Made by a program: the position numbers and the translations under genes. From Runella sp. CRIBMP (lineage in GTDB: Bacteria > Bacteroidota > Bacteroidia > Cytophagales > Spirosomataceae), in NCBI RefSeq assembly GCF_009905605.1, contig NZ_JAAAKZ010000010.1, forward strand, positions 124,001 through 188,000: a stretch of 64,000 bases of DNA. Reading direction: 5' to 3'. This document shows, piece after piece, positions 1-64,000 of the stretch. The notes beneath the pieces are model-generated. The model saw only the letters and a list, made by a program, of their open reading frames with translations. It did no database searches and had not been told where the DNA came from. Position 1 is the stretch's first letter, and every line of letters starts with the position of its first letter.

Positions 1-196
1 CTAATTTTCCTTCCTTTGTTTGAGCAAGAAGAATTAAAGGTATAGGCAAACCATTTAAGATACTGTCAATTAAAAATGCTTTTTCATCAACAGTCCAAAC
101 AAGTTTCCTCTGATATTTTCTATTGACCAAAAATATTCCTTCCGTATAATTTCTATACGCTTCTTGAATACTCATTCCTCTCGGTGTAATACTCAT
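1..196 (-). CDS. DUF262-domain protein, N-terminal fragment (runs off left edge)
   Basis: Only the first 65 or so residues are visible because the frame runs leftwards out of the window. The ATG (194-196) opens MSITPRGMSIQEAYRNY, followed by NRKYQRKLVW and then FLIDSILNGLPIPLILL. This R-x-YQR-x-x-VW ... LIDSIL-x-G-x-PIP arrangement is the usual start of the DUF262 fold, a ParB-like NTPase/nuclease domain found in GmrSD-type modification-dependent restriction enzymes, BrxU and many uncharacterised proteins. Whether a DUF1524 HNH nuclease domain follows cannot be seen. The gene is AT-richer than the cluster to its right. The family call is firm; a defence role is inference. Confidence 0.8.
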   Translation of the reverse strand, partial: MSITPRGMSIQEAYRNYTEGIFLVNRKYQRKLVWTVDEKAFLIDSILNGLPIPLILLAQTKEGKL

Positions 197-378
197 ATAT
201 TTCGATTTTTTTATTGTTTACTTGTGCCTAACATCTGCATGTCGCTAAATAGTTAAGTCAACTAAGGGACTTATCGTTTTCTGCCTTGCTTTATTAGTGA
301 CACTGTAAATAGCATATATTTTGTAGTACTGTCAAGCGGTTATCGAAAAACTTATCCAGCGCCCCCCCCAAACAATAA

Positions 379-403
379 AAGCGCGAGGCAAAACCCCGCG
401 CTT
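379..403 (-). terminator. Rho-independent terminator of the carbohydrate cluster
   Basis: AAGCGCG (379-385) pairs with CGCGCTT (397-403), extended inward by GG/CC across one mismatch, with a CAAAA loop. On the minus strand the stem is followed by TTTATTGTTT. It lies about 20 nt after the stop codon of the dehydrogenase gene and separates the cluster from the DUF262 gene. Confidence 0.75.
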
Positions 404-425
404 CGTGTATAAAGAGGAAATGAAA

Positions 426-1586
426 CTACCCAATCGCCTCAGCACCCGTATCTTTCCAGCTTCGCGAATTGGCTGATTCAATGACCGCTTCGCATACTTT
501 TTGGGTTTGGAGCGCGTCTCTGAACGTGGGGCCGCAAGGCTCGCCCGTTTCGAGGCTTTTGAGGAAATCGGCCACTTGGTGAATGAAGCTGTGCTCGTAG
601 CCGATGCCGCAGCCCGGAATCCACCAACGGTTCATGTACGGTTGGTCGCCGTCGGTCACGTGGATAGAGCGCCAGCCGCGCACGATAGATTCGTCGCTGT
701 GGTCAAAATATTCGAGGCGGTTCAGGTCGTGCAGATCCCAGCGGATAGACGCGTGCTCACCGTTGATTTCAAAGGTATAGAGGGCTTTGTGGCCACGAGC
801 ATAGCGCGTAGACTCAAAAAGCCCCAGTGAACCGTTGGCAAAATGGCAATGGAAAAGGCAGGCATCGTCGATACCCACGGGCTGTACTTTACCCGTGATT
901 TGGTGCATACGCTCTTTCACGAAGGTTTCGGTCATGGCCGATACGTCGGTAATGGCACCATTGAGCCACATGGCGGTATCAATACAGTGCGCCAATAAGT
1001 CGCCCGTTACGCCCGAACCAGCCGAATCTACATCCATGCGCCACAGGCCCGTTCCGCCCTGCGGCAGGTCGGCGTTGATGGTCCAGTCTTGGAGGAAGTT
1101 GGCGCGGTAGTGAAATATCTTGCCCAGCTTGCCCGAATCCACGATTTGCTTCGCCAAAGTCACGGCGGGTATGCGGCGGTAGTTGTACCAAACGGTGGTT
1201 TTCACGCCCGCTTTTTCGGCGGCTTCCACCATCGTTTCACCTTCGGCCAGGGTGCGCGCCAGTGGTTTTTCGCACAGAATCATCTTACCCGCAGCGGCAG
1301 CGGCCAAAGCGATTTCGGCGTGGCTGTCGTTGGGCGTACAGATGTCGATGGCGTCAATATCATCGCGGGCCACGAGTGCTTTCCAATCCGTTTCGTAAGA
1401 TTCGAAGCCCCATTGTTCGGCAAACGCCTTTACCTTCTCGGCGTTGCGCGAGCAAACCGCCTTCAATACGGGATGATATTCTAATTCAGGAAAAAAATTT
1501 GCAATTCGGTTATATCCATTGGAGTGCGTACGGCCCATCAAACCCGTTCCTACCAATCCAATGCGTATTTGTTTTTTTTGTGCCAT
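426..1586 (-). CDS. Gfo/Idh/MocA family NAD(P)-dependent oxidoreductase
   Basis: Predicted cytoplasmic sugar or cyclitol dehydrogenase of 386 residues, usual length for the family. The N-terminal Rossmann fold shows G13-T-G15-L-M-G18 ([10 protein letters not shown]), then CTPN (83-86) and the diagnostic EKP (106-108). The C-terminal substrate domain carries GDLLAHCID with D197, H200 and D203, placed like the catalytic Asp/His of inositol dehydrogenase and related enzymes. It is the last gene of a nine-gene minus-strand cluster, 94 nt after a TIM-barrel isomerase gene, and is followed by a terminator. Family members paired with DUF1080 proteins and TIM-barrel isomerases oxidise sugar hydroxyls, often at C3. 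Substrate and cofactor preference cannot be read from sequence. Confidence 0.93.
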
Positions 1587-1638
1587 TTTTCTTTAAGTTG
1601 TTAAGGGTTAACAAATTACAAAGCTACACTTCGAAAGA

Positions 1639-1671
1639 AGACGTGGAAAGTTTTTGAAACTTCCCACGTCT
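1639..1671. repeat. Intergenic palindrome with ACGTGG arms
   Basis: AGACGTGG (1639-1646) pairs with CCACGTCT (1664-1671); after one mismatch AAGTTT pairs with AAACTT around a TTG loop. It fills the 94-nt gap between two cluster genes. It may trim or partly terminate the transcript, and its form resembles dispersed palindromic repeats. Confidence 0.6.
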
Positions 1672-1680
1672 ATAAATTTC

Positions 1681-2715
1681 TTATGCTTCGTACCAGCCGT
1701 GTGCCTTACGCACGTTGATCATCGTAGCCAGAATGTCATTCCAAGTTTGTTGCTTGGTCATCACCTCGTTGGCAAACATACAGCCATCCCAGCAAATGTG
1801 CTTGAAGGCTTTGGTAAGCTCACCACTTTCGTCGCGGAGCCAAAGTCCAGCGTCATGCACTACGTCCAATTTTCCGTTGGGGTCAGTGGCCAAGCAGTGG
1901 CGACCCGTTTTATCGTGTGAGCCTGTTCCGTGTACGGTTCCGTCGTTTTGAGCCACGTGGAAATCAATCGTCCAAGGACGAAGCGCTGCGGTCAATTTCT
2001 TCAACCCGTCTAAGAATGTTTGGCGGTCGCCCCACTGAAAATCTTCGGGCAGGATGCGGTGTTCGGGGGCATTGTAGCCCAACAGATATAACGTGGTGTG
2101 CGACATATCAGCTTGGAAACCGATATTTTTACGGTCTACGGCTTCGAGGGTTTCGAGCATGTATTTCCAGCTGTGCATTCCGCCCCAGCAGATTTCACCT
2201 TCGGCGGCCAAACGCTCGCCAAAGTCGGCGGCTACGTCGGCCGCTTCGCGAAATGTTTGGGCAATGAGTTTGGTGTTGCCCGCAGGGTCAGCGGCCCAGT
2301 CGTGGGGACTGCTTGCCGAGTCGATACGGACGATACCGTTGGGACGAATGCCCATTTCGCGCAGTTTTTGGCCGATGTGACAGCTTTTACGCACCATTTC
2401 TACAAATTCGGCACGTTGCTCTTTGGTACCCATGGCAGGGCCGCCCCAAATAGGAGCCACCAAACTACCGATTTCGAGGCCGTGTGCGGCTACTTTTTCG
2501 GCCAACCGTTTGATGCCATCGTCCGAAATATCAAGGTCGTAATGAGGATCAAAAAGTCCAAGGTCAACTCCATCAAATTTAACACCGCCCACTTCCGCCG
2601 CAGCGGTCATTTCCAGCATGGTATCAAGTGAAATCGGCGGTTCGGAATCGGGGCCTTTTCCTACAATACCCGGCCAAGTGGCATTGTGGAGTTTAGGATA
2701 ATTATTTTCGGGCAT
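1681..2715 (-). CDS. Sugar phosphate isomerase/epimerase-like TIM-barrel protein
   Basis: A 344-residue protein of the xylose-isomerase-like (AP endonuclease 2) TIM-barrel superfamily, without a signal peptide, so cytoplasmic. Candidate metal ligands on successive strands are E174 (GEICWGG), D203 and H206 (FQADMSH) and H253 (DFHVAQNDG). It is longer than its two smaller relatives in the same cluster (275 and 283 residues), with an extra histidine-rich loop around 262-273 ([13 protein letters not shown]). Start is the ATG at 2715 ([10 protein letters not shown]). It lies between the cupin gene and the dehydrogenase gene. Predicted to isomerise or epimerise a (keto-)sugar made by the cluster; the exact substrate is unknown. 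Confidence 0.88.
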
Positions 2716-2766
2716 GTTGATAAAAGTATTAAAGGTTAATAGTTAAGTGTTGTCTGAATATCTGTC

Positions 2767-2802
2767 AACCACGGCAAGGTCTGTTTAGTCCTTGCCGTGG
2801 TT
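2767..2802 (-). terminator. Strong intra-operon hairpin after the cupin gene
   Basis: A perfect 13-bp stem, AACCACGGCAAGG (2767-2779) with CCTTGCCGTGGTT (2790-2802), around a 10-nt loop. It begins 4 nt after the cupin stop codon on the minus strand. No U-tract follows, so mRNA 3'-end stabilisation or partial termination is more likely than full termination. Confidence 0.6.
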
Positions 2803-2806
2803 AGGA

Positions 2807-4021
2807 TTAGAGTACTAAATCAGGGTTGTTGGGACCAAAGTGTTTTAGAATCACGATTGGGTCGTTAGCCGACGGATTGCTGATTACAACCCCTTCTTTT
2901 GCCGCTGCTTCGCTCACAAAAAACTCATCGTTGGTCAATTGTCCGTACCGAATCAACGCGGGAGTTTCGATGTCCCACACGCCAAATTTGCCGTGGCCTT
3001 GCATCACAATCATACCATACGCTGCCGCGTCTTTGATGGTCACGGTGGCGCCGGGCATGACGGTGAGTTCTTTGGCACTGTATGCAGCGGATTTATAACA
3101 AATCCAGTTTTCTACGTATCCTTGTGCTTGCATATCTTCCAACGGCCGTACGGGCTTAGGCATCATAAAGTGGTTGGCGGCAAAATTGGGGTCAACATTG
3201 GCTTCCCAGTCAATCACCGAAACCAACTCGTCATAATCACCTACCTTGTCTTGTGGCGTGCCATTCCAAAGCAACTCTTCTGGCACAATTGCCTCATTGA
3301 CAAGGCTTTGATACATTGCAAAAATATCGGATGCTTTTTGTGGCTCGTAGGTGCACAAGCTGCCTGGCGCGTGCAAAATACCTGGGGGCACGTCCCAGCC
3401 TGTGCCTGGTTCTAATTTATAAGCTGACGAAAAATTGGTAATTTTGTTGTCACCTTTGTTGAAGTCCATCAAGCATTGCTTGATTTGTTCTTTGGTTGTA
3501 CCCGGAGTAATTCCGAAGAATGTATAGGGGAAATCACCACCGTGGTTGTTGAGTTGGGGAGGGAAATAATAGGCTTCGGGTTTTCCATTTTGCCCTACCA
3601 AAGCCGCCTTTTCATCGTTATGGTGAATGTGGTGCGGCAGGGGGCCCATGTTGTCAAAAAACTTAGAATACATGGGCCAGCTTTTGTACTCATCCCACAG
3701 ACGGTCACCGATGATTTCGCCTTTCAGCTCGTCGATAACGTCTTTCAATAACAATTGTTCGGTTGTATCTCCGTCCTGAAAAACCACTTTGCTCAAGCCT
3801 TCGTGCTCGCCCGTCAACGGACCGTTTTTAGCTGGCGTGGTTGACGACAGCCAACGCTCGTCGATACCGCCGCGCACACCACCCAACACATAATAATCGT
3901 CGGGGTGTAATTTAATTCTTCGTCCGGGTACGCAAAAAGAGCGCGGTACCCATGTAGGGGCTAAGCGTAAAATCCCTTTTCCTTGTTCTAAGGCTTTTGC
4001 TGCTAAACTTACATTTGCCAT
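2807..4021 (-). CDS. Cupin-fold sugar isomerase-like protein (mannose-6-phosphate isomerase type)
   Basis: About 404 residues if started at the ATG at 4021 (MANVSLAAKAL). A GTG eight codons upstream (4045) is possible, but the ATG gives the cleaner start. Metal-binding pattern of class I phosphomannose isomerase-like cupins: PHHIHHND (H130, H131, H133, H134), GKPEAYYF (E149) and PPGILHAPG (H217). A second cupin half fills the C-terminus, including the stretch ending VILKHFGPNNPDLVL. No signal peptide. It sits inside the carbohydrate cluster, between the DUF4432 gene and a TIM-barrel isomerase gene. The KPE plus histidine pattern supports a Zn- or Fe-dependent isomerase or lyase acting on a sugar; the substrate is not known. 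Confidence 0.8.
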   Translation of the reverse strand: MANVSLAAKALEQGKGILRLAPTWVPRSFCVPGRRIKLHPDDYYVLGGVRGGIDERWLSSTTPAKNGPLTGEHEGLSKVVFQDGDTTEQLLLKDVIDELKGEIIGDRLWDEYKSWPMYSKFFDNMGPLPHHIHHNDEKAALVGQNGKPEAYYFPPQLNNHGGDFPYTFFGITPGTTKEQIKQCLMDFNKGDNKITNFSSAYKLEPGTGWDVPPGILHAPGSLCTYEPQKASDIFAMYQSLVNEAIVPEELLWNGTPQDKVGDYDELVSVIDWEANVDPNFAANHFMMPKPVRPLEDMQAQGYVENWICYKSAAYSAKELTVMPGATVTIKDAAAYGMIVMQGHGKFGVWDIETPALIRYGQLTNDEFFVSEAAAKEGVVISNPSANDPIVILKHFGPNNPDLVL

Positions 4022-4094
4022 TTTCTGTATAAAGTGCTCGTGCACAATTTAATAGTTGATTGTTGTTCGTTATTATTTTATTTGCAGAAACAGG

Positions 4095-5135
4095 TTACAA
4101 TGTCAAAACCTCTATTTCCAAATCATACGTGCGGCGTTCGCCAGGAGCCAACTGAATGAGCGTATTTTGTGCTCTGGCCGTTGCCTGTCCGATGGGCGGG
4201 TTGGTGCCTGGCTCGATACCAGTCACGTATTCGCCTTTACCCCAATGCTGCCAATTGGTCATCCAGGGCAGTTGATTTTTCTGAAAACGTATCGCTAATT
4301 CAATACCTAGGGAAGCGTTACGTATTCCACAATGGCACCGACCCGCATCATCGGCGTCAATATCAATAAAGGCTGCTTCTTCTCCTCCTCCATTGTGCGC
4401 TTCCAGCGGAGCAGGGCAGGTTTTAAAATCATTTCCTTCTCTGAAAATCGGGTTGTTGGGGTCACCATCACGCGATTTCCACGCGCCTTCCCACACAATT
4501 TCGGCACCTTCATCTACCAGCGGCCAGCCCAAATTGCAGTGGTACAGCATCATGTGCGGGGTGGTGGTATTGGCGCGGTTAATCACTTCATCATGGATGC
4601 GAATTTTGGCCTCGCCGAGGGTTCCCGAAATGGTTCTCCGTAGTTCCAAAATAGGCCCAAAGACCTGCGTTTGCTTGATAATTCCCGTAATACTCATCTC
4701 CATTTTGCCAGCAACAGGGTCGGGCTGGATGATGGATTCAATTTCGGCGGGAATGTTACTCACCAAGCCGTGTAATCCTCGTTCACCGTATACATCTGAC
4801 TCAGGCCCACCCACGTGCGATAGTCCACAGGTTGTTATCAATCCCCCACCAAAAGTCCGAATCCAGTCAATCCCCTTGCCCGAAAAGGGCTGCGGGGGCA
4901 TGACCCCTGCATGGCTCAACCATGCCAAACTATGCTGATTATAGAATGCATCAGCAATGTCCATGGCGCGGTCAATGACGACTTTGTAGCGCAGTCCGGT
5001 ACCTGTATTTATCCACGCAATGCGCGTTCCTCTACCCAGACCATTGTCGATGATGGACGTCTCAATCCCTCCCAATTGTGCCGCATTCGATAGTTTATTC
5101 GTCCAGGGCTGAGTCGTTATTTCTTTACCGTCCAT
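4095..5135 (-). CDS. DUF4432 family protein (aldose 1-epimerase-like fold)
   Basis: 346 residues from ATG 5135 (MDGKEITTQPW); a TTG three codons upstream is less likely. The sequence has galactose-mutarotase-like beta-supersandwich landmarks: YKVVIDRAMDIADA near 50-63, GLHG near 120-123 and the strand MMLYHCNLGWPLVDEG with a candidate catalytic His at 199. DUF4432 proteins are relatives of aldose 1-epimerase and interconvert or bind sugar anomers. No signal peptide. Its place between the alpha/beta hydrolase and cupin genes fits a role in presenting the correct anomer to a downstream isomerase. That role is inference; the family call is from sequence. Confidence 0.83.
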   Translation of the reverse strand: MDGKEITTQPWTNKLSNAAQLGGIETSIIDNGLGRGTRIAWINTGTGLRYKVVIDRAMDIADAFYNQHSLAWLSHAGVMPPQPFSGKGIDWIRTFGGGLITTCGLSHVGGPESDVYGERGLHGLVSNIPAEIESIIQPDPVAGKMEMSITGIIKQTQVFGPILELRRTISGTLGEAKIRIHDEVINRANTTTPHMMLYHCNLGWPLVDEGAEIVWEGAWKSRDGDPNNPIFREGNDFKTCPAPLEAHNGGGEEAAFIDIDADDAGRCHCGIRNASLGIELAIRFQKNQLPWMTNWQHWGKGEYVTGIEPGTNPPIGQATARAQNTLIQLAPGERRTYDLEIEVLTL

Positions 5136-5239
5136 AAAAATCAATTGTCAGTCACATCGTCGGTCAAAAAAGGCAAAAGCCCCTTAAAACCTATTTTTAA
5201 TGTATTTTTTGCTTAAAAATTATGCATTTATTTATCCAA

Positions 5240-6049
5240 TCAGTGGGCCAACAACCAATTTTTAACCCTTGGATTAAAGTCTTCCAATTGCTCAAAATGG
5301 AAAATATGGCCAGCCCTTTCGTACAGAAATAAATCGGAGTTTGGAATAGCACCCGCCACTTCGTTGGCCATCCATACGGGCGTAAAAATATCTTCCTTGC
5401 CCCCAATGATGAGCGCTGGCTGGGTTAGGCTAGGTAGCTCCGCTAAGGCGTTGTGAGCAATACACGCCGCCGCCTGTCCTTCCAACCCATGAAGGGGCTG
5501 AGGAAACGGGTCGATTGCGGCTTGATTGCGGCCTGCTTCCAGTTCAGCCGCTGTTTGCTCATTGTCCCAAGAGTCTTTGGAATAAATCAATTGTTGGATG
5601 TATAAGCTGAATTCTTCGGGCCTAAATCGTGCTTTGCAGTGCATCATGTGTTGAAAAATCGCTTTGGCGGCATTGTCGCAACGCGCCCAAGGACACATCA
5701 ACACCAACGAGCGTACTTTTTTAGGGTGACGAATTGCCAACTGTTGCGCAATGGTGCTACCCATAGAGCAACCCACAACTCGAACATTTTCCAGTTGAAG
5801 GGCATCCAATAGCCCGGCATAATCATCGGCCATCTGCTCGGTAGAATAGGGTCCCACAGGCTTATCCGACTGGCCCACACCTCGATTATCACCAATAATG
5901 CACCGAAAATCATTTTGCCAATACGACGCATGAGGTTCCCACACGCCGCCAGGTGCCGTGATTCCCATGATGAGCAGCAGCGGCTCGGCCGAACTTAGGC
6001 CGCGTTCTTCATAGTAAAAATTGATTCCGTTGGTCTGAACAAAAGGCAT
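5240..6049 (-). CDS. Alpha/beta hydrolase
   Basis: 269 residues, the usual single-domain length. Catalytic triad is visible: nucleophile S95 in the elbow GCSMGS (93-98), D220 in GGKEDIF and H248 in AGHIFHF. The oxyanion region is LLLIMGITAPGG (about 24-35) and the conserved GDNRGVGQSD follows (53-62). The pattern is that of 3-oxoadipate enol-lactonase and haloalkane-dehalogenase-like hydrolases. No signal peptide. Within the sugar cluster it could open a lactone made when a sugar is oxidised at C1, or remove an ester group; neither is shown. Gaps to neighbours are about 95-105 nt, wider than elsewhere in the cluster. Confidence 0.88.
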   Translation of the reverse strand: MPFVQTNGINFYYEERGLSSAEPLLLIMGITAPGGVWEPHASYWQNDFRCIIGDNRGVGQSDKPVGPYSTEQMADDYAGLLDALQLENVRVVGCSMGSTIAQQLAIRHPKKVRSLVLMCPWARCDNAAKAIFQHMMHCKARFRPEEFSLYIQQLIYSKDSWDNEQTAAELEAGRNQAAIDPFPQPLHGLEGQAAACIAHNALAELPSLTQPALIIGGKEDIFTPVWMANEVAGAIPNSDLFLYERAGHIFHFEQLEDFNPRVKNWLLAH

Positions 6050-6143
6050 AAGAGGAACTGATAAACATTAAACCGAAAAATGTGAAACCGTCCAGGCGGT
6101 TGAAACCCAAAAACTATTACCTAAATACCGTGGACCGCATTAC

Positions 6144-6971
6144 TTATTTTAAGCCTGGAATTAATTCATTCTGAATCCAACGTCCATCGTGTAAAGTCAC
6201 AAAATCGGGATCTTCCAGCGCCTCAACGCCCTCGTCTTCGCAGATTATCCAACCGCCGTAATTGGTATCTTTCAACCATTGGGTAATGGATAACAGGTCT
6301 ACTTTTCCTTTGCCCATCAACGCAAATTCTGGATTGCCATCCCAATCTTTGTAATGCACGTGATTGATTAAGGATGCATACTCTTTCATCTTTTCGAGCG
6401 GGTCCATACCGCCGTTGATGATGTGGCCCACGTCGGGCGTCCAGCCCGTCACGGTCGTATCCAACGACTCCAGTACCACTTTATAATCTTCTTCGGTACG
6501 AATAATAGAAGTATGCGGAGAATTTGGGTGAAAACTACAAGGCACGCCTTTCTCTTTGGCTCGGGCCGAAACCGTATTTACAATATTGACCAAACTGCGA
6601 CGACGCGCTTCCAAATCATGCCGACCCGTAGGGATTTGGACGGTGTTGAGTATTGCTCCCGGAAAACGCTCCAACAAACTGATGGCATTGTTGGCAATCA
6701 GACGTTCGTTGTGGGTTTCTTCGGTTCCGTTCCATTCCAGCGCCAAGGCTACGGCAGCCAATTCGATGCCCTGTTCTTTCAATTTAGCTTCCAAGCGGTC
6801 GGGGTCAACTAGCTCGCCCATCCACGTAAAAATGGGCTGAATCCCCGTAAAGCCCGCCTGGGCAATGATTTCAATCATGTGGCCCAAACGCCCCTGATGC
6901 GTAGTGCCATTGCCGCTCATAAACCAGGTATAAACCTCTGAGCCAAAGCGAAAAGGAAGTTTTTCTGACAT
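6144..6971 (-). CDS. Sugar phosphate isomerase/epimerase (TIM barrel)
   Basis: 275 residues, xylose-isomerase-like TIM-barrel superfamily. Candidate metal and substrate ligands in strand order: H148 (SFHPNSPH), D180 and H183 (PDVGHIINGG), H204/H206 (NHVHYKDWDG) and E245 (IICEDEG). This is the pattern of IolE/IolH-type and other sugar-acid or inosose-type isomerases and dehydratases, and the HVHYKDWDG strand resembles inosose dehydratase relatives. No signal peptide. Start MSEKLPFRFGSEV at 6971. It follows the ThuA-like gene by 37 nt and precedes the hydrolase gene. Exact reaction unknown. Confidence 0.88.
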   Translation of the reverse strand: MSEKLPFRFGSEVYTWFMSGNGTTHQGRLGHMIEIIAQAGFTGIQPIFTWMGELVDPDRLEAKLKEQGIELAAVALALEWNGTEETHNERLIANNAISLLERFPGAILNTVQIPTGRHDLEARRRSLVNIVNTVSARAKEKGVPCSFHPNSPHTSIIRTEEDYKVVLESLDTTVTGWTPDVGHIINGGMDPLEKMKEYASLINHVHYKDWDGNPEFALMGKGKVDLLSITQWLKDTNYGGWIICEDEGVEALEDPDFVTLHDGRWIQNELIPGLK

Positions 6972-7008
6972 ATTTGTTGTAATACTTTAGTAACTAAATG
7001 ATGTGATT

Positions 7009-8073
7009 TTATTTCTTCTTTACGACTTCGCCAGGCATAATCAACGAATCCCAGCCCGCCAAATCGGCAGGCTTGACGTTGGCTTTATACCCATTGAAAT
7101 TGAACGTGGTTGGCTTGTACGGCCCTACAAAATCAATATTATTGTTGGCTTTGATTTGTTTTTCCATACCTAGCGCCCAAAAAGCAGCATTCAGGGCCAT
7201 ACGGCGAAAACCTTCGCTCAGTAAGTCTTCCGAAGCACCGTGGGTAGTGGCAAAAACCCGCCCCGATGGTCCTGAGTCGATGGAATAGGTACGTATCCAC
7301 GCCACAGGCAGGAGCTCTTTGGTTTTGTCTGGCTCCGCATCGGCCGTCATGCCGTTCAGAACCTGTCCGCGTGCAATCACCGTGGCGTTTTTCGGGTAAG
7401 CCGTATAGCCTCCCGATTGCGCCAGCATGTCTTTCACACCCCGCAAAATCGGGTGTTCTTTTTGTGCTTCTTCGGGAATTAGTTTCGAGGCCTGTTTGTG
7501 GTTGGTGCCGTAGTGCGAAACCCAAGTTTCACCCAATACTAACTCACCAAAACCATCTTTCCACTCACTTTTTTCGCCTTTATAATCCCACGAATAATGC
7601 CCCCATTTGGCATTTCCTTTATTGCTAAAAGCATGCGTGGCGGTACGAAAAGCAACAATAGGACCACCTCGCCGGATGTATTTATCGAAGTGTTGCATTT
7701 CTTCGTCCCCGAAGTTGGAGAAGCGGGTAAACAACACCATCAAATCCGCTTTATCCAATACATCCAGTCCTTTCAGGTTGGAACTGCCCGGCAAAATAAA
7801 ACCGTTGTCGTCGAGGCCAAAAACCACCGTACACGTAAACCCGTAGCGTTTGGCCAAAATTCGGGCCAGTGCTGGCAAAGATTCTTCGCTCCGGTATTCG
7901 TGATCAGACGTAATAAAAACGATGTTTTTTCCGCGTCCAGGCCCTTTTTCGCCTTTGTAAACAATGCGATATTTGTTTACATCTTCCTGAGATGCTGTTT
8001 TTTTGACGGGCGTAAACCCGACAGTAAAAAAAACAATACTGCACAACAGTATTAAATGCTTTCTGTTTTTCAT
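7009..8073 (-). CDS. Exported ThuA-like domain protein
   Basis: 354 residues with an N-terminal signal peptide (MKNRKHLILLCSIVFFTVGF), so predicted periplasmic. The body has ThuA / class I glutamine amidotransferase-like features: NIVFITSDHEYRSEE (about 50-64), a Rossmann-like DLMVLFTRFSNFGDEE, YIRRGGPIVAFRTATHAF, and the late ATTHGASEDLLSEGFRR. ThuA proteins are tied to trehalose and other disaccharide use in rhizobia and are frequent beside DUF1080 and Gfo/Idh/MocA proteins in Bacteroidota and Planctomycetes. Enzymatic activity in the family is poorly defined. It lies 36 nt after the epimerase gene, in the same cluster. Confidence 0.85.
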   Translation of the reverse strand: MKNRKHLILLCSIVFFTVGFTPVKKTASQEDVNKYRIVYKGEKGPGRGKNIVFITSDHEYRSEESLPALARILAKRYGFTCTVVFGLDDNGFILPGSSNLKGLDVLDKADLMVLFTRFSNFGDEEMQHFDKYIRRGGPIVAFRTATHAFSNKGNAKWGHYSWDYKGEKSEWKDGFGELVLGETWVSHYGTNHKQASKLIPEEAQKEHPILRGVKDMLAQSGGYTAYPKNATVIARGQVLNGMTADAEPDKTKELLPVAWIRTYSIDSGPSGRVFATTHGASEDLLSEGFRRMALNAAFWALGMEKQIKANNNIDFVGPYKPTTFNFNGYKANVKPADLAGWDSLIMPGEVVKKK

Positions 8074-8109
8074 AAAAGTGTAGAAATAAGGGTCAGATGC
8101 TCATCAAAA

Positions 8110-8961
8110 TCACAGATTGTGTTTGATACACATTTGTTGAATAAACTTCAGACCATGCTCGGCGATGTGCCAAGGGTCGTTGTATTCTCTCCACACGTTG
8201 ATGGCGTTGGCAAAACCAGGGTCATTGCGGGAAAACGCCTCAATCGTAAGCCACCCCTTGTAGTTAATCGCCGCCAATCCCGCAAAGGCATCATCCCAAG
8301 GGATGTGTCCGTCGCCGGGCGTACCTCGGTCGTTTTCACTGATGTGGACGTGACTCAACACGGGCGAGATGGTTTGGAGTGCCTGACCGTATTTCTTTTC
8401 TTCTACGTTGGCGTGGTGCGTGTCAAACATGGCCCGTACGTGTGAATGATCGGCCAACGTAACCAACTTACTCAACTGCGACATGGTGTTGCACAAATAG
8501 CACTCAAAACGGTTGAGGGCTTCCAGCGCCAGCACCACATCGGCCTGGGCGGCATGTTCGCCCGCTGCGTGCAGCACTTCGGCCGCCCATCCATATTCTT
8601 GCTCATACGGCTCATGCGCCGCAAAATGGGCGTGAGCCGAGTGAAAAGGCCCGCATAAAACGCGTGAATTCAAATCATGCGAACGGTCGATCGCCCATTT
8701 GATACGGTCAAGTCCCTTGGCACGCACCATAGCCGAGTCGCTTATGGGATTCATGTCAGGGCTTACAACGGTGACGGTGGTTGTTTCCAAACCTAAGCCA
8801 CGGGTAAAATCACCTACCTGCTTATACGCACTTTCTTCGGGAGAGCCCACAAAAAACTCCACCCCGTCGTAACCAATTTCTTTTAAACGCTCAATAATGG
8901 GGAATAATTCTTCTGACATTCCTGCCGACCAAGCCAGCACATTAAATCCAATTTTATTCAT
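8110..8961 (-). CDS. D-tagatose/D-psicose 3-epimerase-like enzyme
   Basis: 283 residues, close to the 290 of ketose 3-epimerases. The four Mn/Co ligands are placed at E147 (LALEALNRFE), D180 (MFDTHHAN), H206 (SHVHISEND) and E241 (TIEAFSR). Spacings of 33, 26 and 35 residues equal those of characterised D-tagatose and D-psicose 3-epimerases (E152, D185, H211, E246). The conserved RGTPG loop (212-216) is present too. Known members interconvert ketoses at C3 by an enediolate mechanism. Cytoplasmic. Only 6 nt separate it from the preceding DUF1080 gene, so the two are co-transcribed. A ketose or 3-keto-sugar substrate fits; which sugar is unknown. Confidence 0.9.
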   Translation of the reverse strand: MNKIGFNVLAWSAGMSEELFPIIERLKEIGYDGVEFFVGSPEESAYKQVGDFTRGLGLETTTVTVVSPDMNPISDSAMVRAKGLDRIKWAIDRSHDLNSRVLCGPFHSAHAHFAAHEPYEQEYGWAAEVLHAAGEHAAQADVVLALEALNRFECYLCNTMSQLSKLVTLADHSHVRAMFDTHHANVEEKKYGQALQTISPVLSHVHISENDRGTPGDGHIPWDDAFAGLAAINYKGWLTIEAFSRNDPGFANAINVWREYNDPWHIAEHGLKFIQQMCIKHNL

Positions 8962-8967
8962 GGGATA

Positions 8968-9762
8968 CTAGAGTTGCTTTAAACGAAGATTCCGATACTG
9001 TACTTTCATGGGAGGACCCACGTGTACTTGTACCCCTAGAAGTCCCTTTGACTTACCATTTACTGCATCATTGTCCACGACCTCACTCATTAAAACGCCA
9101 TTTATATAATGTTGGAGGCGGTTTCCTTTGACAATCAGGTGGAACTCATTCCAGTCTTCGCTTTTAATCAAGGTCTTCAACGAATCTGAACTTCCGAGCG
9201 AGCCCGTTACGCTCAAATCGGTCCATGCGTTACTTTTTACTTTAGCGCGTACGGCTTCGGGAGTGAAAGTACCCGTTTGGGGATTAATAGATGTTTTTTG
9301 TCCGCGATAGGCCAGCGTTGTTCTTTTACGCTCTTCATAATTTTGGCCAGTATAGCGGTTGTTACCGTCGATGTCGGCCTGATACCCGCGCAACGCAAAA
9401 GGGATATCCGTTAGGCGGTCGCTGCGGTAGTTAATGCCTGAATTACCCGCCTTGGTGATGTTAAATTCACCTTTCAATTCAAAATCGGCAGGCTCACCAC
9501 CTTTCCAGATGATAAAAGAATTGGTTTTAAGCAAAGTAGTCGGGGTGATTTCTCCCACTAAATTTCCGTTTTCAACGCGCCAATAGGTAGGGTCTCCCTC
9601 CCAACCGTTCAGTGTTTTGCCGTCAAATATCTGAACAAATCCATCGGAGCGGCCTTCCGCTTTTTTTCCTTGACCCGTGGTCGATACTTTACAACTTGAC
9701 CATACCAATACGGAAAGAATTAATCCTAGATGTAAATAGTTGAAACTGTGTTTTTTTATCAT
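8968..9762 (-). CDS. DUF1080 lipoprotein, putative 3-keto-glycoside hydrolase/lyase
   Basis: 264 residues, first gene of the cluster. A lipoprotein signal ends at C24 (LVWSSC), so the protein is predicted to sit in an envelope membrane. The mature part is a concanavalin-like jelly roll of the DUF1080 (3-keto-disaccharide hydrolase) family: FDGKTLNGWEG, W-x-VENGNLVGE, SFIIWKGGEPADFELKGEF, NSGINYRS and the closing HVGPPMKVQYRNLRLKQL. Family members cleave 3-keto-glucosides after a Gfo/Idh/MocA enzyme has oxidised C3. A dehydrogenase and epimerases in the same cluster support such a pathway here. The specific glycoside is unknown. Confidence 0.88.
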   Translation of the reverse strand: MIKKHSFNYLHLGLILSVLVWSSCKVSTTGQGKKAEGRSDGFVQIFDGKTLNGWEGDPTYWRVENGNLVGEITPTTLLKTNSFIIWKGGEPADFELKGEFNITKAGNSGINYRSDRLTDIPFALRGYQADIDGNNRYTGQNYEERKRTTLAYRGQKTSINPQTGTFTPEAVRAKVKSNAWTDLSVTGSLGSSDSLKTLIKSEDWNEFHLIVKGNRLQHYINGVLMSEVVDNDAVNGKSKGLLGVQVHVGPPMKVQYRNLRLKQL

Positions 9763-9850
9763 TTGAATTGGTGGTTGAAAGGTTTATGTATTTCGTATTT
9801 TTGGATTGTTATAGGCTTTGAATGCAATTGTCGTACTTCTCAATAAGAGC

Positions 9851-9858
9851 CAAAACTA
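9851..9858 (-). promoter_or_regulatory. Candidate -7 box for the carbohydrate cluster
   Basis: CAAAACTA on the plus strand reads TAGTTTTG on the minus strand, matching the Bacteroidota -7 consensus TAnnTTTG. It lies about 90 nt upstream of the first cluster gene. No good TTTG at -33 was found, so this is tentative. Confidence 0.35.
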
Positions 9859-9957
9859 TATTCAAATATTTCTAAAAAGTGTCTTAAATACTATCCTATA
9901 CATACCTGCTTACGCAAAATCATTGCATAAGTACTACCCACGCAGGCGCCCTTAAAC

Positions 9958-9994
9958 CATGAAAAGCGCACCGAAATTCGATGCGCTTTTCATG
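9958..9994 (-). terminator. Terminator hairpin of the FIST/histidine kinase operon
   Basis: A perfect 13-bp inverted repeat, CATGAAAAGCGCA (9958-9970) and TGCGCTTTTCATG (9982-9994); the loop region adds CGAA/TTCG pairing. It lies 26 nt after the kinase stop codon on the minus strand. The A/T-rich stem ends suit termination in either direction. Confidence 0.65.
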
Positions 9995-10020
9995 GAGGGA
10001 TTTATAATCAGCAAGTTATG

Positions 10021-11556
10021 CTAGATTCGGCTACTATACTTCGCTATTTTCTGAAATAACTCTTTGGGATTGAAAGGTTTTGTGACGTAATCGTTCATTC
10101 CTACCAAAAACGCCCGGTCTTGATTGCTCAACGTGGCCGAGGCCGTTAGGGCAATGATGGGAATATTAATATCCATTTCTCTGATTTTCTGCGTGGCAGT
10201 ATACCCGTCCATTTGTGGCATTTGAATATCCATCAGAATCACGTCGTACTTGCCAGCGGCGTACTTGTCAACGGCTATTTGGCCGTTTTCGGCTACATCC
10301 AATACAATCTGCCACCTCTCCAGAAATTTAGTGGCCACTTTTACATTCATGGGGTAATCTTCCACCAACAGAATTTTTACGCCTTTTAAGGTGCTTTCGT
10401 TCAGAAGTTCATTGTTTGCTTCCACTACTTTATTCTTGAGTGCAGTTCCGATCTCCAGCTCTATCGTGAAGAAGAATTTCGAACCTTTGCCTAATTGGCT
10501 CTCAATATGAATATCGCTGTTATGAAGATATAGCAGCTTTTTGGTAATGACCAGCCCCAGCCCCGTGCCCCCAAATTGGCGGGTTGTTTCGGAATTGGCT
10601 TGGGTAAATTTCTCAAAAATCGACGCCTGTTTATTTTCGGCAATACCGATGCCCGTATCTATGACCGAAATGTCCATCACGGCCTTATTTCCAACTTTCT
10701 TAACAAAAGACAACTCGACGGTGATACTGCCGTTGGCCGTAAACTTAACGGCATTCGACACCAAGTTTGAAATAACCTGACCGAGCCGAAGCGAATCACC
10801 GATAACCACATCGGGCACGTCATCGTCAATCATCAATTTGATTTTGTTGCCTTTTTCTTCGGCCTTGACTTGGTTGGCTTTTTTAATGTTGGAAATCAGT
10901 TGTTTAATATCAAACGGAACTTTTTCCAGTTCCACTTTGCCCGCCTCAATCTTGCTAAAATCCAGTATATCGTTGATGAGTACGTAAAGATTATCGGTCG
11001 AGAATTGAAGAATTTTGAGATTTTCGGCCATGACCGGCGACACATCTTCCTGCTGCATCAAATACGTAAGGCCCACAATGCTGTTCAACGGGGTACGGAT
11101 CTCGTGGCTCATCATCGAAAGAAATTCCGATTTGGCATCGGTGGCGCTCTCCGCCGCTTCTTTGGCCTGGCGTAGTTCTGCTTCAATCAATTTACGGTTT
11201 TCAATTTGTACCTGAAGAAAGTCCACCAATCCCAGTAGATTATTGGAATCAAAAGCCCTCGGTTGAATCCCTTCCTGAATTTCTAGCGAGTGAATCGCCT
11301 CAATCAGTTTTTCAACCGATATTTTACGTTGCGAAATTTCTTCTTTGAGCTTATGGTTGATTTCTGCGTACTCTTTGTCATTCAGCTGCGCCGAATGTTC
11401 GAGCAATTCTTTATCGCGGTCAAAATTGAGGTAGGAATCATTCACCGCTTTGATAAAATGGCCAAAGTGCTCATGTTTCAAACAATCCTCGGTCAAGAAC
11501 TTATTGATTTGCTTTTTCAGTAAGCGGTGGAATTTTGTGGTATCAATCGCGCTCAT
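10021..11556 (-). CDS. Hybrid histidine kinase with C-terminal receiver domain
   Basis: 511 residues, no transmembrane segment and no recognisable PAS, GAF or other sensor domain. A helical, coiled-coil-prone N-terminus (1-140) leads to HisKA with H151 (MSHEIRTPLN), then HATPase with the N-box (LVSNAVKF), G1 (DTGIGI) and G2 (GGTGLGL), and a receiver domain with phospho-acceptor D443 (ILMDIQMP) and conserved K (YVTKPF). It overlaps the upstream FIST gene by 4 nt (ATGA), so translation is coupled. FIST proteins are small-molecule sensors, so the kinase probably gets its input from the partner protein. No output domain or response regulator is adjacent. Confidence 0.92.
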   Translation of the reverse strand: MSAIDTTKFHRLLKKQINKFLTEDCLKHEHFGHFIKAVNDSYLNFDRDKELLEHSAQLNDKEYAEINHKLKEEISQRKISVEKLIEAIHSLEIQEGIQPRAFDSNNLLGLVDFLQVQIENRKLIEAELRQAKEAAESATDAKSEFLSMMSHEIRTPLNSIVGLTYLMQQEDVSPVMAENLKILQFSTDNLYVLINDILDFSKIEAGKVELEKVPFDIKQLISNIKKANQVKAEEKGNKIKLMIDDDVPDVVIGDSLRLGQVISNLVSNAVKFTANGSITVELSFVKKVGNKAVMDISVIDTGIGIAENKQASIFEKFTQANSETTRQFGGTGLGLVITKKLLYLHNSDIHIESQLGKGSKFFFTIELEIGTALKNKVVEANNELLNESTLKGVKILLVEDYPMNVKVATKFLERWQIVLDVAENGQIAVDKYAAGKYDVILMDIQMPQMDGYTATQKIREMDINIPIIALTASATLSNQDRAFLVGMNDYVTKPFNPKELFQKIAKYSSRI

Positions 11557-12692
11557 TTTTCGGAGAAAGTAGTAATCGTCATGGTTTGATTGTGTAACTC
11601 ACAACGTGCATTGGGGTTTAGGGGCGAAATCTCCCCGTAAGAGTAAAAACCGGTCATAATTGGTTGTTCTCCGAATATCTCCCTAGCGGCCTCCACTTCT
11701 TCTTCGGTGCGGGAGCCTAGCACTAATTTTCGCCCCACGCAACTCACCAAAATGGCCAGTTCAGGCGGGCTGTCAAAAAAGCTCATTGAGTTTTGGGCGG
11801 CACTGGCAGAAGCATCAATCAAGCGGTCAAAATTTGCTTTCATAAACCGCACCAAAGCGCCTTTGGGTAGCTCGCCCGCGAAAGTCATGCTTCGGTTGGT
11901 TTCATCAATGGAAAGAATGGTCCGAACGATGGGCTTAGCATCGGCGGTCGCTCTCATCGAAAGCGGAAACAACAATGCCGCTCCGGGCAGTTCATCGGCG
12001 TATTTGCCCAAATATTCTTTATAAAGGTCAAGGGCCTTTTTTTCGCCGATTTTATAGAGCACATTGTACTCAGACTCAGTCACTTCTCTCTCTGGGCCGA
12101 ATACATCCCATCCACCCATAGTTCCGTGGCCTACGGTCAATTGCGTTCCGTAAAAGCCAATTCCTACGATTTTTCCTTCTTTGGGGTTTTCGTTCAGGCC
12201 TACGAGTGTTTTTTCAAACCGGGCTTCGTCGCCCGCCAAGCCACCTGAAATGAGGATTTTATCGCCCGTATGTTCATTGAGGGCCGCTATCAACTCGCTG
12301 CCGTTGACCCGCCCACCGTCAGAGATGACAAATATCGCCGTCAGGTCGTCGGCCAATAAATTTTGCGCTATTTTTTTTCCTGACTCAGCACTTTGAAAAT
12401 GGTTTTCGATGTCAATTTTAGTCGTTTTGACAAGTGTTTTATCAAATTCAATCGCAGTGACAATGACGGTTCCTTCATGGACCGAATTTTGGTATATTTC
12501 TCCCGATGTAGAATTAATGACAATTTCTGCGGCAGGAAATAGCTCCCTCAAATAGTCATAAGGTTGAAGGTCTTCTAAACACTTCCTCTCACCAAAAGCC
12601 AATACCAATTGGGCTTGCGAAGCAGCAAAAGCTGGGGTTTCAGATATAGGGTTCCAAGCACTATTCCGAAAAGCGAGTTGTTTTATCCTCAT
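11553..12692 (-). CDS. FIST N-/C-terminal domain sensory protein
   Basis: 379 residues. It carries an N-terminal FIST domain (about 20-220; landmarks STSGEIYQ, AIFVISDG, ISGGLAGDEARF, GIGFYG) and a C-terminal FIST domain (about 225-365; LFPLSMRA, VSCVGRKLVLGSRTEEE, GFYSYGEISP). FIST modules are predicted or shown to sense small ligands in signal-transduction proteins, and usually occur fused to or beside kinases. No signal peptide or membrane segment, so cytoplasmic. It shares 4 nt with the hybrid kinase that follows, strongly suggesting a two-protein sensor. The ligand is unknown; amino acids have been proposed for the family. Confidence 0.92.
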   Translation of the reverse strand: MRIKQLAFRNSAWNPISETPAFAASQAQLVLAFGERKCLEDLQPYDYLRELFPAAEIVINSTSGEIYQNSVHEGTVIVTAIEFDKTLVKTTKIDIENHFQSAESGKKIAQNLLADDLTAIFVISDGGRVNGSELIAALNEHTGDKILISGGLAGDEARFEKTLVGLNENPKEGKIVGIGFYGTQLTVGHGTMGGWDVFGPEREVTESEYNVLYKIGEKKALDLYKEYLGKYADELPGAALLFPLSMRATADAKPIVRTILSIDETNRSMTFAGELPKGALVRFMKANFDRLIDASASAAQNSMSFFDSPPELAILVSCVGRKLVLGSRTEEEVEAAREIFGEQPIMTGFYSYGEISPLNPNARCELHNQTMTITTFSEK

Positions 12693-12974
12693 TTTATTGT
12701 AGAAATGCGAATATAAGATATGTTTTAGTATTTTCTGTTGTTAAATGGGTATATTTTCTTGAGAATATACCTACTGAGGAAGTATGTTTTAAAATAGCTG
12801 ATTAGGCACTTTAAAATGGTCCATTCCTTCTAAAACCAATAAGAAAGAATTTTACTTCATCTAATCGTATATATTTATCTGCGCCACTAACAAGCATTAT
12901 TTATGGTCAGCGAAAGCGCTGGCTTGCTTCGTAAGTACGAAATTGTTAGGTTAAAAGAAGTAGTGAGGCGTATT

Positions 12975-13766
12975 TCAGCCAGTAACAATCGTACCTTTCA
13001 AGTATAATCGTACCTGACCTGCTATTTCTACCCGCTCTCCAATCAGCTTGGTCTTCAGCACTCCTCCCCGCTTTGAAACCTGCAAGGCGCTGAACTCCGT
13101 TTTTCCGAGTTTTTCGGCCCAATAAGGTGTGAGCGTAGTATGGGCTGAGCCAGTTACGGGGTCTTCGGCGATGCCAGACTGAGGGGCAAAAAAGCGAGAG
13201 ACAAAATCAACGTCTTGGCCTTTGGCAGTAATAATCACGCCTCTAACGGGTAAGGTAGAAAGCAATATTACGTCAGGATTGAGGTTTCTTACCTGCTCTT
13301 CATTCTCCAATACGGCCATAAAGTCGGTTTTCCCCCGGATTATTTCTACGGGTACGACGTCCCCCAAGGCTTCCAACAAAGCGGGAGGTGACACCAGTTG
13401 TTTATGAAGTGTATCAACTGGAAAATCCAGAATAAGCCAATCTTCTTCCTGTCGAACCGTCAAAACGCCACTTCGAGAATCAAAGTGGATTTGCTCTTGG
13501 GCGTAATTCTCAATCGAAAACAAAACGTAAGCAGTGGCAAGGGTAGCGTGACCGCATAGGTCTACTTCGACCGTAGGCGTAAACCAACGAATATGAAATC
13601 CGTGGTCAGTTGGAACATAAAAAGCGGTTTCGGCGAGGTTATTTTCAGCAGCAATGGCCTGCAATGTTGCATCAGGTAGCCAAGATGTAAGCGGTACAAC
13701 GGCGGCGGGGTTGCCCCCAAAAACTTGACTGGTAAATGCATCAAGCTGATATATAGGAAGTTCCAT
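12975..13766 (-). CDS. PhzF family isomerase/epimerase-like protein
   Basis: 263 residues from ATG 13766 (MELPIYQLDAF); in-frame ATGs 2 and 12 codons upstream would add residues absent from typical family starts. PhzF/diaminopimelate-epimerase-like fold: VFGGNPAAVVPL, ENNLAETAFY with general acid/base E46, the duplicated strand DLCGHATLAT, and the C-terminal AEDPVTGSAHT. Family members isomerise small metabolites; PhzF itself acts in phenazine synthesis, but most bacterial homologues, including stand-alone ones like this, have no known substrate. No phenazine genes are nearby. Monocistronic by context. Confidence 0.93.
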   Translation of the reverse strand: MELPIYQLDAFTSQVFGGNPAAVVPLTSWLPDATLQAIAAENNLAETAFYVPTDHGFHIRWFTPTVEVDLCGHATLATAYVLFSIENYAQEQIHFDSRSGVLTVRQEEDWLILDFPVDTLHKQLVSPPALLEALGDVVPVEIIRGKTDFMAVLENEEQVRNLNPDVILLSTLPVRGVIITAKGQDVDFVSRFFAPQSGIAEDPVTGSAHTTLTPYWAEKLGKTEFSALQVSKRGGVLKTKLIGERVEIAGQVRLYLKGTIVTG

Positions 13767-13899
13767 ATTCATAGCGTTGGTAAAATCTCTAAACATTTGC
13801 AAAGGTGGACAGGTTCGTTTTTCTTCAAAAATCTTCTTTTAGAAAAAGAACCTCTCCACCCCATGCCAATCTACAGAAAACAATGGTATACAATGATAA

Positions 13900-14424
13900 T
13901 TACTGTGCTTTCGCCGTGTATTTTCCGGGATACGTTTTTTCTTTAAATTGGTCGAAAGGTTCTTTTTCGTGGTTGTTATCCCCAAAATACGTCAGCACCT
14001 GATGAAACATACGCGGCTCCAAGTATCCCGAAACTGGCTGAATGAGCGCCATTTTTTCATTCATAAATACGGTCGTAGGATAGCCCGTAACTTTGCCGTT
14101 GAGCATGTTTTTAAAAGAAACTTTGCCCAACATCACATCACCGTCTTTCTCGGGATTGAACTTTACGGCATAGTATTTCTTGTTGACAAAGTCGATTACT
14201 TCGGCATTTTTGAAGGTATTTTTATCCATTACCTTGCACCATCCACACCAATCCGTGTAAAGGTCAATGAACACTTTTCGGGGCTGTTTTTGGTTAAGTT
14301 TATAGGCTTCTTCTAAGGTTACCCATTTTATTTTGGCTTCTTCTACGGGGGGATTTTGGGGTTTTAGCGCCATCAGACTTACCAAAAGTGCCGCCGATAG
14401 GGTAACTAATACTGCTTTTTTCAT
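13900..14424 (-). CDS. Exported thioredoxin-like protein (WCGWCK)
   Basis: 174 residues. A signal peptide (MKKAVLVTLSAALLVSLMAL) is followed by a thioredoxin-7/DUF255-type fold with redox motif C60-G-W-C63 (DWCGWCKVMD) and the cis-proline loop GYPTT. The aromatic CGWC centre is typical of periplasmic thiol oxidoreductases of Bacteroidota that reduce or repair exported proteins. Start at ATG 14424. The gene stands alone between PhzF and the FGGY kinase on the minus strand. Partner proteins are not evident. Confidence 0.9.
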   Translation of the reverse strand: MKKAVLVTLSAALLVSLMALKPQNPPVEEAKIKWVTLEEAYKLNQKQPRKVFIDLYTDWCGWCKVMDKNTFKNAEVIDFVNKKYYAVKFNPEKDGDVMLGKVSFKNMLNGKVTGYPTTVFMNEKMALIQPVSGYLEPRMFHQVLTYFGDNNHEKEPFDQFKEKTYPGKYTAKAQ

Positions 14425-14542
14425 GGTTTTTAGAAATGATTAAGTACTGATTAGTAACGGTTTTGAATTTTATTTGGTTCTCTCAAATACCGCGCCAATC
14501 GTACAACGAAATTCTTATCCTGTCAATATATTTCTAATTTTT

Positions 14543-16009
14543 TCAAGCTTTTGTCTGGGTAATCAGCTTCCCGAAATTTTTGTTTACTTTCCGATAAATC
14601 AGTCGATTAGAGGGGTCAGGATGGTAAGTTTCGGCAAAATGAACACAGTTCTGAACGCCTTTCTCAAGACTTTCTATTTTTTCTAACGCTTTCATTGCCA
14701 ACATAATAGCCCCCAAACACCCGCTTTCACCACTTTGGTTGACTTTTACCGCTATCCCAAAAATATCAGCCAGCAATTGCACCCAAAATTTGGATTGCGT
14801 AAATCCTCCATTGGCGTGGAGTATCTGGGTTTTAGAAAGTTGGTTATCAATGATTTGGCGCGTTTGATTCAAGTTGAGTACAATGCCTTCAATCGTGGCG
14901 CGCACCAGATGCGCTTGGGTATGTTGCCAACTTAAATTTCGATAGCTCCCTCGGGCATGGGCATCCCAAACGGGCGCTCTTTCTCCCAACAGGTAAGGCA
15001 CAAAAAGTAAGTCTTCGGCCCCAGGAGGAGCATTTTCGGCCAAAGCAAGCAGCTCGCTCGGGTCTTTCAGTAAAAGGTGTTTTGAAAGCCACTCCAACAC
15101 ATTACCGCCGTTATTGGTCGGCCCGCCCGATACAAAATGGGTCTCGTCGAGCACGTACGTAAAAAGTCGTCTTTTCTCATCACGGGCTGGCGTAGCGGCC
15201 GTTTGACGGATGGCTCCGCTGGTACCGATGGTCAAGGTAGAAACACCTTTGGCCAAAGCCCCCGAGCCCAAATTGGCCAAACAAGCATCGCCCGCGCCAA
15301 TGACAAAGGGAGTTCCGGAGCGCAATCCAAGTCTGCGGCAAAGCGAGGGATTCGTCAGTTTTTCGATATGGTACGTGGGCACCGCTTCCGACAATTGCGT
15401 GGCCTTGATACCCGTATAAGCCAATGCCATTTCACTCCATTTTAGGCGGCGGTTGTTCAAAAGCGACGTACCCGAAGCCATCGAATAGTCAATTTGAAAC
15501 TTCCCAAAAAGGTTAAACCAAATGTATTCCTTTTGGGATACAAACCGTTGAATACGCTTAAAAAGTTGGGGCTGGGTTTGGCGAAACCAAACCATCTTCG
15601 TCAGGGGGGCGTACGGATGGGCAGGAATGCCCGTATGCGAATACAATTTGGGGAAAATATCGGCTTGTTTAAGGACGTCGGCTTGGGCTTCGCTGCGATT
15701 GTCTGCCCAAAGTACCGACCGCGTAAGACGATGATTGTGGGCATCCAGTGGAATGACGCTGTGCATGGCTGAGCACAAACTTATGGCCTCTACCGTGGCA
15801 TTTTTGTGCCGCAACTGCTCCGTTACCTGCCGAAGTACATGGACAAAAAGTCGGTATATCTCGTCAGGATTTTGTTCAACAAAACGATTTCGGGGATGGT
15901 ACGTCACGCAAGTTCCCGTGGCGTGGGCCACCACGCTCCCGTTTTCGTCAAAAGCCACGGCTTTGACATTGGTGGTGCCGATGTCTACTCCAATCCAAGT
16001 ACTTTGCAC
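14543..16009 (-). CDS. FGGY family carbohydrate kinase, gluconokinase type
   Basis: 488 residues, normal for FGGY kinases. The N-terminal actin-like domain opens with GVDIGTTNVKAVAFD; substrate-side CSAMHSVIPLD and LWADNRSEAQ follow; the catalytic Asp is in GAGDACLANLGSG; the phosphate loop is LTIGTSGAIR; the C-terminal domain has GGPTNNGGNVLEW, PYLLGERAPVWD and HANGGFTQS. These features, especially SAMHSV, DNR and GERAPVWD, are shared with gluconokinases. It follows an Lrp-type regulator gene by 30 nt in the same direction, so that regulator may control it. Product would be a 6-phospho-sugar acid. Sugar specificity within FGGY enzymes is uncertain from sequence. Confidence 0.87.
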   Translation of the reverse strand: MQSTWIGVDIGTTNVKAVAFDENGSVVAHATGTCVTYHPRNRFVEQNPDEIYRLFVHVLRQVTEQLRHKNATVEAISLCSAMHSVIPLDAHNHRLTRSVLWADNRSEAQADVLKQADIFPKLYSHTGIPAHPYAPLTKMVWFRQTQPQLFKRIQRFVSQKEYIWFNLFGKFQIDYSMASGTSLLNNRRLKWSEMALAYTGIKATQLSEAVPTYHIEKLTNPSLCRRLGLRSGTPFVIGAGDACLANLGSGALAKGVSTLTIGTSGAIRQTAATPARDEKRRLFTYVLDETHFVSGGPTNNGGNVLEWLSKHLLLKDPSELLALAENAPPGAEDLLFVPYLLGERAPVWDAHARGSYRNLSWQHTQAHLVRATIEGIVLNLNQTRQIIDNQLSKTQILHANGGFTQSKFWVQLLADIFGIAVKVNQSGESGCLGAIMLAMKALEKIESLEKGVQNCVHFAETYHPDPSNRLIYRKVNKNFGKLITQTKA

Positions 16010-16039
16010 AGAGGTAAGGTTTAGTAAATGGTAAAAAGC

Positions 16040-16501
16040 TCACTCCTCAATGGGGACATTTCGTTTGAAAGCGGCCCCGAAATCAATCAATGATTCGGTT
16101 TTCAGTACCCCCGGAATGTGGTCTATTTTCTCGTAAAGTACGCGCCGCATGTGCTCATTGCTGCGCGCCACAATCCGGATGTACAACGTATATTTACCCG
16201 TAATATAATAACACTCCGTCACTTCTGGAATTTGCTTGAGCGCTTCAATTATTTTTTCAGAATCGGAGTCTTCTTTGAGCATTATGCCCGTAAAAGCTCC
16301 CCACTCAAACCCCAATTTACGCTCGTCGAGCACGACGGTAGTACTTTTCAGAATACCAATGCGTTTGAGTTTTCCAACCCGCTGGTGCACCATTGTGTTA
16401 GAAATACCCAAGTCGTCGGCAATGGCCGAGTAGGCTTTACGCGCATCTCGTTCGAGTTGCTGTAAAATAAGTCGGTCGTATTCGTCTAAGGGCTCTTCCA
16501 T
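16040..16501 (-). CDS. Lrp/AsnC family transcriptional regulator
   Basis: 153 residues, exact family length. An N-terminal winged helix (LDEYDRLILQQLERDARKAY, then IADDLGISNTMVHQRVGKL) is followed by the RAM/AsnC ligand-binding domain (GAFTGIMLK; VTECYYITGKYTLYIRI). Start ATG at 16501. It lies 15 nt beyond a terminator hairpin and 30 nt before the FGGY kinase gene, in the same direction. Lrp/AsnC proteins bind amino acids or other small effectors as dimers or octamers, and often act on neighbouring genes and on themselves. Confidence 0.94.
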   Translation of the reverse strand: MEEPLDEYDRLILQQLERDARKAYSAIADDLGISNTMVHQRVGKLKRIGILKSTTVVLDERKLGFEWGAFTGIMLKEDSDSEKIIEALKQIPEVTECYYITGKYTLYIRIVARSNEHMRRVLYEKIDHIPGVLKTESLIDFGAAFKRNVPIEE

Positions 16502-16515
16502 GGGTTATAAATAAT

Positions 16516-16554
16516 CGTTGCTTTTTGGAAGAAATACTCCTCCAAAAAGCAACG
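16516..16554 (-). terminator. Terminator hairpin of the metalloprotease gene
   Basis: A perfect 14-bp stem, CGTTGCTTTTTGGA (16516-16529) with TCCAAAAAGCAACG (16541-16554), 10 nt after the metalloprotease stop codon on the minus strand. Flanking AAATAATCG and CGATTATTT can pair around it, extending the structure. Confidence 0.75.
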
Positions 16555-16564
16555 TTAACGACGA

Positions 16565-19138
16565 TTATTTAGGGTCTAATGCCTTCGTGATGCGGAAAAG
16601 ACAATCTTGAAGGTGGTATTTGGTCATTTTATCGGTAGTGGCAGGAATCGCCGCCTGAATCTCACCACGCAGCAGGGTCAAATGCGCCCGCACCATGGTC
16701 TGAATATCTCCTTTGCGCGGGTCGGCCGAAGGTGGCAAAACGGCACCGAATACTTTGGCCGTACCCGTTCCGCCAAACGACGGCACACTTGGCAAGTTCA
16801 ACGTTGCAACCATCCGCTCTACAAAGATTTTTTGGAGGTTTCGGCGGTGGGTATCAGCAGCTTTACGCGTTTTGAGTTCGGACCAAATACCCGAACGAAC
16901 ATCAGTAAACAATTCGTCTAACGTATACGCACCCGTCGTTTTTTCGGTGGCTTCGATGATACGTTGCAGGCGGTCTGCCGCAAAGAGGCTTGTCAAAGTT
17001 GCTTCCTGAATTTTTGATACAAAATCTACGCCCATATCTGGACGAATACGGCGCATGATGTTGGCATCCAACAACCACGTTGGCGTGGTAAACAGTTGCT
17101 GGTTCAGAAACGTGACCGCGTCTTTCTGGAGTTTTTTAGGCGTAACCTCATAAATCACTCCTTCTTGGTCCATGGTTTTCGGCGTTTCGTAGATTCCCCC
17201 TACGTACTTGGTCACGTGGCCCAGATAACGACGGTATTGCGTCACCACTTCGTTGTAGCCTTCTTCGAGCATTTCGTAGTCTTCAGCTTCTTCGGAAGTC
17301 CATGTCACCAAGTTTGGCACGATGCGTTTCAGGTTTTTGATACCGTAATCACTGGAAAGCATCGCGTTATCGCCCACGTCTTCGTTTTGAGCGCGCGGGT
17401 CGTAAGGGTTGGTTTCGGTCAAAAACCACAAACGACGGTTCGGCAGGGCTTTTTCTTTGTACCATTTGTTCAAAACAACCTTGTCTTCTTCGGGCGTTTT
17501 GGTATCGTAAATAGGCTTGTAGGCCCATTCAATGGCCCAAATATCGTAATCACCTATGCGAGGGAAGAAATCTGTTACGCCGTCTTCGGGTTGGGCTACG
17601 TAGTTAAAACGGGCGTAATCCATGATGGAAGAAGTGTGTCCGTTTTTACTTGTAAACTCTTTATCACGCAGTTTTTCTACGGGCGTCGCGGTCGAAGCGC
17701 CGTAGTTGTGGCGCAGGCCAAGCGTATGTCCTACTTCGTGCGACGACACAAACCGAATCAATTGTCCCATCAACTCATCATCAAATTTATTTTTGCGGGC
17801 GCGTGGGTCAGCGGCGGCGGCTTGGGTCATGTACCATTTTTTCAGGAGTTTCATGACGTTGTGGTACCAACCGATGTGGCTTTCCAAGATTTCGCCCGTA
17901 CGCGGGTCGTGAACGTTGGGTCCGTAGGCATTTTCAATATCGGAAGCAAAATAACGAATGGCTGAATTTCGGGCATCTTCTAAGCTGATGGTCGTGTCTT
18001 TTTCGTCCAATATCACACCCTGAATGGCGTTTTTCCAACCTGCTTTTTCAAACGCTACATTCCAGTCATCAACGCCCATTTTGAGGTATTTACGCCATTT
18101 TTCGGGCGTTGCAGAATCAATATAATAGATGATTGGCTTTTTAGGTTCAATCAATTCTCCCCGACGCTGACGCGCTTCGTCTTCTTTATTTTTGGGTTCC
18201 AAACGCCACCGCACCACAAACGTTTTGTCTTCCGTACGCTGCGAGTTTTCACCGTATACGCGGTAGCCGTTGGCAAAATAACCTACCCGAATGTCAAACA
18301 AACGCTGCTTCATCGGCACGGCAGGAAGCGCAATAAACGAAGTGTTCAACTCCATCGTGACAGCCCCCGCAATGGAAGAAGCGGGCAAATTGACCGAAGG
18401 TATCGGGCTCGGAACGGGCGAAGCAGGTGTAGGCATCGGCGGAATGGCTCCGTAGGTTTTTACCACTTTAATCTCTGTATTGAGCGGAAACGACTTGATG
18501 CTCTGAATGTAGGTACGGTCGGTCTGAATGGTGGTTAGTTTGTACGCCTGCTTCACCACGGGCGACATAGAAATTACGGCGTTTTCACCTTTGAAGAAAT
18601 CTGTTACTTCAATCACCACTGAGGTATCTTTGCGAACAGCCTTGATGTCAAACGCCATCGCAATCGGGTCAACGTTGGAGTTGCGTACGGCCTTATAAAT
18701 GGGCGAGTTAGCGTCTTCACTTACGTTAATATACGCCACAGCACGCATGAAAATTTTGTTTTCAGGCCCCTTCTCAAACCGCACTACTTGACGATTAAGA
18801 AGTTCACCGCCGTAGGCTGGCAAGCCCACCGAACCAGGCGTAGTACTCGACTGCGACAAGCGCGTTACGGCCATCATTTCTTTGCCCAACAGGGAATCAG
18901 GCAATTCAAAAAAGTATTTTTCATCAATTTTATGGACGATAAATAATCCCTTCGTGGTTTTGCTTTTGTCTGTGATTACTTCTTTGTAGGCTTTAGGGCC
19001 AGGCTTAGCTGGTGCGGGAGCCGCAGCGGGAGGCGGAGATGCAGGAGTAGTAGGTGTGGTGGGTGTGGTAGGTCTTCGGTCTTGCGCAATGGCCGTCAAC
19101 GCCACAAAAGAAGACAGAAATGTCAGGTATTTAAGCAT
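16565..19138 (-). CDS. Exported zinc-dependent metalloprotease (DUF5117/DUF5118 type)
   Basis: 857 residues from ATG 19138, where a clear signal peptide begins (MLKYLTFLSSFVALTAIAQ); an in-frame ATG 23 codons upstream would spoil it. A Thr/Pro/Ala-rich linker (about 20-48) precedes a DUF5118-like and a DUF5117-like region. The zinc site is H467-E-V-G-H471-TLGLR-H477, a metzincin-type HExxHxxGxxH, followed by SIMDYARFNY as a possible Met-turn. Substrate unknown. It is divergent from rocD across a 225-nt promoter region and ends at a strong hairpin. The long zinc motif makes protease activity likely. Confidence 0.9.
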   Translation of the reverse strand: MLKYLTFLSSFVALTAIAQDRRPTTPTTPTTPASPPPAAAPAPAKPGPKAYKEVITDKSKTTKGLFIVHKIDEKYFFELPDSLLGKEMMAVTRLSQSSTTPGSVGLPAYGGELLNRQVVRFEKGPENKIFMRAVAYINVSEDANSPIYKAVRNSNVDPIAMAFDIKAVRKDTSVVIEVTDFFKGENAVISMSPVVKQAYKLTTIQTDRTYIQSIKSFPLNTEIKVVKTYGAIPPMPTPASPVPSPIPSVNLPASSIAGAVTMELNTSFIALPAVPMKQRLFDIRVGYFANGYRVYGENSQRTEDKTFVVRWRLEPKNKEDEARQRRGELIEPKKPIIYYIDSATPEKWRKYLKMGVDDWNVAFEKAGWKNAIQGVILDEKDTTISLEDARNSAIRYFASDIENAYGPNVHDPRTGEILESHIGWYHNVMKLLKKWYMTQAAAADPRARKNKFDDELMGQLIRFVSSHEVGHTLGLRHNYGASTATPVEKLRDKEFTSKNGHTSSIMDYARFNYVAQPEDGVTDFFPRIGDYDIWAIEWAYKPIYDTKTPEEDKVVLNKWYKEKALPNRRLWFLTETNPYDPRAQNEDVGDNAMLSSDYGIKNLKRIVPNLVTWTSEEAEDYEMLEEGYNEVVTQYRRYLGHVTKYVGGIYETPKTMDQEGVIYEVTPKKLQKDAVTFLNQQLFTTPTWLLDANIMRRIRPDMGVDFVSKIQEATLTSLFAADRLQRIIEATEKTTGAYTLDELFTDVRSGIWSELKTRKAADTHRRNLQKIFVERMVATLNLPSVPSFGGTGTAKVFGAVLPPSADPRKGDIQTMVRAHLTLLRGEIQAAIPATTDKMTKYHLQDCLFRITKALDPK

Positions 19139-19312
19139 GGTTGTAGATTTGTTGATTGACGTTTTACTCGTCAGGTTTTTGGTAAGTGGTTTTTTGAAAA
19201 TATTCAAGTGTCAAAACAAGAAAAAAAGCCGCAATGTTTTATGAAAATTGCTTTTAATTTTTACTGTTTTAAATAAATATGACCTATTTCTGATTGAAAA
19301 TAAGTTATATTT

Positions 19313-19320
19313 TACTTTTG
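19313..19320 (+). promoter_or_regulatory. Candidate -7 box for rocD
   Basis: TACTTTTG matches TAnnTTTG and lies 43 nt upstream of the rocD ATG, giving a leader of about 35 nt. A weak upstream element (TTTC at 19287-19290) is present, but no perfect TTTG. Confidence 0.45.
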
Positions 19321-19363
19321 ACAAATTTGAAAATTGTCAAAAATACAAAACCAATCGACTCCC

Positions 19364-20599
19364 ATGACGGCAGAAATCACCCAATCAGACTATTTAATTG
19401 GCCTCGAAAAACGCTACGGAGCGCACAATTATAAACCTGTTCCAGTCGTGATTGAGCGCGGAGAAGGTATTTTTGTGTGGGACATCGACGGCAAACGGTA
19501 TTTCGATTTTTTGTCGGCCTACAGCGCCGTCAATCAGGGGCATTGCCATCCGCGCATTGTGGAAGCCCTCGTGACCCAAGCCCAAAAACTCACGCTCACG
19601 TCGCGGGCGTTTTACAACTCAGTCCTCGGTGAATGTGAAAAATTCTTGTGCGACTATTTTGGTTACGATAAAGTCCTGATGATGAATTCAGGCGCAGAAG
19701 GCGGAGAAACTGCCCTCAAACTCACCCGCAAATGGGGGTATCTGGTCAAAGGCATTCCCCAAAACGAAGCCAAAACCGTGTATGCCGCTGGCAACTTTTG
19801 GGGGCGTACAATGGCCGCTATTTCATCCTCTACCGACTCCGACAGCACCGACGATTACGGTCCGTTTTTGCCAGGCTACATCATTATTCCGTACAATGAT
19901 TTGGCGGCGTTGGAACAAACCTTTCAGGCTGACCCCAACATTGCGGGTTTTATGGTGGAGCCGATTCAGGGCGAAGCGGGCGTGGTAGTGCCCGACGAGG
20001 GCTATCTGCGTGGTGTGCGTGAACTTTGTACAAAATACAATGTACTTTTTATTGCCGATGAGGTACAAACGGGACTCGGCCGCACGGGGAAACGCCTCGC
20101 CTGCGACCACGAAGATGTAAAACCCGACATTTTAATTTTGGGAAAAGCGCTTTCGGGCGGTGTGTACCCAGTTTCTTGCGTACTGGCAAGCGACGAAATC
20201 ATGTTGACCATCAAACCTGGCCAGCACGGCTCGACCTACGGCGGCAACCCACTCGCAGCTGCGGTGACAGTAGCGGCCCTCTCGGTACTTAAAGACGAGC
20301 ATTTAGCCGAAAATGCCGAGCGATTAGGCGAAGTTTTCCGCGAAAGGATGCGAGAATTACAACATAAAACAGATTTGATTCAGGAAGTACGCGGCAAAGG
20401 TCTACTAAACGCGGTGGTTATCAATACTGACGAAGAAAGCCCGCTGGCGTGGCAAATCTGCCTTCGATTAAAAGAAAAAGGCCTACTCTGCAAGCAGACC
20501 CACGGCAACAAAATTCGTTTTGCACCTCCCCTCGTTATCACCGAAGCTCAACTCCACGAGGCATGTGACTTGATTGAAGAGGTAATTTTGAGTGTATAG
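19364..20599 (+). CDS. rocD: Ornithine--oxo-acid aminotransferase
   Basis: 411 residues from ATG 19364 ([11 protein letters not shown]); a TTG ten codons upstream is less likely. A fold-type I PLP enzyme of the class III aminotransferases, with [46 protein letters not shown], the Asp that holds the PLP pyridine nitrogen ([15 protein letters not shown]) and Schiff-base K261 ([13 protein letters not shown]), then [13 protein letters not shown]. These are close to ornithine delta-aminotransferases, which convert ornithine and 2-oxoglutarate to glutamate-5-semialdehyde and glutamate in arginine/proline metabolism. Cytoplasmic. No arginase or proline gene is adjacent. Monocistronic, ending in a terminator shared with the convergent cryptochrome gene. 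Confidence 0.95.
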
Positions 20600-20608
20600 G
20601 GAATCTAC

Positions 20609-20663
20609 AACGTCGGCGAGGTTTGGCACCCACAGTGGAGCTGCTCGCCGACGTTCTTTTTTA
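20609..20663 (+). terminator. rocD terminator built on a palindromic repeat
   Basis: AACGTCGGCGAG (20609-20620) pairs with CTCGCCGACGTT (20644-20655), followed by CTTTTTT. The T-tract runs into the stop codon of the convergent cryptochrome gene (TTA at 20661-20663). The left arm AACGTCGGCGAGGTTT recurs at 62761-62824. Confidence 0.85.
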
Positions 20664-22100
20664 TTTCCGCAACCACTTATTAGTTTCCACAATCGGTAGC
20701 GGATATTTTTCTCCCAGTTGGACATTGTACTGGCTCTGCGCTTCGGGCGTCAACGTCCACACTTTATGAACCGACTCAGCCGGAACGGCAGCCAATTCGG
20801 GCAACCACGTTTTTACGTACGCCCCTTTACTATCGTATTTATTAGCCTGCGTTAGGATATTAAAATAACGGTTTTCGCGCGGGTCATTTCCCACCCCCGC
20901 CACATAATTCCAGTTCCCCCAATTGCTACACACATCGTAGTCAATCAGTTGGCTTTCAAAATAAGCCGCCCCCCACGTCCAATCGACCATTAAATCTTTG
21001 GCCAAAAAACTCGCCACATTTTGCCGTCCACGATTTGACATAAATCCCGTCCGTTTGAGTTCACGCATGTTGGCGTCGATAAATGGAACACCCGTTTGAC
21101 CGTTAACCCATTTATCAAACAGCTCACGACGATGATTCCACCGCAATTCGAGATTGTATTGAATCCCTGAGGTTTTAAAAAGGCGAGTGCCGTACCTTAG
21201 GGCCACAAAGCGAAAATAATCGCGCCAAATTAACTCAAAAATGAGCCAGTAGGTCGACTCGTTCGCCCCATTTTTGGCTTCATACTTCTTTATTTCTTCA
21301 TAAATCTGGCGGGGCGACAAACACCCCAAAGCCAGCCAAGGCGAAAATTTTGATGAGTAATCAGCCCCCAAAAGGCCATTCCGGGTTTCTTTGTAGGATT
21401 TTATCAGGCCAGTTTCCCACAGGTAATGATGAAGACGATGAAGAGCTTCCGTTTCTCCTCCTTTAAACGCCAACGCCGCCCGTTGGTCAATTTCGGGGAG
21501 CTGCGAAAACAAAATCAACTCGTAGATTTCAGGCATCTTACCAAACTCCAATCCTTCGGGGATACGCAGCGCCACGGGTTCATGAAAAATCGGACGAATC
21601 ACGGATTGTCCTTCCACCGCTTTTCTGAAATCAGTAAACACCGTGGGCAAACGAGACACCCAAAAGGGTAAATCACGTGGGTGATAGAGCGTAGAGCCCC
21701 AAAAAACCTCAAAATCAATATTATCCACCTTGAGTTTTTTTGAAAGGGAGGTTTCTACGTCGGTTTCTTCCTGCGTTGCTTCTTTAGCGGTATAGATGGC
21801 CGTCACGTCCAAATCACGCGCAAATTCGCTAATGACTACTTCGGGTTTACCCATTCTGATGACCAGATTTGCACCTTTTTTGCGAAGGTTATCGCGAAGA
21901 TTTTGGACTGATTCAAGCAAAAATTTCGCCCGAAAAGTACCTGTTTTAGGAATACCGAGCGGATCTATCTGTTCAAACTGACGCGTATCAAAAACGTACA
22001 TCGGAATCACTTCGTCGGCGTCCTGAATGGCTTTCAAAAAGCCTTCGTTATCGTGCAGGCGCAAATCGTTTCGAAACCAATAAATAATGCGTTTGGGCAT
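20661..22100 (-). CDS. DASH family cryptochrome / photolyase
   Basis: 479 residues, usual for Cry-DASH. The N-terminal photolyase domain (IIYWFRNDLRLHDNEG; PMYVFDTRQF) binds the antenna cofactor. The C-terminal FAD domain shows GETEALHRLHHYLW, YSSKFSPWLALGCLSPRQIY, ELIWRDYFRFVALRYG, ANMRELKRTGFMSNRGRQNV, VDWTWGAAYFESQLIDYDV and NWGNWNYVAGVGNDP. These match DASH proteins, which repair cyclobutane dimers in single-stranded DNA and may signal. Cytoplasmic. A TAGTTTTG box on the minus strand (22132-22139) is a possible -7 element. Convergent with rocD, sharing its terminator. Confidence 0.95.
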   Translation of the reverse strand: MPKRIIYWFRNDLRLHDNEGFLKAIQDADEVIPMYVFDTRQFEQIDPLGIPKTGTFRAKFLLESVQNLRDNLRKKGANLVIRMGKPEVVISEFARDLDVTAIYTAKEATQEETDVETSLSKKLKVDNIDFEVFWGSTLYHPRDLPFWVSRLPTVFTDFRKAVEGQSVIRPIFHEPVALRIPEGLEFGKMPEIYELILFSQLPEIDQRAALAFKGGETEALHRLHHYLWETGLIKSYKETRNGLLGADYSSKFSPWLALGCLSPRQIYEEIKKYEAKNGANESTYWLIFELIWRDYFRFVALRYGTRLFKTSGIQYNLELRWNHRRELFDKWVNGQTGVPFIDANMRELKRTGFMSNRGRQNVASFLAKDLMVDWTWGAAYFESQLIDYDVCSNWGNWNYVAGVGNDPRENRYFNILTQANKYDSKGAYVKTWLPELAAVPAESVHKVWTLTPEAQSQYNVQLGEKYPLPIVETNKWLRK

Positions 22101-22293
22101 GGAGGTAAATGATATGTTATTTTCAATACGTCAAAACTACGCCTATCAGGGATAGATTTAACGAAAACACGAAGAGTTTTTTTTGAACAAGTACCAAATT
22201 TTATTTCTTAGCGTCCCCCCTTTTATCCAACCCTTTGAGCATTGAACAAAAGTAGTTTACTTTACAAAACCATCGGTTTATACCTTTTTGTTT

Positions 22294-22683
22294 ATGCTAT
22301 CACTTCAAAATATCCATCACGTCGCCATTATTTGTCGTGATTATACGCGTTCAAAACATTTTTACACCCAAATTCTCGGCCTAACGGTCATAGCTGAAAC
22401 CTACCGCGAAGCACGCGATTCGTACAAATTAGATTTGGCCGTCAATGGCTTGTATCAGATTGAGCTGTTTTCGTTTCCGAATCCACCAGCGCGTCCATCA
22501 CGGCCCGAAGCAGCGGGGTTGCGGCATTTGGCGTTTAGTGTATTGGATATTGACCAAACCCACGCCTATTTAGAACAAAAAAACGTGGCTTGTGAAGCCA
22601 TTCGAGTGGATGAGCTGACCCAAAAGAAATTCTTTTTTATTGCCGACCCCGATGATTTACCGATTGAGTTTTACGAAATTTGA
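22294..22683 (+). CDS. VOC/glyoxalase-fold metal enzyme (YaeR-like)
   Basis: 129 residues from ATG 22294 (MLSLQNIHHVAII). Two beta-alpha-beta-beta-beta modules form the vicinal oxygen chelate fold. Four metal-ligand positions are recognisable: H in IHHVAII, E in YQIELFSFP, H in LRHLAFSV and E in PIEFYEI. That is the set found in glyoxalase I and the YaeR group. The likely reaction is isomerisation of, or ring cleavage next to, a chelated metal; substrate not known. It lies 34 nt upstream of engB in the same direction, but engB may have its own promoter. Confidence 0.87.
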   Translation: MLSLQNIHHVAIICRDYTRSKHFYTQILGLTVIAETYREARDSYKLDLAVNGLYQIELFSFPNPPARPSRPEAAGLRHLAFSVLDIDQTHAYLEQKNVACEAIRVDELTQKKFFFIADPDDLPIEFYEI

Positions 22684-22717
22684 GCAATACCGCCCAGTTT
22701 CTTCGTAATTTTGTAGC

Positions 22718-23317
22718 ATGAAAATCAAAACGTCCGTTTTCGTCAAAAGCTCGGCCAACAACGAGCAATGTCCCAAACCCGACCGTCCGGAGTATGCGTT
22801 CATTGGACGTTCTAACGTGGGCAAATCGTCGTTAATCAACGCCCTCACCGAACGACGCGACCTTGCCAAAACCTCCTCTAAGCCTGGTAAAACCCAAGTA
22901 ATCAACCACTTTCTAATCAACGACTCTTGGTATCTGGTTGATTTGCCTGGGTATGGATACGCCAAGGTTTCCCAGACTGACCGCAAAATCTGGGGCGAAA
23001 TGATTAATAATTATTTGTTCCAACGCGAAAATCTGATTTGTACCTTTGTCCTCATCGACAGCCGCATTGAACCCCAAAAAGTGGACTTGGAGTTCATGGA
23101 AAAACTCGGTAGCAATGGCGTACCTTTTGCCCTTATTTTTACTAAAACAGATAAATTAACTGCCACTCAACTGCAAAATCACCTGTCTGATTATAAAAAG
23201 AAGTTACTAGAAACTTGGGACGAACTACCGTTATTTTTTGTAACCTCATCGGTGTCGAAACAGGGACGCTTGGATGTTTTGAAACAAATTGATGAATGGA
23301 ATCAGCTAAAAAAATGA
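22718..23317 (+). CDS. engB: Ribosome biogenesis GTPase EngB (YihA/YsxC)
   Basis: 199 residues, typical of EngB. G motifs: G1 GRSNVGKSS (30-38), G3 DLPGYG and G4 TKTD. EngB is an essential GTPase needed for late assembly of the large ribosomal subunit. Start ATG at 22718. A TAATTTTG box (22706-22713) ends only 5 nt before the ATG, which would give an almost leaderless mRNA if used. The stop codon overlaps the start of the next gene (ATGA), so engB and the PfkB-type kinase are translationally coupled. Confidence 0.96.
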   Translation: MKIKTSVFVKSSANNEQCPKPDRPEYAFIGRSNVGKSSLINALTERRDLAKTSSKPGKTQVINHFLINDSWYLVDLPGYGYAKVSQTDRKIWGEMINNYLFQRENLICTFVLIDSRIEPQKVDLEFMEKLGSNGVPFALIFTKTDKLTATQLQNHLSDYKKKLLETWDELPLFFVTSSVSKQGRLDVLKQIDEWNQLKK

Positions 23318-24243
23318 ACATAACTACCCTCACCGTCAACCCTGCCATCGACAAAAGTACGGTCATTGACCGTCTGATACCCGAACAAAAACTTCGGTGT
23401 GACCCTCCTCGTTTTGATGCAGGCGGCGGCGGCATCAATGTGTCCAAAGCCATCAGACGCCTGGGCGGTAAATCATTGGCCATCTTTACGGCGGGCGGTG
23501 CGTCGGGGCAATTGTTGGCAGATTTGGTAAAACAAGAGCAAATTGACGCCAAAATCATCGAAACCAACGAATGGACCCGGGAAAACTTCGTTGTTGCCGA
23601 AACATCTACCAACGCCCAATACCGCTTTGGAATGCCGGGGGCCGCACTCACGGAAGCCGAAACACAGGCAATTTTGGATGCTTTAGAACATTCTGGGGCT
23701 AACTATGTAGTAGCCAGCGGCAGTTTGCCACCTAAAATGGACGTCAATTTTTATGAAAAGGTAGCGGCTATTTCCAACAAAATCGGTGCTCGGCTCGTGC
23801 TCGACACGTCGGGTGAGCCGCTCCGTGCCGCGTGCGACGAAGGTGTGTTTTTGCTCAAACCCAATATCGGCGAACTTGAAGCGCTGGTCGGAACCACCAA
23901 CCTCCAAATGGACGACGTAGATGATGCCGCCCGCACGCTCATCGGCGACGGCAAATGCGAAGTGGTCATTGTCTCAATGGGGCCCAAAGGGGCGATTTTA
24001 GTGACCAAAGACCTTTGCGAACACGTCCCCGCCCCACCCGTGCAGAAGCGCAGTACCGTCGGTGCAGGCGACAGCATGGTGGCGGGCATGACGTGGGCAC
24101 TCACGCAAGGACTTTCGTATCCCGAAATGTTACGCTGGGGCGTGGCGTGCGGCTCGGCAGCAACCATGAACGAGGGCACCCAGCTTTTTTTGCGCGCCGA
24201 TGTAGACCGGCTGTTGGAGTGGTTTAAACGATTTGGTAAATAA
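23314..24243 (+). CDS. PfkB family hexose-phosphate kinase (1-phosphofructokinase / 6-phosphofructokinase II type)
   Basis: 309 residues from ATG 23314 (MNITTLTVNPAIDKS), which overlaps the engB stop by 4 nt. Ribokinase/PfkB fold: FDAGGGGINVSKAIRRLGG substrate motif, VVASGSLPPKMDVNFY, KPNIGELEALVG, and the anion hole with catalytic Asp in VGAGDSMVAGM. This set is typical of Pfk-2, FruK and tagatose-6-phosphate kinase (LacC). It phosphorylates a sugar phosphate using ATP; fructose 6-phosphate or fructose 1-phosphate are the main candidates. No PTS genes are nearby, which favours a Pfk-2-like role. Confidence 0.9.
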   Translation: MNITTLTVNPAIDKSTVIDRLIPEQKLRCDPPRFDAGGGGINVSKAIRRLGGKSLAIFTAGGASGQLLADLVKQEQIDAKIIETNEWTRENFVVAETSTNAQYRFGMPGAALTEAETQAILDALEHSGANYVVASGSLPPKMDVNFYEKVAAISNKIGARLVLDTSGEPLRAACDEGVFLLKPNIGELEALVGTTNLQMDDVDDAARTLIGDGKCEVVIVSMGPKGAILVTKDLCEHVPAPPVQKRSTVGAGDSMVAGMTWALTQGLSYPEMLRWGVACGSAATMNEGTQLFLRADVDRLLEWFKRFGK

Positions 24244-24279
24244 ACCTCACCAATTGACATTTAGAATTTTGATTATTAT

Positions 24280-25659
24280 TTGAAGGCTAACAAAATAAAA
24301 GTGAACGCCTACTTCCAACATATCAACGAAGGCATCCGCACCACCCTTGCGGGGATGAAGCTCACGCTCAAACACTTATGGGATGCGCGCAAGCGGCGCG
24401 GCAATCACAGTATCCGAGAAAATGACTACTTTCAGGAACAAACTGGAATGGTGACGCTTCAGTACCCATTTGAAACCATGCCCATCCCCGACAATGGCCG
24501 GTACCGTCTCCACAACGAGATGGATGACTGCATCGTTTGTGACAAATGCGCCAAAGTTTGCCCAGTAGATTGTATTGACATTGAGCCGATTAAGGCCACT
24601 GAGGAAGTAGGAAAAGCCTCTGACGGCTCGCCTATTCGTCTTTATGCGGCGGTATTTGACATCGACATGGCCAAGTGCTGTTACTGCGGACTTTGCACCA
24701 CGGTTTGCCCTACGGAGTGCCTGACCATGACCAAAACGTTTGATTACAGCGAATTTGACGTGCGGGACATGAACTATCACTATTCGAATCTAACTCCCGA
24801 ACTGGCCGCTGAGAAAAAGTCACTTTATGAACAATTCTTGCTCGAAAAAGAAGAGTTAAAAAAACAAAAAGCCACTCCCCTACCCGCTGAAGCACCTGCC
24901 CCCCCTGCAACCAAGCCCAAACCCGCTTTTGCCCCCAAAAAGCCCGTTCCTGAAAGTCCACAGGTAGAGGTGGAAAGTGCTGAAAACAGCGAAATAGCCC
25001 CCAAGCCGAAGCCCGTTTTTGCACCCAAAAAGCCCGTTATCGAAAGCTCAGCTTCGGCCGAAAACAGCGAAGTAGCGCCCAAGCCAAAACCCGTTTTTGC
25101 CCCTAAAAAGCCCGTTATCGAAAGCTCAACTTCGGCCGAAAACAGCGAAGTAGCGCCGAAACCAAAACCCGTTTTTAAACCAAAAAAACCTCTTGTTGAC
25201 GATTCTACAGCTACCGCTGAAAATGCGGCGTCCACTGAAAACAGTGAGCCTATTGCTAGACCTAAACCTGTTTTTACGCCAAAAAAACCGGTTACTTCTA
25301 CCGTAGAAAATCAGGAGCCTGCTATTGAAAAAGCTGCAAATAATGAACCAAAAGAAGAAGTCAGCGGTGCGCCCGAGGCAAAGCCAAAACCTGTTTTTAA
25401 GCCCAAAAAACCAGTAGTCGAGGGTTCACAGGCGCAGACCACCGTAGACAGTACACCAGCAAACGACGTTGCTCCCTCCAAACCTAAGCCCGTTTTTGTG
25501 CCGAAAAAACCTACGGCTCCATCTGCGGAAGAGAGCGTAGCGCCCGAAATTTCAGAATCAGAAGAAACCCCAGAAATTAAAAATATCGATTCAGACGGGA
25601 TAAAACCCAAGCCTAAACCGATATTTAAGCCTACCATGAGGCCAAAAAAGGAAGAGTAA
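24280..25659 (+). CDS. NuoI-like 2x[4Fe-4S] ferredoxin protein with repetitive Lys/Pro C-terminal tail
   Basis: 459 residues. No ATG is available: an in-frame TAG at 24262 precedes TTG 24280 (used here) or GTG 24301. The first 190 residues resemble complex I subunit NuoI: an amphipathic GIRTTLAGMKLTLKHLWDA, then cluster-binding C84-x2-C87-x2-C90-x3-C94-P and C133-x2-C136-x2-C139-x3-C143-P. The remaining 260 residues are eight imperfect copies of KPKPVFxPKKPV joined by Glu/Ser/Ala-rich spacers (often AENSEVAP). Ordinary NuoI ends near residue 160-180, so the tail is unusual. No other nuo genes are in view. It may be the cell's NuoI with a tail, or a separate ferredoxin. Confidence 0.87.
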   Translation: MKANKIKVNAYFQHINEGIRTTLAGMKLTLKHLWDARKRRGNHSIRENDYFQEQTGMVTLQYPFETMPIPDNGRYRLHNEMDDCIVCDKCAKVCPVDCIDIEPIKATEEVGKASDGSPIRLYAAVFDIDMAKCCYCGLCTTVCPTECLTMTKTFDYSEFDVRDMNYHYSNLTPELAAEKKSLYEQFLLEKEELKKQKATPLPAEAPAPPATKPKPAFAPKKPVPESPQVEVESAENSEIAPKPKPVFAPKKPVIESSASAENSEVAPKPKPVFAPKKPVIESSTSAENSEVAPKPKPVFKPKKPLVDDSTATAENAASTENSEPIARPKPVFTPKKPVTSTVENQEPAIEKAANNEPKEEVSGAPEAKPKPVFKPKKPVVEGSQAQTTVDSTPANDVAPSKPKPVFVPKKPTAPSAEESVAPEISESEETPEIKNIDSDGIKPKPKPIFKPTMRPKKEE

Positions 25660-25660
25660 A

Positions 25661-26272
25661 TTAAGCGCCGATAGTATCGGGAGGAGTTGGCGTATCGGTC
25701 GACTCAGCTTTTGGCTTACGAACGTAAGTTCTCTTGGCAGGAGCCGCTACAGTCTTTTTAACGGGTGCTTTTGGCTTAGGCGCTGGTTTCACTTCAACAG
25801 GGGCTTCAACCGCTTCAGGTGCCGACACCTCTTTTACTTCATGAGGCGTTTTTTTTGATGACTTATCTTTTTTGTCACCTTTATCCTTTTTTTCACTTTT
25901 TTTATCCTTATCAGACTTCTTGTCCTTATCGGCCTTCTTGTCCTTATCAGACTTCTTGTCTTTATCAGACTTCTTGTCCTTATCGGCTTTTTTATCTTTA
26001 TCTGACTTCTTGCCTTTGTCTGCTTTTTTAGCAGCTTTTTCAGCGTCTTTTGCCAGTTTTTCGGCAGCTTTTTTTACTTTTTTTGCTGCGTCTTTTGCCT
26101 CTTCTTCTTTTGCTTTCGCCTCCTTTTTCTTAATTTTATCTAATTTCTTAGCCAGTTTTTCCGCGGCTTTCTTCACCGCTTTAGCTATCTTTTTAGAAAC
26201 AGTTTCCCCTACAACGACGGCGGCAATTTTTTGGGCAATTTCGCTTGAGGCTTTTTTCTTTTCTGATTTCAT
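25661..26272 (-). CDS. Histone H1-like Lys/Ala-rich protein
   Basis: 203 residues, extremely basic and low in complexity. An N-terminal segment (SEIAQKIAAVVVGETVSKKI) is followed by alanine/lysine helices (KKAAEKLAKK-type), then about eight KKSDKD/KKADKD hexapeptides (about 85-130), then a Pro/Ala-rich end with KRTYVRKPKAE. This composition is that of eukaryotic H1 tails and of bacterial H1-like nucleoid proteins (Hc1/AlgP style). Likely binds DNA or RNA without sequence specificity; that is inference from composition. It is convergent with the NuoI-like gene, their stop codons separated by a single nucleotide. Confidence 0.75.
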   Translation of the reverse strand: MKSEKKKASSEIAQKIAAVVVGETVSKKIAKAVKKAAEKLAKKLDKIKKKEAKAKEEEAKDAAKKVKKAAEKLAKDAEKAAKKADKGKKSDKDKKADKDKKSDKDKKSDKDKKADKDKKSDKDKKSEKKDKGDKKDKSSKKTPHEVKEVSAPEAVEAPVEVKPAPKPKAPVKKTVAAPAKRTYVRKPKAESTDTPTPPDTIGA

Positions 26273-26366
26273 GGGGATTTTGATATTGTGTTTTATTGTA
26301 AAGTAAAAAATCTACAAATACATAACTAAATTTCCGTTAAAACAAAAATTTCAGGTTATTTTTATG

Positions 26367-26909
26367 TTAAGATTTTAGCATTTTTGAGACATAATCCCAC
26401 GCCACGATTCCAGCACTTACCGATACGTTGAGGGAGTGTTTGGTGCCAAATTGGGGAATTTCCAAACAAATATCGGCTTGGCTTACCACTTCTTCGTTTA
26501 CCCCAAAAACCTCATTACCAAGCACAAATGCATATTTTTGGTTCAATTCGGGCATAAAATCCTGCAATTTTGTACTTCCTTCTGCTTGTTCTATCGCCAC
26601 CACCTTGTAGCCTTCCGCCTTCAATCGTGCTACTAAGTCCAACACATCCAACACATGTTCCCACAGCACCGTATTATCTGCCCCCAGGGCCGTTTTAGTA
26701 ATATCGCGGTGAGGAGGCGTTCCTGTCAATCCACAAAGATAGATTTTCTCCGCCCTGAAGGCATCGGAGGTTCGAAACACTGAGCCTACATTGTTTAAAC
26801 TACGAATATCATCCAACACAAAGACAAAGGAATGTTTTGGAGCAAGCAGGTATTCATCGGCCGAAAGGCGATTAAGCTCTTCCATTGATACTTTACGCGG
26901 AGAAATCAT
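26367..26909 (-). CDS. TrmH/SpoU family RNA methyltransferase
   Basis: 180 residues, a minimal SPOUT enzyme. The three family motifs are present: motif 1 LNNVGSVFRTSDAF, motif 2 FVLGNEVFGVNEEV and motif 3 LNVSVSAGIVAWD. The trefoil knot that binds S-adenosylmethionine is made by motifs 2 and 3. Such proteins 2'-O-methylate tRNA or rRNA ribose; the short length without an N-terminal L30e-like domain is closer to TrmH/TrmL than to RlmB. The target nucleotide is not deducible. Start ATG at 26909, divergent from the M16 peptidase gene. Confidence 0.93.
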   Translation of the reverse strand: MISPRKVSMEELNRLSADEYLLAPKHSFVFVLDDIRSLNNVGSVFRTSDAFRAEKIYLCGLTGTPPHRDITKTALGADNTVLWEHVLDVLDLVARLKAEGYKVVAIEQAEGSTKLQDFMPELNQKYAFVLGNEVFGVNEEVVSQADICLEIPQFGTKHSLNVSVSAGIVAWDYVSKMLKS

Positions 26910-26996
26910 TACAAATTTACAGATTAAAATAGACCTTTATGAACGCAAAAATAGTCGGAATATACACGTCTGAAACCTCTATCCACCAAAAACTGT

Positions 26997-27004
26997 TATC
27001 TTTG
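26997..27004 (+). promoter_or_regulatory. Candidate -7 box for the M16 peptidase gene
   Basis: TATCTTTG matches TAnnTTTG and lies 20 nt upstream of the ATG at 27025, so the leader would be about 15 nt. No clear -33 TTTG. Confidence 0.4.
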
Positions 27005-27024
27005 TATAGTGACAAAACTTACGA

Positions 27025-28263
27025 ATGGAAGAATATAACTTACACACGCTGCCCAATGGCATCCGTGTCGTACACAAACAAGTACCTCATACTCAGATAG
27101 CCCACTGGGGCATCATGCTCGACATCGGTAGCCGCGATGAGTTGCCGCATCAGCAAGGTTTAGCGCATTTTTGGGAACACATGGCCTTTAAAGGCACCCA
27201 AAAACGTAAATCATACCACATCATTAATCGTCTCGAAACCGTTGGCGGGGAGCTGAATGCCTACACGACCAAGGAGAAAATTTGCTTTCATGCCTCGCTG
27301 CTCGCCTCGCACAGCGACAAAGCGATTGAGTTGCTTTCCGATATTTCGTTTCATTCTATTTTTCCCGAAAAACAAATCGAGAAAGAGCGGGGTGTGATAT
27401 TGGAAGAAATGGCCATGTATCATGATTCGCCCGAAGATGCCATTCAGGATGAATTTGATGAAGTAGTTTTTCAAAATCACCAACTGGGTAAAAATATCCT
27501 TGGAACGTCGGACACGGTACGCTCTTTTGACCGCAATGATTTGCAATCTTTTATTGCGGCCAATCTTGATACTGAGCGCATTGTGGTTTCATTGGTGAGC
27601 AATTTACCTTTTAAGAAAGCCGTAAAACAGGCCGAGAAATACCTCTACGACTTGCCTCATTGCACCACGCAGCGAGTACGTACGTCGCCCGAAATTTATG
27701 TACCTCAAATCATCCAAACGCCCCGTGGCATGACACAGGCGCAGGTAGCCATGGGTCGCCCAGCTTACGCGTTGATGGACGAGAAGCGTCTGCCGTTTTT
27801 TATGCTTGTCAACCTGCTCGGCGGGCCAGGCATGAACTCCCGCTTCAACATGACTTTGCGCGAGAAATACGGTTTGGTTTATTCCATTGAGGCCAATTAT
27901 GCGCCATTTTTGGACACAGGTTTTCTGGGTGTTTTCTTCGGTACGGAGCCTAACAACCTAGAGCGTGCCATGCAACTCGTAAATCGGGAACTTCGCCTTC
28001 TGCGTGAAAAACCACTCTCGACCGTTCAATTGCGCAATTTGAAAGAGCAACTGATGGGCCAACTAGCCATGTCGGAAGAAAGTAATCAGAGCTTTATGTT
28101 GATGATGGCCAAAAGCATTCTGGATACGGGCAAGGTAGATTCATTACAGGAAATATTTGCCGAGATTGAGGCGGTAACGGCTCCGCAATTGCAAGATATT
28201 GCCCAGGAGATGTTTGATGAGAGTCAATGGAGCACCCTGACCTTTGTTCCAGAAAGTGAGTGA
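27025..28263 (+). CDS. M16 family zinc peptidase (insulinase/processing-peptidase type)
   Basis: 412 residues, the length of a single-chain M16B peptidase. The inverted zinc motif HxxEH is H48-F-W-E51-H52 (LAHFWEHMAFKGT), and the third ligand Glu lies in ERGVILEEMAMYHD, about 76 residues later as expected. The C-terminal half has the non-catalytic homologous domain (GPGMNSRFNMTLREKYGLVY). No signal peptide, so cytoplasmic or secreted by an unknown route. Family members degrade short peptides. Divergent from the TrmH gene and ended by a terminator at 28330. Confidence 0.95.
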   Translation: MEEYNLHTLPNGIRVVHKQVPHTQIAHWGIMLDIGSRDELPHQQGLAHFWEHMAFKGTQKRKSYHIINRLETVGGELNAYTTKEKICFHASLLASHSDKAIELLSDISFHSIFPEKQIEKERGVILEEMAMYHDSPEDAIQDEFDEVVFQNHQLGKNILGTSDTVRSFDRNDLQSFIAANLDTERIVVSLVSNLPFKKAVKQAEKYLYDLPHCTTQRVRTSPEIYVPQIIQTPRGMTQAQVAMGRPAYALMDEKRLPFFMLVNLLGGPGMNSRFNMTLREKYGLVYSIEANYAPFLDTGFLGVFFGTEPNNLERAMQLVNRELRLLREKPLSTVQLRNLKEQLMGQLAMSEESNQSFMLMMAKSILDTGKVDSLQEIFAEIEAVTAPQLQDIAQEMFDESQWSTLTFVPESE

Positions 28264-28329
28264 CGAACGAGAAGATCAACGATAAAATATATTCCAAATA
28301 AGTCACTATAAAGAAGCATTTTAAGCGAT

Positions 28330-28366
28330 AAAAACGGCCCAAATATATCTTTTTAGCCGTTTTTTC
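28330..28366 (+). terminator. Terminator after the M16 peptidase gene
   Basis: AAAAACGGC (28330-28338) pairs with GCCGTTTTT (28356-28364) and a T-run continues. A TATATTTG box (28370-28377), a possible -7 element for the O-methyltransferase gene, starts right behind it. Confidence 0.8.
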
Positions 28367-28396
28367 GTTTATATTTGTTGAAATAATACTCACTGA

Positions 28397-29038
28397 ATGG
28401 ATTTTATTCCTGCAGCCATAGAAGCATACTCGCTGGCCCATACGTCAGCCGAAAGCCCCTTACTGGCGCAACTCAACCGGGAAACCCACGCAAAAGTACT
28501 TCAATCTCGAATGCTTTCGGGACATTTGCAGGGCCGTCTTTTGTCGTTGTTTTCGACCATGCTTCGACCGCGTCGAATCTTGGAAATCGGCACCTATACT
28601 GGATATTCAGCCTTATGTTTGGCAGAGGGATTGGCCGATGATGGCATTTTGATAACCATTGACGTCAACGAAGAGCTCGAATCGTTTGTACGGTCTTTTT
28701 TTGACCAATCTCCCTTTGGAAAAAAAATTGATTTCCGCATTGCCAATGCCGCCACGCTTATACCAACCTTGAACGAGACCTTTGACCTCGTCTTTATTGA
28801 TGCTGATAAACTCAATTACGGTTTGTACTACGATTTGGTGTTTGACAAAGTCCGTCCGGGCGGAGTCATCATCGCCGACAATGTCCTTTGGAGCGGAAAA
28901 ATTGTTCAGACAGACAAGCGAATAGATAAGGATACTCAGGCCCTTTTAGACTTTAATCAGAAACTCCACAACGACCCGCGGGTGAGCAATGTGCTACTGC
29001 CAGTTCGAGACGGCCTAATGATCGTGTGGAAACATTAA
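28397..29038 (+). CDS. Class I SAM-dependent O-methyltransferase
   Basis: 213 residues, matching the COMT-like bacterial O-methyltransferases. SAM motif I is RILEIGTYTGYSAL (about 60-73), followed by the acidic loop TIDVNEELE, metal-binding DLVFIDADKLNY (about 130-141), and ADNVLWSGKI, where the Asn-Asp pair helps bind a divalent cation. Such enzymes methylate catechol-like hydroxyls. Start ATG at 28397. It is the first gene of a co-directional run; the LysM transglycosylase gene begins 20 nt after its stop. The real substrate is unknown. Confidence 0.93.
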   Translation: MDFIPAAIEAYSLAHTSAESPLLAQLNRETHAKVLQSRMLSGHLQGRLLSLFSTMLRPRRILEIGTYTGYSALCLAEGLADDGILITIDVNEELESFVRSFFDQSPFGKKIDFRIANAATLIPTLNETFDLVFIDADKLNYGLYYDLVFDKVRPGGVIIADNVLWSGKIVQTDKRIDKDTQALLDFNQKLHNDPRVSNVLLPVRDGLMIVWKH

Positions 29039-29058
29039 CTTTTAGCGATTCCAAAGCA

Positions 29059-31257
29059 ATGAAACGTACCTTAACCCTCATCACCTTCATTTCTTTCTTT
29101 GCCATCTCCGCCATCGTGGCGCAGGCACCTGCCGTTCCTACGGTTCCATCCAGCGTAGGCTTCGCTGGAATGAACGTTAAGATTGACGATGATGCTCGCG
29201 CCATCATCCAATCAGACGTGAAAGCGCTCCTCGGCAACCGCAAGTATTGGGAGTCAAAGCTCGACCGTTGCGTGATGTATTTTCCCCTCATTGAAGGGAT
29301 TTTGATTGACGAAAATATTCCCACCGATTTCAAATTTTTGGCCTTGCAGGAAAGTGGCCTTCAACCCGATGCCGTTTCTGCCTCCAATGCCGTTGGATTT
29401 TGGCAATTCAAAAAAGAAACCGCTGTTGATTACGGTCTGCGCGTCGACGATATGATTGATGAGCGCAAAAACATTACTGCTTCTACCCGGGCAGCAGCGC
29501 GCTATCTCAAAAAAAGCAATACACAGTTCAACAACTGGGTTGCTTCGTTGTACTCTTATTATTTGGGCGCGGGAGGAATCAGCAAAAACATCCCCAGCGA
29601 ATGGTCGTATGCCAAGGAAGTTACATTAGATGGTAAATCAGACCGTTATATTTTGCGTTTTTTTGCGCATAAAATCGCCGTTGAATCCGCCATTGACCGT
29701 TATCGGTCTCCTATTCAAACGGTATTGCTAGAATATACACAGGCCAAAGGCCGAACCTTACGGGATATTGCCTCGGAGTTAAGCATCGACGAAGCCACAT
29801 TGCGCAACGAAAACCGCTGGCTTAATGCCAACGAAATTCCGACTGACCGAGATTATACACTGATTGTTCCCGCAAATAACGAGCAACTTTCTGCTACTCG
29901 TGCTCGCCTCTCGGCGGTTCAAAAGCCCAATCAACGCGATAATTTTACCCAAAAAGACATTGGTTTTCCAGTCTTAGTACGCGCCGAAGGCTACAGCAAT
30001 GACTTATTATTGTACGAAATAAATGGCTTGCCGGGCATTATGGCGGGAGGCAACGATAACGTTGAATCCTTAGCCCGAAAGGCAAAAATCAGTTTCAGCA
30101 GTTTTTTACGATACAACGAAATGTCGGAGCGTGACCCCATTGTTCCGGGAGACGTTTATTATCTAGCAAAAAAAGGCAAACGCGCCGTTGTTCCTTTCCA
30201 CACTGTTCGTGAAGGCGAGTCTCTTTGGAAAGTTTCGCAAGTGTACGGAATTCGATTAAAATACATTGTCAAAAACAACCGCATCGACAATCGTAATCAA
30301 CGGCCACAAACGGGCCGAGTACTTTGGCTAACCAAAAAACGGCCTCGCAACACCCCAGTTGAAGTCGTAGATATGCCGCAGGATGAATGGGTTCCGGGCA
30401 GTGGAAAATCGCAGCCTCGTCCCGCCGTGCAGGAGAATACCCGGGAAAGCGCAGCCCCGACTGCTTCCAATAAAATACCACAAAATCCATCAGAGCGCAA
30501 AGTGTACACTCCTAAGATGGCCGATACCCCGCCCCCTACTAAGTCTACGGCCAACGAGCCATCATTGGGTGGAGTAGAAGTAACGGATGCGGCCAATCTG
30601 CCTAAACAGGGCACCTCAACCACGGCACAACCAGCAAAGCCCAATAAAAGAGCCCCCTCTTTTAACCCAAGTGATGACGACCGGGTAGTGATTATCAACG
30701 ACGATGAGCCAGTAAGACAAACTTCGGCCAACAAACCAGCCAACAAAACTACTGCTACCCAACCCGCACCGCAAACCACCGCAAAACAGCAACCAGTGGT
30801 TAAGAATACAACGTCTCCTTCTACACCTAAAGAAACAGTGAAAGAAGAGCCTGTTGTAACGACAAAAACCGAAACGCCTAAACCAAAAACGACGACGCCA
30901 CCTTCAGCACCAGCAGCAAGCGGAAAAGTCATTAAACACGTCGTAGAACCAGGGCAAACTTTTTACAGCATCTCAAAGATGTATGACGTGACCGTCAACG
31001 ATATTTTATATTGGAATAATCTCCCGCAGGATGCAAAGCTACTCCGCGGCCAAAAGCTAACCATCCGACCCGTAGGTGATACCCTTACTCAACAACCTAA
31101 AGCTGAAGAGTTTACGAATCATACCGTAGCCCAAGGCGAAACAATGTTTAGCATCTCTCAGAAATACGGAGTCAAAGTAGACCAAATCAAAGAATGGAAC
31201 GGGTTGCCTGATACAGGAGTTAAACTCGGGCAACAACTGAAGATAAAAAAACAATGA
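29059..31257 (+). CDS. MltD-like lytic transglycosylase with LysM repeats
   Basis: 732 residues from ATG 29059, where the signal peptide starts ([22 protein letters not shown]); a GTG 11 codons upstream overlaps the previous gene and is disfavoured. Domain order: SLT lysozyme-like domain with catalytic Glu in [14 protein letters not shown] and the [10 protein letters not shown] strand (about 85-120); a LysM-like region near 240; a LysM near 377 ([16 protein letters not shown]); a Pro/Thr-rich linker (430-620); two C-terminal LysMs near 625 ([16 protein letters not shown]) and 686 ([16 protein letters not shown]). It cleaves peptidoglycan in the periplasm. Its stop overlaps the DUF3109 start by 4 nt. 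Confidence 0.94.
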
Positions 31258-31817
31258 TAGTAATTGATAATACCGTTATCAGCGACGACATAGCTGACCA
31301 TTTTTTCGTTTGTGAATTATCCAAATGCAAAGGTGCTTGTTGTGTGGAAGGTGATTTGGGCGCTCCCCTTGAGCAGGATGAATTGGCGCTACTTGAAGAA
31401 GTTTATCCCCACGTAAAGCCCTATTTGAACAAAAAAGGCATTGAAGCCATTGAAAAAAACGGGCTTTACGAGCAGGATTTAGATGGCGACTATGTCACGA
31501 CCACGGTCAATGGGAAAGAATGCGCCTACGCCATATACGACAAAAAAGGAATCCTTAAATGCGGTATTGAACAGGCTTTCTTGGACGGAAAAATTAATTT
31601 TCGGAAGCCCATTTCTTGTTATCTTTATCCTATTCGAATTACGAAATATGACCATTTCGACGCGCTCAACTACGACCGTTGGCATATTTGCAACCCCGCC
31701 TGCCACAACGGACGCGAGTTAGGCGTGCCGATTTATAAGTTCCTGAAAGACCCGCTCATCACCAAGTACGGCAGTGAGTGGTACGACGAATTGGTCAATA
31801 AAATTGAGAACCAGTAA
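31254..31817 (+). CDS. DUF3109 cysteine-rich protein
   Basis: 187 residues, conserved across Bacteroidota but uncharacterised. Nine cysteines, including C20, C25, C29 and C30 ([14 protein letters not shown]) and a C-terminal HICNPACH, suggest a metal or Fe-S centre like that of the YkgJ/zinc-or-iron-chelating group. No signal peptide. ATG at 31254 overlaps the stop of the LysM transglycosylase by 4 nt, so translation is coupled. Function is unknown; the cysteine pattern is what can be seen. Confidence 0.9.
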
Positions 31818-31849
31818 TCTTACATCTTTAAAATCGGACAATTAAACCG

Positions 31850-32179
31850 TTGGAATCTAAAAACTTCTTTGATGATGTCTACGACGTAGTTCGACAGATC
31901 CCCGTGGGACGTGTGACATCATATGGCAGTATTGCAAAGTTTTTGGGCTCTAAATTGAGTGCTCGAATGGTAGGTTGGGCTATGAACGCCTGCCACGGAA
32001 TGCCCGACGTGCCCGCACACCGGGTCGTAAACCGAAATGGAGTTCTCTCAGGGAAACTTTTTTTTGGGTCGCCAACGGCCATGCAAGAGCTTTTGGAAAA
32101 GGAAGGAATCGGGGTGGAGAACGACAAAATCAGGGATTTCAAAAACGTTTACTGGGACCCTTCTACTGAACTTTTATAA
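31850..32179 (+). CDS. Alkyltransferase-like (ATL) protein, MGMT C-terminal domain without the active Cys
   Basis: 109 residues of the O6-alkylguanine-DNA alkyltransferase DNA-binding domain: VYDVVRQIPVGRVTSYGSIA, ARMVGWAMNAC and PDVPAHRVVNRNG. The PCHR active-site motif is PAHR here (A56, H57, R58), so it cannot transfer alkyl groups. It should act like ATL proteins, which flag O6-alkylguanine for nucleotide excision repair. No ATG is in frame after the TAA at 31829; TTG 31850 or ATT 31841 must start it. It follows DUF3109 by 32 nt. Confidence 0.88.
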   Translation: MESKNFFDDVYDVVRQIPVGRVTSYGSIAKFLGSKLSARMVGWAMNACHGMPDVPAHRVVNRNGVLSGKLFFGSPTAMQELLEKEGIGVENDKIRDFKNVYWDPSTELL

Positions 32180-32302
32180 TCTCTCAAAAATATACTAATC
32201 CATCATTTTACCCTTGTGTCCCTTCTTTGCCTTTGTAAAAATTAAACTAAATAAGGTAATCGATTGGCACGAATAATGCAAGACTTAAAAAAAAGTGTTG
32301 CT

Positions 32303-34312
32303 ATGCGTATTCTGATTCAGTGTTTTTTCTTAATAATTATGGCTTTATGGGCATCCGCCCAAAACGAACAATGGGCCTCGAAAATAGTCGGTGTTTCGTC
32401 TGAATATACAGCTGGCAATGGCCAACAATACCGTGCCGTTCAGGTCTTGGGGAAACCCAATAAACTGCCCCAGGGCGAAACAGGGGCCTCTGCCTGGCGT
32501 CCCGAACAGCCCGACAATGGCGTGGAATGGATAAAAGTAGGTTTTGAAACCCCGCTTTCCATTCGGCAAATTGCCATTGCGGAGAATTTCGGAGCGGGAT
32601 GCATCACCACCATTTTTGCCTACGATTCTCAAAACAAAGAATACAATATCTATACAAGCAAACCTGAAACTACCCAACGCAACGCAGGTATGTTACGGGT
32701 TTGGCTCCCCAAACTCACCGAATACAAGGTGGCTTCGCTGAAAATAGTACTCGATACGAAGCGCGTTAAAAATTGGAATGAAATTGATGCCATCGCTATA
32801 TCAGCCTCAGAAACCCCCATTGAAGCATCCATTAATTTGGCAAAAAATGTTCCAAAAGAACTGAAAAAAGAAAACCTCGGAGCCAATGTCAACTCTAAAG
32901 CAAATGAGGTTGCTCCCGTAATTTCTCCCGATGGCAAAACCATTTATTTTACCCGCTTCGACCATCCCGAAAATCTAAAAAATAGCGAAGATTATGATGT
33001 ATGGTTTGCCGAAGAAAAAGACGGGGTATGGCAAAAAGCCCGTAACATGGGCACTCCAGTCAACAACATTCGCGAAAACTCCATTTGTTATATTTCTCCC
33101 GACGACCGTACCGCTTTGCTGATGAATATTTACCGCCCCGACGGTACGTTGTCTAAGGGGGTATCGGTCAGCCGTAAAAACCGAAACGGGTGGACTTTTC
33201 CGCAGGAAGTACGCCTTCAAAGTTATGTAAATGAGCATCCCTTTTCGGGATTTTATATCAGTCCAAACGGAAAAGTGATGGTCTTGTCTTTGCAAGATGC
33301 CAATACCAAAGGCGGTGCCGACCTCTATGTTTCTTTTCTACAAACCAACGGGACATGGTCAGCTCCCACCAACATGGGCGCCAGCATTAATACCGCCGAT
33401 GACGAATTTACGCCCTTTTTGGCCACCGATAATAAGAGTTTATATTTTACCTCCAACGGCCGCAGTGGCTACGGAGAGATGGACATTTACGTAAGCCGCC
33501 GGCTAGACGATAGTTGGACCCAATGGTCGGAGCCTGAAAATTTGGGCCCTGCTTTCAATACTTCTGATTACGAAGCGCATTTTACCATTCCTGCCTCGGG
33601 AGCCTATGCTTATTTCTGTTCTTCCGAAAACTCGCTGGGGGAATTTGATATTTTTCGCATAAAACTACCCGAATCTGTGCGGCCTATCCCCACGGTTATG
33701 CTTCAAGGCGGCGTGATTGACCAAAAGACCAAACAGGCCGTGGCCGCCGAAGTGATTGTGGAGGATTTGGACCAAAAACAACCACCTCAGCGCATTGACT
33801 ATGACCCCGCGGTGGGTGATTTTAAAATTGTGTTGGATACCCAGAAACAGTATGGTCTCACAGCGCAACGGAAAGGCTACCAAGCAGCAGGGACGATTGT
33901 AGATTTGACCAAAGAAAAACAATACCGCGAAATCCGTCGCGAAATCGCTTTGACCCCCATCGAAATTGGACAAAAAGTAACCCTCAACACCATACGTTTT
34001 GCCCAAAGCAAGTTTGACCTTCTTCCTTCATCCTTGCCTGAACTAGACCGTATTGCGCAAATGATGACCGAAAACAGCAGCATGGAAATTTTGCTCGAAG
34101 GCCATACCGACAACGTGGGTGATTTTGAAGCCAACGTCCAATTGTCTAAAGACCGGGTGGAAGAAGTAAAACGGTACTTGACCACTAAAAATATCAACGC
34201 CGCACGCATCCAAACCAAAGGCTACGGCCCCACCCGCCCCGTGGCCCCCAATACCAGTGAAGAAAGTCGTAAACAAAACCGACGCGTGGAGTTCTCTATT
34301 CTAAAAATATAA
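32303..34312 (+). CDS. Exported OmpA-family protein with PD40 beta-propeller repeats
   Basis: 669 residues from ATG 32303 (MRILIQCFFLIIMALWASAQ, a signal peptide); ATG 32276 or TTG 32264 would add 9 or 13 residues. An N-terminal beta-rich domain (about 25-170; SSEYTAGNGQQY, NGVEWIKVGFETP) is followed by WD40-like PD40 repeats (PVISPDGKTIYFTRF; FYISPNGKVMVLSL; PFLATDNKSLYFTSNG), a carboxypeptidase-regulatory-like segment and a C-terminal OmpA domain (about 550-669; LLEGHTDNVGD, RIQTKGYGPTRP, NRRVEFSI) that binds peptidoglycan. Typical outer-membrane-associated scaffold of Bacteroidota; related proteins occur in gliding and type IX secretion settings. Confidence 0.9.
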   Translation: MRILIQCFFLIIMALWASAQNEQWASKIVGVSSEYTAGNGQQYRAVQVLGKPNKLPQGETGASAWRPEQPDNGVEWIKVGFETPLSIRQIAIAENFGAGCITTIFAYDSQNKEYNIYTSKPETTQRNAGMLRVWLPKLTEYKVASLKIVLDTKRVKNWNEIDAIAISASETPIEASINLAKNVPKELKKENLGANVNSKANEVAPVISPDGKTIYFTRFDHPENLKNSEDYDVWFAEEKDGVWQKARNMGTPVNNIRENSICYISPDDRTALLMNIYRPDGTLSKGVSVSRKNRNGWTFPQEVRLQSYVNEHPFSGFYISPNGKVMVLSLQDANTKGGADLYVSFLQTNGTWSAPTNMGASINTADDEFTPFLATDNKSLYFTSNGRSGYGEMDIYVSRRLDDSWTQWSEPENLGPAFNTSDYEAHFTIPASGAYAYFCSSENSLGEFDIFRIKLPESVRPIPTVMLQGGVIDQKTKQAVAAEVIVEDLDQKQPPQRIDYDPAVGDFKIVLDTQKQYGLTAQRKGYQAAGTIVDLTKEKQYREIRREIALTPIEIGQKVTLNTIRFAQSKFDLLPSSLPELDRIAQMMTENSSMEILLEGHTDNVGDFEANVQLSKDRVEEVKRYLTTKNINAARIQTKGYGPTRPVAPNTSEESRKQNRRVEFSILKI

Positions 34313-34480
34313 CTGTCTTAAAGTAGTTTAGTGGCTCGGTGTTACGTTTTACACCAAGGTACACTTACTGAACGTTTGTGTATATTTTTTTTCCTGAAAA
34401 CGAAAACACTACTCGGCAGCGTTGTTACGTATGTTATTCATCCAATGCACTGCCTAGCAACATCGCCAATTATTCGCTCA

Positions 34481-35290
34481 ATGAAGAGACTTATCCTATT
34501 ATCACTATTTACTGTTTTCGCCTGCGGCAAAAATCAAGCGCCTGCTCCCATCCCCGTACCGACCCCAGTTTGCAATATCAGCAGTGAAACTGGGGTAAAC
34601 AATACCTATAAACTGGAATACATATACGGCGCATCGGGGTTGCCGGAGGGGGTGAATGTATCCATCAAAAACACCGCCGACGGGCTGTTGAAACCCGTAA
34701 GTACGGCTCGATATACCTACGAAAACAATCGATTGGTGAAAGTAGTCGACGGGGCGGTCGAAGAAACCTTGGAATACGCTCCCAACGGGGCATTAACACG
34801 CCTCACGGTAGACAAGACCATCGAACCCGCTTACGTTAATTATACCCTGTCTTTTGAAACAGACGCCAACCTACGAATCACCAAAGTGACGGATTCGATG
34901 GGGAAACAAACGACGATTAAACGAGACGCCAAAGGAAATATTACGGAAACAGTCACAACAAATATTCAAACTGGCCAAGAACTCCACCGTATCGAATTGA
35001 GCGGCTACGACAACCGAAAATCCGTTTACGATTCCTTTAAAGGCTGGTCATTCAGCGTACTGAACTACTATGCCGACTACATCAAATTTCCACTTTTTAC
35101 AACAGGTGCAAGCGGCAATGCGGGCAAACGCATTGACTATGTGGCAGGAAAATCCTTCAGTGAGACTACGTATACGTATACTTACAATGAAAACGGCTTT
35201 CCGTTAACGGAACAATCCTTTACCCGATTTTCAGATGGTTCGGGCGTAGCAACCAACAGCCGAACTTTTGTGTACGCAGATTGTAAATGA
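34481..35290 (+). CDS. Lipoprotein with RHS/YD-like beta repeats
   Basis: 269 residues from ATG 34481, where a lipoprotein signal starts (MKRLILLSLFTVFACGK, lipidated C15); the frame is open 50 codons further upstream without a plausible start. A Pro-rich stretch after the lipobox (APAPIPVPTPV) is followed by repeated beta-hairpin units reading like YTYENNRLVKVV, EYAPNGALTRL, FETDANLRITKV and YTYNENGFPLTEQ, similar to YD/RHS-type repeats of Bacteroidota surface lipoproteins. Function unknown. It lies 168 nt after the OmpA gene. Confidence 0.75.
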   Translation: MKRLILLSLFTVFACGKNQAPAPIPVPTPVCNISSETGVNNTYKLEYIYGASGLPEGVNVSIKNTADGLLKPVSTARYTYENNRLVKVVDGAVEETLEYAPNGALTRLTVDKTIEPAYVNYTLSFETDANLRITKVTDSMGKQTTIKRDAKGNITETVTTNIQTGQELHRIELSGYDNRKSVYDSFKGWSFSVLNYYADYIKFPLFTTGASGNAGKRIDYVAGKSFSETTYTYTYNENGFPLTEQSFTRFSDGSGVATNSRTFVYADCK

Positions 35291-35541
35291 GAGGACTTAA
35301 AACGTAATTTTTTCTGCTACATCAGAATCTGACACCACTCTCAAAAAATAGACTGCTTTGTAAAATAACCTGATTTTTCTTGCAGAGAACGAAAGATTTA
35401 AGGATACTTGTAAACTTAAATCTGAATCGCTGTGATGCAATGATGCCATAGGGCAACCAAATGATTATCAGCCCAAAACAACATAGTAATATTGCGTCTA
35501 ATGACAAGTTGGAACGTAGACACATTGACATTAACAACAAA

Positions 35542-35808
35542 ATGGGAAAATTGCTCGGTAATAAAGACTATTCTAAAATGACACTTGAAGAATTAGTGTC
35601 AGAAGAGAAAAAAATAAAATCGCAAAAAATACCAACTGCTTTATTTGTCGGCTTTGCAGTTGGTATCGCTATTTGGTCCGCTACGCACAAAGGAGGTTTT
35701 TTCCTCACGGTGGGTTTGCTAATTTTTGCTTTGATTATTGGTTCCAGTTATTCAAAAAACCTGAAAGGCATTCAAGCGGAAATAAGCCGCAGAGATATTG
35801 GTCAGTGA
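35542..35808 (+). CDS. Small two-helix membrane protein
   Basis: 88 residues from ATG 35542 (MGKLLGNKDYSKM); an in-frame ATG at 35461 would give 115 residues. A charged N-terminus (TLEELVSEEKKIKSQKI) precedes two predicted membrane helices (TALFVGFAVGIAIWSA and FFLTVGLLIFALIIGSSY) and a basic end. Small redox-unrelated proteins with this layout are common in Bacteroidota and lack a known role. The flanking DNA is AT-rich with no further features. The coding call rests on the helices and the frame. Confidence 0.7.
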   Translation: MGKLLGNKDYSKMTLEELVSEEKKIKSQKIPTALFVGFAVGIAIWSATHKGGFFLTVGLLIFALIIGSSYSKNLKGIQAEISRRDIGQ

Positions 35809-35910
35809 GACGGGGGGTAACAGTGGTAGGTATGTTCGTTCAGACAAATAACCTGTCTAACCCTCAAAACCCATTGGCGTTTTGCAAAAAACTCCCCCAG
35901 CATCCATCCC

Positions 35911-36300
35911 CTACAACTTCTCCCGTATTTTCGCAGCAATCTCCGCCAACTCATCCTGACTCATTTTGAGCTTATTATTGAAGTTCATATCTGCCATGCT
36001 ATTGAGCGGAATCAGGTGGACGTGGGCATGAGGCACTTCTAATCCTATAACGGCCACGCCAATGCGCTTGCAAGGAACAGCTTGCTCAACGGCAGCGGCA
36101 ATTTGCTTCGAAAATTTCATTAAACCTTCATACAGACTATCTTCCAAATCAAAAATGTAATCTATTTCTTGTTTTGGAATCACGAGGGTATGGCCCGGAG
36201 CGCAGGGAAAAACATCAAGAAATGCCAAAAAGTCTTCGGTTTCGGCAATTTTATGGCAGGGTATCTCACCATTAACAATACGCGTAAATAAAGAAGGCAT
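35911..36300 (-). CDS. HIT family hydrolase
   Basis: 129 residues. FTRIVNGEIPCHKIAE begins the HIT fold, GHTLVIPKQEI is the middle strand and PHAHVHLIPLN carries the HxHxH catalytic triad. Prokaryotic HIT proteins of this HinT-like branch hydrolyse nucleoside phosphoramidates and related compounds. Cytoplasmic, monocistronic by context. Start ATG at 36300. Confidence 0.95.
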   Translation of the reverse strand: MPSLFTRIVNGEIPCHKIAETEDFLAFLDVFPCAPGHTLVIPKQEIDYIFDLEDSLYEGLMKFSKQIAAAVEQAVPCKRIGVAVIGLEVPHAHVHLIPLNSMADMNFNNKLKMSQDELAEIAAKIREKL

Positions 36301-36383
36301 AGTTTTTAAGTATAAAAATGGAAGGATAGAAAACGATAATCATCCAGCAAGTATAACAACAAAATAGCATAACTTAAGACCCA

Positions 36384-37148
36384 TCAACGCCATTTTCGTC
36401 GTATGCTCTTTCGACGAATTCCGAGCCGATACGTTCCAGTCATGGTAATCAATTGATAGCCATCATTTCTATTTGGATTTCCTGCCTTGCTTATCCCATC
36501 GACGTAGTCGCTCGTGGCAATTCTAAAAGATGCTTCTATTCCCAAATTGACGCTCGGCGACAGGTCAAATTTCATCCCTCCTCCAAACGCAAATGCCAAA
36601 TGCCAGTGTGCATATCGGGCATTTTTATCATGCTCGATTCCTTCCAAAATGGTCGCATAGGGCGAGTAGGTCTGGGTAAAATCGGGACGGGGATTGGTAT
36701 AGACAACCGTCGGGCCAGCAAAAAAATACGGCGTATAGACAGGCTGATAACCATAATATTGGCGATAATAAATAGGATTGATGTCAAAGTAATCCCATTC
36801 GATCAAAAAAGCATTTTCAACAAATCGGGTGTCGATACTCAGATTTCGGGATGCGCGATTAGGATAATTACTGTCGCGACCGCTGAATTTACCAACTTGA
36901 AGATTATAACGAAAGGCAAAATTACTTGTGTTTATGTATTTACGAACAAATCCTTGATAGCTGAAATTAAATTCTTTTGACATAAGATCCTGTTGATTTA
37001 AATCTCCTAAATATCCAACTGCTCCCAAGCATCCTCCTATCTCCCAGCGACTTTCGGCCTGTCCGCAGGCAGCGTGACTATCTAATAATAACAATGCCAA
37101 AATCCATACAGCCCTTCCTAAAGGGCCGAAAAAAGAATAGTCTTTCAT
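36384..37148 (-). CDS. DUF6089 outer-membrane beta-barrel protein
   Basis: 254 residues. A signal segment (about 10-30, AVWILALLLLDSHAACGQ) is followed by WEIGGCLGAVGYLGDLN, a start shared by DUF6089 barrels of Bacteroidota. Alternating hydrophobic beta-strands and tyrosine-rich loops (PIYYRQYYGYQPVYTPYFF) continue to FAFGGGMKFDLSPSVNLGIE and LGIRRKSIRRKWR. Predicted integral outer-membrane barrel of unknown function, in some relatives linked to gliding or type IX secretion. It has its own promoter region, divergent from the SnoaL-like lipoprotein gene. Confidence 0.87.
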   Translation of the reverse strand: MKDYSFFGPLGRAVWILALLLLDSHAACGQAESRWEIGGCLGAVGYLGDLNQQDLMSKEFNFSYQGFVRKYINTSNFAFRYNLQVGKFSGRDSNYPNRASRNLSIDTRFVENAFLIEWDYFDINPIYYRQYYGYQPVYTPYFFAGPTVVYTNPRPDFTQTYSPYATILEGIEHDKNARYAHWHLAFAFGGGMKFDLSPSVNLGIEASFRIATSDYVDGISKAGNPNRNDGYQLITMTGTYRLGIRRKSIRRKWR

Positions 37149-37567
37149 TACTTCAATAAAATCATAGGGTAAACAATACTTCTTGTAGCCTACTAACGAA
37201 CAAAAATAATACCAAATCGTCCCTAACTTATTTTATTAAAACCTTCGTTTTGTTTCTAATGCTAAAACCTAGCCTAGGGTCGTATAAGTCACTCATTCTA
37301 AGTCCGAACTTCCCAAAAGACTTCTTTTTTCTGACACCCTACTGAAAATATCCCGAAGGTGTGCTAATTACTATTGAAAAGTTTCAAGTGAGATTTTATA
37401 AATCTACCCAAATAATAAAATTCATTTGATTATCAAACAGTTAACTCCATTTTATATTTGGAAAATATTATTGTTTTTTTTAGCTTTGTATAGATGCTCT
37501 TTTCAGGATATTTAGCCATGAATCAGTGGTGATTGTTAAGTTCTTTAACATTTTAACTATCCATAAA
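37149..37567. other. Gene-free divergent promoter region
   Basis: AT-rich 419-nt spacer between the divergent DUF6089 and SnoaL-like genes. It has no credible reading frame. It holds one clear Bacteroidota promoter on the plus strand at 37457-37488, listed separately; I saw no repeat or RNA gene. Confidence 0.6.
37457..37488 (+). promoter_or_regulatory. Bacteroidota-type promoter for the SnoaL-like lipoprotein gene
   Basis: TTTG (37457-37460), 20 nt spacer, TAGCTTTG (37481-37488): a full match to TTTG / TAnnTTTG. The start codon is 80 nt downstream. Confidence 0.65.
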
Positions 37568-38041
37568 ATGAATCAAATTTTGAAACTTCTTATCTTGGCA
37601 TCCTTCCTCTTTACTTCATGTAAAACCAGTTTTAGCAAAAAGGACACACAAAAAGGGATGAGCACTGAAACAGTAAATAATACGACAAACCTCACACTTG
37701 CCGCAGTGGAAAGGTTCAATGCCGCGTTTAATCGTCACGATGTTGATGCCGTGATGAATGCGATGACAGAAGACTGTATTTTTGAGAATACCAATCCGCA
37801 ACCAGATGGTACCCGATTGGTCGGGGCTGAGGCCGTGAGGGCGTATTGGGGAAAGTTTTTTGCTAATAACCCAGACGCTTTTTTTGAAGCGGAGGAGACA
37901 TTCGCCCACGATGACCGTTGTGTGGTCAGGTGGATTTATCGCAAAACGAAAGATGGAAAGCCTTGGCATTTGAGAGGAGTCGATATTTTTAAAGTTCGAA
38001 ACGGAAAGGTGGCAGAAAAACTAGCTTACGTAAAAGGCTAA
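37568..38041 (+). CDS. SnoaL-like (NTF2 fold) lipoprotein
   Basis: 157 residues from ATG 37568, which opens a lipoprotein signal (MNQILKLLILASFLFTSC, C18); an upstream in-frame start would mask it. The mature part is an NTF2-like cone: VERFNAAFNRHDVDAVMNAM, EDCIFENTNPQPDGTRLVG, VRAYWGKFF, VVRWIYRKT and GVDIFKVRNGKVAEKLAYVK. SnoaL-like proteins bind or isomerise small hydrophobic molecules; the role here is unknown. A strong promoter precedes it, and a 9-bp hairpin at 38066-38092 may end the transcript. Confidence 0.85.
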   Translation: MNQILKLLILASFLFTSCKTSFSKKDTQKGMSTETVNNTTNLTLAAVERFNAAFNRHDVDAVMNAMTEDCIFENTNPQPDGTRLVGAEAVRAYWGKFFANNPDAFFEAEETFAHDDRCVVRWIYRKTKDGKPWHLRGVDIFKVRNGKVAEKLAYVKG

Positions 38042-38434
38042 TCATATTTTTTTAAAAAACTCCCCTTCCTGAAACTCATACGCTTTCAGGAAAAGAAAAC
38101 ACGGCCCAACCAAGTGCTTGAGTCTACATTATTAGGGTATTTGAAATAGACCATCTGACTGCCTACCGTGGGGTTGTGAGCAACGCCCCCCGCACCTTTT
38201 TGGCTAAAAACCCCAAACTTTTGCTCAACTACTAAAAACTGTGCCTTCAATTTGCAAATTTGTATAAATCTAAGTTTGCTTTTCCGATGTAAAACTTCTA
38301 ATTTTGCGCTCTGATTTTCAGAATGGTACCGTAATTTGTGCGTATATGCCTAATATTGAGGCAAAAAGCGTTCTGCATATCATCACAAATCAAGGAACTT
38401 AGACTTAACAGATTTAATAACAATCACAAAAACC
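38042..38434. other. Spacer upstream of fusA
   Basis: 393 nt without a gene. It holds a 9-bp hairpin (TTCCTGAAA at 38066-38074 with TTTCAGGAA at 38084-38092) behind the lipoprotein gene, the fusA promoter at 38275-38306 and an untranslated leader of about 120 nt. Confidence 0.55.
38275..38306 (+). promoter_or_regulatory. fusA-rpsJ promoter
   Basis: TTTG (38275-38278), 20 nt spacer, TAATTTTG (38299-38306). A second weaker box, TAAGTTTG, overlaps at 38271-38278 with TTTG at 38251. Transcription would begin near 38313, leaving a leader of roughly 120 nt before fusA. Confidence 0.65.
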
Positions 38435-40543
38435 ATGGCACGTGATTTAAAATTCACAAGAAACATTGGGATTGCTGCTCACATTGATGCTGGGAAAACC
38501 ACCACAACGGAGCGAATTCTTTATTACGCAGGGGTAAGCCACAAAATCGGTGAAGTACACGACGGTGCTGCTACGATGGACTGGATGGCGCAGGAGCAAG
38601 AGCGCGGTATCACCATTACTTCAGCTGCTACTACCGTAGACTGGACGTATAGAAACGAAAAATACCACATCAACATTATTGATACGCCAGGCCACGTTGA
38701 CTTTACCGTAGAAGTAAACCGCTCACTTCGCGTATTGGATGGTCTTGTATTTTTGTTCAGTGCCGTTGATGGTGTTGAACCTCAATCTGAAACCAACTGG
38801 CGTTTGGCCAACAATTATAACGTTGCGCGTTTGGGCTTCGTTAATAAAATGGACCGCTCAGGAGCTGACTTTTTGAACGTCTGTAAGCAAGTAAAGGAAA
38901 TGCTGGGTAGCTACGCAGTGCCTTTGCAATTGCCAATCGGTGCTGAAGATAACTTCAAAGGGGTAGTTGACTTGGTGAACTTCCGCGGAATGGTATGGAA
39001 CGAGCATGACAAAGGAATGACTTTCCAAGAAGTACCTATTCCTGACGATATGTTGGAAGAAGCAACCGAATGGCGTGAAAAACTATTGGAAGCCGTTGCG
39101 GAGTTTGACGATACCTTGATGGAAAAATACTTCGAGGATCCAACATCTATCACCGAAGATGAGATTTTGGCAGCTTTGCGTGAAGCCGTTATTGCCATGA
39201 AAGTGGTTCCAATGCTTTGTGGTTCTTCTTTCAAAAACAAAGGTGTTCAGACCATGCTTGATTACGTGATGGCGCTGTTGCCTTCACCGTTGGATAAAGA
39301 AAGCATCAAAGGTACTAACCCTAACACTGGCGAAGAAATCGCTCGTAAACCAAGCGTTACCGAGCCTTTCTCAGCTTTAGCGTTCAAAATTGCTACCGAC
39401 CCTTACGTAGGTCGTTTGTGCTTTATCCGTGCTTATTCTGGGGTATTGGAAGCAGGTTCTTATGTATTGAACAACCGTTCAGAAAACAAAGAGCGTATTT
39501 CTCGTATCTTCCAAATGCACGCTAACAAGCAAAACGCCATCGAGCGTTTGGAGGCAGGTGACATCGGTGCGGTAGTAGGTTTTAAAGACATCAAAACGGG
39601 CGATACCCTTTCTGATGAGAAAAACCCAATTATCCTTGAATCAATGATTTTCCCTGAGCCAGTAATCGGTTATGCGATTGAGCCTAAGAAAACCGCAGAT
39701 CAGGACAACTTCTCGAAAGCCATCGGTAAACTCATCGAAGAAGATCCAACCCTCCAGGTTGAATCAAACGAAGAAACTGGTCAAACCATCATCAAAGGGA
39801 TGGGTGAGCTTCACTTAGAAATCATCATCGACCGTATGCGTCGTGAGTTTAAGGTGGAAGTAAACCAAGGTGCACCGCAGGTAGCTTACAAAGAGGCCAT
39901 CACCAAGAGTGTTGAGCACCGTGAAGTTTATAAGAAACAAACGGGTGGTCGCGGTAAATTTGCCGACATCGTATTTGAACTCGGGCCACGCGACGACCAC
40001 GAGCCAGGTCAGGAAGTGAAAAAAGGTTTACAATTCGTAAACGAAGTCGTTGGGGGTGCTATTCCACGCGAATTTATCCAACCAGTTCAAAAAGGATTTG
40101 AAGCCGCAATGGTAAACGGTCCTTTGGCGGGTTACCAGTTGGAAAGCATGAAAGTGCGTCTCTTCCACGGTTCTTACCACGATGTTGACTCCGATTCACT
40201 CTCGTTTGAATTGGCCGCAAAACTTGGTTTCAAAGAAGCCGCTCGTCAGGCAGGTCCAAAATTACTTGAACCCATCATGGCCGTTGAAGTATTGACTCCT
40301 GAAGAATACACTGGTCCAATCACGGGTGACTTAAACCGTCGTCGTGGTATCATGAAAGGCATGGACTCGCGCGCTGGTTCACAGGTAATCAAAGCTGATG
40401 TACCTTTGTCGGAGTTGTTTGGTTACGTAACCGACCTACGCACCATGTCGTCGGGTCGTGCTACTGCCAACTTGACCTTCTCGCACTACGAGTTCCTGCC
40501 AAACAACTTGGCTGAAGTCGTGATCGCAAAATCAAAAGGATAG
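38435..40543 (+). CDS. fusA: Elongation factor G
   Basis: 702 residues, standard for EF-G. G1 AHIDAGKT (15-22), switch I ending RGITIT, G3 DTPGHVDF, G4 NKMDRSGAD, then domains II-V; domain IV contains the conserved [15 protein letters not shown] is the ribosomal translocase GTPase and also helps recycle ribosomes. Codon use is strongly biased towards GGT, CGT and similar codons, as expected of a highly expressed gene and unlike its neighbours. It precedes rpsJ by 143 nt. Upstream, instead of rpsL-rpsG, stands an unrelated lipoprotein gene. Confidence 0.98.
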
Positions 40544-40549
40544 TAAATC

Positions 40550-40611
40550 GGTTAGCAGTAAACAGTTTATAGTCAGCAGTTCTGAAGATTGTATTCTGTT
40601 TACTGCCAACC
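40550..40611 (+). promoter_or_regulatory. Hairpin in the fusA-rpsJ spacer
   Basis: GGTTAGCAGTAAACAG (40550-40565) pairs with CTGTTTACTGCCAACC (40596-40611), one mismatch, 30-nt loop. It starts 6 nt after the fusA stop. A second possible stem follows (TGGCTCT near 40635 with AGAGCCA near 40671). No T-run, so processing or regulation of the rpsJ message is more likely than termination. Confidence 0.45.
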
Positions 40612-40686
40612 TAAAAATATTTCCTGTCGGAGTTAATGGCTCTTTCGACGGGATATTATCAAAACAATTAGAGCCACCTTATCACA

Positions 40687-40992
40687 ATGAATCAAAAAAT
40701 TCGTATCAAACTGAAGTCATTTGACCACAACTTGGTGGACAAATCGGCGGACCGCATTGTAAAGGCGGTGAAATCAACGGGTGCTGTGGTTAGCGGCCCG
40801 ATTCCATTGCCTACAGAAAAGCAAATCTACACGGTACTTCGCTCACCCCACGTGAACAAGAAATCACGTGAGCAGTTCCAACTTTGCACCTACAAGCGCC
40901 TGATTGACATTCACTCTTCAAGCGCCAAAACCGTAGATGCTTTGATGAAACTCGAATTGCCAAGTGGTGTTGATGTTGAGATTAAAGTTTAA
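40687..40992 (+). CDS. rpsJ: 30S ribosomal protein S10
   Basis: 101 residues, the standard length. [47 protein letters not shown] and the closing [11 protein letters not shown] identify S10, a 30S head protein that also binds NusB in antitermination. Probably co-transcribed with fusA. It is followed at once by a terminator rather than by rplC, so it is separated from the usual S10 operon. Its last five codons are part of a sequence repeated at 44620. Confidence 0.98.
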
Positions 40993-41048
40993 TGATAAGG
41001 TTTCCAACCACCAAGCCGACTTCGAAAGAGGTCGGCTTTTGTTTTTTT
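40981..41048 (+). repeat. Direct repeat copy 1: rpsJ 3' end plus terminator
   Basis: ATTAAAGTTTAAT (40981-40993, the last rpsJ codons and stop), TAAGGTTTCC, then terminator stem AAGCCGAC (41013-41020) with GTCGGCTT (41031-41038) and TTGTTTTTTT. The same blocks in the same order and orientation occur at 44620-44684. Confidence 0.85.
41013..41048 (+). terminator. rpsJ terminator
   Basis: 8-bp G/C-rich stem AAGCCGAC/GTCGGCTT with a TTCGAAAGAG loop region followed by TTGTTTTTTT. Ends the fusA-rpsJ transcript 21 nt after the stop codon. Confidence 0.9.
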
Positions 41049-41353
41049 AGGGGTAAAATGAGCCCCTGCCGCCTCCAAAACCGATTGGTAACTTTTCAGG
41101 TTATTGTTTGTAACTCTCCACAGGCTAACTGTATATTTGGCACACTATATGCTAAGGCGTATCGTATTCTTACCGCACCGACAATACGACGCTTCCGCAT
41201 CTCACCCTACTTTCTGATAAACAATGTTGACAGCCTAGCCCAAAAAGCTGTTTGTCAGAATGATATCCCATCCCCCGGATTCATAAATAAAGTTGACTGA
41301 CAAATGGTTGATTTGGTGTTTAAAAGAACATTCTATAAACAACAACCAAATAC
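41049..41353. other. Gene-free spacer at the left end of the putative island
   Basis: About 305 nt between the rpsJ terminator and the HTH gene. A 102-codon open frame that starts within the last bases of rpsJ crosses it, but has no family resemblance, no promoter of its own and runs through the terminator, so I do not call it a gene. No mobile-element or RNA signature seen. Confidence 0.5.
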
Positions 41354-41644
41354 ATGACAGCCAAACAACAACCCGAAAACTTCGAAGAATTAGATGCATT
41401 AGAAATATTTCTTCTCCGTAACAATACACGCCTTACGCACCAAGAACTTTTAGTTCTTGGTGCGGCCATAAACGGCAAAACAAATGCTGAGATATCCGAA
41501 GAGATATGCCGCTCAATCGCTACTGTCAAGACCCACAAAAATCACATCATCCGAAAATTGGGCTTAAATGGAAAAGACGGTTTTCGGCGCTACTTGCTCA
41601 AAATGGCTCACATTGGTTTTAAAGAGAAGAAAAATCAACCCTAG
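41354..41644 (+). CDS. Small LuxR/GerE-type helix-turn-helix protein
   Basis: 96 residues made almost only of a GerE-type DNA-binding domain: LTHQELLVLGAAINGKTNAE, then ISEEICRSIATVKTHKNHII and RKLGLNGKDGFRRYL (about 27-80), the four-helix LuxR C-terminal layout with the SIATVKTH recognition helix. There is no receiver or ligand domain, so it is either constitutive or partnered. The start ATG is at 41354. It is the first gene after rpsJ in the region flanked by direct repeats and could control the secreted-protein genes behind it; that is inference. A 22-nt tandem repeat covers its stop codon. Confidence 0.87.
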   Translation: MTAKQQPENFEELDALEIFLLRNNTRLTHQELLVLGAAINGKTNAEISEEICRSIATVKTHKNHIIRKLGLNGKDGFRRYLLKMAHIGFKEKKNQP

Positions 41645-41673
41645 GGTGGAGAAAAATCAAACTTTGGGTGGAG
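41630..41673 (+). repeat. 22-nt tandem repeat across the HTH gene stop
   Basis: Two adjacent 22-nt units (41630-41651, 41652-41673), each AAAAATCAA-x(5)-GGGTGGAG with differences only in the middle. The first unit contains the TAG stop of the HTH gene. Confidence 0.65.
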
Positions 41674-41992
41674 GCGCGATAAAAATATTTTGCAGAGATT
41701 TGCCCCTGACTATTGCGCATAATTAGAAAATGAGAAAGCCCCGCTTCAGTTTGGTACTATGGGTGCGGATCTTGATTGAACGCCGGGTATTATCTCTATA
41801 ATGTTATGGATCCCTGAACTGTAGCCTACTATTATATAGGTGATATGACTCGTTGGGAATACACAAGTGGAGGATATAGGAGAGAAATGTGTTATGGTTT
41901 TTCAACTTAAGGTTCATTTGTTAACTAATATTTCAGCTAAAAACATCCCCTTCAAAAAAGTTTGCAAAAATTTAACTACATACTTTGAAGCA

Positions 41993-42706
41993 ATGAAATA
42001 TTACTTTTTCTTTTTGTTTATCTTATCAAATATACAAGTGTCATGTAATGAGCAAGCTCATAATGATGCAAGAGTGCTGAACAAAAATGCACGTATTGCT
42101 TCTGAAATAGACTTACTTACTTATTCTATTCCACCTCATGAAGGTAAACCTGTCTCAGTGGGAGCATTAATGGACTTGAAAAGCAGGGGATTGCCTATGC
42201 TGGAGTCAGATATTGAAATAGAAAAAGCAAAAAAAACTTGGCAGCAAATGGATTCGCTTTTTGTGGCTGTTTATCCTACTATTACCGACCCGCAAACGCG
42301 ATTTGTTTGGGAAGAACATATGGCCCAAGTCATTTTGAAGGACTTTAAATTATTACTCAGTACTGAAGTAAAAGCATTGGAGAAAATAGCATTTTATACC
42401 GACATTTTACATCGTAATCAGGGAGTACATGCAGGACATCTCTATTTAGCTTTGACAAAGCTTAAAGGTTTTTGGTCTGAACAAAAAATCAGAGAATATA
42501 GTCAGACTGCTCTTAAGCGCGTAAATGTAATGCTTACCCAGAGTGAAGAAAAGGTTCTGTTAATGAAACAGAATGATGAAAAAAATCTACAAAATTTATC
42601 CTTTCAAGAGCGTAAAGAAGCTGAGAAATCTCTGGGGAGAATATTTAAAATGTACGATGAGCACATTTATTTTTCGGCAAAGTTAAAGACGATATCGCAG
42701 GATTAA
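41993..42706 (+). CDS. Hypothetical lipoprotein, alpha-helical
   Basis: 237 residues from ATG 41993, which opens a lipoprotein signal (MKYYFFFLFILSNIQVSC, C18); frame-open sequence upstream does not look coding. The mature protein is charged and mostly helical (EIEKAKKTWQQMDSLFVAVY; LKALEK-type repeats; QNLSFQERKEAEKSLGRIF) with no recognisable family. AT-rich relative to the rest of the window. It lies in the segment between the two rpsJ-terminator repeats, 350 nt after the HTH gene. Function unknown. Confidence 0.72.
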   Translation: MKYYFFFLFILSNIQVSCNEQAHNDARVLNKNARIASEIDLLTYSIPPHEGKPVSVGALMDLKSRGLPMLESDIEIEKAKKTWQQMDSLFVAVYPTITDPQTRFVWEEHMAQVILKDFKLLLSTEVKALEKIAFYTDILHRNQGVHAGHLYLALTKLKGFWSEQKIREYSQTALKRVNVMLTQSEEKVLLMKQNDEKNLQNLSFQERKEAEKSLGRIFKMYDEHIYFSAKLKTISQD

Positions 42707-42802
42707 CCAGGAATTATTACTATTCAAGAGTACTTCATTCAAAGTAAAAAAATCTCTTTTCTTCCTATATACCAAAGACTTTGCTTTGGTAAAACGCTAT
42801 CC

Positions 42803-43342
42803 ATGAAAAAAATCATTTTTCCCCTTCTGCTTTCTATGATCGTTTTTGCCGGATATACACAAAAACCTTGTCAGGAATATACTCTCAATGAACAGGAAGG
42901 AGTGATTATCAGCCAATATATTATGTCTTGCGTCAGGGATCATTGGTTTGTCAACAACAAAGGGATTGTGGAAATCAGGCGGTTTGTCAACGAAAAGGGA
43001 GAAAAATGCTGGTACATGATGGCCGTCATCGACGACAGCTACAAAGACAATCCTCCTACAGAATACGCATGGCGCAATGGAGATTTGGTTTTTTTCTATG
43101 ATGGTATTACGCCAACCTCTTTTGCAAAGAAACAAACTACGCCCACCCCTGAGTTATTGGCCTGTTTGGAAGAAGTCACCTACGACAAACTTTACATTCG
43201 GCCACCTGCCAAAACACAGTACATTACCGTATTTGGGAAAAAGATTATCAACACGGGTCGTCATTGTTTAGGAAATTGTGCCAATGACCTGATTGTGACA
43301 TTTCATGAAAGAGGAGATTATACCAAAAACATTGTCCATTGA
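42803..43342 (+). CDS. Hypothetical secreted protein
   Basis: 179 residues with signal peptide MKKIIFPLLLSMIVFAGYTQ. Six cysteines in the mature part (KPCQEY, MSCVRD, EKCWYM, LACLEE, RHCLGNCAND) suggest disulphides or export to the surface. A YxMMAVIDDSYKDN strand, followed by NGDLVFFYDGITPT, is reminiscent of the AIKE...IDGVLVLF layout of the two paralogous proteins further on, so it may be a distant relative. No known domain recognised. A short hairpin (ACCAAAG/CTTTGGT, 42771-42790) lies upstream. Confidence 0.72.
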   Translation: MKKIIFPLLLSMIVFAGYTQKPCQEYTLNEQEGVIISQYIMSCVRDHWFVNNKGIVEIRRFVNEKGEKCWYMMAVIDDSYKDNPPTEYAWRNGDLVFFYDGITPTSFAKKQTTPTPELLACLEEVTYDKLYIRPPAKTQYITVFGKKIINTGRHCLGNCANDLIVTFHERGDYTKNIVH

Positions 43343-43560
43343 CGACCGTCTGAGGTTTTCATAAGTGAGCAAACTAAACCTCTTCCCATATATCAATAAC
43401 TTGGCAAGAGTGATAACTTACTACTGTTTTGCCCGTTGTAGCCAAGATAGCGTACCCCAAAATTCAGGCAGTTAATTTTAAATTATTCGGCCTTTCTGAA
43501 TTTTCGGGGTGCGCTTCATGCGTTGCCCCCCAGAGTAAACTGTCAATAACTCATTTTCAA

Positions 43561-44052
43561 ATGAATCATCCTATTATGAAATGTGCTTTTTTGAGTCTCC
43601 TGATGCTGATAGTGTTGCGGGGAGCTGCTCAGCCCGTGCCTCAGGTGACGCTCCAAAATCCCGAACTCGAACAAAAAATCCGGCATTACATTCAGGAGTC
43701 ACGAAACAAAGGTTTTTTGCCCGATACCTTGGGCATCGTAGTGCTTTCTGACGATGGGCGTTTTGATGACCGGCCCTTGCATCTGATGGCCATCCGCCAA
43801 GCCCCCCCCACTATGTTTAAAAAACAGCTCATCCCCGCTTGTTATACCCTTATCGACGGGGCCTTGGTGCTGATACGGTCGGGCTTTGAGTTGAGCTTTC
43901 AGTATCCCAAGGCGTTTCATCAAGCCGTTGCTCGGCTCACCAAAGGGTACTACACGCCCAAGAGAGGGCGGCGGGTGGTTGCGCCCAAAAACATCAAAGA
44001 GGCAACCACCTACATCGAAGGGGGAATCTATAACGGCACTTTCATCAAATGA
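43561..44052 (+). CDS. Hypothetical secreted protein, paralogue 1
   Basis: 163 residues from ATG 43561 (MNHPIMKCAFLSLLMLIVL); ATG 43576 would also give a signal peptide, ending near RGAAQ. The mature part begins PVPQVTLQNPELEQKIRHYI and continues LGIVVLSDDG, LHLMAIRQAP, PACYTLIDGALVLI and FHQAVARL. The next gene has the same layout (SVPQVTIKD, DYIAES, TGIVFVSYGR, VQLSAIKE, AQYTFIDGVLVLF, YLQAVDAL), so the two are tandem duplicates. No known domain. Gene end and the next frame abut. Confidence 0.75.
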   Translation: MNHPIMKCAFLSLLMLIVLRGAAQPVPQVTLQNPELEQKIRHYIQESRNKGFLPDTLGIVVLSDDGRFDDRPLHLMAIRQAPPTMFKKQLIPACYTLIDGALVLIRSGFELSFQYPKAFHQAVARLTKGYYTPKRGRRVVAPKNIKEATTYIEGGIYNGTFIK

Positions 44053-44084
44053 TACTACCTGCTGCACCAAAACTTTTTAAATCC

Positions 44085-44624
44085 ATGAAATTCAACCTGT
44101 TATTCTTTTTTGGGGTTTTATTCCACCTCCCTGTTTGTGCGCAATCTGTTCCTCAAGTGACTATCAAAGACCGTGTTCTTTTTAAACTTTTTGAGGATTA
44201 CATTGCTGAATCGAAACTCAAACAGATTCTTACCGACAGTACCGGTATTGTATTCGTGAGTTACGGCCGTACCACCGACGGTTATAGAGTTCAGTTATCA
44301 GCCATTAAAGAACAAATAAGTTCCTATTTCGTAAAAAGTTCTATCCCTGCACAATACACTTTCATTGATGGCGTACTGGTCCTGTTCGCTAGTTCGTATA
44401 TGTACAATTCGCAATTATCTGCGGCCTATTTGCAAGCCGTAGATGCACTGGTAGAAGGCCGTTTTAAAAGACTCGAAGAAGAAAATGGATGGGCGGTAAA
44501 ATGGGAAAATATCAATGGGCAACTTGTTAAAAACAGATACTTTTTTGAGGGAGATTCAAACAGCAAGCTGATTACCTATCCTTTTGACGGTAGCGAACGC
44601 ATCATCCAAAAAATGTTAAATTAA
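44085..44624 (+). CDS. Hypothetical secreted protein, paralogue 2
   Basis: 179 residues from ATG 44085, with signal peptide MKFNLLFFFGVLFHLPVCAQ. It is a diverged copy of the preceding protein, with conserved SVPQVT, YIAES, TGIV, AIKE and IDGVLVLF blocks and its own C-terminus (GWAVKWENINGQLVKNRYFF). The last codons (AAATTAA) fall inside the second copy of the rpsJ 3'-end repeat, so the end of this gene coincides with the right boundary of the putative island. Function unknown. Confidence 0.76.
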   Translation: MKFNLLFFFGVLFHLPVCAQSVPQVTIKDRVLFKLFEDYIAESKLKQILTDSTGIVFVSYGRTTDGYRVQLSAIKEQISSYFVKSSIPAQYTFIDGVLVLFASSYMYNSQLSAAYLQAVDALVEGRFKRLEEENGWAVKWENINGQLVKNRYFFEGDSNSKLITYPFDGSERIIQKMLN

Positions 44625-44684
44625 AGTTTAATCACTAAGGTTTCCCATAACAAAAGCCGACTTCTTTCGAAGTCGGCTTTTGTT
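44620..44684 (+). repeat. Direct repeat copy 2: rpsJ 3'-end-like sequence plus terminator
   Basis: ATTAAAGTTTAAT (44620-44632), TAAGGTTTCC (44636-44645) and the terminator arms repeat the rpsJ end at 40981-41048. Only the 3' end of rpsJ is present; the rest is the end of an unrelated secreted-protein gene. Confidence 0.83.
44649..44684. terminator. Bidirectional terminator
   Basis: Perfect 16-bp stem AACAAAAGCCGACTTC (44649-44664) with GAAGTCGGCTTTTGTT (44669-44684), TTTC loop. It can stop transcripts of the secreted-protein genes and read-through from the opposite strand. Confidence 0.85.
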
Positions 44685-44812
44685 GGTTTATCTGTTTTTG
44701 ACCCGTAAATAAAAAACACCTTTTTTACCTCCATTTTGAGCAATAAATTGCCACAAAATCCAATCATAACTTCTTTTATTGAAAAAAATGAGGATTAAAT
44801 TCCCCAATTCAA

Positions 44813-46327
44813 TTATCTCTTCTTCTCCTTCACTTCCTGCAATTCCACCTGTAATTCCTTCAATTTTTCAGGATTAGCCTCAGCCAGATTATTTTTCTCC
44901 CCAATGTCTTTGGCCAGATTATATAGCTGCGGCTGCGGGTCATTGCCAAGCTCAGTATTGGTCTGAACGCTCATTTTTTGGCCTTTACTCGGCTCAATGT
45001 ATTTCCAGTCTCCTTTGATAAAGGAAAAAGTACCCGCGTGTTCTATCAAATAATCACGTCCTTTCTTGTCTTTACCCAAAAAAGCCGACAAGTAATCTTT
45101 GGTGTCGGGGGCGGTGGTTGCGTCAAATTTTTGCCCCGTCAATGCCGCAAAAGAAGCCAATAAGTCTACTTGGCTCACCAACGCATTGGAAACTCCCGCT
45201 TTCACCTGCCCCGGCCACCGCACAATGAACGGCACGCGCGTACCCGCGTCAAACGCGCTATATTTGCCGCCGCGCAATGGCCCTGCAGGCGTATGTCCGT
45301 TGAGCAACTCTACGGCTTGGTCTTGGTAGCCATCGTCCACCACGGGGCCATTATCGCTAGAAAAAATGACAAGAGTGTTATTGGTCAGCTTTAGTTTGTC
45401 CAAAGTTTTCATGACTTCGCCCACCGTCCAGTCCAATTGCAAAATAACGTCGCCGCGCGGCCCCATGCCACTTTTGCCCGTAAAACGCTCGTGCGGTACG
45501 CGCGGTACGTGAATATCTTGGGTAGAGAAATACAAAAAGAAAGGCTCGGCTTGGTGTTTTTCGATGAATGAAACGGCTTTTTCGGTAAAAATATCGGCCA
45601 TGTCTTCATCCTTCCACCGCGCTGATTTTCCGCCCGTCATGTAGCCAATCCGGCCGATGCCGTTGATAATCGTAAAATCATGCCCGTGCGAATGTTTCAT
45701 TTTTAGTAGTTCAGGATTGGCGCGCCCCGTGGGTTCATTACCAATGGGCTCCTTAAAACTTACTTTAATGGGGTCGGCAGGGTCAAGATTCACCACCCGA
45801 CGGTTTTCAACGTAGACACACGGCACGCGGTCGCCAGTAGCAGCCATAATAAACGACTCATCAAAACCAATATCCAACGGGCTCGGTTTGATTTCGCCGT
45901 TCCAATCGGGCCCGCCCTGCGGTCCGAGGCCCAAATGCCACTTACCTACCACGCCCGTTTTGTAACCTGCTTTCTGAAAAACCAGCGGCAACGTACTGCG
46001 TCCGGGCAGAATCAGCGCGGCGGCGTCGCCCGTGGCTACGCCCGTGCCCGGCTTGCGCCAAGCGTATTCACCCGTCAGCATTGAGTACCGCGACGGTGTG
46101 CAAGTAGCGGAGGTCGTATGAGCATTGGTAAAGCGTATGCCTGCTTTGGCGAGTTTATCAATGTTGGGGGTAGCTATTTTTTTGGCTCCGTAACAACTTA
46201 CATCACCGTAACCCAAATCGTCGGCGTAGATGATGATGACATTGGGCCGTACCGCTTGGCTGAATGCCATTTTGGTAAAAAGAACAAGCACGCCGAAAGC
46301 GTAAACGAGTTTGTTTAATTTAATCAT
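44813..46327 (-). CDS. Exported arylsulfatase-type sulfatase (S1 family)
   Basis: 504 residues with signal peptide MIKLNKLVYAFGVLVLFTKMAFSQ. Alkaline-phosphatase-superfamily metal ligands D36-D37 (IIIYADDLGYGD) and the formylglycine motif C76-T-P-S-R80 (TTSATCTPSR), then GYKTGVVGKWHLG, FSSDNGPVVDD and SAFDAGTRVPFIVRWPG. It hydrolyses sulfate esters, probably on glycans, in the periplasm after its Cys is converted to formylglycine; no maturase gene is in view. It is transcribed away from the sigma/SusCD locus, but probably serves the same substrate class as the two sulfatases there. Ends near a bidirectional terminator. Confidence 0.94.
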   Translation of the reverse strand: MIKLNKLVYAFGVLVLFTKMAFSQAVRPNVIIIYADDLGYGDVSCYGAKKIATPNIDKLAKAGIRFTNAHTTSATCTPSRYSMLTGEYAWRKPGTGVATGDAAALILPGRSTLPLVFQKAGYKTGVVGKWHLGLGPQGGPDWNGEIKPSPLDIGFDESFIMAATGDRVPCVYVENRRVVNLDPADPIKVSFKEPIGNEPTGRANPELLKMKHSHGHDFTIINGIGRIGYMTGGKSARWKDEDMADIFTEKAVSFIEKHQAEPFFLYFSTQDIHVPRVPHERFTGKSGMGPRGDVILQLDWTVGEVMKTLDKLKLTNNTLVIFSSDNGPVVDDGYQDQAVELLNGHTPAGPLRGGKYSAFDAGTRVPFIVRWPGQVKAGVSNALVSQVDLLASFAALTGQKFDATTAPDTKDYLSAFLGKDKKGRDYLIEHAGTFSFIKGDWKYIEPSKGQKMSVQTNTELGNDPQPQLYNLAKDIGEKNNLAEANPEKLKELQVELQEVKEKKR

Positions 46328-46555
46328 GTTTTAGCAATAGGGATAAGCAGGCTAAAAAAGGTACATCTTACTTCAATGTATTTAAAAGACAGTTCATCCT
46401 AAAATTCTCCTTGGTGGGCCTCAATTTAAACCGCTCTTCTAGTCCTACCGTACCTGCAAATAATTTCTTCTCTACCTTTACACTATGTTTACGGGGGTTT
46501 TTATAACTTTCCGCAACATACACTCCAATTCTTAACTTTTCAAACATACACAACT

Positions 46556-47293
46556 GTGGCAGAAGAACCTCAAAAAAGTAAAATGGGTGGATGGCTACGC
46601 GATTTAGCGGGCATTTTTGTGGTCATTGACGAAACAAAAACGGAGGAAAAACCAGCGTCAACGCCCGCGCCAGCTCAACCGGCCACGTCGACAAGTAAAA
46701 CGACCGCCCCCGCAACGAGCACAAGTACCTTGGCTTCCACCCCACCTGCTTCGAGCGATTTTGTGGATGATTTACGAAATCGTTTTCGGAAAATATTGGA
46801 AGAAAAGAATCAGCCAGGTTTTGATTTCTACGAATTTTCGTTGATGCTGCTTCGTACCAGCACAAACCCTTCCGTTGAGCATTTTAAAACTGCTTACGAA
46901 GGCGCTAAATTGTTGAATCCCAACTGCAACCAACAGTTTTTGTTGGAATCGGCCAACTTTTATAAAAGCGAACTCCAAAAGGCTTTTGAAGCCACGGTCA
47001 GTGCGGGCGAACAAAAAAAATCAGCCCTCAACGCCGAAAAAAGCAACGAGCAAAAACAGCTGAACAACGAAGTGGCCAATATTGAGCAGCAACTCGGTAA
47101 ATTGAAGCAACAAATCGCCGATTTGGAAAAAGCCCAAGCCGAGAAATTGACCGCGTTGAACGGCATTGAAGGAAAGTTCAATGATAAATTTGTCGAAATT
47201 GAACAAAAAATTCAAGCAACGATAACCGCCAAAGAGGGCGTAGCCAATGAAATTTCGCTCATCGAAAACGGCATCAAACAATATATTGCTTAA
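46556..47293 (+). CDS. Cytoplasmic coiled-coil protein
   Basis: 245 residues. GTG 46556 opens MAEEPQKSKMGGWLRDLAGI; ATG 46583 is an alternative. After a hydrophobic GIFVVIDE patch comes an Ala/Pro/Thr-rich linker (about 25-65), a helical domain (FVDDLRNRFRKILEEKNQPG, DFYEFSLMLLRTS; about 66-150) and a long Gln/Lys/Glu coiled coil (about 155-240; LNNEVANIEQQLGKLKQQIA). No signal peptide. Organisation resembles helical proteins that pair with membrane or toxin-resistance systems, but I do not recognise the family. It lies 45 nt before a membrane-anchored actin-fold gene, so the two are probably a pair. Confidence 0.78.
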   Translation: MAEEPQKSKMGGWLRDLAGIFVVIDETKTEEKPASTPAPAQPATSTSKTTAPATSTSTLASTPPASSDFVDDLRNRFRKILEEKNQPGFDFYEFSLMLLRTSTNPSVEHFKTAYEGAKLLNPNCNQQFLLESANFYKSELQKAFEATVSAGEQKKSALNAEKSNEQKQLNNEVANIEQQLGKLKQQIADLEKAQAEKLTALNGIEGKFNDKFVEIEQKIQATITAKEGVANEISLIENGIKQYIA

Positions 47294-47338
47294 TCATTCA
47301 CCTCTTATTTTTACCTAAAACAAAACCAATCAAACACT

Positions 47339-48364
47339 ATGAATCTTACAGGAGCAGGAAAAATAGCCTTGATTCTGCTAATCGCAGGAGCGCTGGGGGC
47401 AGGATATTATTTCTTTGGGCCCGACCCCAACAAAGCAACCAATGAAACCTCCATCAACTCCACAACTCCCGAAGGAGGCCCCGCAAGTGCCGCCAATGAC
47501 AATGTGGCCTCTGACGACAACACCGCAAGCAGCGAATCATCAACGGCTGCTTCGGAAACCTCCGCTTTTTCGTACACTGCCCCCGAGCCCGTTGACGGTA
47601 AACTCAAAGGAGTTGTCGAATTGGGTGCCAGTGGTTTCAATTCGTTTGTGGTCAATATCGACAAAGATAAAAACTGGAAACTCGAAAAAGCGGAATTTGG
47701 CAACAGCATGGTCATCGAAAATATGGCCTCTGACTACGACATCCGGGTGGGTTTAAAGAAATATATCGGCAACATGATTGACCACGGCGTGAGCGGCAAA
47801 GACATTCACTTTGTGGTAAGTTCGGGAGCCGTAAAAGCGGATGTAACCCAAAAAATCATCAAAGTATTGAAAGACATGGGATACATGGTCAACACCGTAA
47901 CCGCCGAGCAAGAAGGCACCTTGGGCCTGAAATGCGCCTTGCCACAGTCATTTAGCGGTCGCGGTTTCTTCGCTGACATCGGTTCGGGCAACACCAAAAT
48001 TGCTTGGACGACCGACTCAGGGATTAAAAGCTTAGAATCTTACGGAGCTAAATATTACGAAAAAGGCATCAGTGACGACGCTGTTTATGATGAAGTGGGT
48101 GCTAAGGCCAAACAAGTCCCTGCCTCCAAAAGAGAAATCTGTTTTATTATCGGGGGCGTTCCTTACGACTTGGCCAAAGAAGTACGAAATGGCAAAGAAA
48201 GATATACCGTTTTGAAAGCAGCCGAAGCCTATAAACTCGACAAAGCCAAAGCCAAAGCAGGCGGCAATATTTATAAGGCCATCGCTGATGCTACGGGTTG
48301 TAAGCAATTCGTTTTTGATTGGGACGCCAACTTTACCATCGGGTTTTTATTGGGCTTAAAATAA
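47339..48364 (+). CDS. Membrane-anchored actin-fold (Ppx/GppA-like) protein
   Basis: 341 residues. A single N-terminal membrane helix (about 7-26, GKIALILLIAGALGAGYYFF) is followed by a Ser/Ala/Thr-rich spacer (30-80) and a globular domain. The latter reads like the ASKHA/Ppx-GppA fold: GVVELGASGFNSFVVNID (about 89-106), IHFVVSSGAVKAD, GFFADIGSGNTKIAW (about 208-222) and CFIIGGVPYDLA. Canonical exopolyphosphatase catalytic residues are not obvious, so it may be a binding protein. The domain lies on the outer side of the membrane if the helix is a simple anchor. Pair partner is the coiled-coil gene 45 nt upstream. Confidence 0.76.
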   Translation: MNLTGAGKIALILLIAGALGAGYYFFGPDPNKATNETSINSTTPEGGPASAANDNVASDDNTASSESSTAASETSAFSYTAPEPVDGKLKGVVELGASGFNSFVVNIDKDKNWKLEKAEFGNSMVIENMASDYDIRVGLKKYIGNMIDHGVSGKDIHFVVSSGAVKADVTQKIIKVLKDMGYMVNTVTAEQEGTLGLKCALPQSFSGRGFFADIGSGNTKIAWTTDSGIKSLESYGAKYYEKGISDDAVYDEVGAKAKQVPASKREICFIIGGVPYDLAKEVRNGKERYTVLKAAEAYKLDKAKAKAGGNIYKAIADATGCKQFVFDWDANFTIGFLLGLK

Positions 48365-48391
48365 ACCTATTTATCCATTCATTCCCCTCAG

Positions 48392-48426
48392 GCGGCCGCT
48401 CCCCAAGCGGCCGCTTTATTATTTTT
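48392..48426 (+). terminator. Terminator after the actin-fold gene
   Basis: GCGGCCGCT (48392-48400) pairs with AGCGGCCGC (48406-48414) around CCCCA, followed by TTTATTATTTTT. Each arm contains a NotI site, which is rare in this AT-rich context. Confidence 0.9.
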
Positions 48427-48484
48427 CATTTGTTTAGATTATTTTGTACTTTTTTAGCAATATTATAAAATTTTTAAAAACAAA

Positions 48485-48515
48485 TTTAATCTATTGTTTA
48501 TATATTCTAGTTTTG
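48485..48515 (+). promoter_or_regulatory. Candidate promoter of the sigma/SusCD/sulfatase operon
   Basis: TAGTTTTG (48508-48515) fits TAnnTTTG; TTTA (48485-48488) with a 19-nt spacer is a near-match to the -33 TTTG. The sigma factor ATG is 40 nt downstream. Confidence 0.45.
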
Positions 48516-48554
48516 TTTTCCAAAGAAAACACTCACCCGTAAGCTAGTACCAAA

Positions 48555-49163
48555 ATGCACGCTGAACAACACCCAAAAATAACCGCTACGGCATGGGCAC
48601 GGCTAAAAGCCGGTGACAGCTACGCGTTGGGTGAATTGTACGACGCCTATGTTCAGCTACTTTACAAATTTGGCAAACGCCACTGTCAAGATGATGAACT
48701 GCTAACGGACGCGATTCACGATGTTTTTGAAGATATTTGGAATTACCGCGCTACATTGAGCGACGTAGAAACGTCTAATATTCAGTTTTATCTATTCAAA
48801 TCGCTCAAAACTAAGCTGTTAAAATACTTGAACCGGCAAGCACGCCATACCGAACTCACCGATAATCAGGAATACCTTCATGAATACGTTGAATCGGCAG
48901 AACTGTTCATCGTATCGCAGGAAATAGACCGGCATCAGCAACACCAGCTTGCCCAGCAAATTGCATTGCTTCCCAAACGCCAACAAGAAGCGCTACTATT
49001 GCGTTTTTACGACAATTTGAGTTACGATGAAATTGCCGAACTCATGTCCTTAACGCGCCACTCAGTCTACAATTTAATCTACAAAGCCCTCTCTCAGCTT
49101 CGTGACAACTGGGTTTTTGACCTCATTTTTTTGGTTTTCATCGTAGGGTTCAAAAATTTTTAA
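48555..49163 (+). CDS. ECF sigma-70 family RNA polymerase sigma factor
   Basis: 202 residues. Region 2 is at about 20-90 (ALGELYDAYVQLLYKFGKRH; LTDAIHDVFEDIWNYR) and region 4 at about 135-190 (LPKRQQEALLLRFYDNLSYD, EIAELMSLTRHSVYNLIYKA). This is the Bacteroidota-specific ECF group that works with FecR anti-sigma factors and SusC receptors. It ends with an extra hydrophobic tail (FDLIFLVFIVGFKNF). The next gene, 69 nt on, is the FecR protein, so it should activate the SusC/SusD/sulfatase genes when released. Confidence 0.94.
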   Translation: MHAEQHPKITATAWARLKAGDSYALGELYDAYVQLLYKFGKRHCQDDELLTDAIHDVFEDIWNYRATLSDVETSNIQFYLFKSLKTKLLKYLNRQARHTELTDNQEYLHEYVESAELFIVSQEIDRHQQHQLAQQIALLPKRQQEALLLRFYDNLSYDEIAELMSLTRHSVYNLIYKALSQLRDNWVFDLIFLVFIVGFKNF

Positions 49164-49232
49164 AAATTTCGCAAAAATAAAGAGGTAATCCAACGCCTTG
49201 CTTTCTCTATAGGTTATACATCACCCAGAAGC

Positions 49233-50249
49233 ATGGCGGAATCACAGAAAAAATATGAATTATTTGATGCCAATCAGTTGGCAGCCGATGAGTTTTTTCA
49301 GCAATGGGTGTTGAATCCTTCGAGAGAGGCAACTTTGTTTTGGGAACAATTTTTAAAGACAAACCCCGAGAAACAAACATCCATTGAGGAAGCTCGTCGG
49401 CTCATCGAAGTTCTTCATTTTCAGCTACCCGCCTTGGCAGAAACAAAAGTTATTGCCCTAAAAAAGCGGCTTGAAAACAGCATTGGGCAACCACTTTTTG
49501 TTTCGGAAACCCCAATACTTCCGCTTCGTCAGTCTTTCTTTAACCGTACCCGCTGGATGGCGGCTGCGGCGGTGATTTTGATGCTCGGAACCATCTTTTT
49601 TTGGCAATACTCGAACCGACCGACCGAGTATACAACCTCTTTTGGGCAAACGCGCCAAGTAATGCTTCCCGACGGCTCTGTTGTAAACCTGAATGCCAAT
49701 TCTTCCATTTCTTTTGCGCAGAATTTCAGCGAGCAGCCAGTCCGTGAAGTGTGGCTGAAAGGAGAGGCTTTCTTTTCGGTAAAACACACCGCCAATCATG
49801 CCAAATTTCGGGTACATGCCGAGGGCTTGGACGTAGATGTCCTCGGAACTGAATTTAACGTTTCGGACCGACGTAACACGACCAAAGTGGTGCTCCAATC
49901 GGGCAAAGTACAAATCAAATCCGCCAAACAGTCTGCCATATTACAGCCAGGAGAGATGGTTGAATTCAGCCACTCAACACAGCAATTAGCCCAGCGTAAA
50001 GTGCCCGTAGAACGCTACAGTTCTTGGAAAGAGAAAGTTTGGCTCCTTGACGGCGAAGCCATGAGCGAAGTAGCCCAGCGTATCGAAGACAGCTTTGGTG
50101 TTGAGGTAGTTTTTGAGAACCCATCCCTTGCCAATGAAAAAATTTCGGGAACCATTCCCACTGGAAGTCTGGAAGAAGTAAACGAAATCCTCTCGGATTT
50201 ACTGAAAGCAAATTGTGTCCTCACAAATCATAAACTAATCATTAAATAA
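49233..50249 (+). CDS. FecR family anti-sigma factor
   Basis: 338 residues. An N-terminal cytoplasmic anti-sigma region (1-105) is followed by one membrane helix (about 108-125, WMAAAAVILMLGTIFFW), a periplasmic FecR domain (about 135-235; SFGQTRQVMLPDGSVVNLNA, VREVWLKGEAFFSV, VDVLGTEFNVS, LQPGEMVEF) and a DUF4974 domain (about 265-338). It holds the sigma factor until the SusC STN domain signals substrate at the outer membrane. Placed directly between the sigma factor and SusC genes, 19 nt before SusC. Confidence 0.95.
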   Translation: MAESQKKYELFDANQLAADEFFQQWVLNPSREATLFWEQFLKTNPEKQTSIEEARRLIEVLHFQLPALAETKVIALKKRLENSIGQPLFVSETPILPLRQSFFNRTRWMAAAAVILMLGTIFFWQYSNRPTEYTTSFGQTRQVMLPDGSVVNLNANSSISFAQNFSEQPVREVWLKGEAFFSVKHTANHAKFRVHAEGLDVDVLGTEFNVSDRRNTTKVVLQSGKVQIKSAKQSAILQPGEMVEFSHSTQQLAQRKVPVERYSSWKEKVWLLDGEAMSEVAQRIEDSFGVEVVFENPSLANEKISGTIPTGSLEEVNEILSDLLKANCVLTNHKLIIK

Positions 50250-50268
50250 ATCAAACCCCTCCTGTGTT

Positions 50269-53200
50269 ATGTTCAGACAAGTTCTATTAATCTTTTTAAT
50301 CGGTGGAATAACTGGGTTTTTTAGCATTGTAAATGCCCAAGTATTTGCCGCTAATTTTCCGACCCGACAAAGCCAGGGTAAGAGCGACCAAAAATCAACG
50401 CTGTTACTGAAAGATGCCTTACGTGACATCGAAACCCGTTTTGGGATTCACTTCGTTTACAAAACCGATGAAATCCCCAATCGTAGCATTCCCACCGAGA
50501 CCATTTCAGGAAAGCTCGAAGAGGTGCTTGAAAGTACGCTGCGTCCCGCTGGGTTGACGTACAAAAAAGTGCGCAATACCTATATTATTCGTAGCCTGAA
50601 AGCGAAATCCCCCTCTAGTAACCCCACGCCCAACGAAACAACGCCAGAGCGGCTCAACATCACCGCCCCAGGAAACCCTGCCAACGAATCAGCAAGTTTG
50701 AATTTAATTCTCAATCGCGTTGTCATTCCCACTAGCGGCCTTACGGCTCCTTTGGAAATTAAAATTTCTGGAAAAGTAGCCGACGAAAGCGGTTTGACCC
50801 TCCCCGGCGTAAGCATTCTTCTCAAAGGCACCAACCGTGGAACCACAACCGACGGAAACGGAAGCTACCAAATCAGCGTTCCAGACAACAACGCTGTCTT
50901 GGTATTCAGCTACGTGGGGTATTTGCCGCAAGAAATCGCCGTTGGCAATCGTACCACCATTGATGTCACCTTGGGCACTGATACTAAGGCCTTGAGTGAA
51001 GTGGTTGTGGTAGGTTACGGAACCCAAAAAAGAACAAGCTTGACGGGAGCCGTTGCCGAGGTAAAAAGTGAGCAGCTTACCCGCCGCCCCGTATCCAATG
51101 CCAATCAGGCACTGCAGGGAATTGCTCCCGGAGTAACGATTTTGGATCGTGGCGGCTCACCCGGGCCTAATTCCCGAGCTACGGTTCGGGTACGCGGTAT
51201 CACCACGCTCAGCTCCAACGACCCACTTTTTATCGTAGACGGCATAGAACAGCCCTTCAATACCATCAATTTGGACGATGTTGAAAGTATTTCAGTCCTA
51301 AAGGATGCCTCTTCTACCGCAATATATGGTTCGCGGGCGGCCAATGGTGTTGTATTGGTGACCACAAAACGCGCCAAATCGGGCAAGGCTGTCGTAGATT
51401 ACAGCGGCTACTATGCCGTTCAGCAGGCCATCAACAAACCCGAAATGATGGATTTGGAGCCCTATATGCGTTTACAAAATGTTGCTTACATCAATTCGGG
51501 GGCGGCCGCAAGATTTACGGAAACACAAATCAACGAGTACGTCAACGCAACCGACCGCTTAAAATTTCCCCTTCCCAATACGTGGTTCAATACGGTTTTG
51601 CGCTCAGCGCCGCAGATGAATCACAATCTATCGGTGAGTGGCGGAAATGATGTTTTCAGAGGGCGTGTTGGGGTACGTTATCAAAAGCAGGGAGGCATTG
51701 CCCCCAATTTTGACAGCGATGTTCGAGAAATCCGCGCCAATACCGATTTTAAAATTTCAAGCCGCTTAAATGCGAGCATGGATATCAACTACCGCAACAA
51801 CAACTGGCAAACACCCGTCAGCGAATTCAACGTTTTTAATACCATGTTTCACGGTTCGCTTTGGGCCGTTCCCAAATACCCCAACGGCACCTACGGCCTG
51901 AGTGCCCAAGGCAATAACCCGTTGATGTACGCCGAAATCGCGGGGCTTTCCAAAAACATTCAGGACTATCTATTTGGAAGCGCCAAGGCCGAATGGGAGA
52001 TTATTCCTAACCTAAAATTCAGCACGCAGTACGCCGTTCGTTATACTTTTGAGCAAAACAAAAACTACACGAACGCCTACACAATAACCGATTATTTCAA
52101 CACGTCACTCGTAAGAAAAACCATTCCCCGGAGCAGTTTAACTGAAATCAGAAGTAATATCCGCGAAACTACCCTCAACAATTTATTGGGTTACAGCAAT
52201 ACTTTTGGCCAACATGACGTGAAAGCGCTTGTTGGATACTCCGAGATTCAGAACAAATACAACATCATCAACGCCTACCGCGAAGATTTTTACAATAACG
52301 ATGTTCAATCCATCGGGGCAGGTTCAGACAACAATAAAAACAACGGTGGAAGTGATTCTCAGTGGGGCCTACGCTCGTTTTTCGGACGTGCTAATTATGC
52401 CTTTGCCGACAAGTACCTGTTTGAAGCCAACGCCCGTTACGACGGCTCGTCGCGCTTCACTGGCGACAAAGTATACAGCTTTTTTCCTTCATTTTCAGCG
52501 GGCTGGAGAGTATCAGAAGAGAAATTTTTCGATGCCTTCAAAAACATCATAAGCGAGTTGAAGCTACGCGGCTCGTGGGGAAAAACAGGAAACCAAGCCG
52601 TGGGTCTTTACAGCTATTTCCAAACCCTCAATTCTTCCACGTACACCTTTGGCGGCAGTGTGGTTCAGGGCTATGTCCAATCCAATCTGGCCAACCCTGG
52701 CCTCACCTGGGAAACCACCACGCAAACCGACATCGGCTTGGATGCGCAACTTTGGAGCAATCGCCTGAGTTTTACGTTTGATTATTACAACAAACTTACC
52801 GACGGAATTTTGCTCAACCTACCGATTCCAACAACCGTAGGACTGAACGCACCGCCGCAAAACGCGGGTAAAGTAGGCAACAAAGGCATTGAATTAGGAC
52901 TGAATTTCCGCAATAAAACCAAAAGCGGCTTTGCGTATGATTTCGGGCTGAACTTTGCCCAAAACGAAAACAAGGTCATTGACCTCGCCAAAACTGGTCC
53001 TTACATTTCGGGCTCCGACATCGACCCGCGCTACATCATCAAAGAAGGATTGCCCTACAATGCCCATTGGGGTTATAAAACCGACGGTTTGTTTCAAACA
53101 ACCGATGAAATCAAGGCATACCCTACTATCGTCTCAAATGCCAAACCTGGCGATGTTAAATACGTAGATTTGAACAATGACGGCAAAATCAACAGCGACG

Positions 53201-53703
53201 ATATGACCTTCATCGGACTCACCTTTCCGCGTTATACGTTTGGGCTAAACACCAATTTCAGCTATAAAAATTTCAACCTCTTTACCCAATGGCAGGGTGC
53301 CGCCGACGTTGATACCCGTTTGTCGGGAGCTTTGGCCGAAATGGGAAATTACGAAGGCTTTACGCATAAAATATACACCGATAACTACTGGACCCCCGAA
53401 AACCCCAACGCCCGTTTTCCTCGTCCTGTAAAGTTGGATTTACGCAACGTATCCACCTCCGACCGAATGATTATTGACGGGTCGTATTTCCGCCTAAAAA
53501 CGATTCAATTGTCGTACAGTTTGCCAAAGGGAATTCTAGAAAAAGTCAAAGCCAACCGCGCCACGATTTACGTGAGCGGCACCAACTTGCTGACATTCTC
53601 TAAGCTTAACGAATGGAATCTCGACCCCGAAGCCGAGTCAGGACGGGCGACGTATTATCCACAAACCTCGTTGACAACCATCGGCTTGAATGTTCAATTC
53701 TAA
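50269..53703 (+). CDS. SusC/RagA-type TonB-dependent receptor with N-terminal STN domain
   Basis: 1144 residues, the size of STN-bearing SusC proteins. Signal peptide about 1-25, then an STN secretin/TonB N-terminal domain (about 45-110; LLKDALRDIETRFGIHFVYK), a linker, a carboxypeptidase-regulatory domain (about 160-240; SGKVADESGLTLPGVSILLK), plug domain (about 245-370; VVVVGYGTQKRTSLTGAVAE, GSRAANGVVLVTTK) and a 22-strand barrel ending LTTIGLNVQF. It imports glycans with SusD across the outer membrane; the STN domain reports binding to FecR. No starch-specific residue can be claimed, and the neighbouring sulfatases point to a sulfated glycan. Confidence 0.95.
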   Translation: MFRQVLLIFLIGGITGFFSIVNAQVFAANFPTRQSQGKSDQKSTLLLKDALRDIETRFGIHFVYKTDEIPNRSIPTETISGKLEEVLESTLRPAGLTYKKVRNTYIIRSLKAKSPSSNPTPNETTPERLNITAPGNPANESASLNLILNRVVIPTSGLTAPLEIKISGKVADESGLTLPGVSILLKGTNRGTTTDGNGSYQISVPDNNAVLVFSYVGYLPQEIAVGNRTTIDVTLGTDTKALSEVVVVGYGTQKRTSLTGAVAEVKSEQLTRRPVSNANQALQGIAPGVTILDRGGSPGPNSRATVRVRGITTLSSNDPLFIVDGIEQPFNTINLDDVESISVLKDASSTAIYGSRAANGVVLVTTKRAKSGKAVVDYSGYYAVQQAINKPEMMDLEPYMRLQNVAYINSGAAARFTETQINEYVNATDRLKFPLPNTWFNTVLRSAPQMNHNLSVSGGNDVFRGRVGVRYQKQGGIAPNFDSDVREIRANTDFKISSRLNASMDINYRNNNWQTPVSEFNVFNTMFHGSLWAVPKYPNGTYGLSAQGNNPLMYAEIAGLSKNIQDYLFGSAKAEWEIIPNLKFSTQYAVRYTFEQNKNYTNAYTITDYFNTSLVRKTIPRSSLTEIRSNIRETTLNNLLGYSNTFGQHDVKALVGYSEIQNKYNIINAYREDFYNNDVQSIGAGSDNNKNNGGSDSQWGLRSFFGRANYAFADKYLFEANARYDGSSRFTGDKVYSFFPSFSAGWRVSEEKFFDAFKNIISELKLRGSWGKTGNQAVGLYSYFQTLNSSTYTFGGSVVQGYVQSNLANPGLTWETTTQTDIGLDAQLWSNRLSFTFDYYNKLTDGILLNLPIPTTVGLNAPPQNAGKVGNKGIELGLNFRNKTKSGFAYDFGLNFAQNENKVIDLAKTGPYISGSDIDPRYIIKEGLPYNAHWGYKTDGLFQTTDEIKAYPTIVSNAKPGDVKYVDLNNDGKINSDDMTFIGLTFPRYTFGLNTNFSYKNFNLFTQWQGAADVDTRLSGALAEMGNYEGFTHKIYTDNYWTPENPNARFPRPVKLDLRNVSTSDRMIIDGSYFRLKTIQLSYSLPKGILEKVKANRATIYVSGTNLLTFSKLNEWNLDPEAESGRATYYPQTSLTTIGLNVQF

Positions 53704-53759
53704 GCGTGTTTGGATTTGTATCCCAAACATTCATCAAAAACTCAAACTGTCTTAACACA

Positions 53760-55331
53760 ATGAATATCAAACATATCCTTCCAGCTCTTTTAACCATTGG
53801 GCTGCTTACCAGCTGCGAAAAAGACCTACTTGATACCGTCCCCAACGACCGTATATCTTCCGATATTTTTTGGAAAACTGAAAAAGATGCTACGCTGGCT
53901 TCCAACGGTTTATACCCATTATTAGACGGAGTCAACATTTTCGCTATCGACGGGGTTACCGATATTGCCCACGTAAATCAGGTATTTCAGGTAGAATCCA
54001 ACATTGAAAAGGGCATCCACGACGCCCTCAATTCACGCCCCCAAACCGAATGGACAAGTGCTTACCGAGGTATCCGTTTGGCCAATGATTTTTTGGGAAA
54101 TATTGGCACCGTCCAAACGACAAATACCGCTTTTATTGCCCGCCTAAAAGGTGAAGCACGCACCCTGCGCGCCTACCAATACATTAAATTGGTGGCGATG
54201 TTTGGGGATGTGCCATTGGTCACCACGAGCATTGGCATTGACGAAGGTCGAGCGTTGAAACGGACGCCATCGGCCCAAATTTGGGATTTTGTGCTCAAAG
54301 AACTCACCGAAGCCGCCAACGATTTACCCGCCGTTCAGGCCGAAAAAGGACGCGTAACCAAAGGGGCAGCCCTTGCCCTTAAAGCCCGCGCTGCTTTGTA
54401 CGCTGGGCGCTATCAGGAAGCGGCCGATGCCGCCAAAGCGGTAATTGATTCCAAAACCTACTCGATTTATTCGAGTTATACCAACTTATTCTCGTACGCG
54501 GCCGAAAACAATTCGGAGGTGATTTTGGACAAACAATTCATCAAGGATACCTATTCCAACAACGTGTTTGCCAGCATGGGACCTTATAGCCAACGCACCG
54601 CCAACAATACCTACGTGCCCACCAAAGCGCTCGTAGATGCGTATCCGATGGCCAACGGCAAAGAAATCACCGACCCAACGAGTGGATTTGACCCAAAAAA
54701 CCCTTACGCCAACCGTGACCCGCGCCTGCGCGCTTCTATTTTTGTGATTGGCGATGACCTTCCCGACGGCAAAAAATTCGACTCGCGCCCCACAAGCGGC
54801 ACCGCCGACGCCGTGGGCAACACGTATTTGGCTACTTCAACGGGCTTTGTGTTAAAAAAATACATCAACAAAGAAGACTTGGCCACGGGTGGCAATTGCG
54901 GCATCAACCTTATTCTGCTCCGCTACGCCGAAGTTTTGTTGACCTACGCTGAAGCGAAAATAGAGCTAAATCAAATCGACGCGAGCGTCTATGACGCCAT
55001 CAACCAGATTCGTCAACGTGCGGATGTCAAACTTCCAGCGTTGGAAACTGGCCTGACCCAAGCCCAACTTCGCGAAGCGGTACGTAAAGAGCGTACGTTG
55101 GAACTGGCCTTTGAAGGGCTGCGACTGTACGATATTCGTCGTTGGAAAATCGCCGAAAAAGTAATGGTCGGCGATGTATACGGCATGACCTACGTGGACG
55201 GCACACAGTTGAAAACCATTCAGATTGCGTCATTTACGCGGGTTTTTGACCCCGCCAAACATTATTTGTGGCCCATTCCACAAAAAGAGCGTGAACTAAA
55301 TCCAGAGCTGACCCAGAATGCTGGTTGGTAA
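53760..55331 (+). CDS. SusD/RagB family nutrient-binding lipoprotein
   Basis: 523 residues from ATG 53760, a lipoprotein signal (MNIKHILPALLTIGLLTSC, C19). The SusD TPR-like fold shows RLKGEARTLRAYQYIKLVAM, YAEVLLTYAEAKIEL, INQIRQRADVKLP, REAVRKERTLELAFEGLRLY, and the closing LWPIPQKERELNPEL. It caps the SusC channel on the cell surface and binds the glycan. It follows SusC by 56 nt. The open frame extends leftwards into SusC, but earlier starts overlap that gene. Confidence 0.95.
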   Translation: MNIKHILPALLTIGLLTSCEKDLLDTVPNDRISSDIFWKTEKDATLASNGLYPLLDGVNIFAIDGVTDIAHVNQVFQVESNIEKGIHDALNSRPQTEWTSAYRGIRLANDFLGNIGTVQTTNTAFIARLKGEARTLRAYQYIKLVAMFGDVPLVTTSIGIDEGRALKRTPSAQIWDFVLKELTEAANDLPAVQAEKGRVTKGAALALKARAALYAGRYQEAADAAKAVIDSKTYSIYSSYTNLFSYAAENNSEVILDKQFIKDTYSNNVFASMGPYSQRTANNTYVPTKALVDAYPMANGKEITDPTSGFDPKNPYANRDPRLRASIFVIGDDLPDGKKFDSRPTSGTADAVGNTYLATSTGFVLKKYINKEDLATGGNCGINLILLRYAEVLLTYAEAKIELNQIDASVYDAINQIRQRADVKLPALETGLTQAQLREAVRKERTLELAFEGLRLYDIRRWKIAEKVMVGDVYGMTYVDGTQLKTIQIASFTRVFDPAKHYLWPIPQKERELNPELTQNAGW

Positions 55332-55430
55332 TTTTAGCACAACAAAAAGTAGTATCTCCACCCATTTTTGTTTTATAATCGTCGGGGGCAAGAACCTGCT
55401 TGCTCCCAACGGTTAAACTAAAATATCCTT

Positions 55431-56906
55431 ATGCAACGACTCCTATTCCTACCCCTATTTTTATTTTCTGCTTTACTATTTGCCCAAAAACCAAGCTCCA
55501 AGCCCAATGTCATCTACATCTTTGCCGACGATTTGGGTTATGGTGAATTGGGCTGTTATGGACAAAAAAAGATTAAAACACCCAACCTCGACCGCTTGGC
55601 AGCGGGCGGGTTGCGTTTTACTCATCATTATTCATCCGCCCCCGTTTGTGCGCCCTCCCGCTGCGGTCTCATGACAGGCCGCCATACTGGGCATACGTAT
55701 ATTCGGGGAAATTATGAACTGGGCGGCTTTGAAGATGACAAAGAAGGTGGGCAAATGCCCCTCAATGAAGGTGCTTTTACGCTGGGACACCTCTTCCAAC
55801 AGGCGGGGTATAAAACGGGGGCCGTAGGAAAATGGGGCATGGGCATGGCCAACACCACTGGCAACCCCAATCAACAGGGCTTTGATTTCTTTTATGGCTT
55901 GCTTTGTCAGAAACAATCTCATAACTTTTATCCCACACACCTTTGGAAAAATGGGGAGAAAGTACCGTTGAACAATTCATTCATCCGCGTTCATAAGCCC
56001 ATGGCCGAAGGCGATGAAAACTACGAGTACTACACTGGAAAAGAATACGCCATTGACAAAATGACCGAGCAGGCAAGCGCGTTCATCACCGAAAACAAGA
56101 ACAAACCTTTCTTTTTATACCTGCCTTACACCCTACCGCACCTTTCGTTGCAGGCTCCAGCCGAGGCAGTAAAGGAGTACATTGGCCAATTTGAAGACAA
56201 ACCCTATCGTGGCCAGTACGGCTATGCATCAACGCGTTACCAGTACGCCACTTACGCGGCAATGATCTCGTACCTAGACAAACAAGTGGGTATCATTTGG
56301 GATTTACTGAAAAAATCAGGTTTGGAAGAAAATACCATCATTATGTTTTCGAGCGACAACGGCGCTACGTTTGATAAAGCGGTAGATACCCGTTTTTTTG
56401 AAAGTAACGGTAACCTGCGCGGGGTAAAAAGAGACGTGTACGAAGGCGGTATCCGAATGCCGATGATTGCGTACTGGAAAAATAAAATCAAAGCAGGTCA
56501 GACCACCGATCACGTATCAGCGCAATACGACGTACTCGCCACCTGCGCCGAATTGGTCGGTATCAAACCCACCACCGCCACCGATGGAATTTCGTTTTTA
56601 CCCACGTTGCTCAATAAAGGAACGCAAAAAAAGCACGACTTCCTGTATTTTGAATTTCCCGAAAACGGTGGTCAACTTGCCATCCGAATCGGCAACTGGA
56701 AAGGCGTAAAACGCAACATGAAAACCAATCCTAACGCCCTGTGGGAAGTATACGATTTGGCAGCGGACGAAAGCGAGCAAAACAACGTGGCCGCCAAACA
56801 TCCTGAGCTTATTCCGCAGTTTGACGCTATTGTTAAACGCGAACACCGCCCGTCGCACTTGCAAGAATGGGAATTTGTAGCCCCCAAATTCGAAACAAAA
56901 AAGTAA
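55431..56906 (+). CDS. Exported arylsulfatase-type sulfatase (CAPSR)
   Basis: 491 residues with signal peptide MQRLLFLPLFLFSALLFAQ. Metal ligands FADDLGYGELG (D33, D34) and formylglycine motif C73-A-P-S-R77 (SSAPVCAPSRCGLMTGRHTG); then GYKTGAVGKWGMGM, MFSSDNGATFD and YEGGIRMPMIAYW. The Cys-type motif needs anaerobic or FGE-type maturation encoded elsewhere. It follows SusD by 99 nt and precedes a second sulfatase by 25 nt. It should remove sulfate from the glycan taken up by the SusCD pair; regiospecificity is not deducible. Confidence 0.95.
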   Translation: MQRLLFLPLFLFSALLFAQKPSSKPNVIYIFADDLGYGELGCYGQKKIKTPNLDRLAAGGLRFTHHYSSAPVCAPSRCGLMTGRHTGHTYIRGNYELGGFEDDKEGGQMPLNEGAFTLGHLFQQAGYKTGAVGKWGMGMANTTGNPNQQGFDFFYGLLCQKQSHNFYPTHLWKNGEKVPLNNSFIRVHKPMAEGDENYEYYTGKEYAIDKMTEQASAFITENKNKPFFLYLPYTLPHLSLQAPAEAVKEYIGQFEDKPYRGQYGYASTRYQYATYAAMISYLDKQVGIIWDLLKKSGLEENTIIMFSSDNGATFDKAVDTRFFESNGNLRGVKRDVYEGGIRMPMIAYWKNKIKAGQTTDHVSAQYDVLATCAELVGIKPTTATDGISFLPTLLNKGTQKKHDFLYFEFPENGGQLAIRIGNWKGVKRNMKTNPNALWEVYDLAADESEQNNVAAKHPELIPQFDAIVKREHRPSHLQEWEFVAPKFETKK

Positions 56907-56931
56907 CACACTCAATACCCCTCCTCCAATC

Positions 56932-58398
56932 ATGAAAAAAACAACCGCCTTTATTCTTAGCCTTTTTATCGTTTCGATTATTTCGGCGTTTCAATTCCTG
57001 CCCGTAGAAAACGCACCGAAAGCGGGGCAACCCAATATCATTTTGATTTTTATGGATGATTTGGGCTACGGCGATTTGAGTTGCTACGGCGCACTCCAAT
57101 ACCGCACTCCCAACCTCGACAAACTGGCGGGCGAAGGCGTTCGATTTACCAATTTTTTGGCCGCTCAAGCCGTTTGTAGCGCTTCACGCGCCGCTCTAAT
57201 GACGGGCTGCTATCCCAACCGTGTGGGTATTTCGGGGGCCTTGTTTCCCAATGCAAAAGTGGGTTTAAACCCCGACGAAACCACCATTGCCGAGCTTTTG
57301 AAAGAAAAAGGCTACGCTACCGGGATGTTTGGCAAATGGCATTTGGGCGACCGCCCCGAGTTTTTGCCAATCAAACAAGGCTTTGATGAATATGTAGGTC
57401 TTCCTTACTCCAACGACATGTGGCCTATTGGCTATGATGGTAAGCCTTCCGCTGATACCAACCGCAGAAAGAGAAACCCTTTTCTGCCACTTTTGCACAA
57501 CAGCGATACACTACAAGAAATCAAAACCCTCGATGATCAAGCCAAACTGACGGGAATCTACACCGAGCGGGCCGTGAATTTTATCAAGCAACACAAAAAA
57601 AGCCCGTTTTTCGTGTATTTGCCCCACTCCATGCCCCACGTACCCATTGCGGCATCGGCTAAGTTTAAAGGAAAAAGTAAGCAAGGCACCTACGGCGATG
57701 TGCTGATGGAAATCGACTGGTCGGTGGGGGAAATCATGAAAACCCTCAAAGAAAACGGGCTGGACAAAAACACCGTCGTCATTTTTACGAGCGACAACGG
57801 CCCTTGGCTCAATTTTGGCAATCATGCTGGCTCGTCGGGGGGCTTAAGAGAAGGCAAGGGAACGAGTTTTGAAGGCGGTCAACGCGTGCCGTGCATCGTA
57901 CGCTGGAAAGGCGTAACGCCCGAAGGATTGGTGTGTAACAAGCTGACTTCCACCATTGATTTATTGCCGACCATTGCCAACATTTGCGGCACTAAGCTTC
58001 CCGCCAAGAAAATCGACGGTGTCGACATTTTACCGCTTTTGAAGGGCGATATGGAAGCAACGCCACGCAAGTATTTTTACTATTACTACCGTCGCAACAA
58101 CCTTGAGGCCGTTCGCCGCGATGATTGGAAGCTAGTTTTGCCGCATGAAGGCCGTACCTATGAAGGGCAAATTCCCGGCAATGAAGGATTTCCAGGAAAA
58201 GCTCCCGAAAACACACCTTTTCCACTGGCGCTCTATGACCTCCGCCGCGACCCCGCCGAGCGTTATGATGTGAAAGAAGTTTATCCAGAAATTTTGGCCG
58301 AACTCCAAAAAGTAGCCGAAGAAGCCCGCGAAGATCTAGGAGATGATATCACAAAACGTACCGGCAAAAATGTACGCATGAGCGGTCGAGTACAATAA
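56932..58398 (+). CDS. Exported arylsulfatase-type sulfatase (CSASR)
   Basis: 488 residues with signal segment MKKTTAFILSLFIVSIISAF. Ligands FMDDLGYGDLSCYG (D42, D43) and formylglycine motif C82-S-A-S-R86 (AQAVCSASRAALMTGCYPNR), then GYATGMFGKWHLGD, FTSDNGPWLNF and SFEGGQRVPCIVRW. CSxSR still fits the sulfatase signature C-x-[PA]-x-R. It diverges clearly from the adjacent sulfatase, so it probably acts on another position or linkage. Last gene of the sulfatase locus; a large inverted repeat follows its stop codon. Confidence 0.95.
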   Translation: MKKTTAFILSLFIVSIISAFQFLPVENAPKAGQPNIILIFMDDLGYGDLSCYGALQYRTPNLDKLAGEGVRFTNFLAAQAVCSASRAALMTGCYPNRVGISGALFPNAKVGLNPDETTIAELLKEKGYATGMFGKWHLGDRPEFLPIKQGFDEYVGLPYSNDMWPIGYDGKPSADTNRRKRNPFLPLLHNSDTLQEIKTLDDQAKLTGIYTERAVNFIKQHKKSPFFVYLPHSMPHVPIAASAKFKGKSKQGTYGDVLMEIDWSVGEIMKTLKENGLDKNTVVIFTSDNGPWLNFGNHAGSSGGLREGKGTSFEGGQRVPCIVRWKGVTPEGLVCNKLTSTIDLLPTIANICGTKLPAKKIDGVDILPLLKGDMEATPRKYFYYYYRRNNLEAVRRDDWKLVLPHEGRTYEGQIPGNEGFPGKAPENTPFPLALYDLRRDPAERYDVKEVYPEILAELQKVAEEAREDLGDDITKRTGKNVRMSGRVQ

Positions 58399-58399
58399 T

Positions 58400-58480
58400 C
58401 GTTTGGGGGGATTTCTTTTTTAGCGCCTTCTTCGACGGGGAAATTCGTAGATTTGCGGCGGGAAGGAAATCCCCCAAACG
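58400..58480 (+). promoter_or_regulatory. Large inverted repeat after the sulfatase locus
   Basis: CGTTTGGGGGGATTTC (58400-58415) pairs with GAAATCCCCCAAACG (58466-58480), one bulged G, 50-nt loop. It starts 2 nt after the sulfatase stop and ends 7 nt before the L,D-transpeptidase ATG. It may end the sulfatase transcript or mask the next start codon. Confidence 0.45.
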
Positions 58481-58487
58481 CTGTTGA

Positions 58488-60152
58488 ATGAAAAAAAATC
58501 GGCTTTATATTGCCCTTGGTGCAGGAGTTGTCGCAATTATCGCGGTAGTTTTGTACTTCCAATTTCGTCAGAAACAACAACCTCAGGTGGCCTTTGCACC
58601 TGATTCAAGCGTTTATTCCAAGCAAAATTATACGAATTTTATTCTGGACAGTGCAGCCTTGGTCTCTTTTTACCGAACGCATTTGATCTCAGACAGCACG
58701 CAGAAAAACATCACTGAATTTTATAAAAGAAGGGCGTATCAATATGCATGGTTCAGCGAAAACAGCCTCACCAACGCTGCCGTAATCTTCAACGGGCAAC
58801 GCGAAGCCTACATCAACGATTTTGCCGACAGCAGTCTTTACAACGCCGAAATTGACCTCTTATTTTCAGAAGCACAAAACCGCCCAGCCGAATTTTTAAA
58901 AAATCCCTTAAACGCTCAGAAATTAGAACTACTTCTGACAGCTGCCTTTTTTAATTACACCGATAAAGCCTTTACGGGAACCATCAAAAATCCGTTAGAC
59001 TTGGAATGGTTTATTCCCCGAAAAAAGAAAAATTATCAAGCATTACTCGACACCCTTGTTTCGGCCAAAGGCAATCCCATGCGCGAGCCCGTCAACCGTT
59101 ATTATACCTTGCTTAAAGAACAGCTACGCCGCTTTCGCCGCATCGAAAAGCAAGGAGGATGGCCAAGCATTGACATTGGCAAAAAAACATTTGTTGAAGG
59201 CGATACAGGCTCGGTGCTTTTGGACGTACAAAAAACGTTGCTGGTGCTGGGCGATTTAAAAGCCATTGATACTACGGGCGTTTTCACGGATTCGTTGACC
59301 ACGGCAGTTAAGCGATTCCAACATCGCATGGGTCTGAAAGAAAGCGGCAAGCTAGACGCCGCCACCGCCACCGAGCTCAACCGTCCCGTAAGTTTCCGCA
59401 TCCGCCAAATCATGGTCAACATGGAGCGACTGCGATGGGCACCGACCGAGATGGAACCTAACATGCTGTTGGTCAATATCCCTGAGTTCAAACTACACGT
59501 TTTTGACGAAGGAAAACAGCTCTGGATGTGTAACGTTGTGGTGGGAAAAGAAGCGACCAAAACGAGCATTTTTAAGGGAAATCTGTCGTATGTGGTCCTG
59601 AATCCGTATTGGGTGGTGCCCAACAATATCCTTCGAAATGAAATATTACCCCGTTTAAAACAAAACCCTAGTTACCTCGCTCGCAACAACATGGAGGTAG
59701 TTTCGGGCAATAAAGTCATCGACCCTTATTCAGTTCGGTGGAGTTCCTACAGCAGTCATATTCCGTACACTATCCGACAAAAACCTGGAAAATCAAATTC
59801 ACTAGGAAAAGTAAAATTCTTATTTCCAAATAGTTACAGCATTTACCTTCACGACACCCCCTCCAAAGGACTGTTTGGGGAATCGCGGAGGGCGTTTAGC
59901 CACGGATGTATTCGAGTGGCGGAGCCTGAACGTTTGGCACTGCACGTATTGAAAGATACTCCCTCGTGGAATTTGGAAAAACTGGAGAGCGTTTGGGCCA
60001 CACAAAGCGAAAAATGGATTACTGTGCGGCCTTCCATTCCCGTTTACATCGTGTATTTTACAGCATGGGTAGACCAAACAGGTCAATTGAATTTCCGTAA
60101 TGATTTGTACGGCTTGGATAAAACGTTAGCAAAAGAAATTTTTGGAGAATAA
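58488..60152 (+). CDS. L,D-transpeptidase (YcbB-like, YkuD domain)
   Basis: 554 residues. An N-terminal membrane anchor (about 7-24, YIALGAGVVAIIAVVLYF) is followed by a scaffold domain (50-215), a peptidoglycan-binding domain (about 235-300; GDTGSVLLDVQKTLLVLGDL) and the YkuD catalytic domain with SHGCIRV (S471, H472, C474). It forms 3-3 cross-links in peptidoglycan or attaches lipoproteins. Start ATG at 58488. The YegD gene begins within the next dozen bases after its stop, so the two are probably co-transcribed. Confidence 0.93.
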   Translation: MKKNRLYIALGAGVVAIIAVVLYFQFRQKQQPQVAFAPDSSVYSKQNYTNFILDSAALVSFYRTHLISDSTQKNITEFYKRRAYQYAWFSENSLTNAAVIFNGQREAYINDFADSSLYNAEIDLLFSEAQNRPAEFLKNPLNAQKLELLLTAAFFNYTDKAFTGTIKNPLDLEWFIPRKKKNYQALLDTLVSAKGNPMREPVNRYYTLLKEQLRRFRRIEKQGGWPSIDIGKKTFVEGDTGSVLLDVQKTLLVLGDLKAIDTTGVFTDSLTTAVKRFQHRMGLKESGKLDAATATELNRPVSFRIRQIMVNMERLRWAPTEMEPNMLLVNIPEFKLHVFDEGKQLWMCNVVVGKEATKTSIFKGNLSYVVLNPYWVVPNNILRNEILPRLKQNPSYLARNNMEVVSGNKVIDPYSVRWSSYSSHIPYTIRQKPGKSNSLGKVKFLFPNSYSIYLHDTPSKGLFGESRRAFSHGCIRVAEPERLALHVLKDTPSWNLEKLESVWATQSEKWITVRPSIPVYIVYFTAWVDQTGQLNFRNDLYGLDKTLAKEIFGE

Positions 60153-60162
60153 AACACAAAGA

Positions 60163-61440
60163 ATGTCGGATATATCTTGTGGCGTAGATTTTGGAACGTC
60201 AAACTCTACCATTGCCTATTACCGTGGCGACCGCCTTAGGTTGGTGCCCGTCGAAAAACACCATACGACCATCCCCAGTGCCCTCTTTTTTGAACGAATC
60301 AGCAATGCACCCCACTATGGTCGTGAAGCGGTCGATTTATTTCTTGAACGCGAAAAAGGGCGTTTCATGCGCAGTTTAAAGCGCGTACTCGGTACGTCGG
60401 TCATGAAACAGGGGACGATGGTCAACGGCGCTCCGATGCATTTCAATAAAATCATTGGCCAATTTATCAAACACCTGAAAGACAAAGCCGAAACCGACGC
60501 GCAGCAGGAAATTGAAAGTGTCGTCATGGGTCGCCCAGTTCATTTTATTGACAATGACCCCGTTGGCAACCAAAACGCGCAAGAAGAATTAAGGGTCATT
60601 GCCCAAAATATAGGCTTTAAAAACATTGATTTTCAGTTTGAACCCATTGCGGCGGCCTTCGCTCACGAGGTAAATGTGGTGGGCGAACAACTGGCACTTG
60701 TGGTCGATATTGGGGGAGGGACATCCGATTTTACCGTGATTCGGCTTTCCCAAAAATACCTAAATAAGCTCGACCGCTCAGGCGACATTCTGGCCAATAC
60801 GGGTGTCCGGATTGGGGGGAATGATTTTGACAAAGATCTAAGTCTCCACGCTTTTATGCCCGAACTGGGCTACCGAAGTACATACGGCGACAAAAACCTA
60901 CCAGTTCCGTTGAAGTTTTACTATGATTTATCGGAGTGGAGCAAAATAAATTCGTTGTACACACCCAAAAACCTGATGCTGTTGCGTCAATATTTGGGGC
61001 AGTCGCACGACAAAACCCGTTTTTCGAGACTGCTCAATGTGTTTACGCAAGAAAGTGGGCACATTCTTTTGGGCGTAGTGGAAGACACTAAAATTGCCCT
61101 TACCTCCGACGAGGTTCACGAGGCCCCGTTGGATTTTATCGAAAATGGTTTTACCGTAACAACGGCCAAATCGGTGTTTGAAGAAGCCATTACGCAGGAA
61201 ATTACCAACGTGGCCAACGCCGCTACCCAATGTGTGCAAGACGCAGGCGTGAGCCCAGAAAACATTGATTTGATTATCTTGACGGGGGGCTCAACGGAGA
61301 TTCCTGCAGTACAGTTGAAGTTCCGTGAATTGTTTCCCAACGCCACCGTTTCCGAAGAAAACAAACTAGACAGCGTTGGCGTTGGCCTCGCCTACGACAG
61401 TAAACGCAAGTTTTTGGGAGAGTCTACTTCAGTTCGTTAA
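60163..61440 (+). CDS. Hsp70 family protein, YegD-like
   Basis: 425 residues from ATG 60163 (MSDISCGVDFGTSNSTIAYY); a TTG at 60142 overlapping the previous gene is disfavoured. Actin/Hsp70 ATPase motifs: phosphate 1 DFGTSNS (9-15), LVVDIGGGTSDFTV (about 180) and adenosine motif LIILTGGSTEIPAVQ (about 370). Like E. coli YegD, it lacks the C-terminal peptide-binding domain of DnaK. Role unknown. Its 3' end overlaps the convergent TolC gene by 17 nt. Confidence 0.9.
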   Translation: MSDISCGVDFGTSNSTIAYYRGDRLRLVPVEKHHTTIPSALFFERISNAPHYGREAVDLFLEREKGRFMRSLKRVLGTSVMKQGTMVNGAPMHFNKIIGQFIKHLKDKAETDAQQEIESVVMGRPVHFIDNDPVGNQNAQEELRVIAQNIGFKNIDFQFEPIAAAFAHEVNVVGEQLALVVDIGGGTSDFTVIRLSQKYLNKLDRSGDILANTGVRIGGNDFDKDLSLHAFMPELGYRSTYGDKNLPVPLKFYYDLSEWSKINSLYTPKNLMLLRQYLGQSHDKTRFSRLLNVFTQESGHILLGVVEDTKIALTSDEVHEAPLDFIENGFTVTTAKSVFEEAITQEITNVANAATQCVQDAGVSPENIDLIILTGGSTEIPAVQLKFRELFPNATVSEENKLDSVGVGLAYDSKRKFLGESTSVR

Positions 61441-62716
61441 CCAACCGCAACAATTCAATTTCAGCAGCCTTGGCCGCAAAGCTTAGATTGGTAAAAGTAT
61501 AACCTATATTTTCAAAGCTTTGCTGCGCTTGGCGCACTTCTACGATGGTGGCTTGACGAAGCTGAAAACGTTGTAGCGTCAAATCCAATAGTTGTTTGGC
61601 CAAGTCTATATTCTTTTTCTGGTCCTCCAATTGTTGCAGGCTCATGGTATAGGCTTGATACGTCCGCACGGCCGTATTGCTAAAATTGCGCATCAAAATG
61701 CTTTTTTGTAGGCCTGCATTTTTGGCATTTATCCCAGCTATTTGTTCTTGTCTTTTAAATATTCCACCGTTATAAATTGGGATGCTTAAAGATAATCCAA
61801 TCAACGGGCCACTGCTTTGGTTGAGTAGGGTTAAGCCCGCTGCTTGTTGATTTCGGTTGTAGCTATACCCTGCATTGGCCCGAAGCGAGGGATAACGCAA
61901 GGCCGTTGTTTCTTTAATCAATTGTTCGGCAATCCGAATTTGATAATCGGCGGCCATCAACTCGGCGTTTCTATCTAATTTTTTTAGAATATCGTTTAAT
62001 CCAATTCCACGCTCTACGATGATGGTATCCTGCACCGAAATCAGGGTATCGGGGCGTACATTCATCAGCAACAATAAATCGGTTTTGGCCTGTTCGATGA
62101 TGAGTTGCTGCGATTGTTTTGTTTGGTATAGGGTGTTCAAATCAATTTGCGACTGAAACAAATCGGCATTGTTGGCAAGCCCCACACTTTGCTGGGCTTT
62201 TACGATGTCAAGGCGTTTTTGGGCTACGTCGATGGATTGATCAATGGTTCGGGTATAGGCCTGTTGCCGAATCACGTCGTAGTACTTCGTCATCACCGCC
62301 GCGATGGTGTTTTGTACTTGCGCATTCACCAACTGGAGGCTCTGCAATTCCACCTGTTCCAACCGCTTTTTTACGAATTTCACCCGATTTCCGTTGTAAA
62401 GCAATATCGTTGCGGTTACGTTTGAGTTCAACTGGTTGGCCGCAGCACCGTTTCGTCTGATTTCTACGCCCGTATTCAGTTTCTGATTTACGTTCGTAAT
62501 CTGCTCATTGTCATTGATGGTCGCAGTGACGGTAGGCCGCCCCCCCGCAATGCTGATGTGGTTATTGATGTCGGCGATTTGTACGTTATTTTTCAACACT
62601 TCAATATCAAGATTGTTCTTCAGGGCAATACTAACCGCATCAGATAGGGAAAGTGTTTGCGAAAAAGCTCTTGAAGAAAGAAATAAAACGAACAGTACTA
62701 AAGTGTATTTCTTCAT
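61424..62716 (-). CDS. TolC family outer-membrane efflux protein
   Basis: 430 residues with signal peptide MKKYTLVLFVLFLSSRAFSQ. The two TolC repeats each read as long coiled-coil hairpins: LSLSDAVSIALKNNLDIEVL and VQNTIAAVMTKYYDVIRQQA early; ILKKLDRNAELMAADYQIRI and RNFSNTAVRTYQAYTMSLQQ late; then FQLRQATIVEVRQAQQSFEN. It forms the trimeric outer-membrane exit duct for an RND pump. The RND gene lies 151 nt upstream on the same strand, with a palindromic repeat between. Its stop codon overlaps the end of the YegD gene on the other strand. Confidence 0.92.
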   Translation of the reverse strand: MKKYTLVLFVLFLSSRAFSQTLSLSDAVSIALKNNLDIEVLKNNVQIADINNHISIAGGRPTVTATINDNEQITNVNQKLNTGVEIRRNGAAANQLNSNVTATILLYNGNRVKFVKKRLEQVELQSLQLVNAQVQNTIAAVMTKYYDVIRQQAYTRTIDQSIDVAQKRLDIVKAQQSVGLANNADLFQSQIDLNTLYQTKQSQQLIIEQAKTDLLLLMNVRPDTLISVQDTIIVERGIGLNDILKKLDRNAELMAADYQIRIAEQLIKETTALRYPSLRANAGYSYNRNQQAAGLTLLNQSSGPLIGLSLSIPIYNGGIFKRQEQIAGINAKNAGLQKSILMRNFSNTAVRTYQAYTMSLQQLEDQKKNIDLAKQLLDLTLQRFQLRQATIVEVRQAQQSFENIGYTFTNLSFAAKAAEIELLRLVNELK

Positions 62717-62760
62717 TGTGAAGATCGTATTTTACAGAAAAAGGATTTTATGTTTTTTAT

Positions 62761-62824
62761 AAACGTCGGTGAGGTTTTGAACCTTCTTTCACAAACGTCG
62801 GCGAGGTTAAAACCTCACCGACGT
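62761..62824. repeat. Double palindromic repeat (AACGTCGGCGAGGTTT family)
   Basis: Two tandem head-to-tail copies: AAACGTCGGTGAGGTTTT (62761-62778) and ACGTCGGCGAGGTTAAAA (62795-62812), the second closed by AACCTCACCGACGT (62811-62824) into a 14-bp hairpin with one mismatch. The same arm forms the rocD terminator at 20609. Confidence 0.75.
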
Positions 62825-62867
62825 AATTTATCCCGACATTATTCAAGTAAGTCGAAATGCTATTATA

Positions 62868-64000
62868 TTAATGCACAGGCATTTCTGCTTCTTTAGGTGT
62901 TTCTTCGGATTCGATGGTTTTGTGCTCCCCCGAAACATACGTGTACACGGCAGGTACCACAAACAGGGTAAGTACCAAAGAAAACAAAATGCCGCAAACG
63001 ACCACGATACCCAAAGGAATACGACTTGAACCCGCAGCGCCCAAACTCAGCGCAATTGGCAGCGCGCCTAATGAGGTAGCCAAACTGGTCATAAGGATAG
63101 GGCGAAGGCGTTGAGTTGCCGCATCTACCACAGCTTCCATCTTTTTGAGGCCCTGTTCTCGCCTTTTGTTGGCAAACTCCACAATCAAAATTCCATTTTT
63201 GGTCACCAATCCAATGAGCATAATCATCCCAATTTGCGAGAAAATATTGAGGGTTTGGTCATAAACCCACAAGCTCAATAGCGCTCCCGCGAGTGCCAAC
63301 GGCACCGTAATCATGATGGTGAAGGGGTCGATGAAACTTTCAAACTGAGCCGCCAATACCAAGTAAATCAATACCAAAGCCAGCGCAAACGCAAAAAGAA
63401 TATTTGATGAGCTTTCCGAGAAATCTCTCGAAGGGCCAGAAAGCGCGGTTTGGTAGCTTTCGTCCAATAATTTAGCGGCAATTTTATCCATGGCAGCAAT
63501 GCCATCACCAATGGTATAACCCTCTGACAAAGAAGCGGAAATGGTAGCTGCTTTGTAGCGATTATAGTGATAAATCGTCGTTGGATTGGTGCTTTCTTCC
63601 CATTTGATTACTGAACTTAAAGGGATATTTTCACCCCGCACATTACGCACATACAGCCGCCCGATGTCTTCGGGCTTGTTGCGGTCGCTTCTTTCTACCT
63701 GCGCAATGACCGAGTATTGAAAACCATTTTGAATAAAATAAGCCAAACGCCCGCCGCTGAAGGCCGCCTGAATCGTCGCAATCACATCTTGGGTAGTTAG
63801 CCCCAAGTCCTTGATTTTCATACGATCTACGGTCAGTTTTAATTCAGGACGGTTAAATTTCAGGTTTACGTCCACGTTGGCAAACGTTTTATCATTCCGT
63901 GCAGCCTCCAAAAATTTAGGAATAATTGCCCGAAGTTTGTCCAAATCTTGATTTTGGAGAATGAATTGAACAGGGAGCCCCCCGCGTGAGCCAAAGCCCA
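62868..64000 (-). CDS. RND family efflux permease, C-terminal part (runs off right edge)
   Basis: The frame remains open to the window edge; upstream of the visible Met the sequence reads GFGSRGGLPVQFILQNQDLD, the conserved porter-domain start of the second AcrB half, so only the C-terminal third of a roughly 1040-residue pump is present. The visible part includes the docking/porter segment and the last transmembrane bundle (FAFALALVLIYLVLAAQFES; GMIMLIGLVTKNGILIVEFA; LFSLVLTLFVVPAVYTY). It uses proton motive force to export hydrophobic compounds with an adaptor (not seen) and the TolC protein encoded next. Confidence 0.92.
   Translation of the reverse strand, partial: GFGSRGGLPVQFILQNQDLDKLRAIIPKFLEAARNDKTFANVDVNLKFNRPELKLTVDRMKIKDLGLTTQDVIATIQAAFSGGRLAYFIQNGFQYSVIAQVERSDRNKPEDIGRLYVRNVRGENIPLSSVIKWEESTNPTTIYHYNRYKAATISASLSEGYTIGDGIAAMDKIAAKLLDESYQTALSGPSRDFSESSSNILFAFALALVLIYLVLAAQFESFIDPFTIMITVPLALAGALLSLWVYDQTLNIFSQIGMIMLIGLVTKNGILIVEFANKRREQGLKKMEAVVDAATQRLRPILMTSLATSLGALPIALSLGAAGSSRIPLGIVVVCGILFSLVLTLFVVPAVYTYVSGEHKTIESEETPKEAEMPVH

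What the first reader, a model, noticed from the sequence alone, without database searches (positions are those of the whole stretch)
40981..44684. Island bounded by duplicated rpsJ 3' ends
The end of rpsJ with its terminator (40981-41048) recurs at 44620-44684: 13 identical bases including the last rpsJ codons, TAAGGTTTCC, and both terminator arms, in the same order. Between lie a LuxR-type HTH gene and four small secreted-protein genes that are AT-richer than the flanks and match no family I know. This is the footprint of integration at a gene 3' end with target-site duplication, or of a carried-in rpsJ fragment. No integrase remains.
Basis: partly seen in the sequence, partly recalled or inferred. 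Interest (0 to 1): 0.75.

Follow-up and report, generated by a model that had tools for sequence, protein, structure and literature searches.

The report
LuxR-led gene cassettes behind rpsJ
Behind a ribosomal-protein gene of this Runella bacterium sits a swappable gene package flanked by copies of that gene's tail; related strains carry zero, one or two such packages there and similar ones behind a second core gene, so it looks like a hot spot for exchanging secreted and surface proteins.

Summary
The duplication is real. The rpsJ 3' end plus terminator recurs 3.6 kb downstream (79 nt, 80%; score 34.5, at most 14.0 in 2000 shuffles), and the terminator pattern occurs only at these two places in the 7.1-Mb genome. 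Across 13 genomes of the genus the rpsJ-sulfatase interval is highly variable. G007 has a bare site. G010 has three rpsJ tails around two tandem units whose heads (leader, LuxR) match while the cargo differs. Compared with G010 the window lacks one whole unit, cut exactly at the tails, and has other cargo in its first unit. A second array behind atpG has the same plan: LuxR genes, the same leader and related cargo, with duplicated atpG tails in three of five arrays tested. The conserved leader block was found only in the two arrays (17 of 17 hits). I read the island as one unit of a LuxR-controlled cassette array, changed mainly by recombination between gene tails. No integrase is in the island, but one acting in trans was not searched for. 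Import from other strains and LuxR control are inferred.

The parts
40687..40992 (+). rpsJ (ribosomal protein S10, named from sequence)
   Evidence: ORF list; protein 98-100% identical in the 13 genus genomes
40981..41050 (+). rpsJ 3' end plus terminator, copy 1 (left boundary of the unit)
41046..41353 (+). Leader of the LuxR gene: promoter-like TATATTTG (Bacteroidota -7 consensus, recalled) and a hairpin-forming stretch (about 41204-41275)
   Evidence: 92% to both G010 leaders, 90% and 68% to the two G002 leaders; fold z -2.92, 2 of 200 shuffles as good, for 41120-41360; motif scan
41354..41644 (+). LuxR/GerE-type HTH regulator, 96 aa, no sensor domain
   Evidence: PF00196 E 1.1e-11; at E<=1e-18 in 8 of 222 genomes of the family, all of this genus
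41628..41671 (+). Operator-like pair: two 22-nt palindrome-like repeats, start to start 22 nt, 86% identical
   Evidence: the repeat finder D5; leader alignment; binding by LuxR is inferred
41688..41718 (+). 31-nt conserved leader block 5' of the cargo (probable promoter region, inferred)
   Evidence: 17 hits at up to 3 mismatches in 7 of 13 genomes, all in the rpsJ or atpG arrays
41993..42706 (+). Cargo B, lipoprotein-like, 237 aa; relatives in G010 (rpsJ array) and G006/G009 (atpG array)
42803..43342 (+). Cargo C, secreted-looking, 179 aa; no relative among the array proteins compared
43561..44052 (+). Cargo D, secreted-looking (start at 43561 or 43576); about 40% identical to E in the matched part
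44085..44624 (+). Cargo E, secreted-looking; its stop codon lies inside the copied rpsJ tail
44620..44690 (+). rpsJ 3' end plus terminator, copy 2 (right boundary)
44813..46327 (-). Sulfatase gene (named from sequence) that closes the interval; next to rpsJ in G007

Best explanation
The island is one unit of a LuxR-led cassette array at a hypervariable site behind rpsJ. A unit reads: rpsJ tail with terminator, leader, LuxR gene, operator-like palindromes and conserved leader block, variable genes for secreted or surface proteins, next rpsJ tail with terminator. Shown by comparison: units vary in number and cargo between species; one whole unit is present in G010 and absent here with ends at the rpsJ tails; the leader block and several cargo families are shared with a second array behind atpG, some of which have duplicated atpG tails. 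Inferred: DNA carrying the rpsJ 3' end plus LuxR and cargo came in from other strains, its rpsJ part paired with the resident gene, and the other end joined within or near the old rpsJ tail, pushing that tail to the far side. The direct repeats then let units be added, lost or swapped by ordinary homologous recombination. Also inferred: LuxR binds the palindromes and drives the cargo, so each unit is a regulated operon that ends in a working terminator.
For: Bare site in G007. Three rpsJ tails in G010; heads -16..844 and 3174..4038 are 94% identical, cargo different. Window and G010 match through the end of gene E and the tail to about TTTTGTTG; there the window enters the right flank and G010 enters unit 2, and G010's third tail enters the same flank. 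The tail pattern with long spacer has 7 matches in 6 of 13 genomes, all at rpsJ. atpG tail copies followed after 9-49 nt by the luxR2 end and leader in G010, G012 and G003. Leader block 17 hits: 5 in rpsJ arrays, 12 in atpG arrays. Operator word CACCCTAGGGTKGAG: 15 rows, 11 distinct sites, all in atpG arrays; the rpsJ array has a one-base variant. Six protein clusters occur in both arrays. LuxR-family pairs at the atpG locus in 7 of 13 genomes. Transformation makes tandem duplications by alternative pairing at repeats in pneumococcus (PMC3784515, abstract and section list seen).
Against: 9 of 13 genomes show one rpsJ tail; G003 has a LuxR unit with one tail. Four of the 13 stretches (G002, G004, G008, G012) end at contig ends. 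In G006/G009 the inner leader copy has no atpG tail before it. Window and G010 differ in the island by about as much as in the neighbouring sulfatase stretch (leader 91.5%, D-E 90.9%; flank 93%), so divergence does not by itself show import. G007's bare site could be a deletion. A recombinase in trans was not searched for. LuxR binding, expression and transfer are untested.
Confidence: 0.58

Rival explanations
1. Integrase-type island: an element integrated site-specifically at the rpsJ 3' end, rebuilt the gene end, displaced the old end to the far side, and has lost its integrase or uses one in trans.
For: Gene 3'-end target, direct repeats, bare site, tandem units, displaced tail next to the right flank.
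Against: No integrase among the island proteins and none recognised by eye in the ORF lists of relatives (not a family search). Tail copies start at different points. A second array with another gene's tail. LuxR alignment: none of 42 pattern matches in viral contigs confirmed; LuxR protein: one weak Streptomyces plasmid match.
Confidence: 0.2
2. Tandem duplication within the lineage followed by divergence, deletion and cargo replacement, with little or no transfer between strains.
For: G010 unit heads are 94% alike; D and E, and the TonB-dependent receptors of the atpG array, are paralogues; island divergence between window and G010 is close to that of the flank.
Against: The two G010 units carry different cargo, and the window and G010 first units carry different cargo under the same head; cargo is patchy across the tree.
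Confidence: 0.16
3. The similarity is only convergent or reused terminator sequence, placed by selection to end the cargo transcript.
For: Copy 2 is a good terminator at the end of the cargo.
Against: The repeat includes rpsJ coding sequence (about 13 nt here, 44 nt in G012) and a spacer that termination does not need; score far above shuffles.
Confidence: 0.03

Closest known systems
Integrase-type genomic islands at 3' ends of tRNA or protein genes (recalled)
   Same: 3'-end target, direct repeats, tandem occupation, bare sites
   Different: No integrase in the island, repeats of variable extent, a second array with another gene's tail, LuxR-headed units
Integron gene cassettes (recalled)
   Same: Tandem exchangeable units separated by similar short elements with a hairpin
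   Different: Multi-gene units with own leader; separators are copies of a neighbouring core gene's tail; integron integrase not searched for
Transformation-driven merodiploidy by alternative pairing at repeats (PMC3784515, abstract and section list)
   Same: Repeats allow unequal exchange and tandem duplication
   Different: There about 100 to 900 kb in pneumococcus; here about 3-kb units at a fixed site, mechanism inferred
TonB-dependent transporter - DUF4249 operons (BT2172-BT2173; one passage of PMC11003636)
   Same: The own genome's atpG array holds such pairs
   Different: The window island carries small secreted-looking proteins of no known family instead

Membership tests
Integrase-type genomic island | Direct repeats of a core gene 3' end flank the insert | tested here: met
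Integrase-type genomic island | Empty site in relatives | tested here: met
   G007 bare; whether never occupied or deleted is open
Integrase-type genomic island | Encodes a site-specific recombinase | tested here: not met
   LuxR and four cargo proteins plus one overlapping ORF against Pfam: only GerE above cut-off
Integrase-type genomic island | Fixed crossover point | tested here: inconclusive
   Left ends of tail copies differ; decay could also cause this
Integron cassette array | Integron integrase and attC sites | not tested
LuxR/GerE HTH regulators | GerE domain | tested here: met
   PF00196, 44.6 bits, cut-off 23.5
LuxR/GerE HTH regulators | Binds the palindromes upstream of the cargo | not testable with these tools
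   Co-occurrence only
TonB-dependent transporter - DUF4249 cassette | Plug plus DUF4249 pair | tested here: not met
   Absent from the window island; present in the own genome's atpG array

The most novel reading that the evidence does not exclude
A mobile cassette system without its own integrase that uses the 3' ends and terminator hairpins of core genes (rpsJ, atpG) as recombination boundaries, so that each arriving unit brings a LuxR-controlled promoter and ends in a ready terminator; possibly the hairpins themselves are recognised by a recombinase in trans.
Probability: 0.12. Interest if true: 0.75.

Novelty: new variant of a known kind. Interest (0 to 1): 0.5.

Why it matters
If right, these bacteria keep two parallel LuxR-controlled arrays in which genes for secreted and surface proteins are exchanged as regulated units, with tails of core genes as exchange points. 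It would show how a variable locus can grow and shrink without a dedicated recombinase, and it can be tested because the unit that is present in G010 and absent here has sharp borders.

Tried and rejected
Rejected: common terminator similarity (pattern unique in the genome; shuffles; coding part in G012). Rejected: a dispersed mobile repeat (7 matches in 6 of 13 genomes, all at rpsJ; the pattern misses the short-spacer form such as the window's own copy 1). Led nowhere: Rfam on 40960-44720, 16 matches, none at its gathering score; structure of cargo E, mean pLDDT 46.1, so no fold search; viral contigs, 42 pattern matches, none confirmed; plasmids, one Streptomyces match at 40% identity. Genome contigs: 15 loci, 5 of them titled Runella; the other 10 match only short stretches at 36-49% identity. 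Paper searches: Runella+LuxR+TonB-dependent, 0; rpsJ+genomic island+attachment site+integrase, 2 listed, not opened; DUF4249+TonB-dependent receptor, 1, one passage seen; Runella slithyformis+genomic island+horizontal gene transfer, 0; homology-facilitated illegitimate recombination+natural transformation+tandem, 12, 8 listed, one outline seen; Bacteroidetes+integration hotspot and other terms, 0; BT2172 or BT2173, 2 listed. I saw no description of this array in those searches; the library holds open-licence papers only. Third site: in G004 contig C7 a TonB receptor-DUF4249-OMP-like operon has the same leader hairpin, and G008 keeps the hairpin without the operon, but no direct repeat of a gene tail was found there.

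Full report
What is there. rpsJ (40687-40992) ends in a terminator. 3.64 kb on, at the end of gene E, the same tail and terminator recur (40981-41050 and 44620-44690): 80% over 79 nt, with 13 identical bases around the rpsJ stop. The local score is 34.5 against at most 14.0 in 2000 dinucleotide shuffles; outside copy 2 no window chunk exceeds 13.0. The terminator pattern is at only these two places in the genome. Between them lie a LuxR/GerE gene and four genes without a Pfam match above cut-off.

Relatives. The set is 13 genomes of one genus, this one included. Contig lengths and positions tie G002, G006, G009 and G012 to records titled Runella (a MAG, sp. MFBS21, R. zeae, R. aurantiaca); the other names are not known from calls. 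All 13 have rpsJ and 12 have the sulfatase at E<=1e-150. In G007 the sulfatase lies about 60 nt behind rpsJ. In G001, G006, G009 and G011 7.6-13.4 kb of other genes lie between. G003 has a LuxR unit with other cargo and one rpsJ tail; G004 has a shortened LuxR gene and then a contig end. G000, G002 and G012 have two tails and G010 three; the other 9 of 13 show one. The stretches of G002, G004, G008 and G012 end at contig ends, so their counts are minima.

Units. In G010 the stretch from the rpsJ tail through leader and LuxR to the first cargo gene (-16..844) recurs at 3174..4038, 94% identical, with different cargo. Window and G010 align through the end of gene E and the second tail to about TTTTGTTG. 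There the window enters the sulfatase flank and G010 enters unit 2; G010's third tail enters the same flank. So one whole unit, bounded by tails, is present in G010 and absent here. The first units also differ: genes B and C here, another gene in G010. Between the two, rpsJ is 99.3% identical, leader 91.5%, D-E 90.9%, the sulfatase stretch 93%. The island is thus hardly more diverged than its flank, and this comparison alone does not show import. The G012 copy carries 44 nt of rpsJ coding sequence. Left ends of copies lie at about -8 to -16 (G000, G002, G010, one shared copy), -20 (third tail of G010) and -44 (G012).

Second array. 7 of 13 genomes have a pair of related LuxR genes elsewhere, upstream of cargo that ends at the 3' end of atpG (G002 is split over contigs). 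Five of these arrays were tested for repeats of the atpG end: in G010, G012 and G003 the atpG tail and terminator recur inside the array, followed 9-49 nt on by a copy of the luxR2 end and leader; in G006 and G009 the leader recurs without an atpG tail. The own genome has four leader copies there with one readable atpG-tail remnant (by eye). The six other genomes have other genes next to atpG. The 31-nt leader block has 17 hits at up to 3 mismatches, 5 in rpsJ and 12 in atpG arrays. The operator word gave 15 rows, 11 distinct sites, all in atpG arrays. Clustering array ORFs of at least 70 aa gave 23 clusters, 6 of which occur in both arrays. One of the 23 is the second LuxR gene itself, one pair looks spurious, and cluster 5 may be joined by leader sequence read in frame. 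The own atpG array includes three TonB-dependent receptors and three DUF4249 proteins.

Distribution. With an alignment of 11 LuxR proteins, 8 of 222 genomes of the family match at E<=1e-18, all of this genus. In genome contigs 5 of 15 confirmed loci are Runella and 10 are short matches at 36-49%. On the atpG+rpsJ tree G000, G002, G010 and G012 form a clade with G003 next; G006/G009 have atpG arrays; the rest lack the family's threshold except the shortened copy in G004.

Mechanism. Shown: variable site, bare form, whole-unit presence/absence at the tails, a second array of the same plan. Inferred: import of DNA with the gene tail, homologous pairing, later growth and loss between tails, LuxR control through the palindromes. 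Transformation-driven duplication by alternative pairing is described for pneumococcus (PMC3784515, abstract and section list). I give this reading 0.58, an integrase footprint 0.2 and duplication within the lineage 0.16. On re-reading the calls I lowered the first from 0.62 and raised the last from 0.13, because the flank is nearly as diverged as the island.

Against it. G003 has no second tail; G006/G009 leader copies lack atpG tails; a recombinase in trans was not searched for; the first duplication step is not observed; G007 may be a deletion; absence of integrases in relatives' arrays rests on reading ORF lists by eye.

Noticed in passing
window 41204-41275; L109 4697; L110 4664: A hairpin-forming leader motif heads the LuxR gene of the rpsJ units and, in G004, a TonB receptor-DUF4249-OMP-like operon at a third site (named by likeness to array cargo); G008 keeps the motif there without the operon. 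9 hits in 6 of 39 genomes; no Rfam family at gathering score in the window stretch.
   Followed up: partly
L090, oriented 12530-12835: The atpG tail copy in G003 lies beside a possible start codon on the atpG strand, giving a micro-ORF like the atpG C-terminus (read by eye).
   Followed up: no
L034, 3541-3747 behind rpsJ: The second LuxR copy of G002 has an in-frame stop and is only 41-42% identical to the window's, so it looks decayed.
   Followed up: no
L044, 918-1470 behind rpsJ: In G012 the second rpsJ tail is followed by the flank and about 50 nt of a sulfatase 3' end, then unrelated DNA to the contig end, while the full sulfatase is on another contig.
   Followed up: partly
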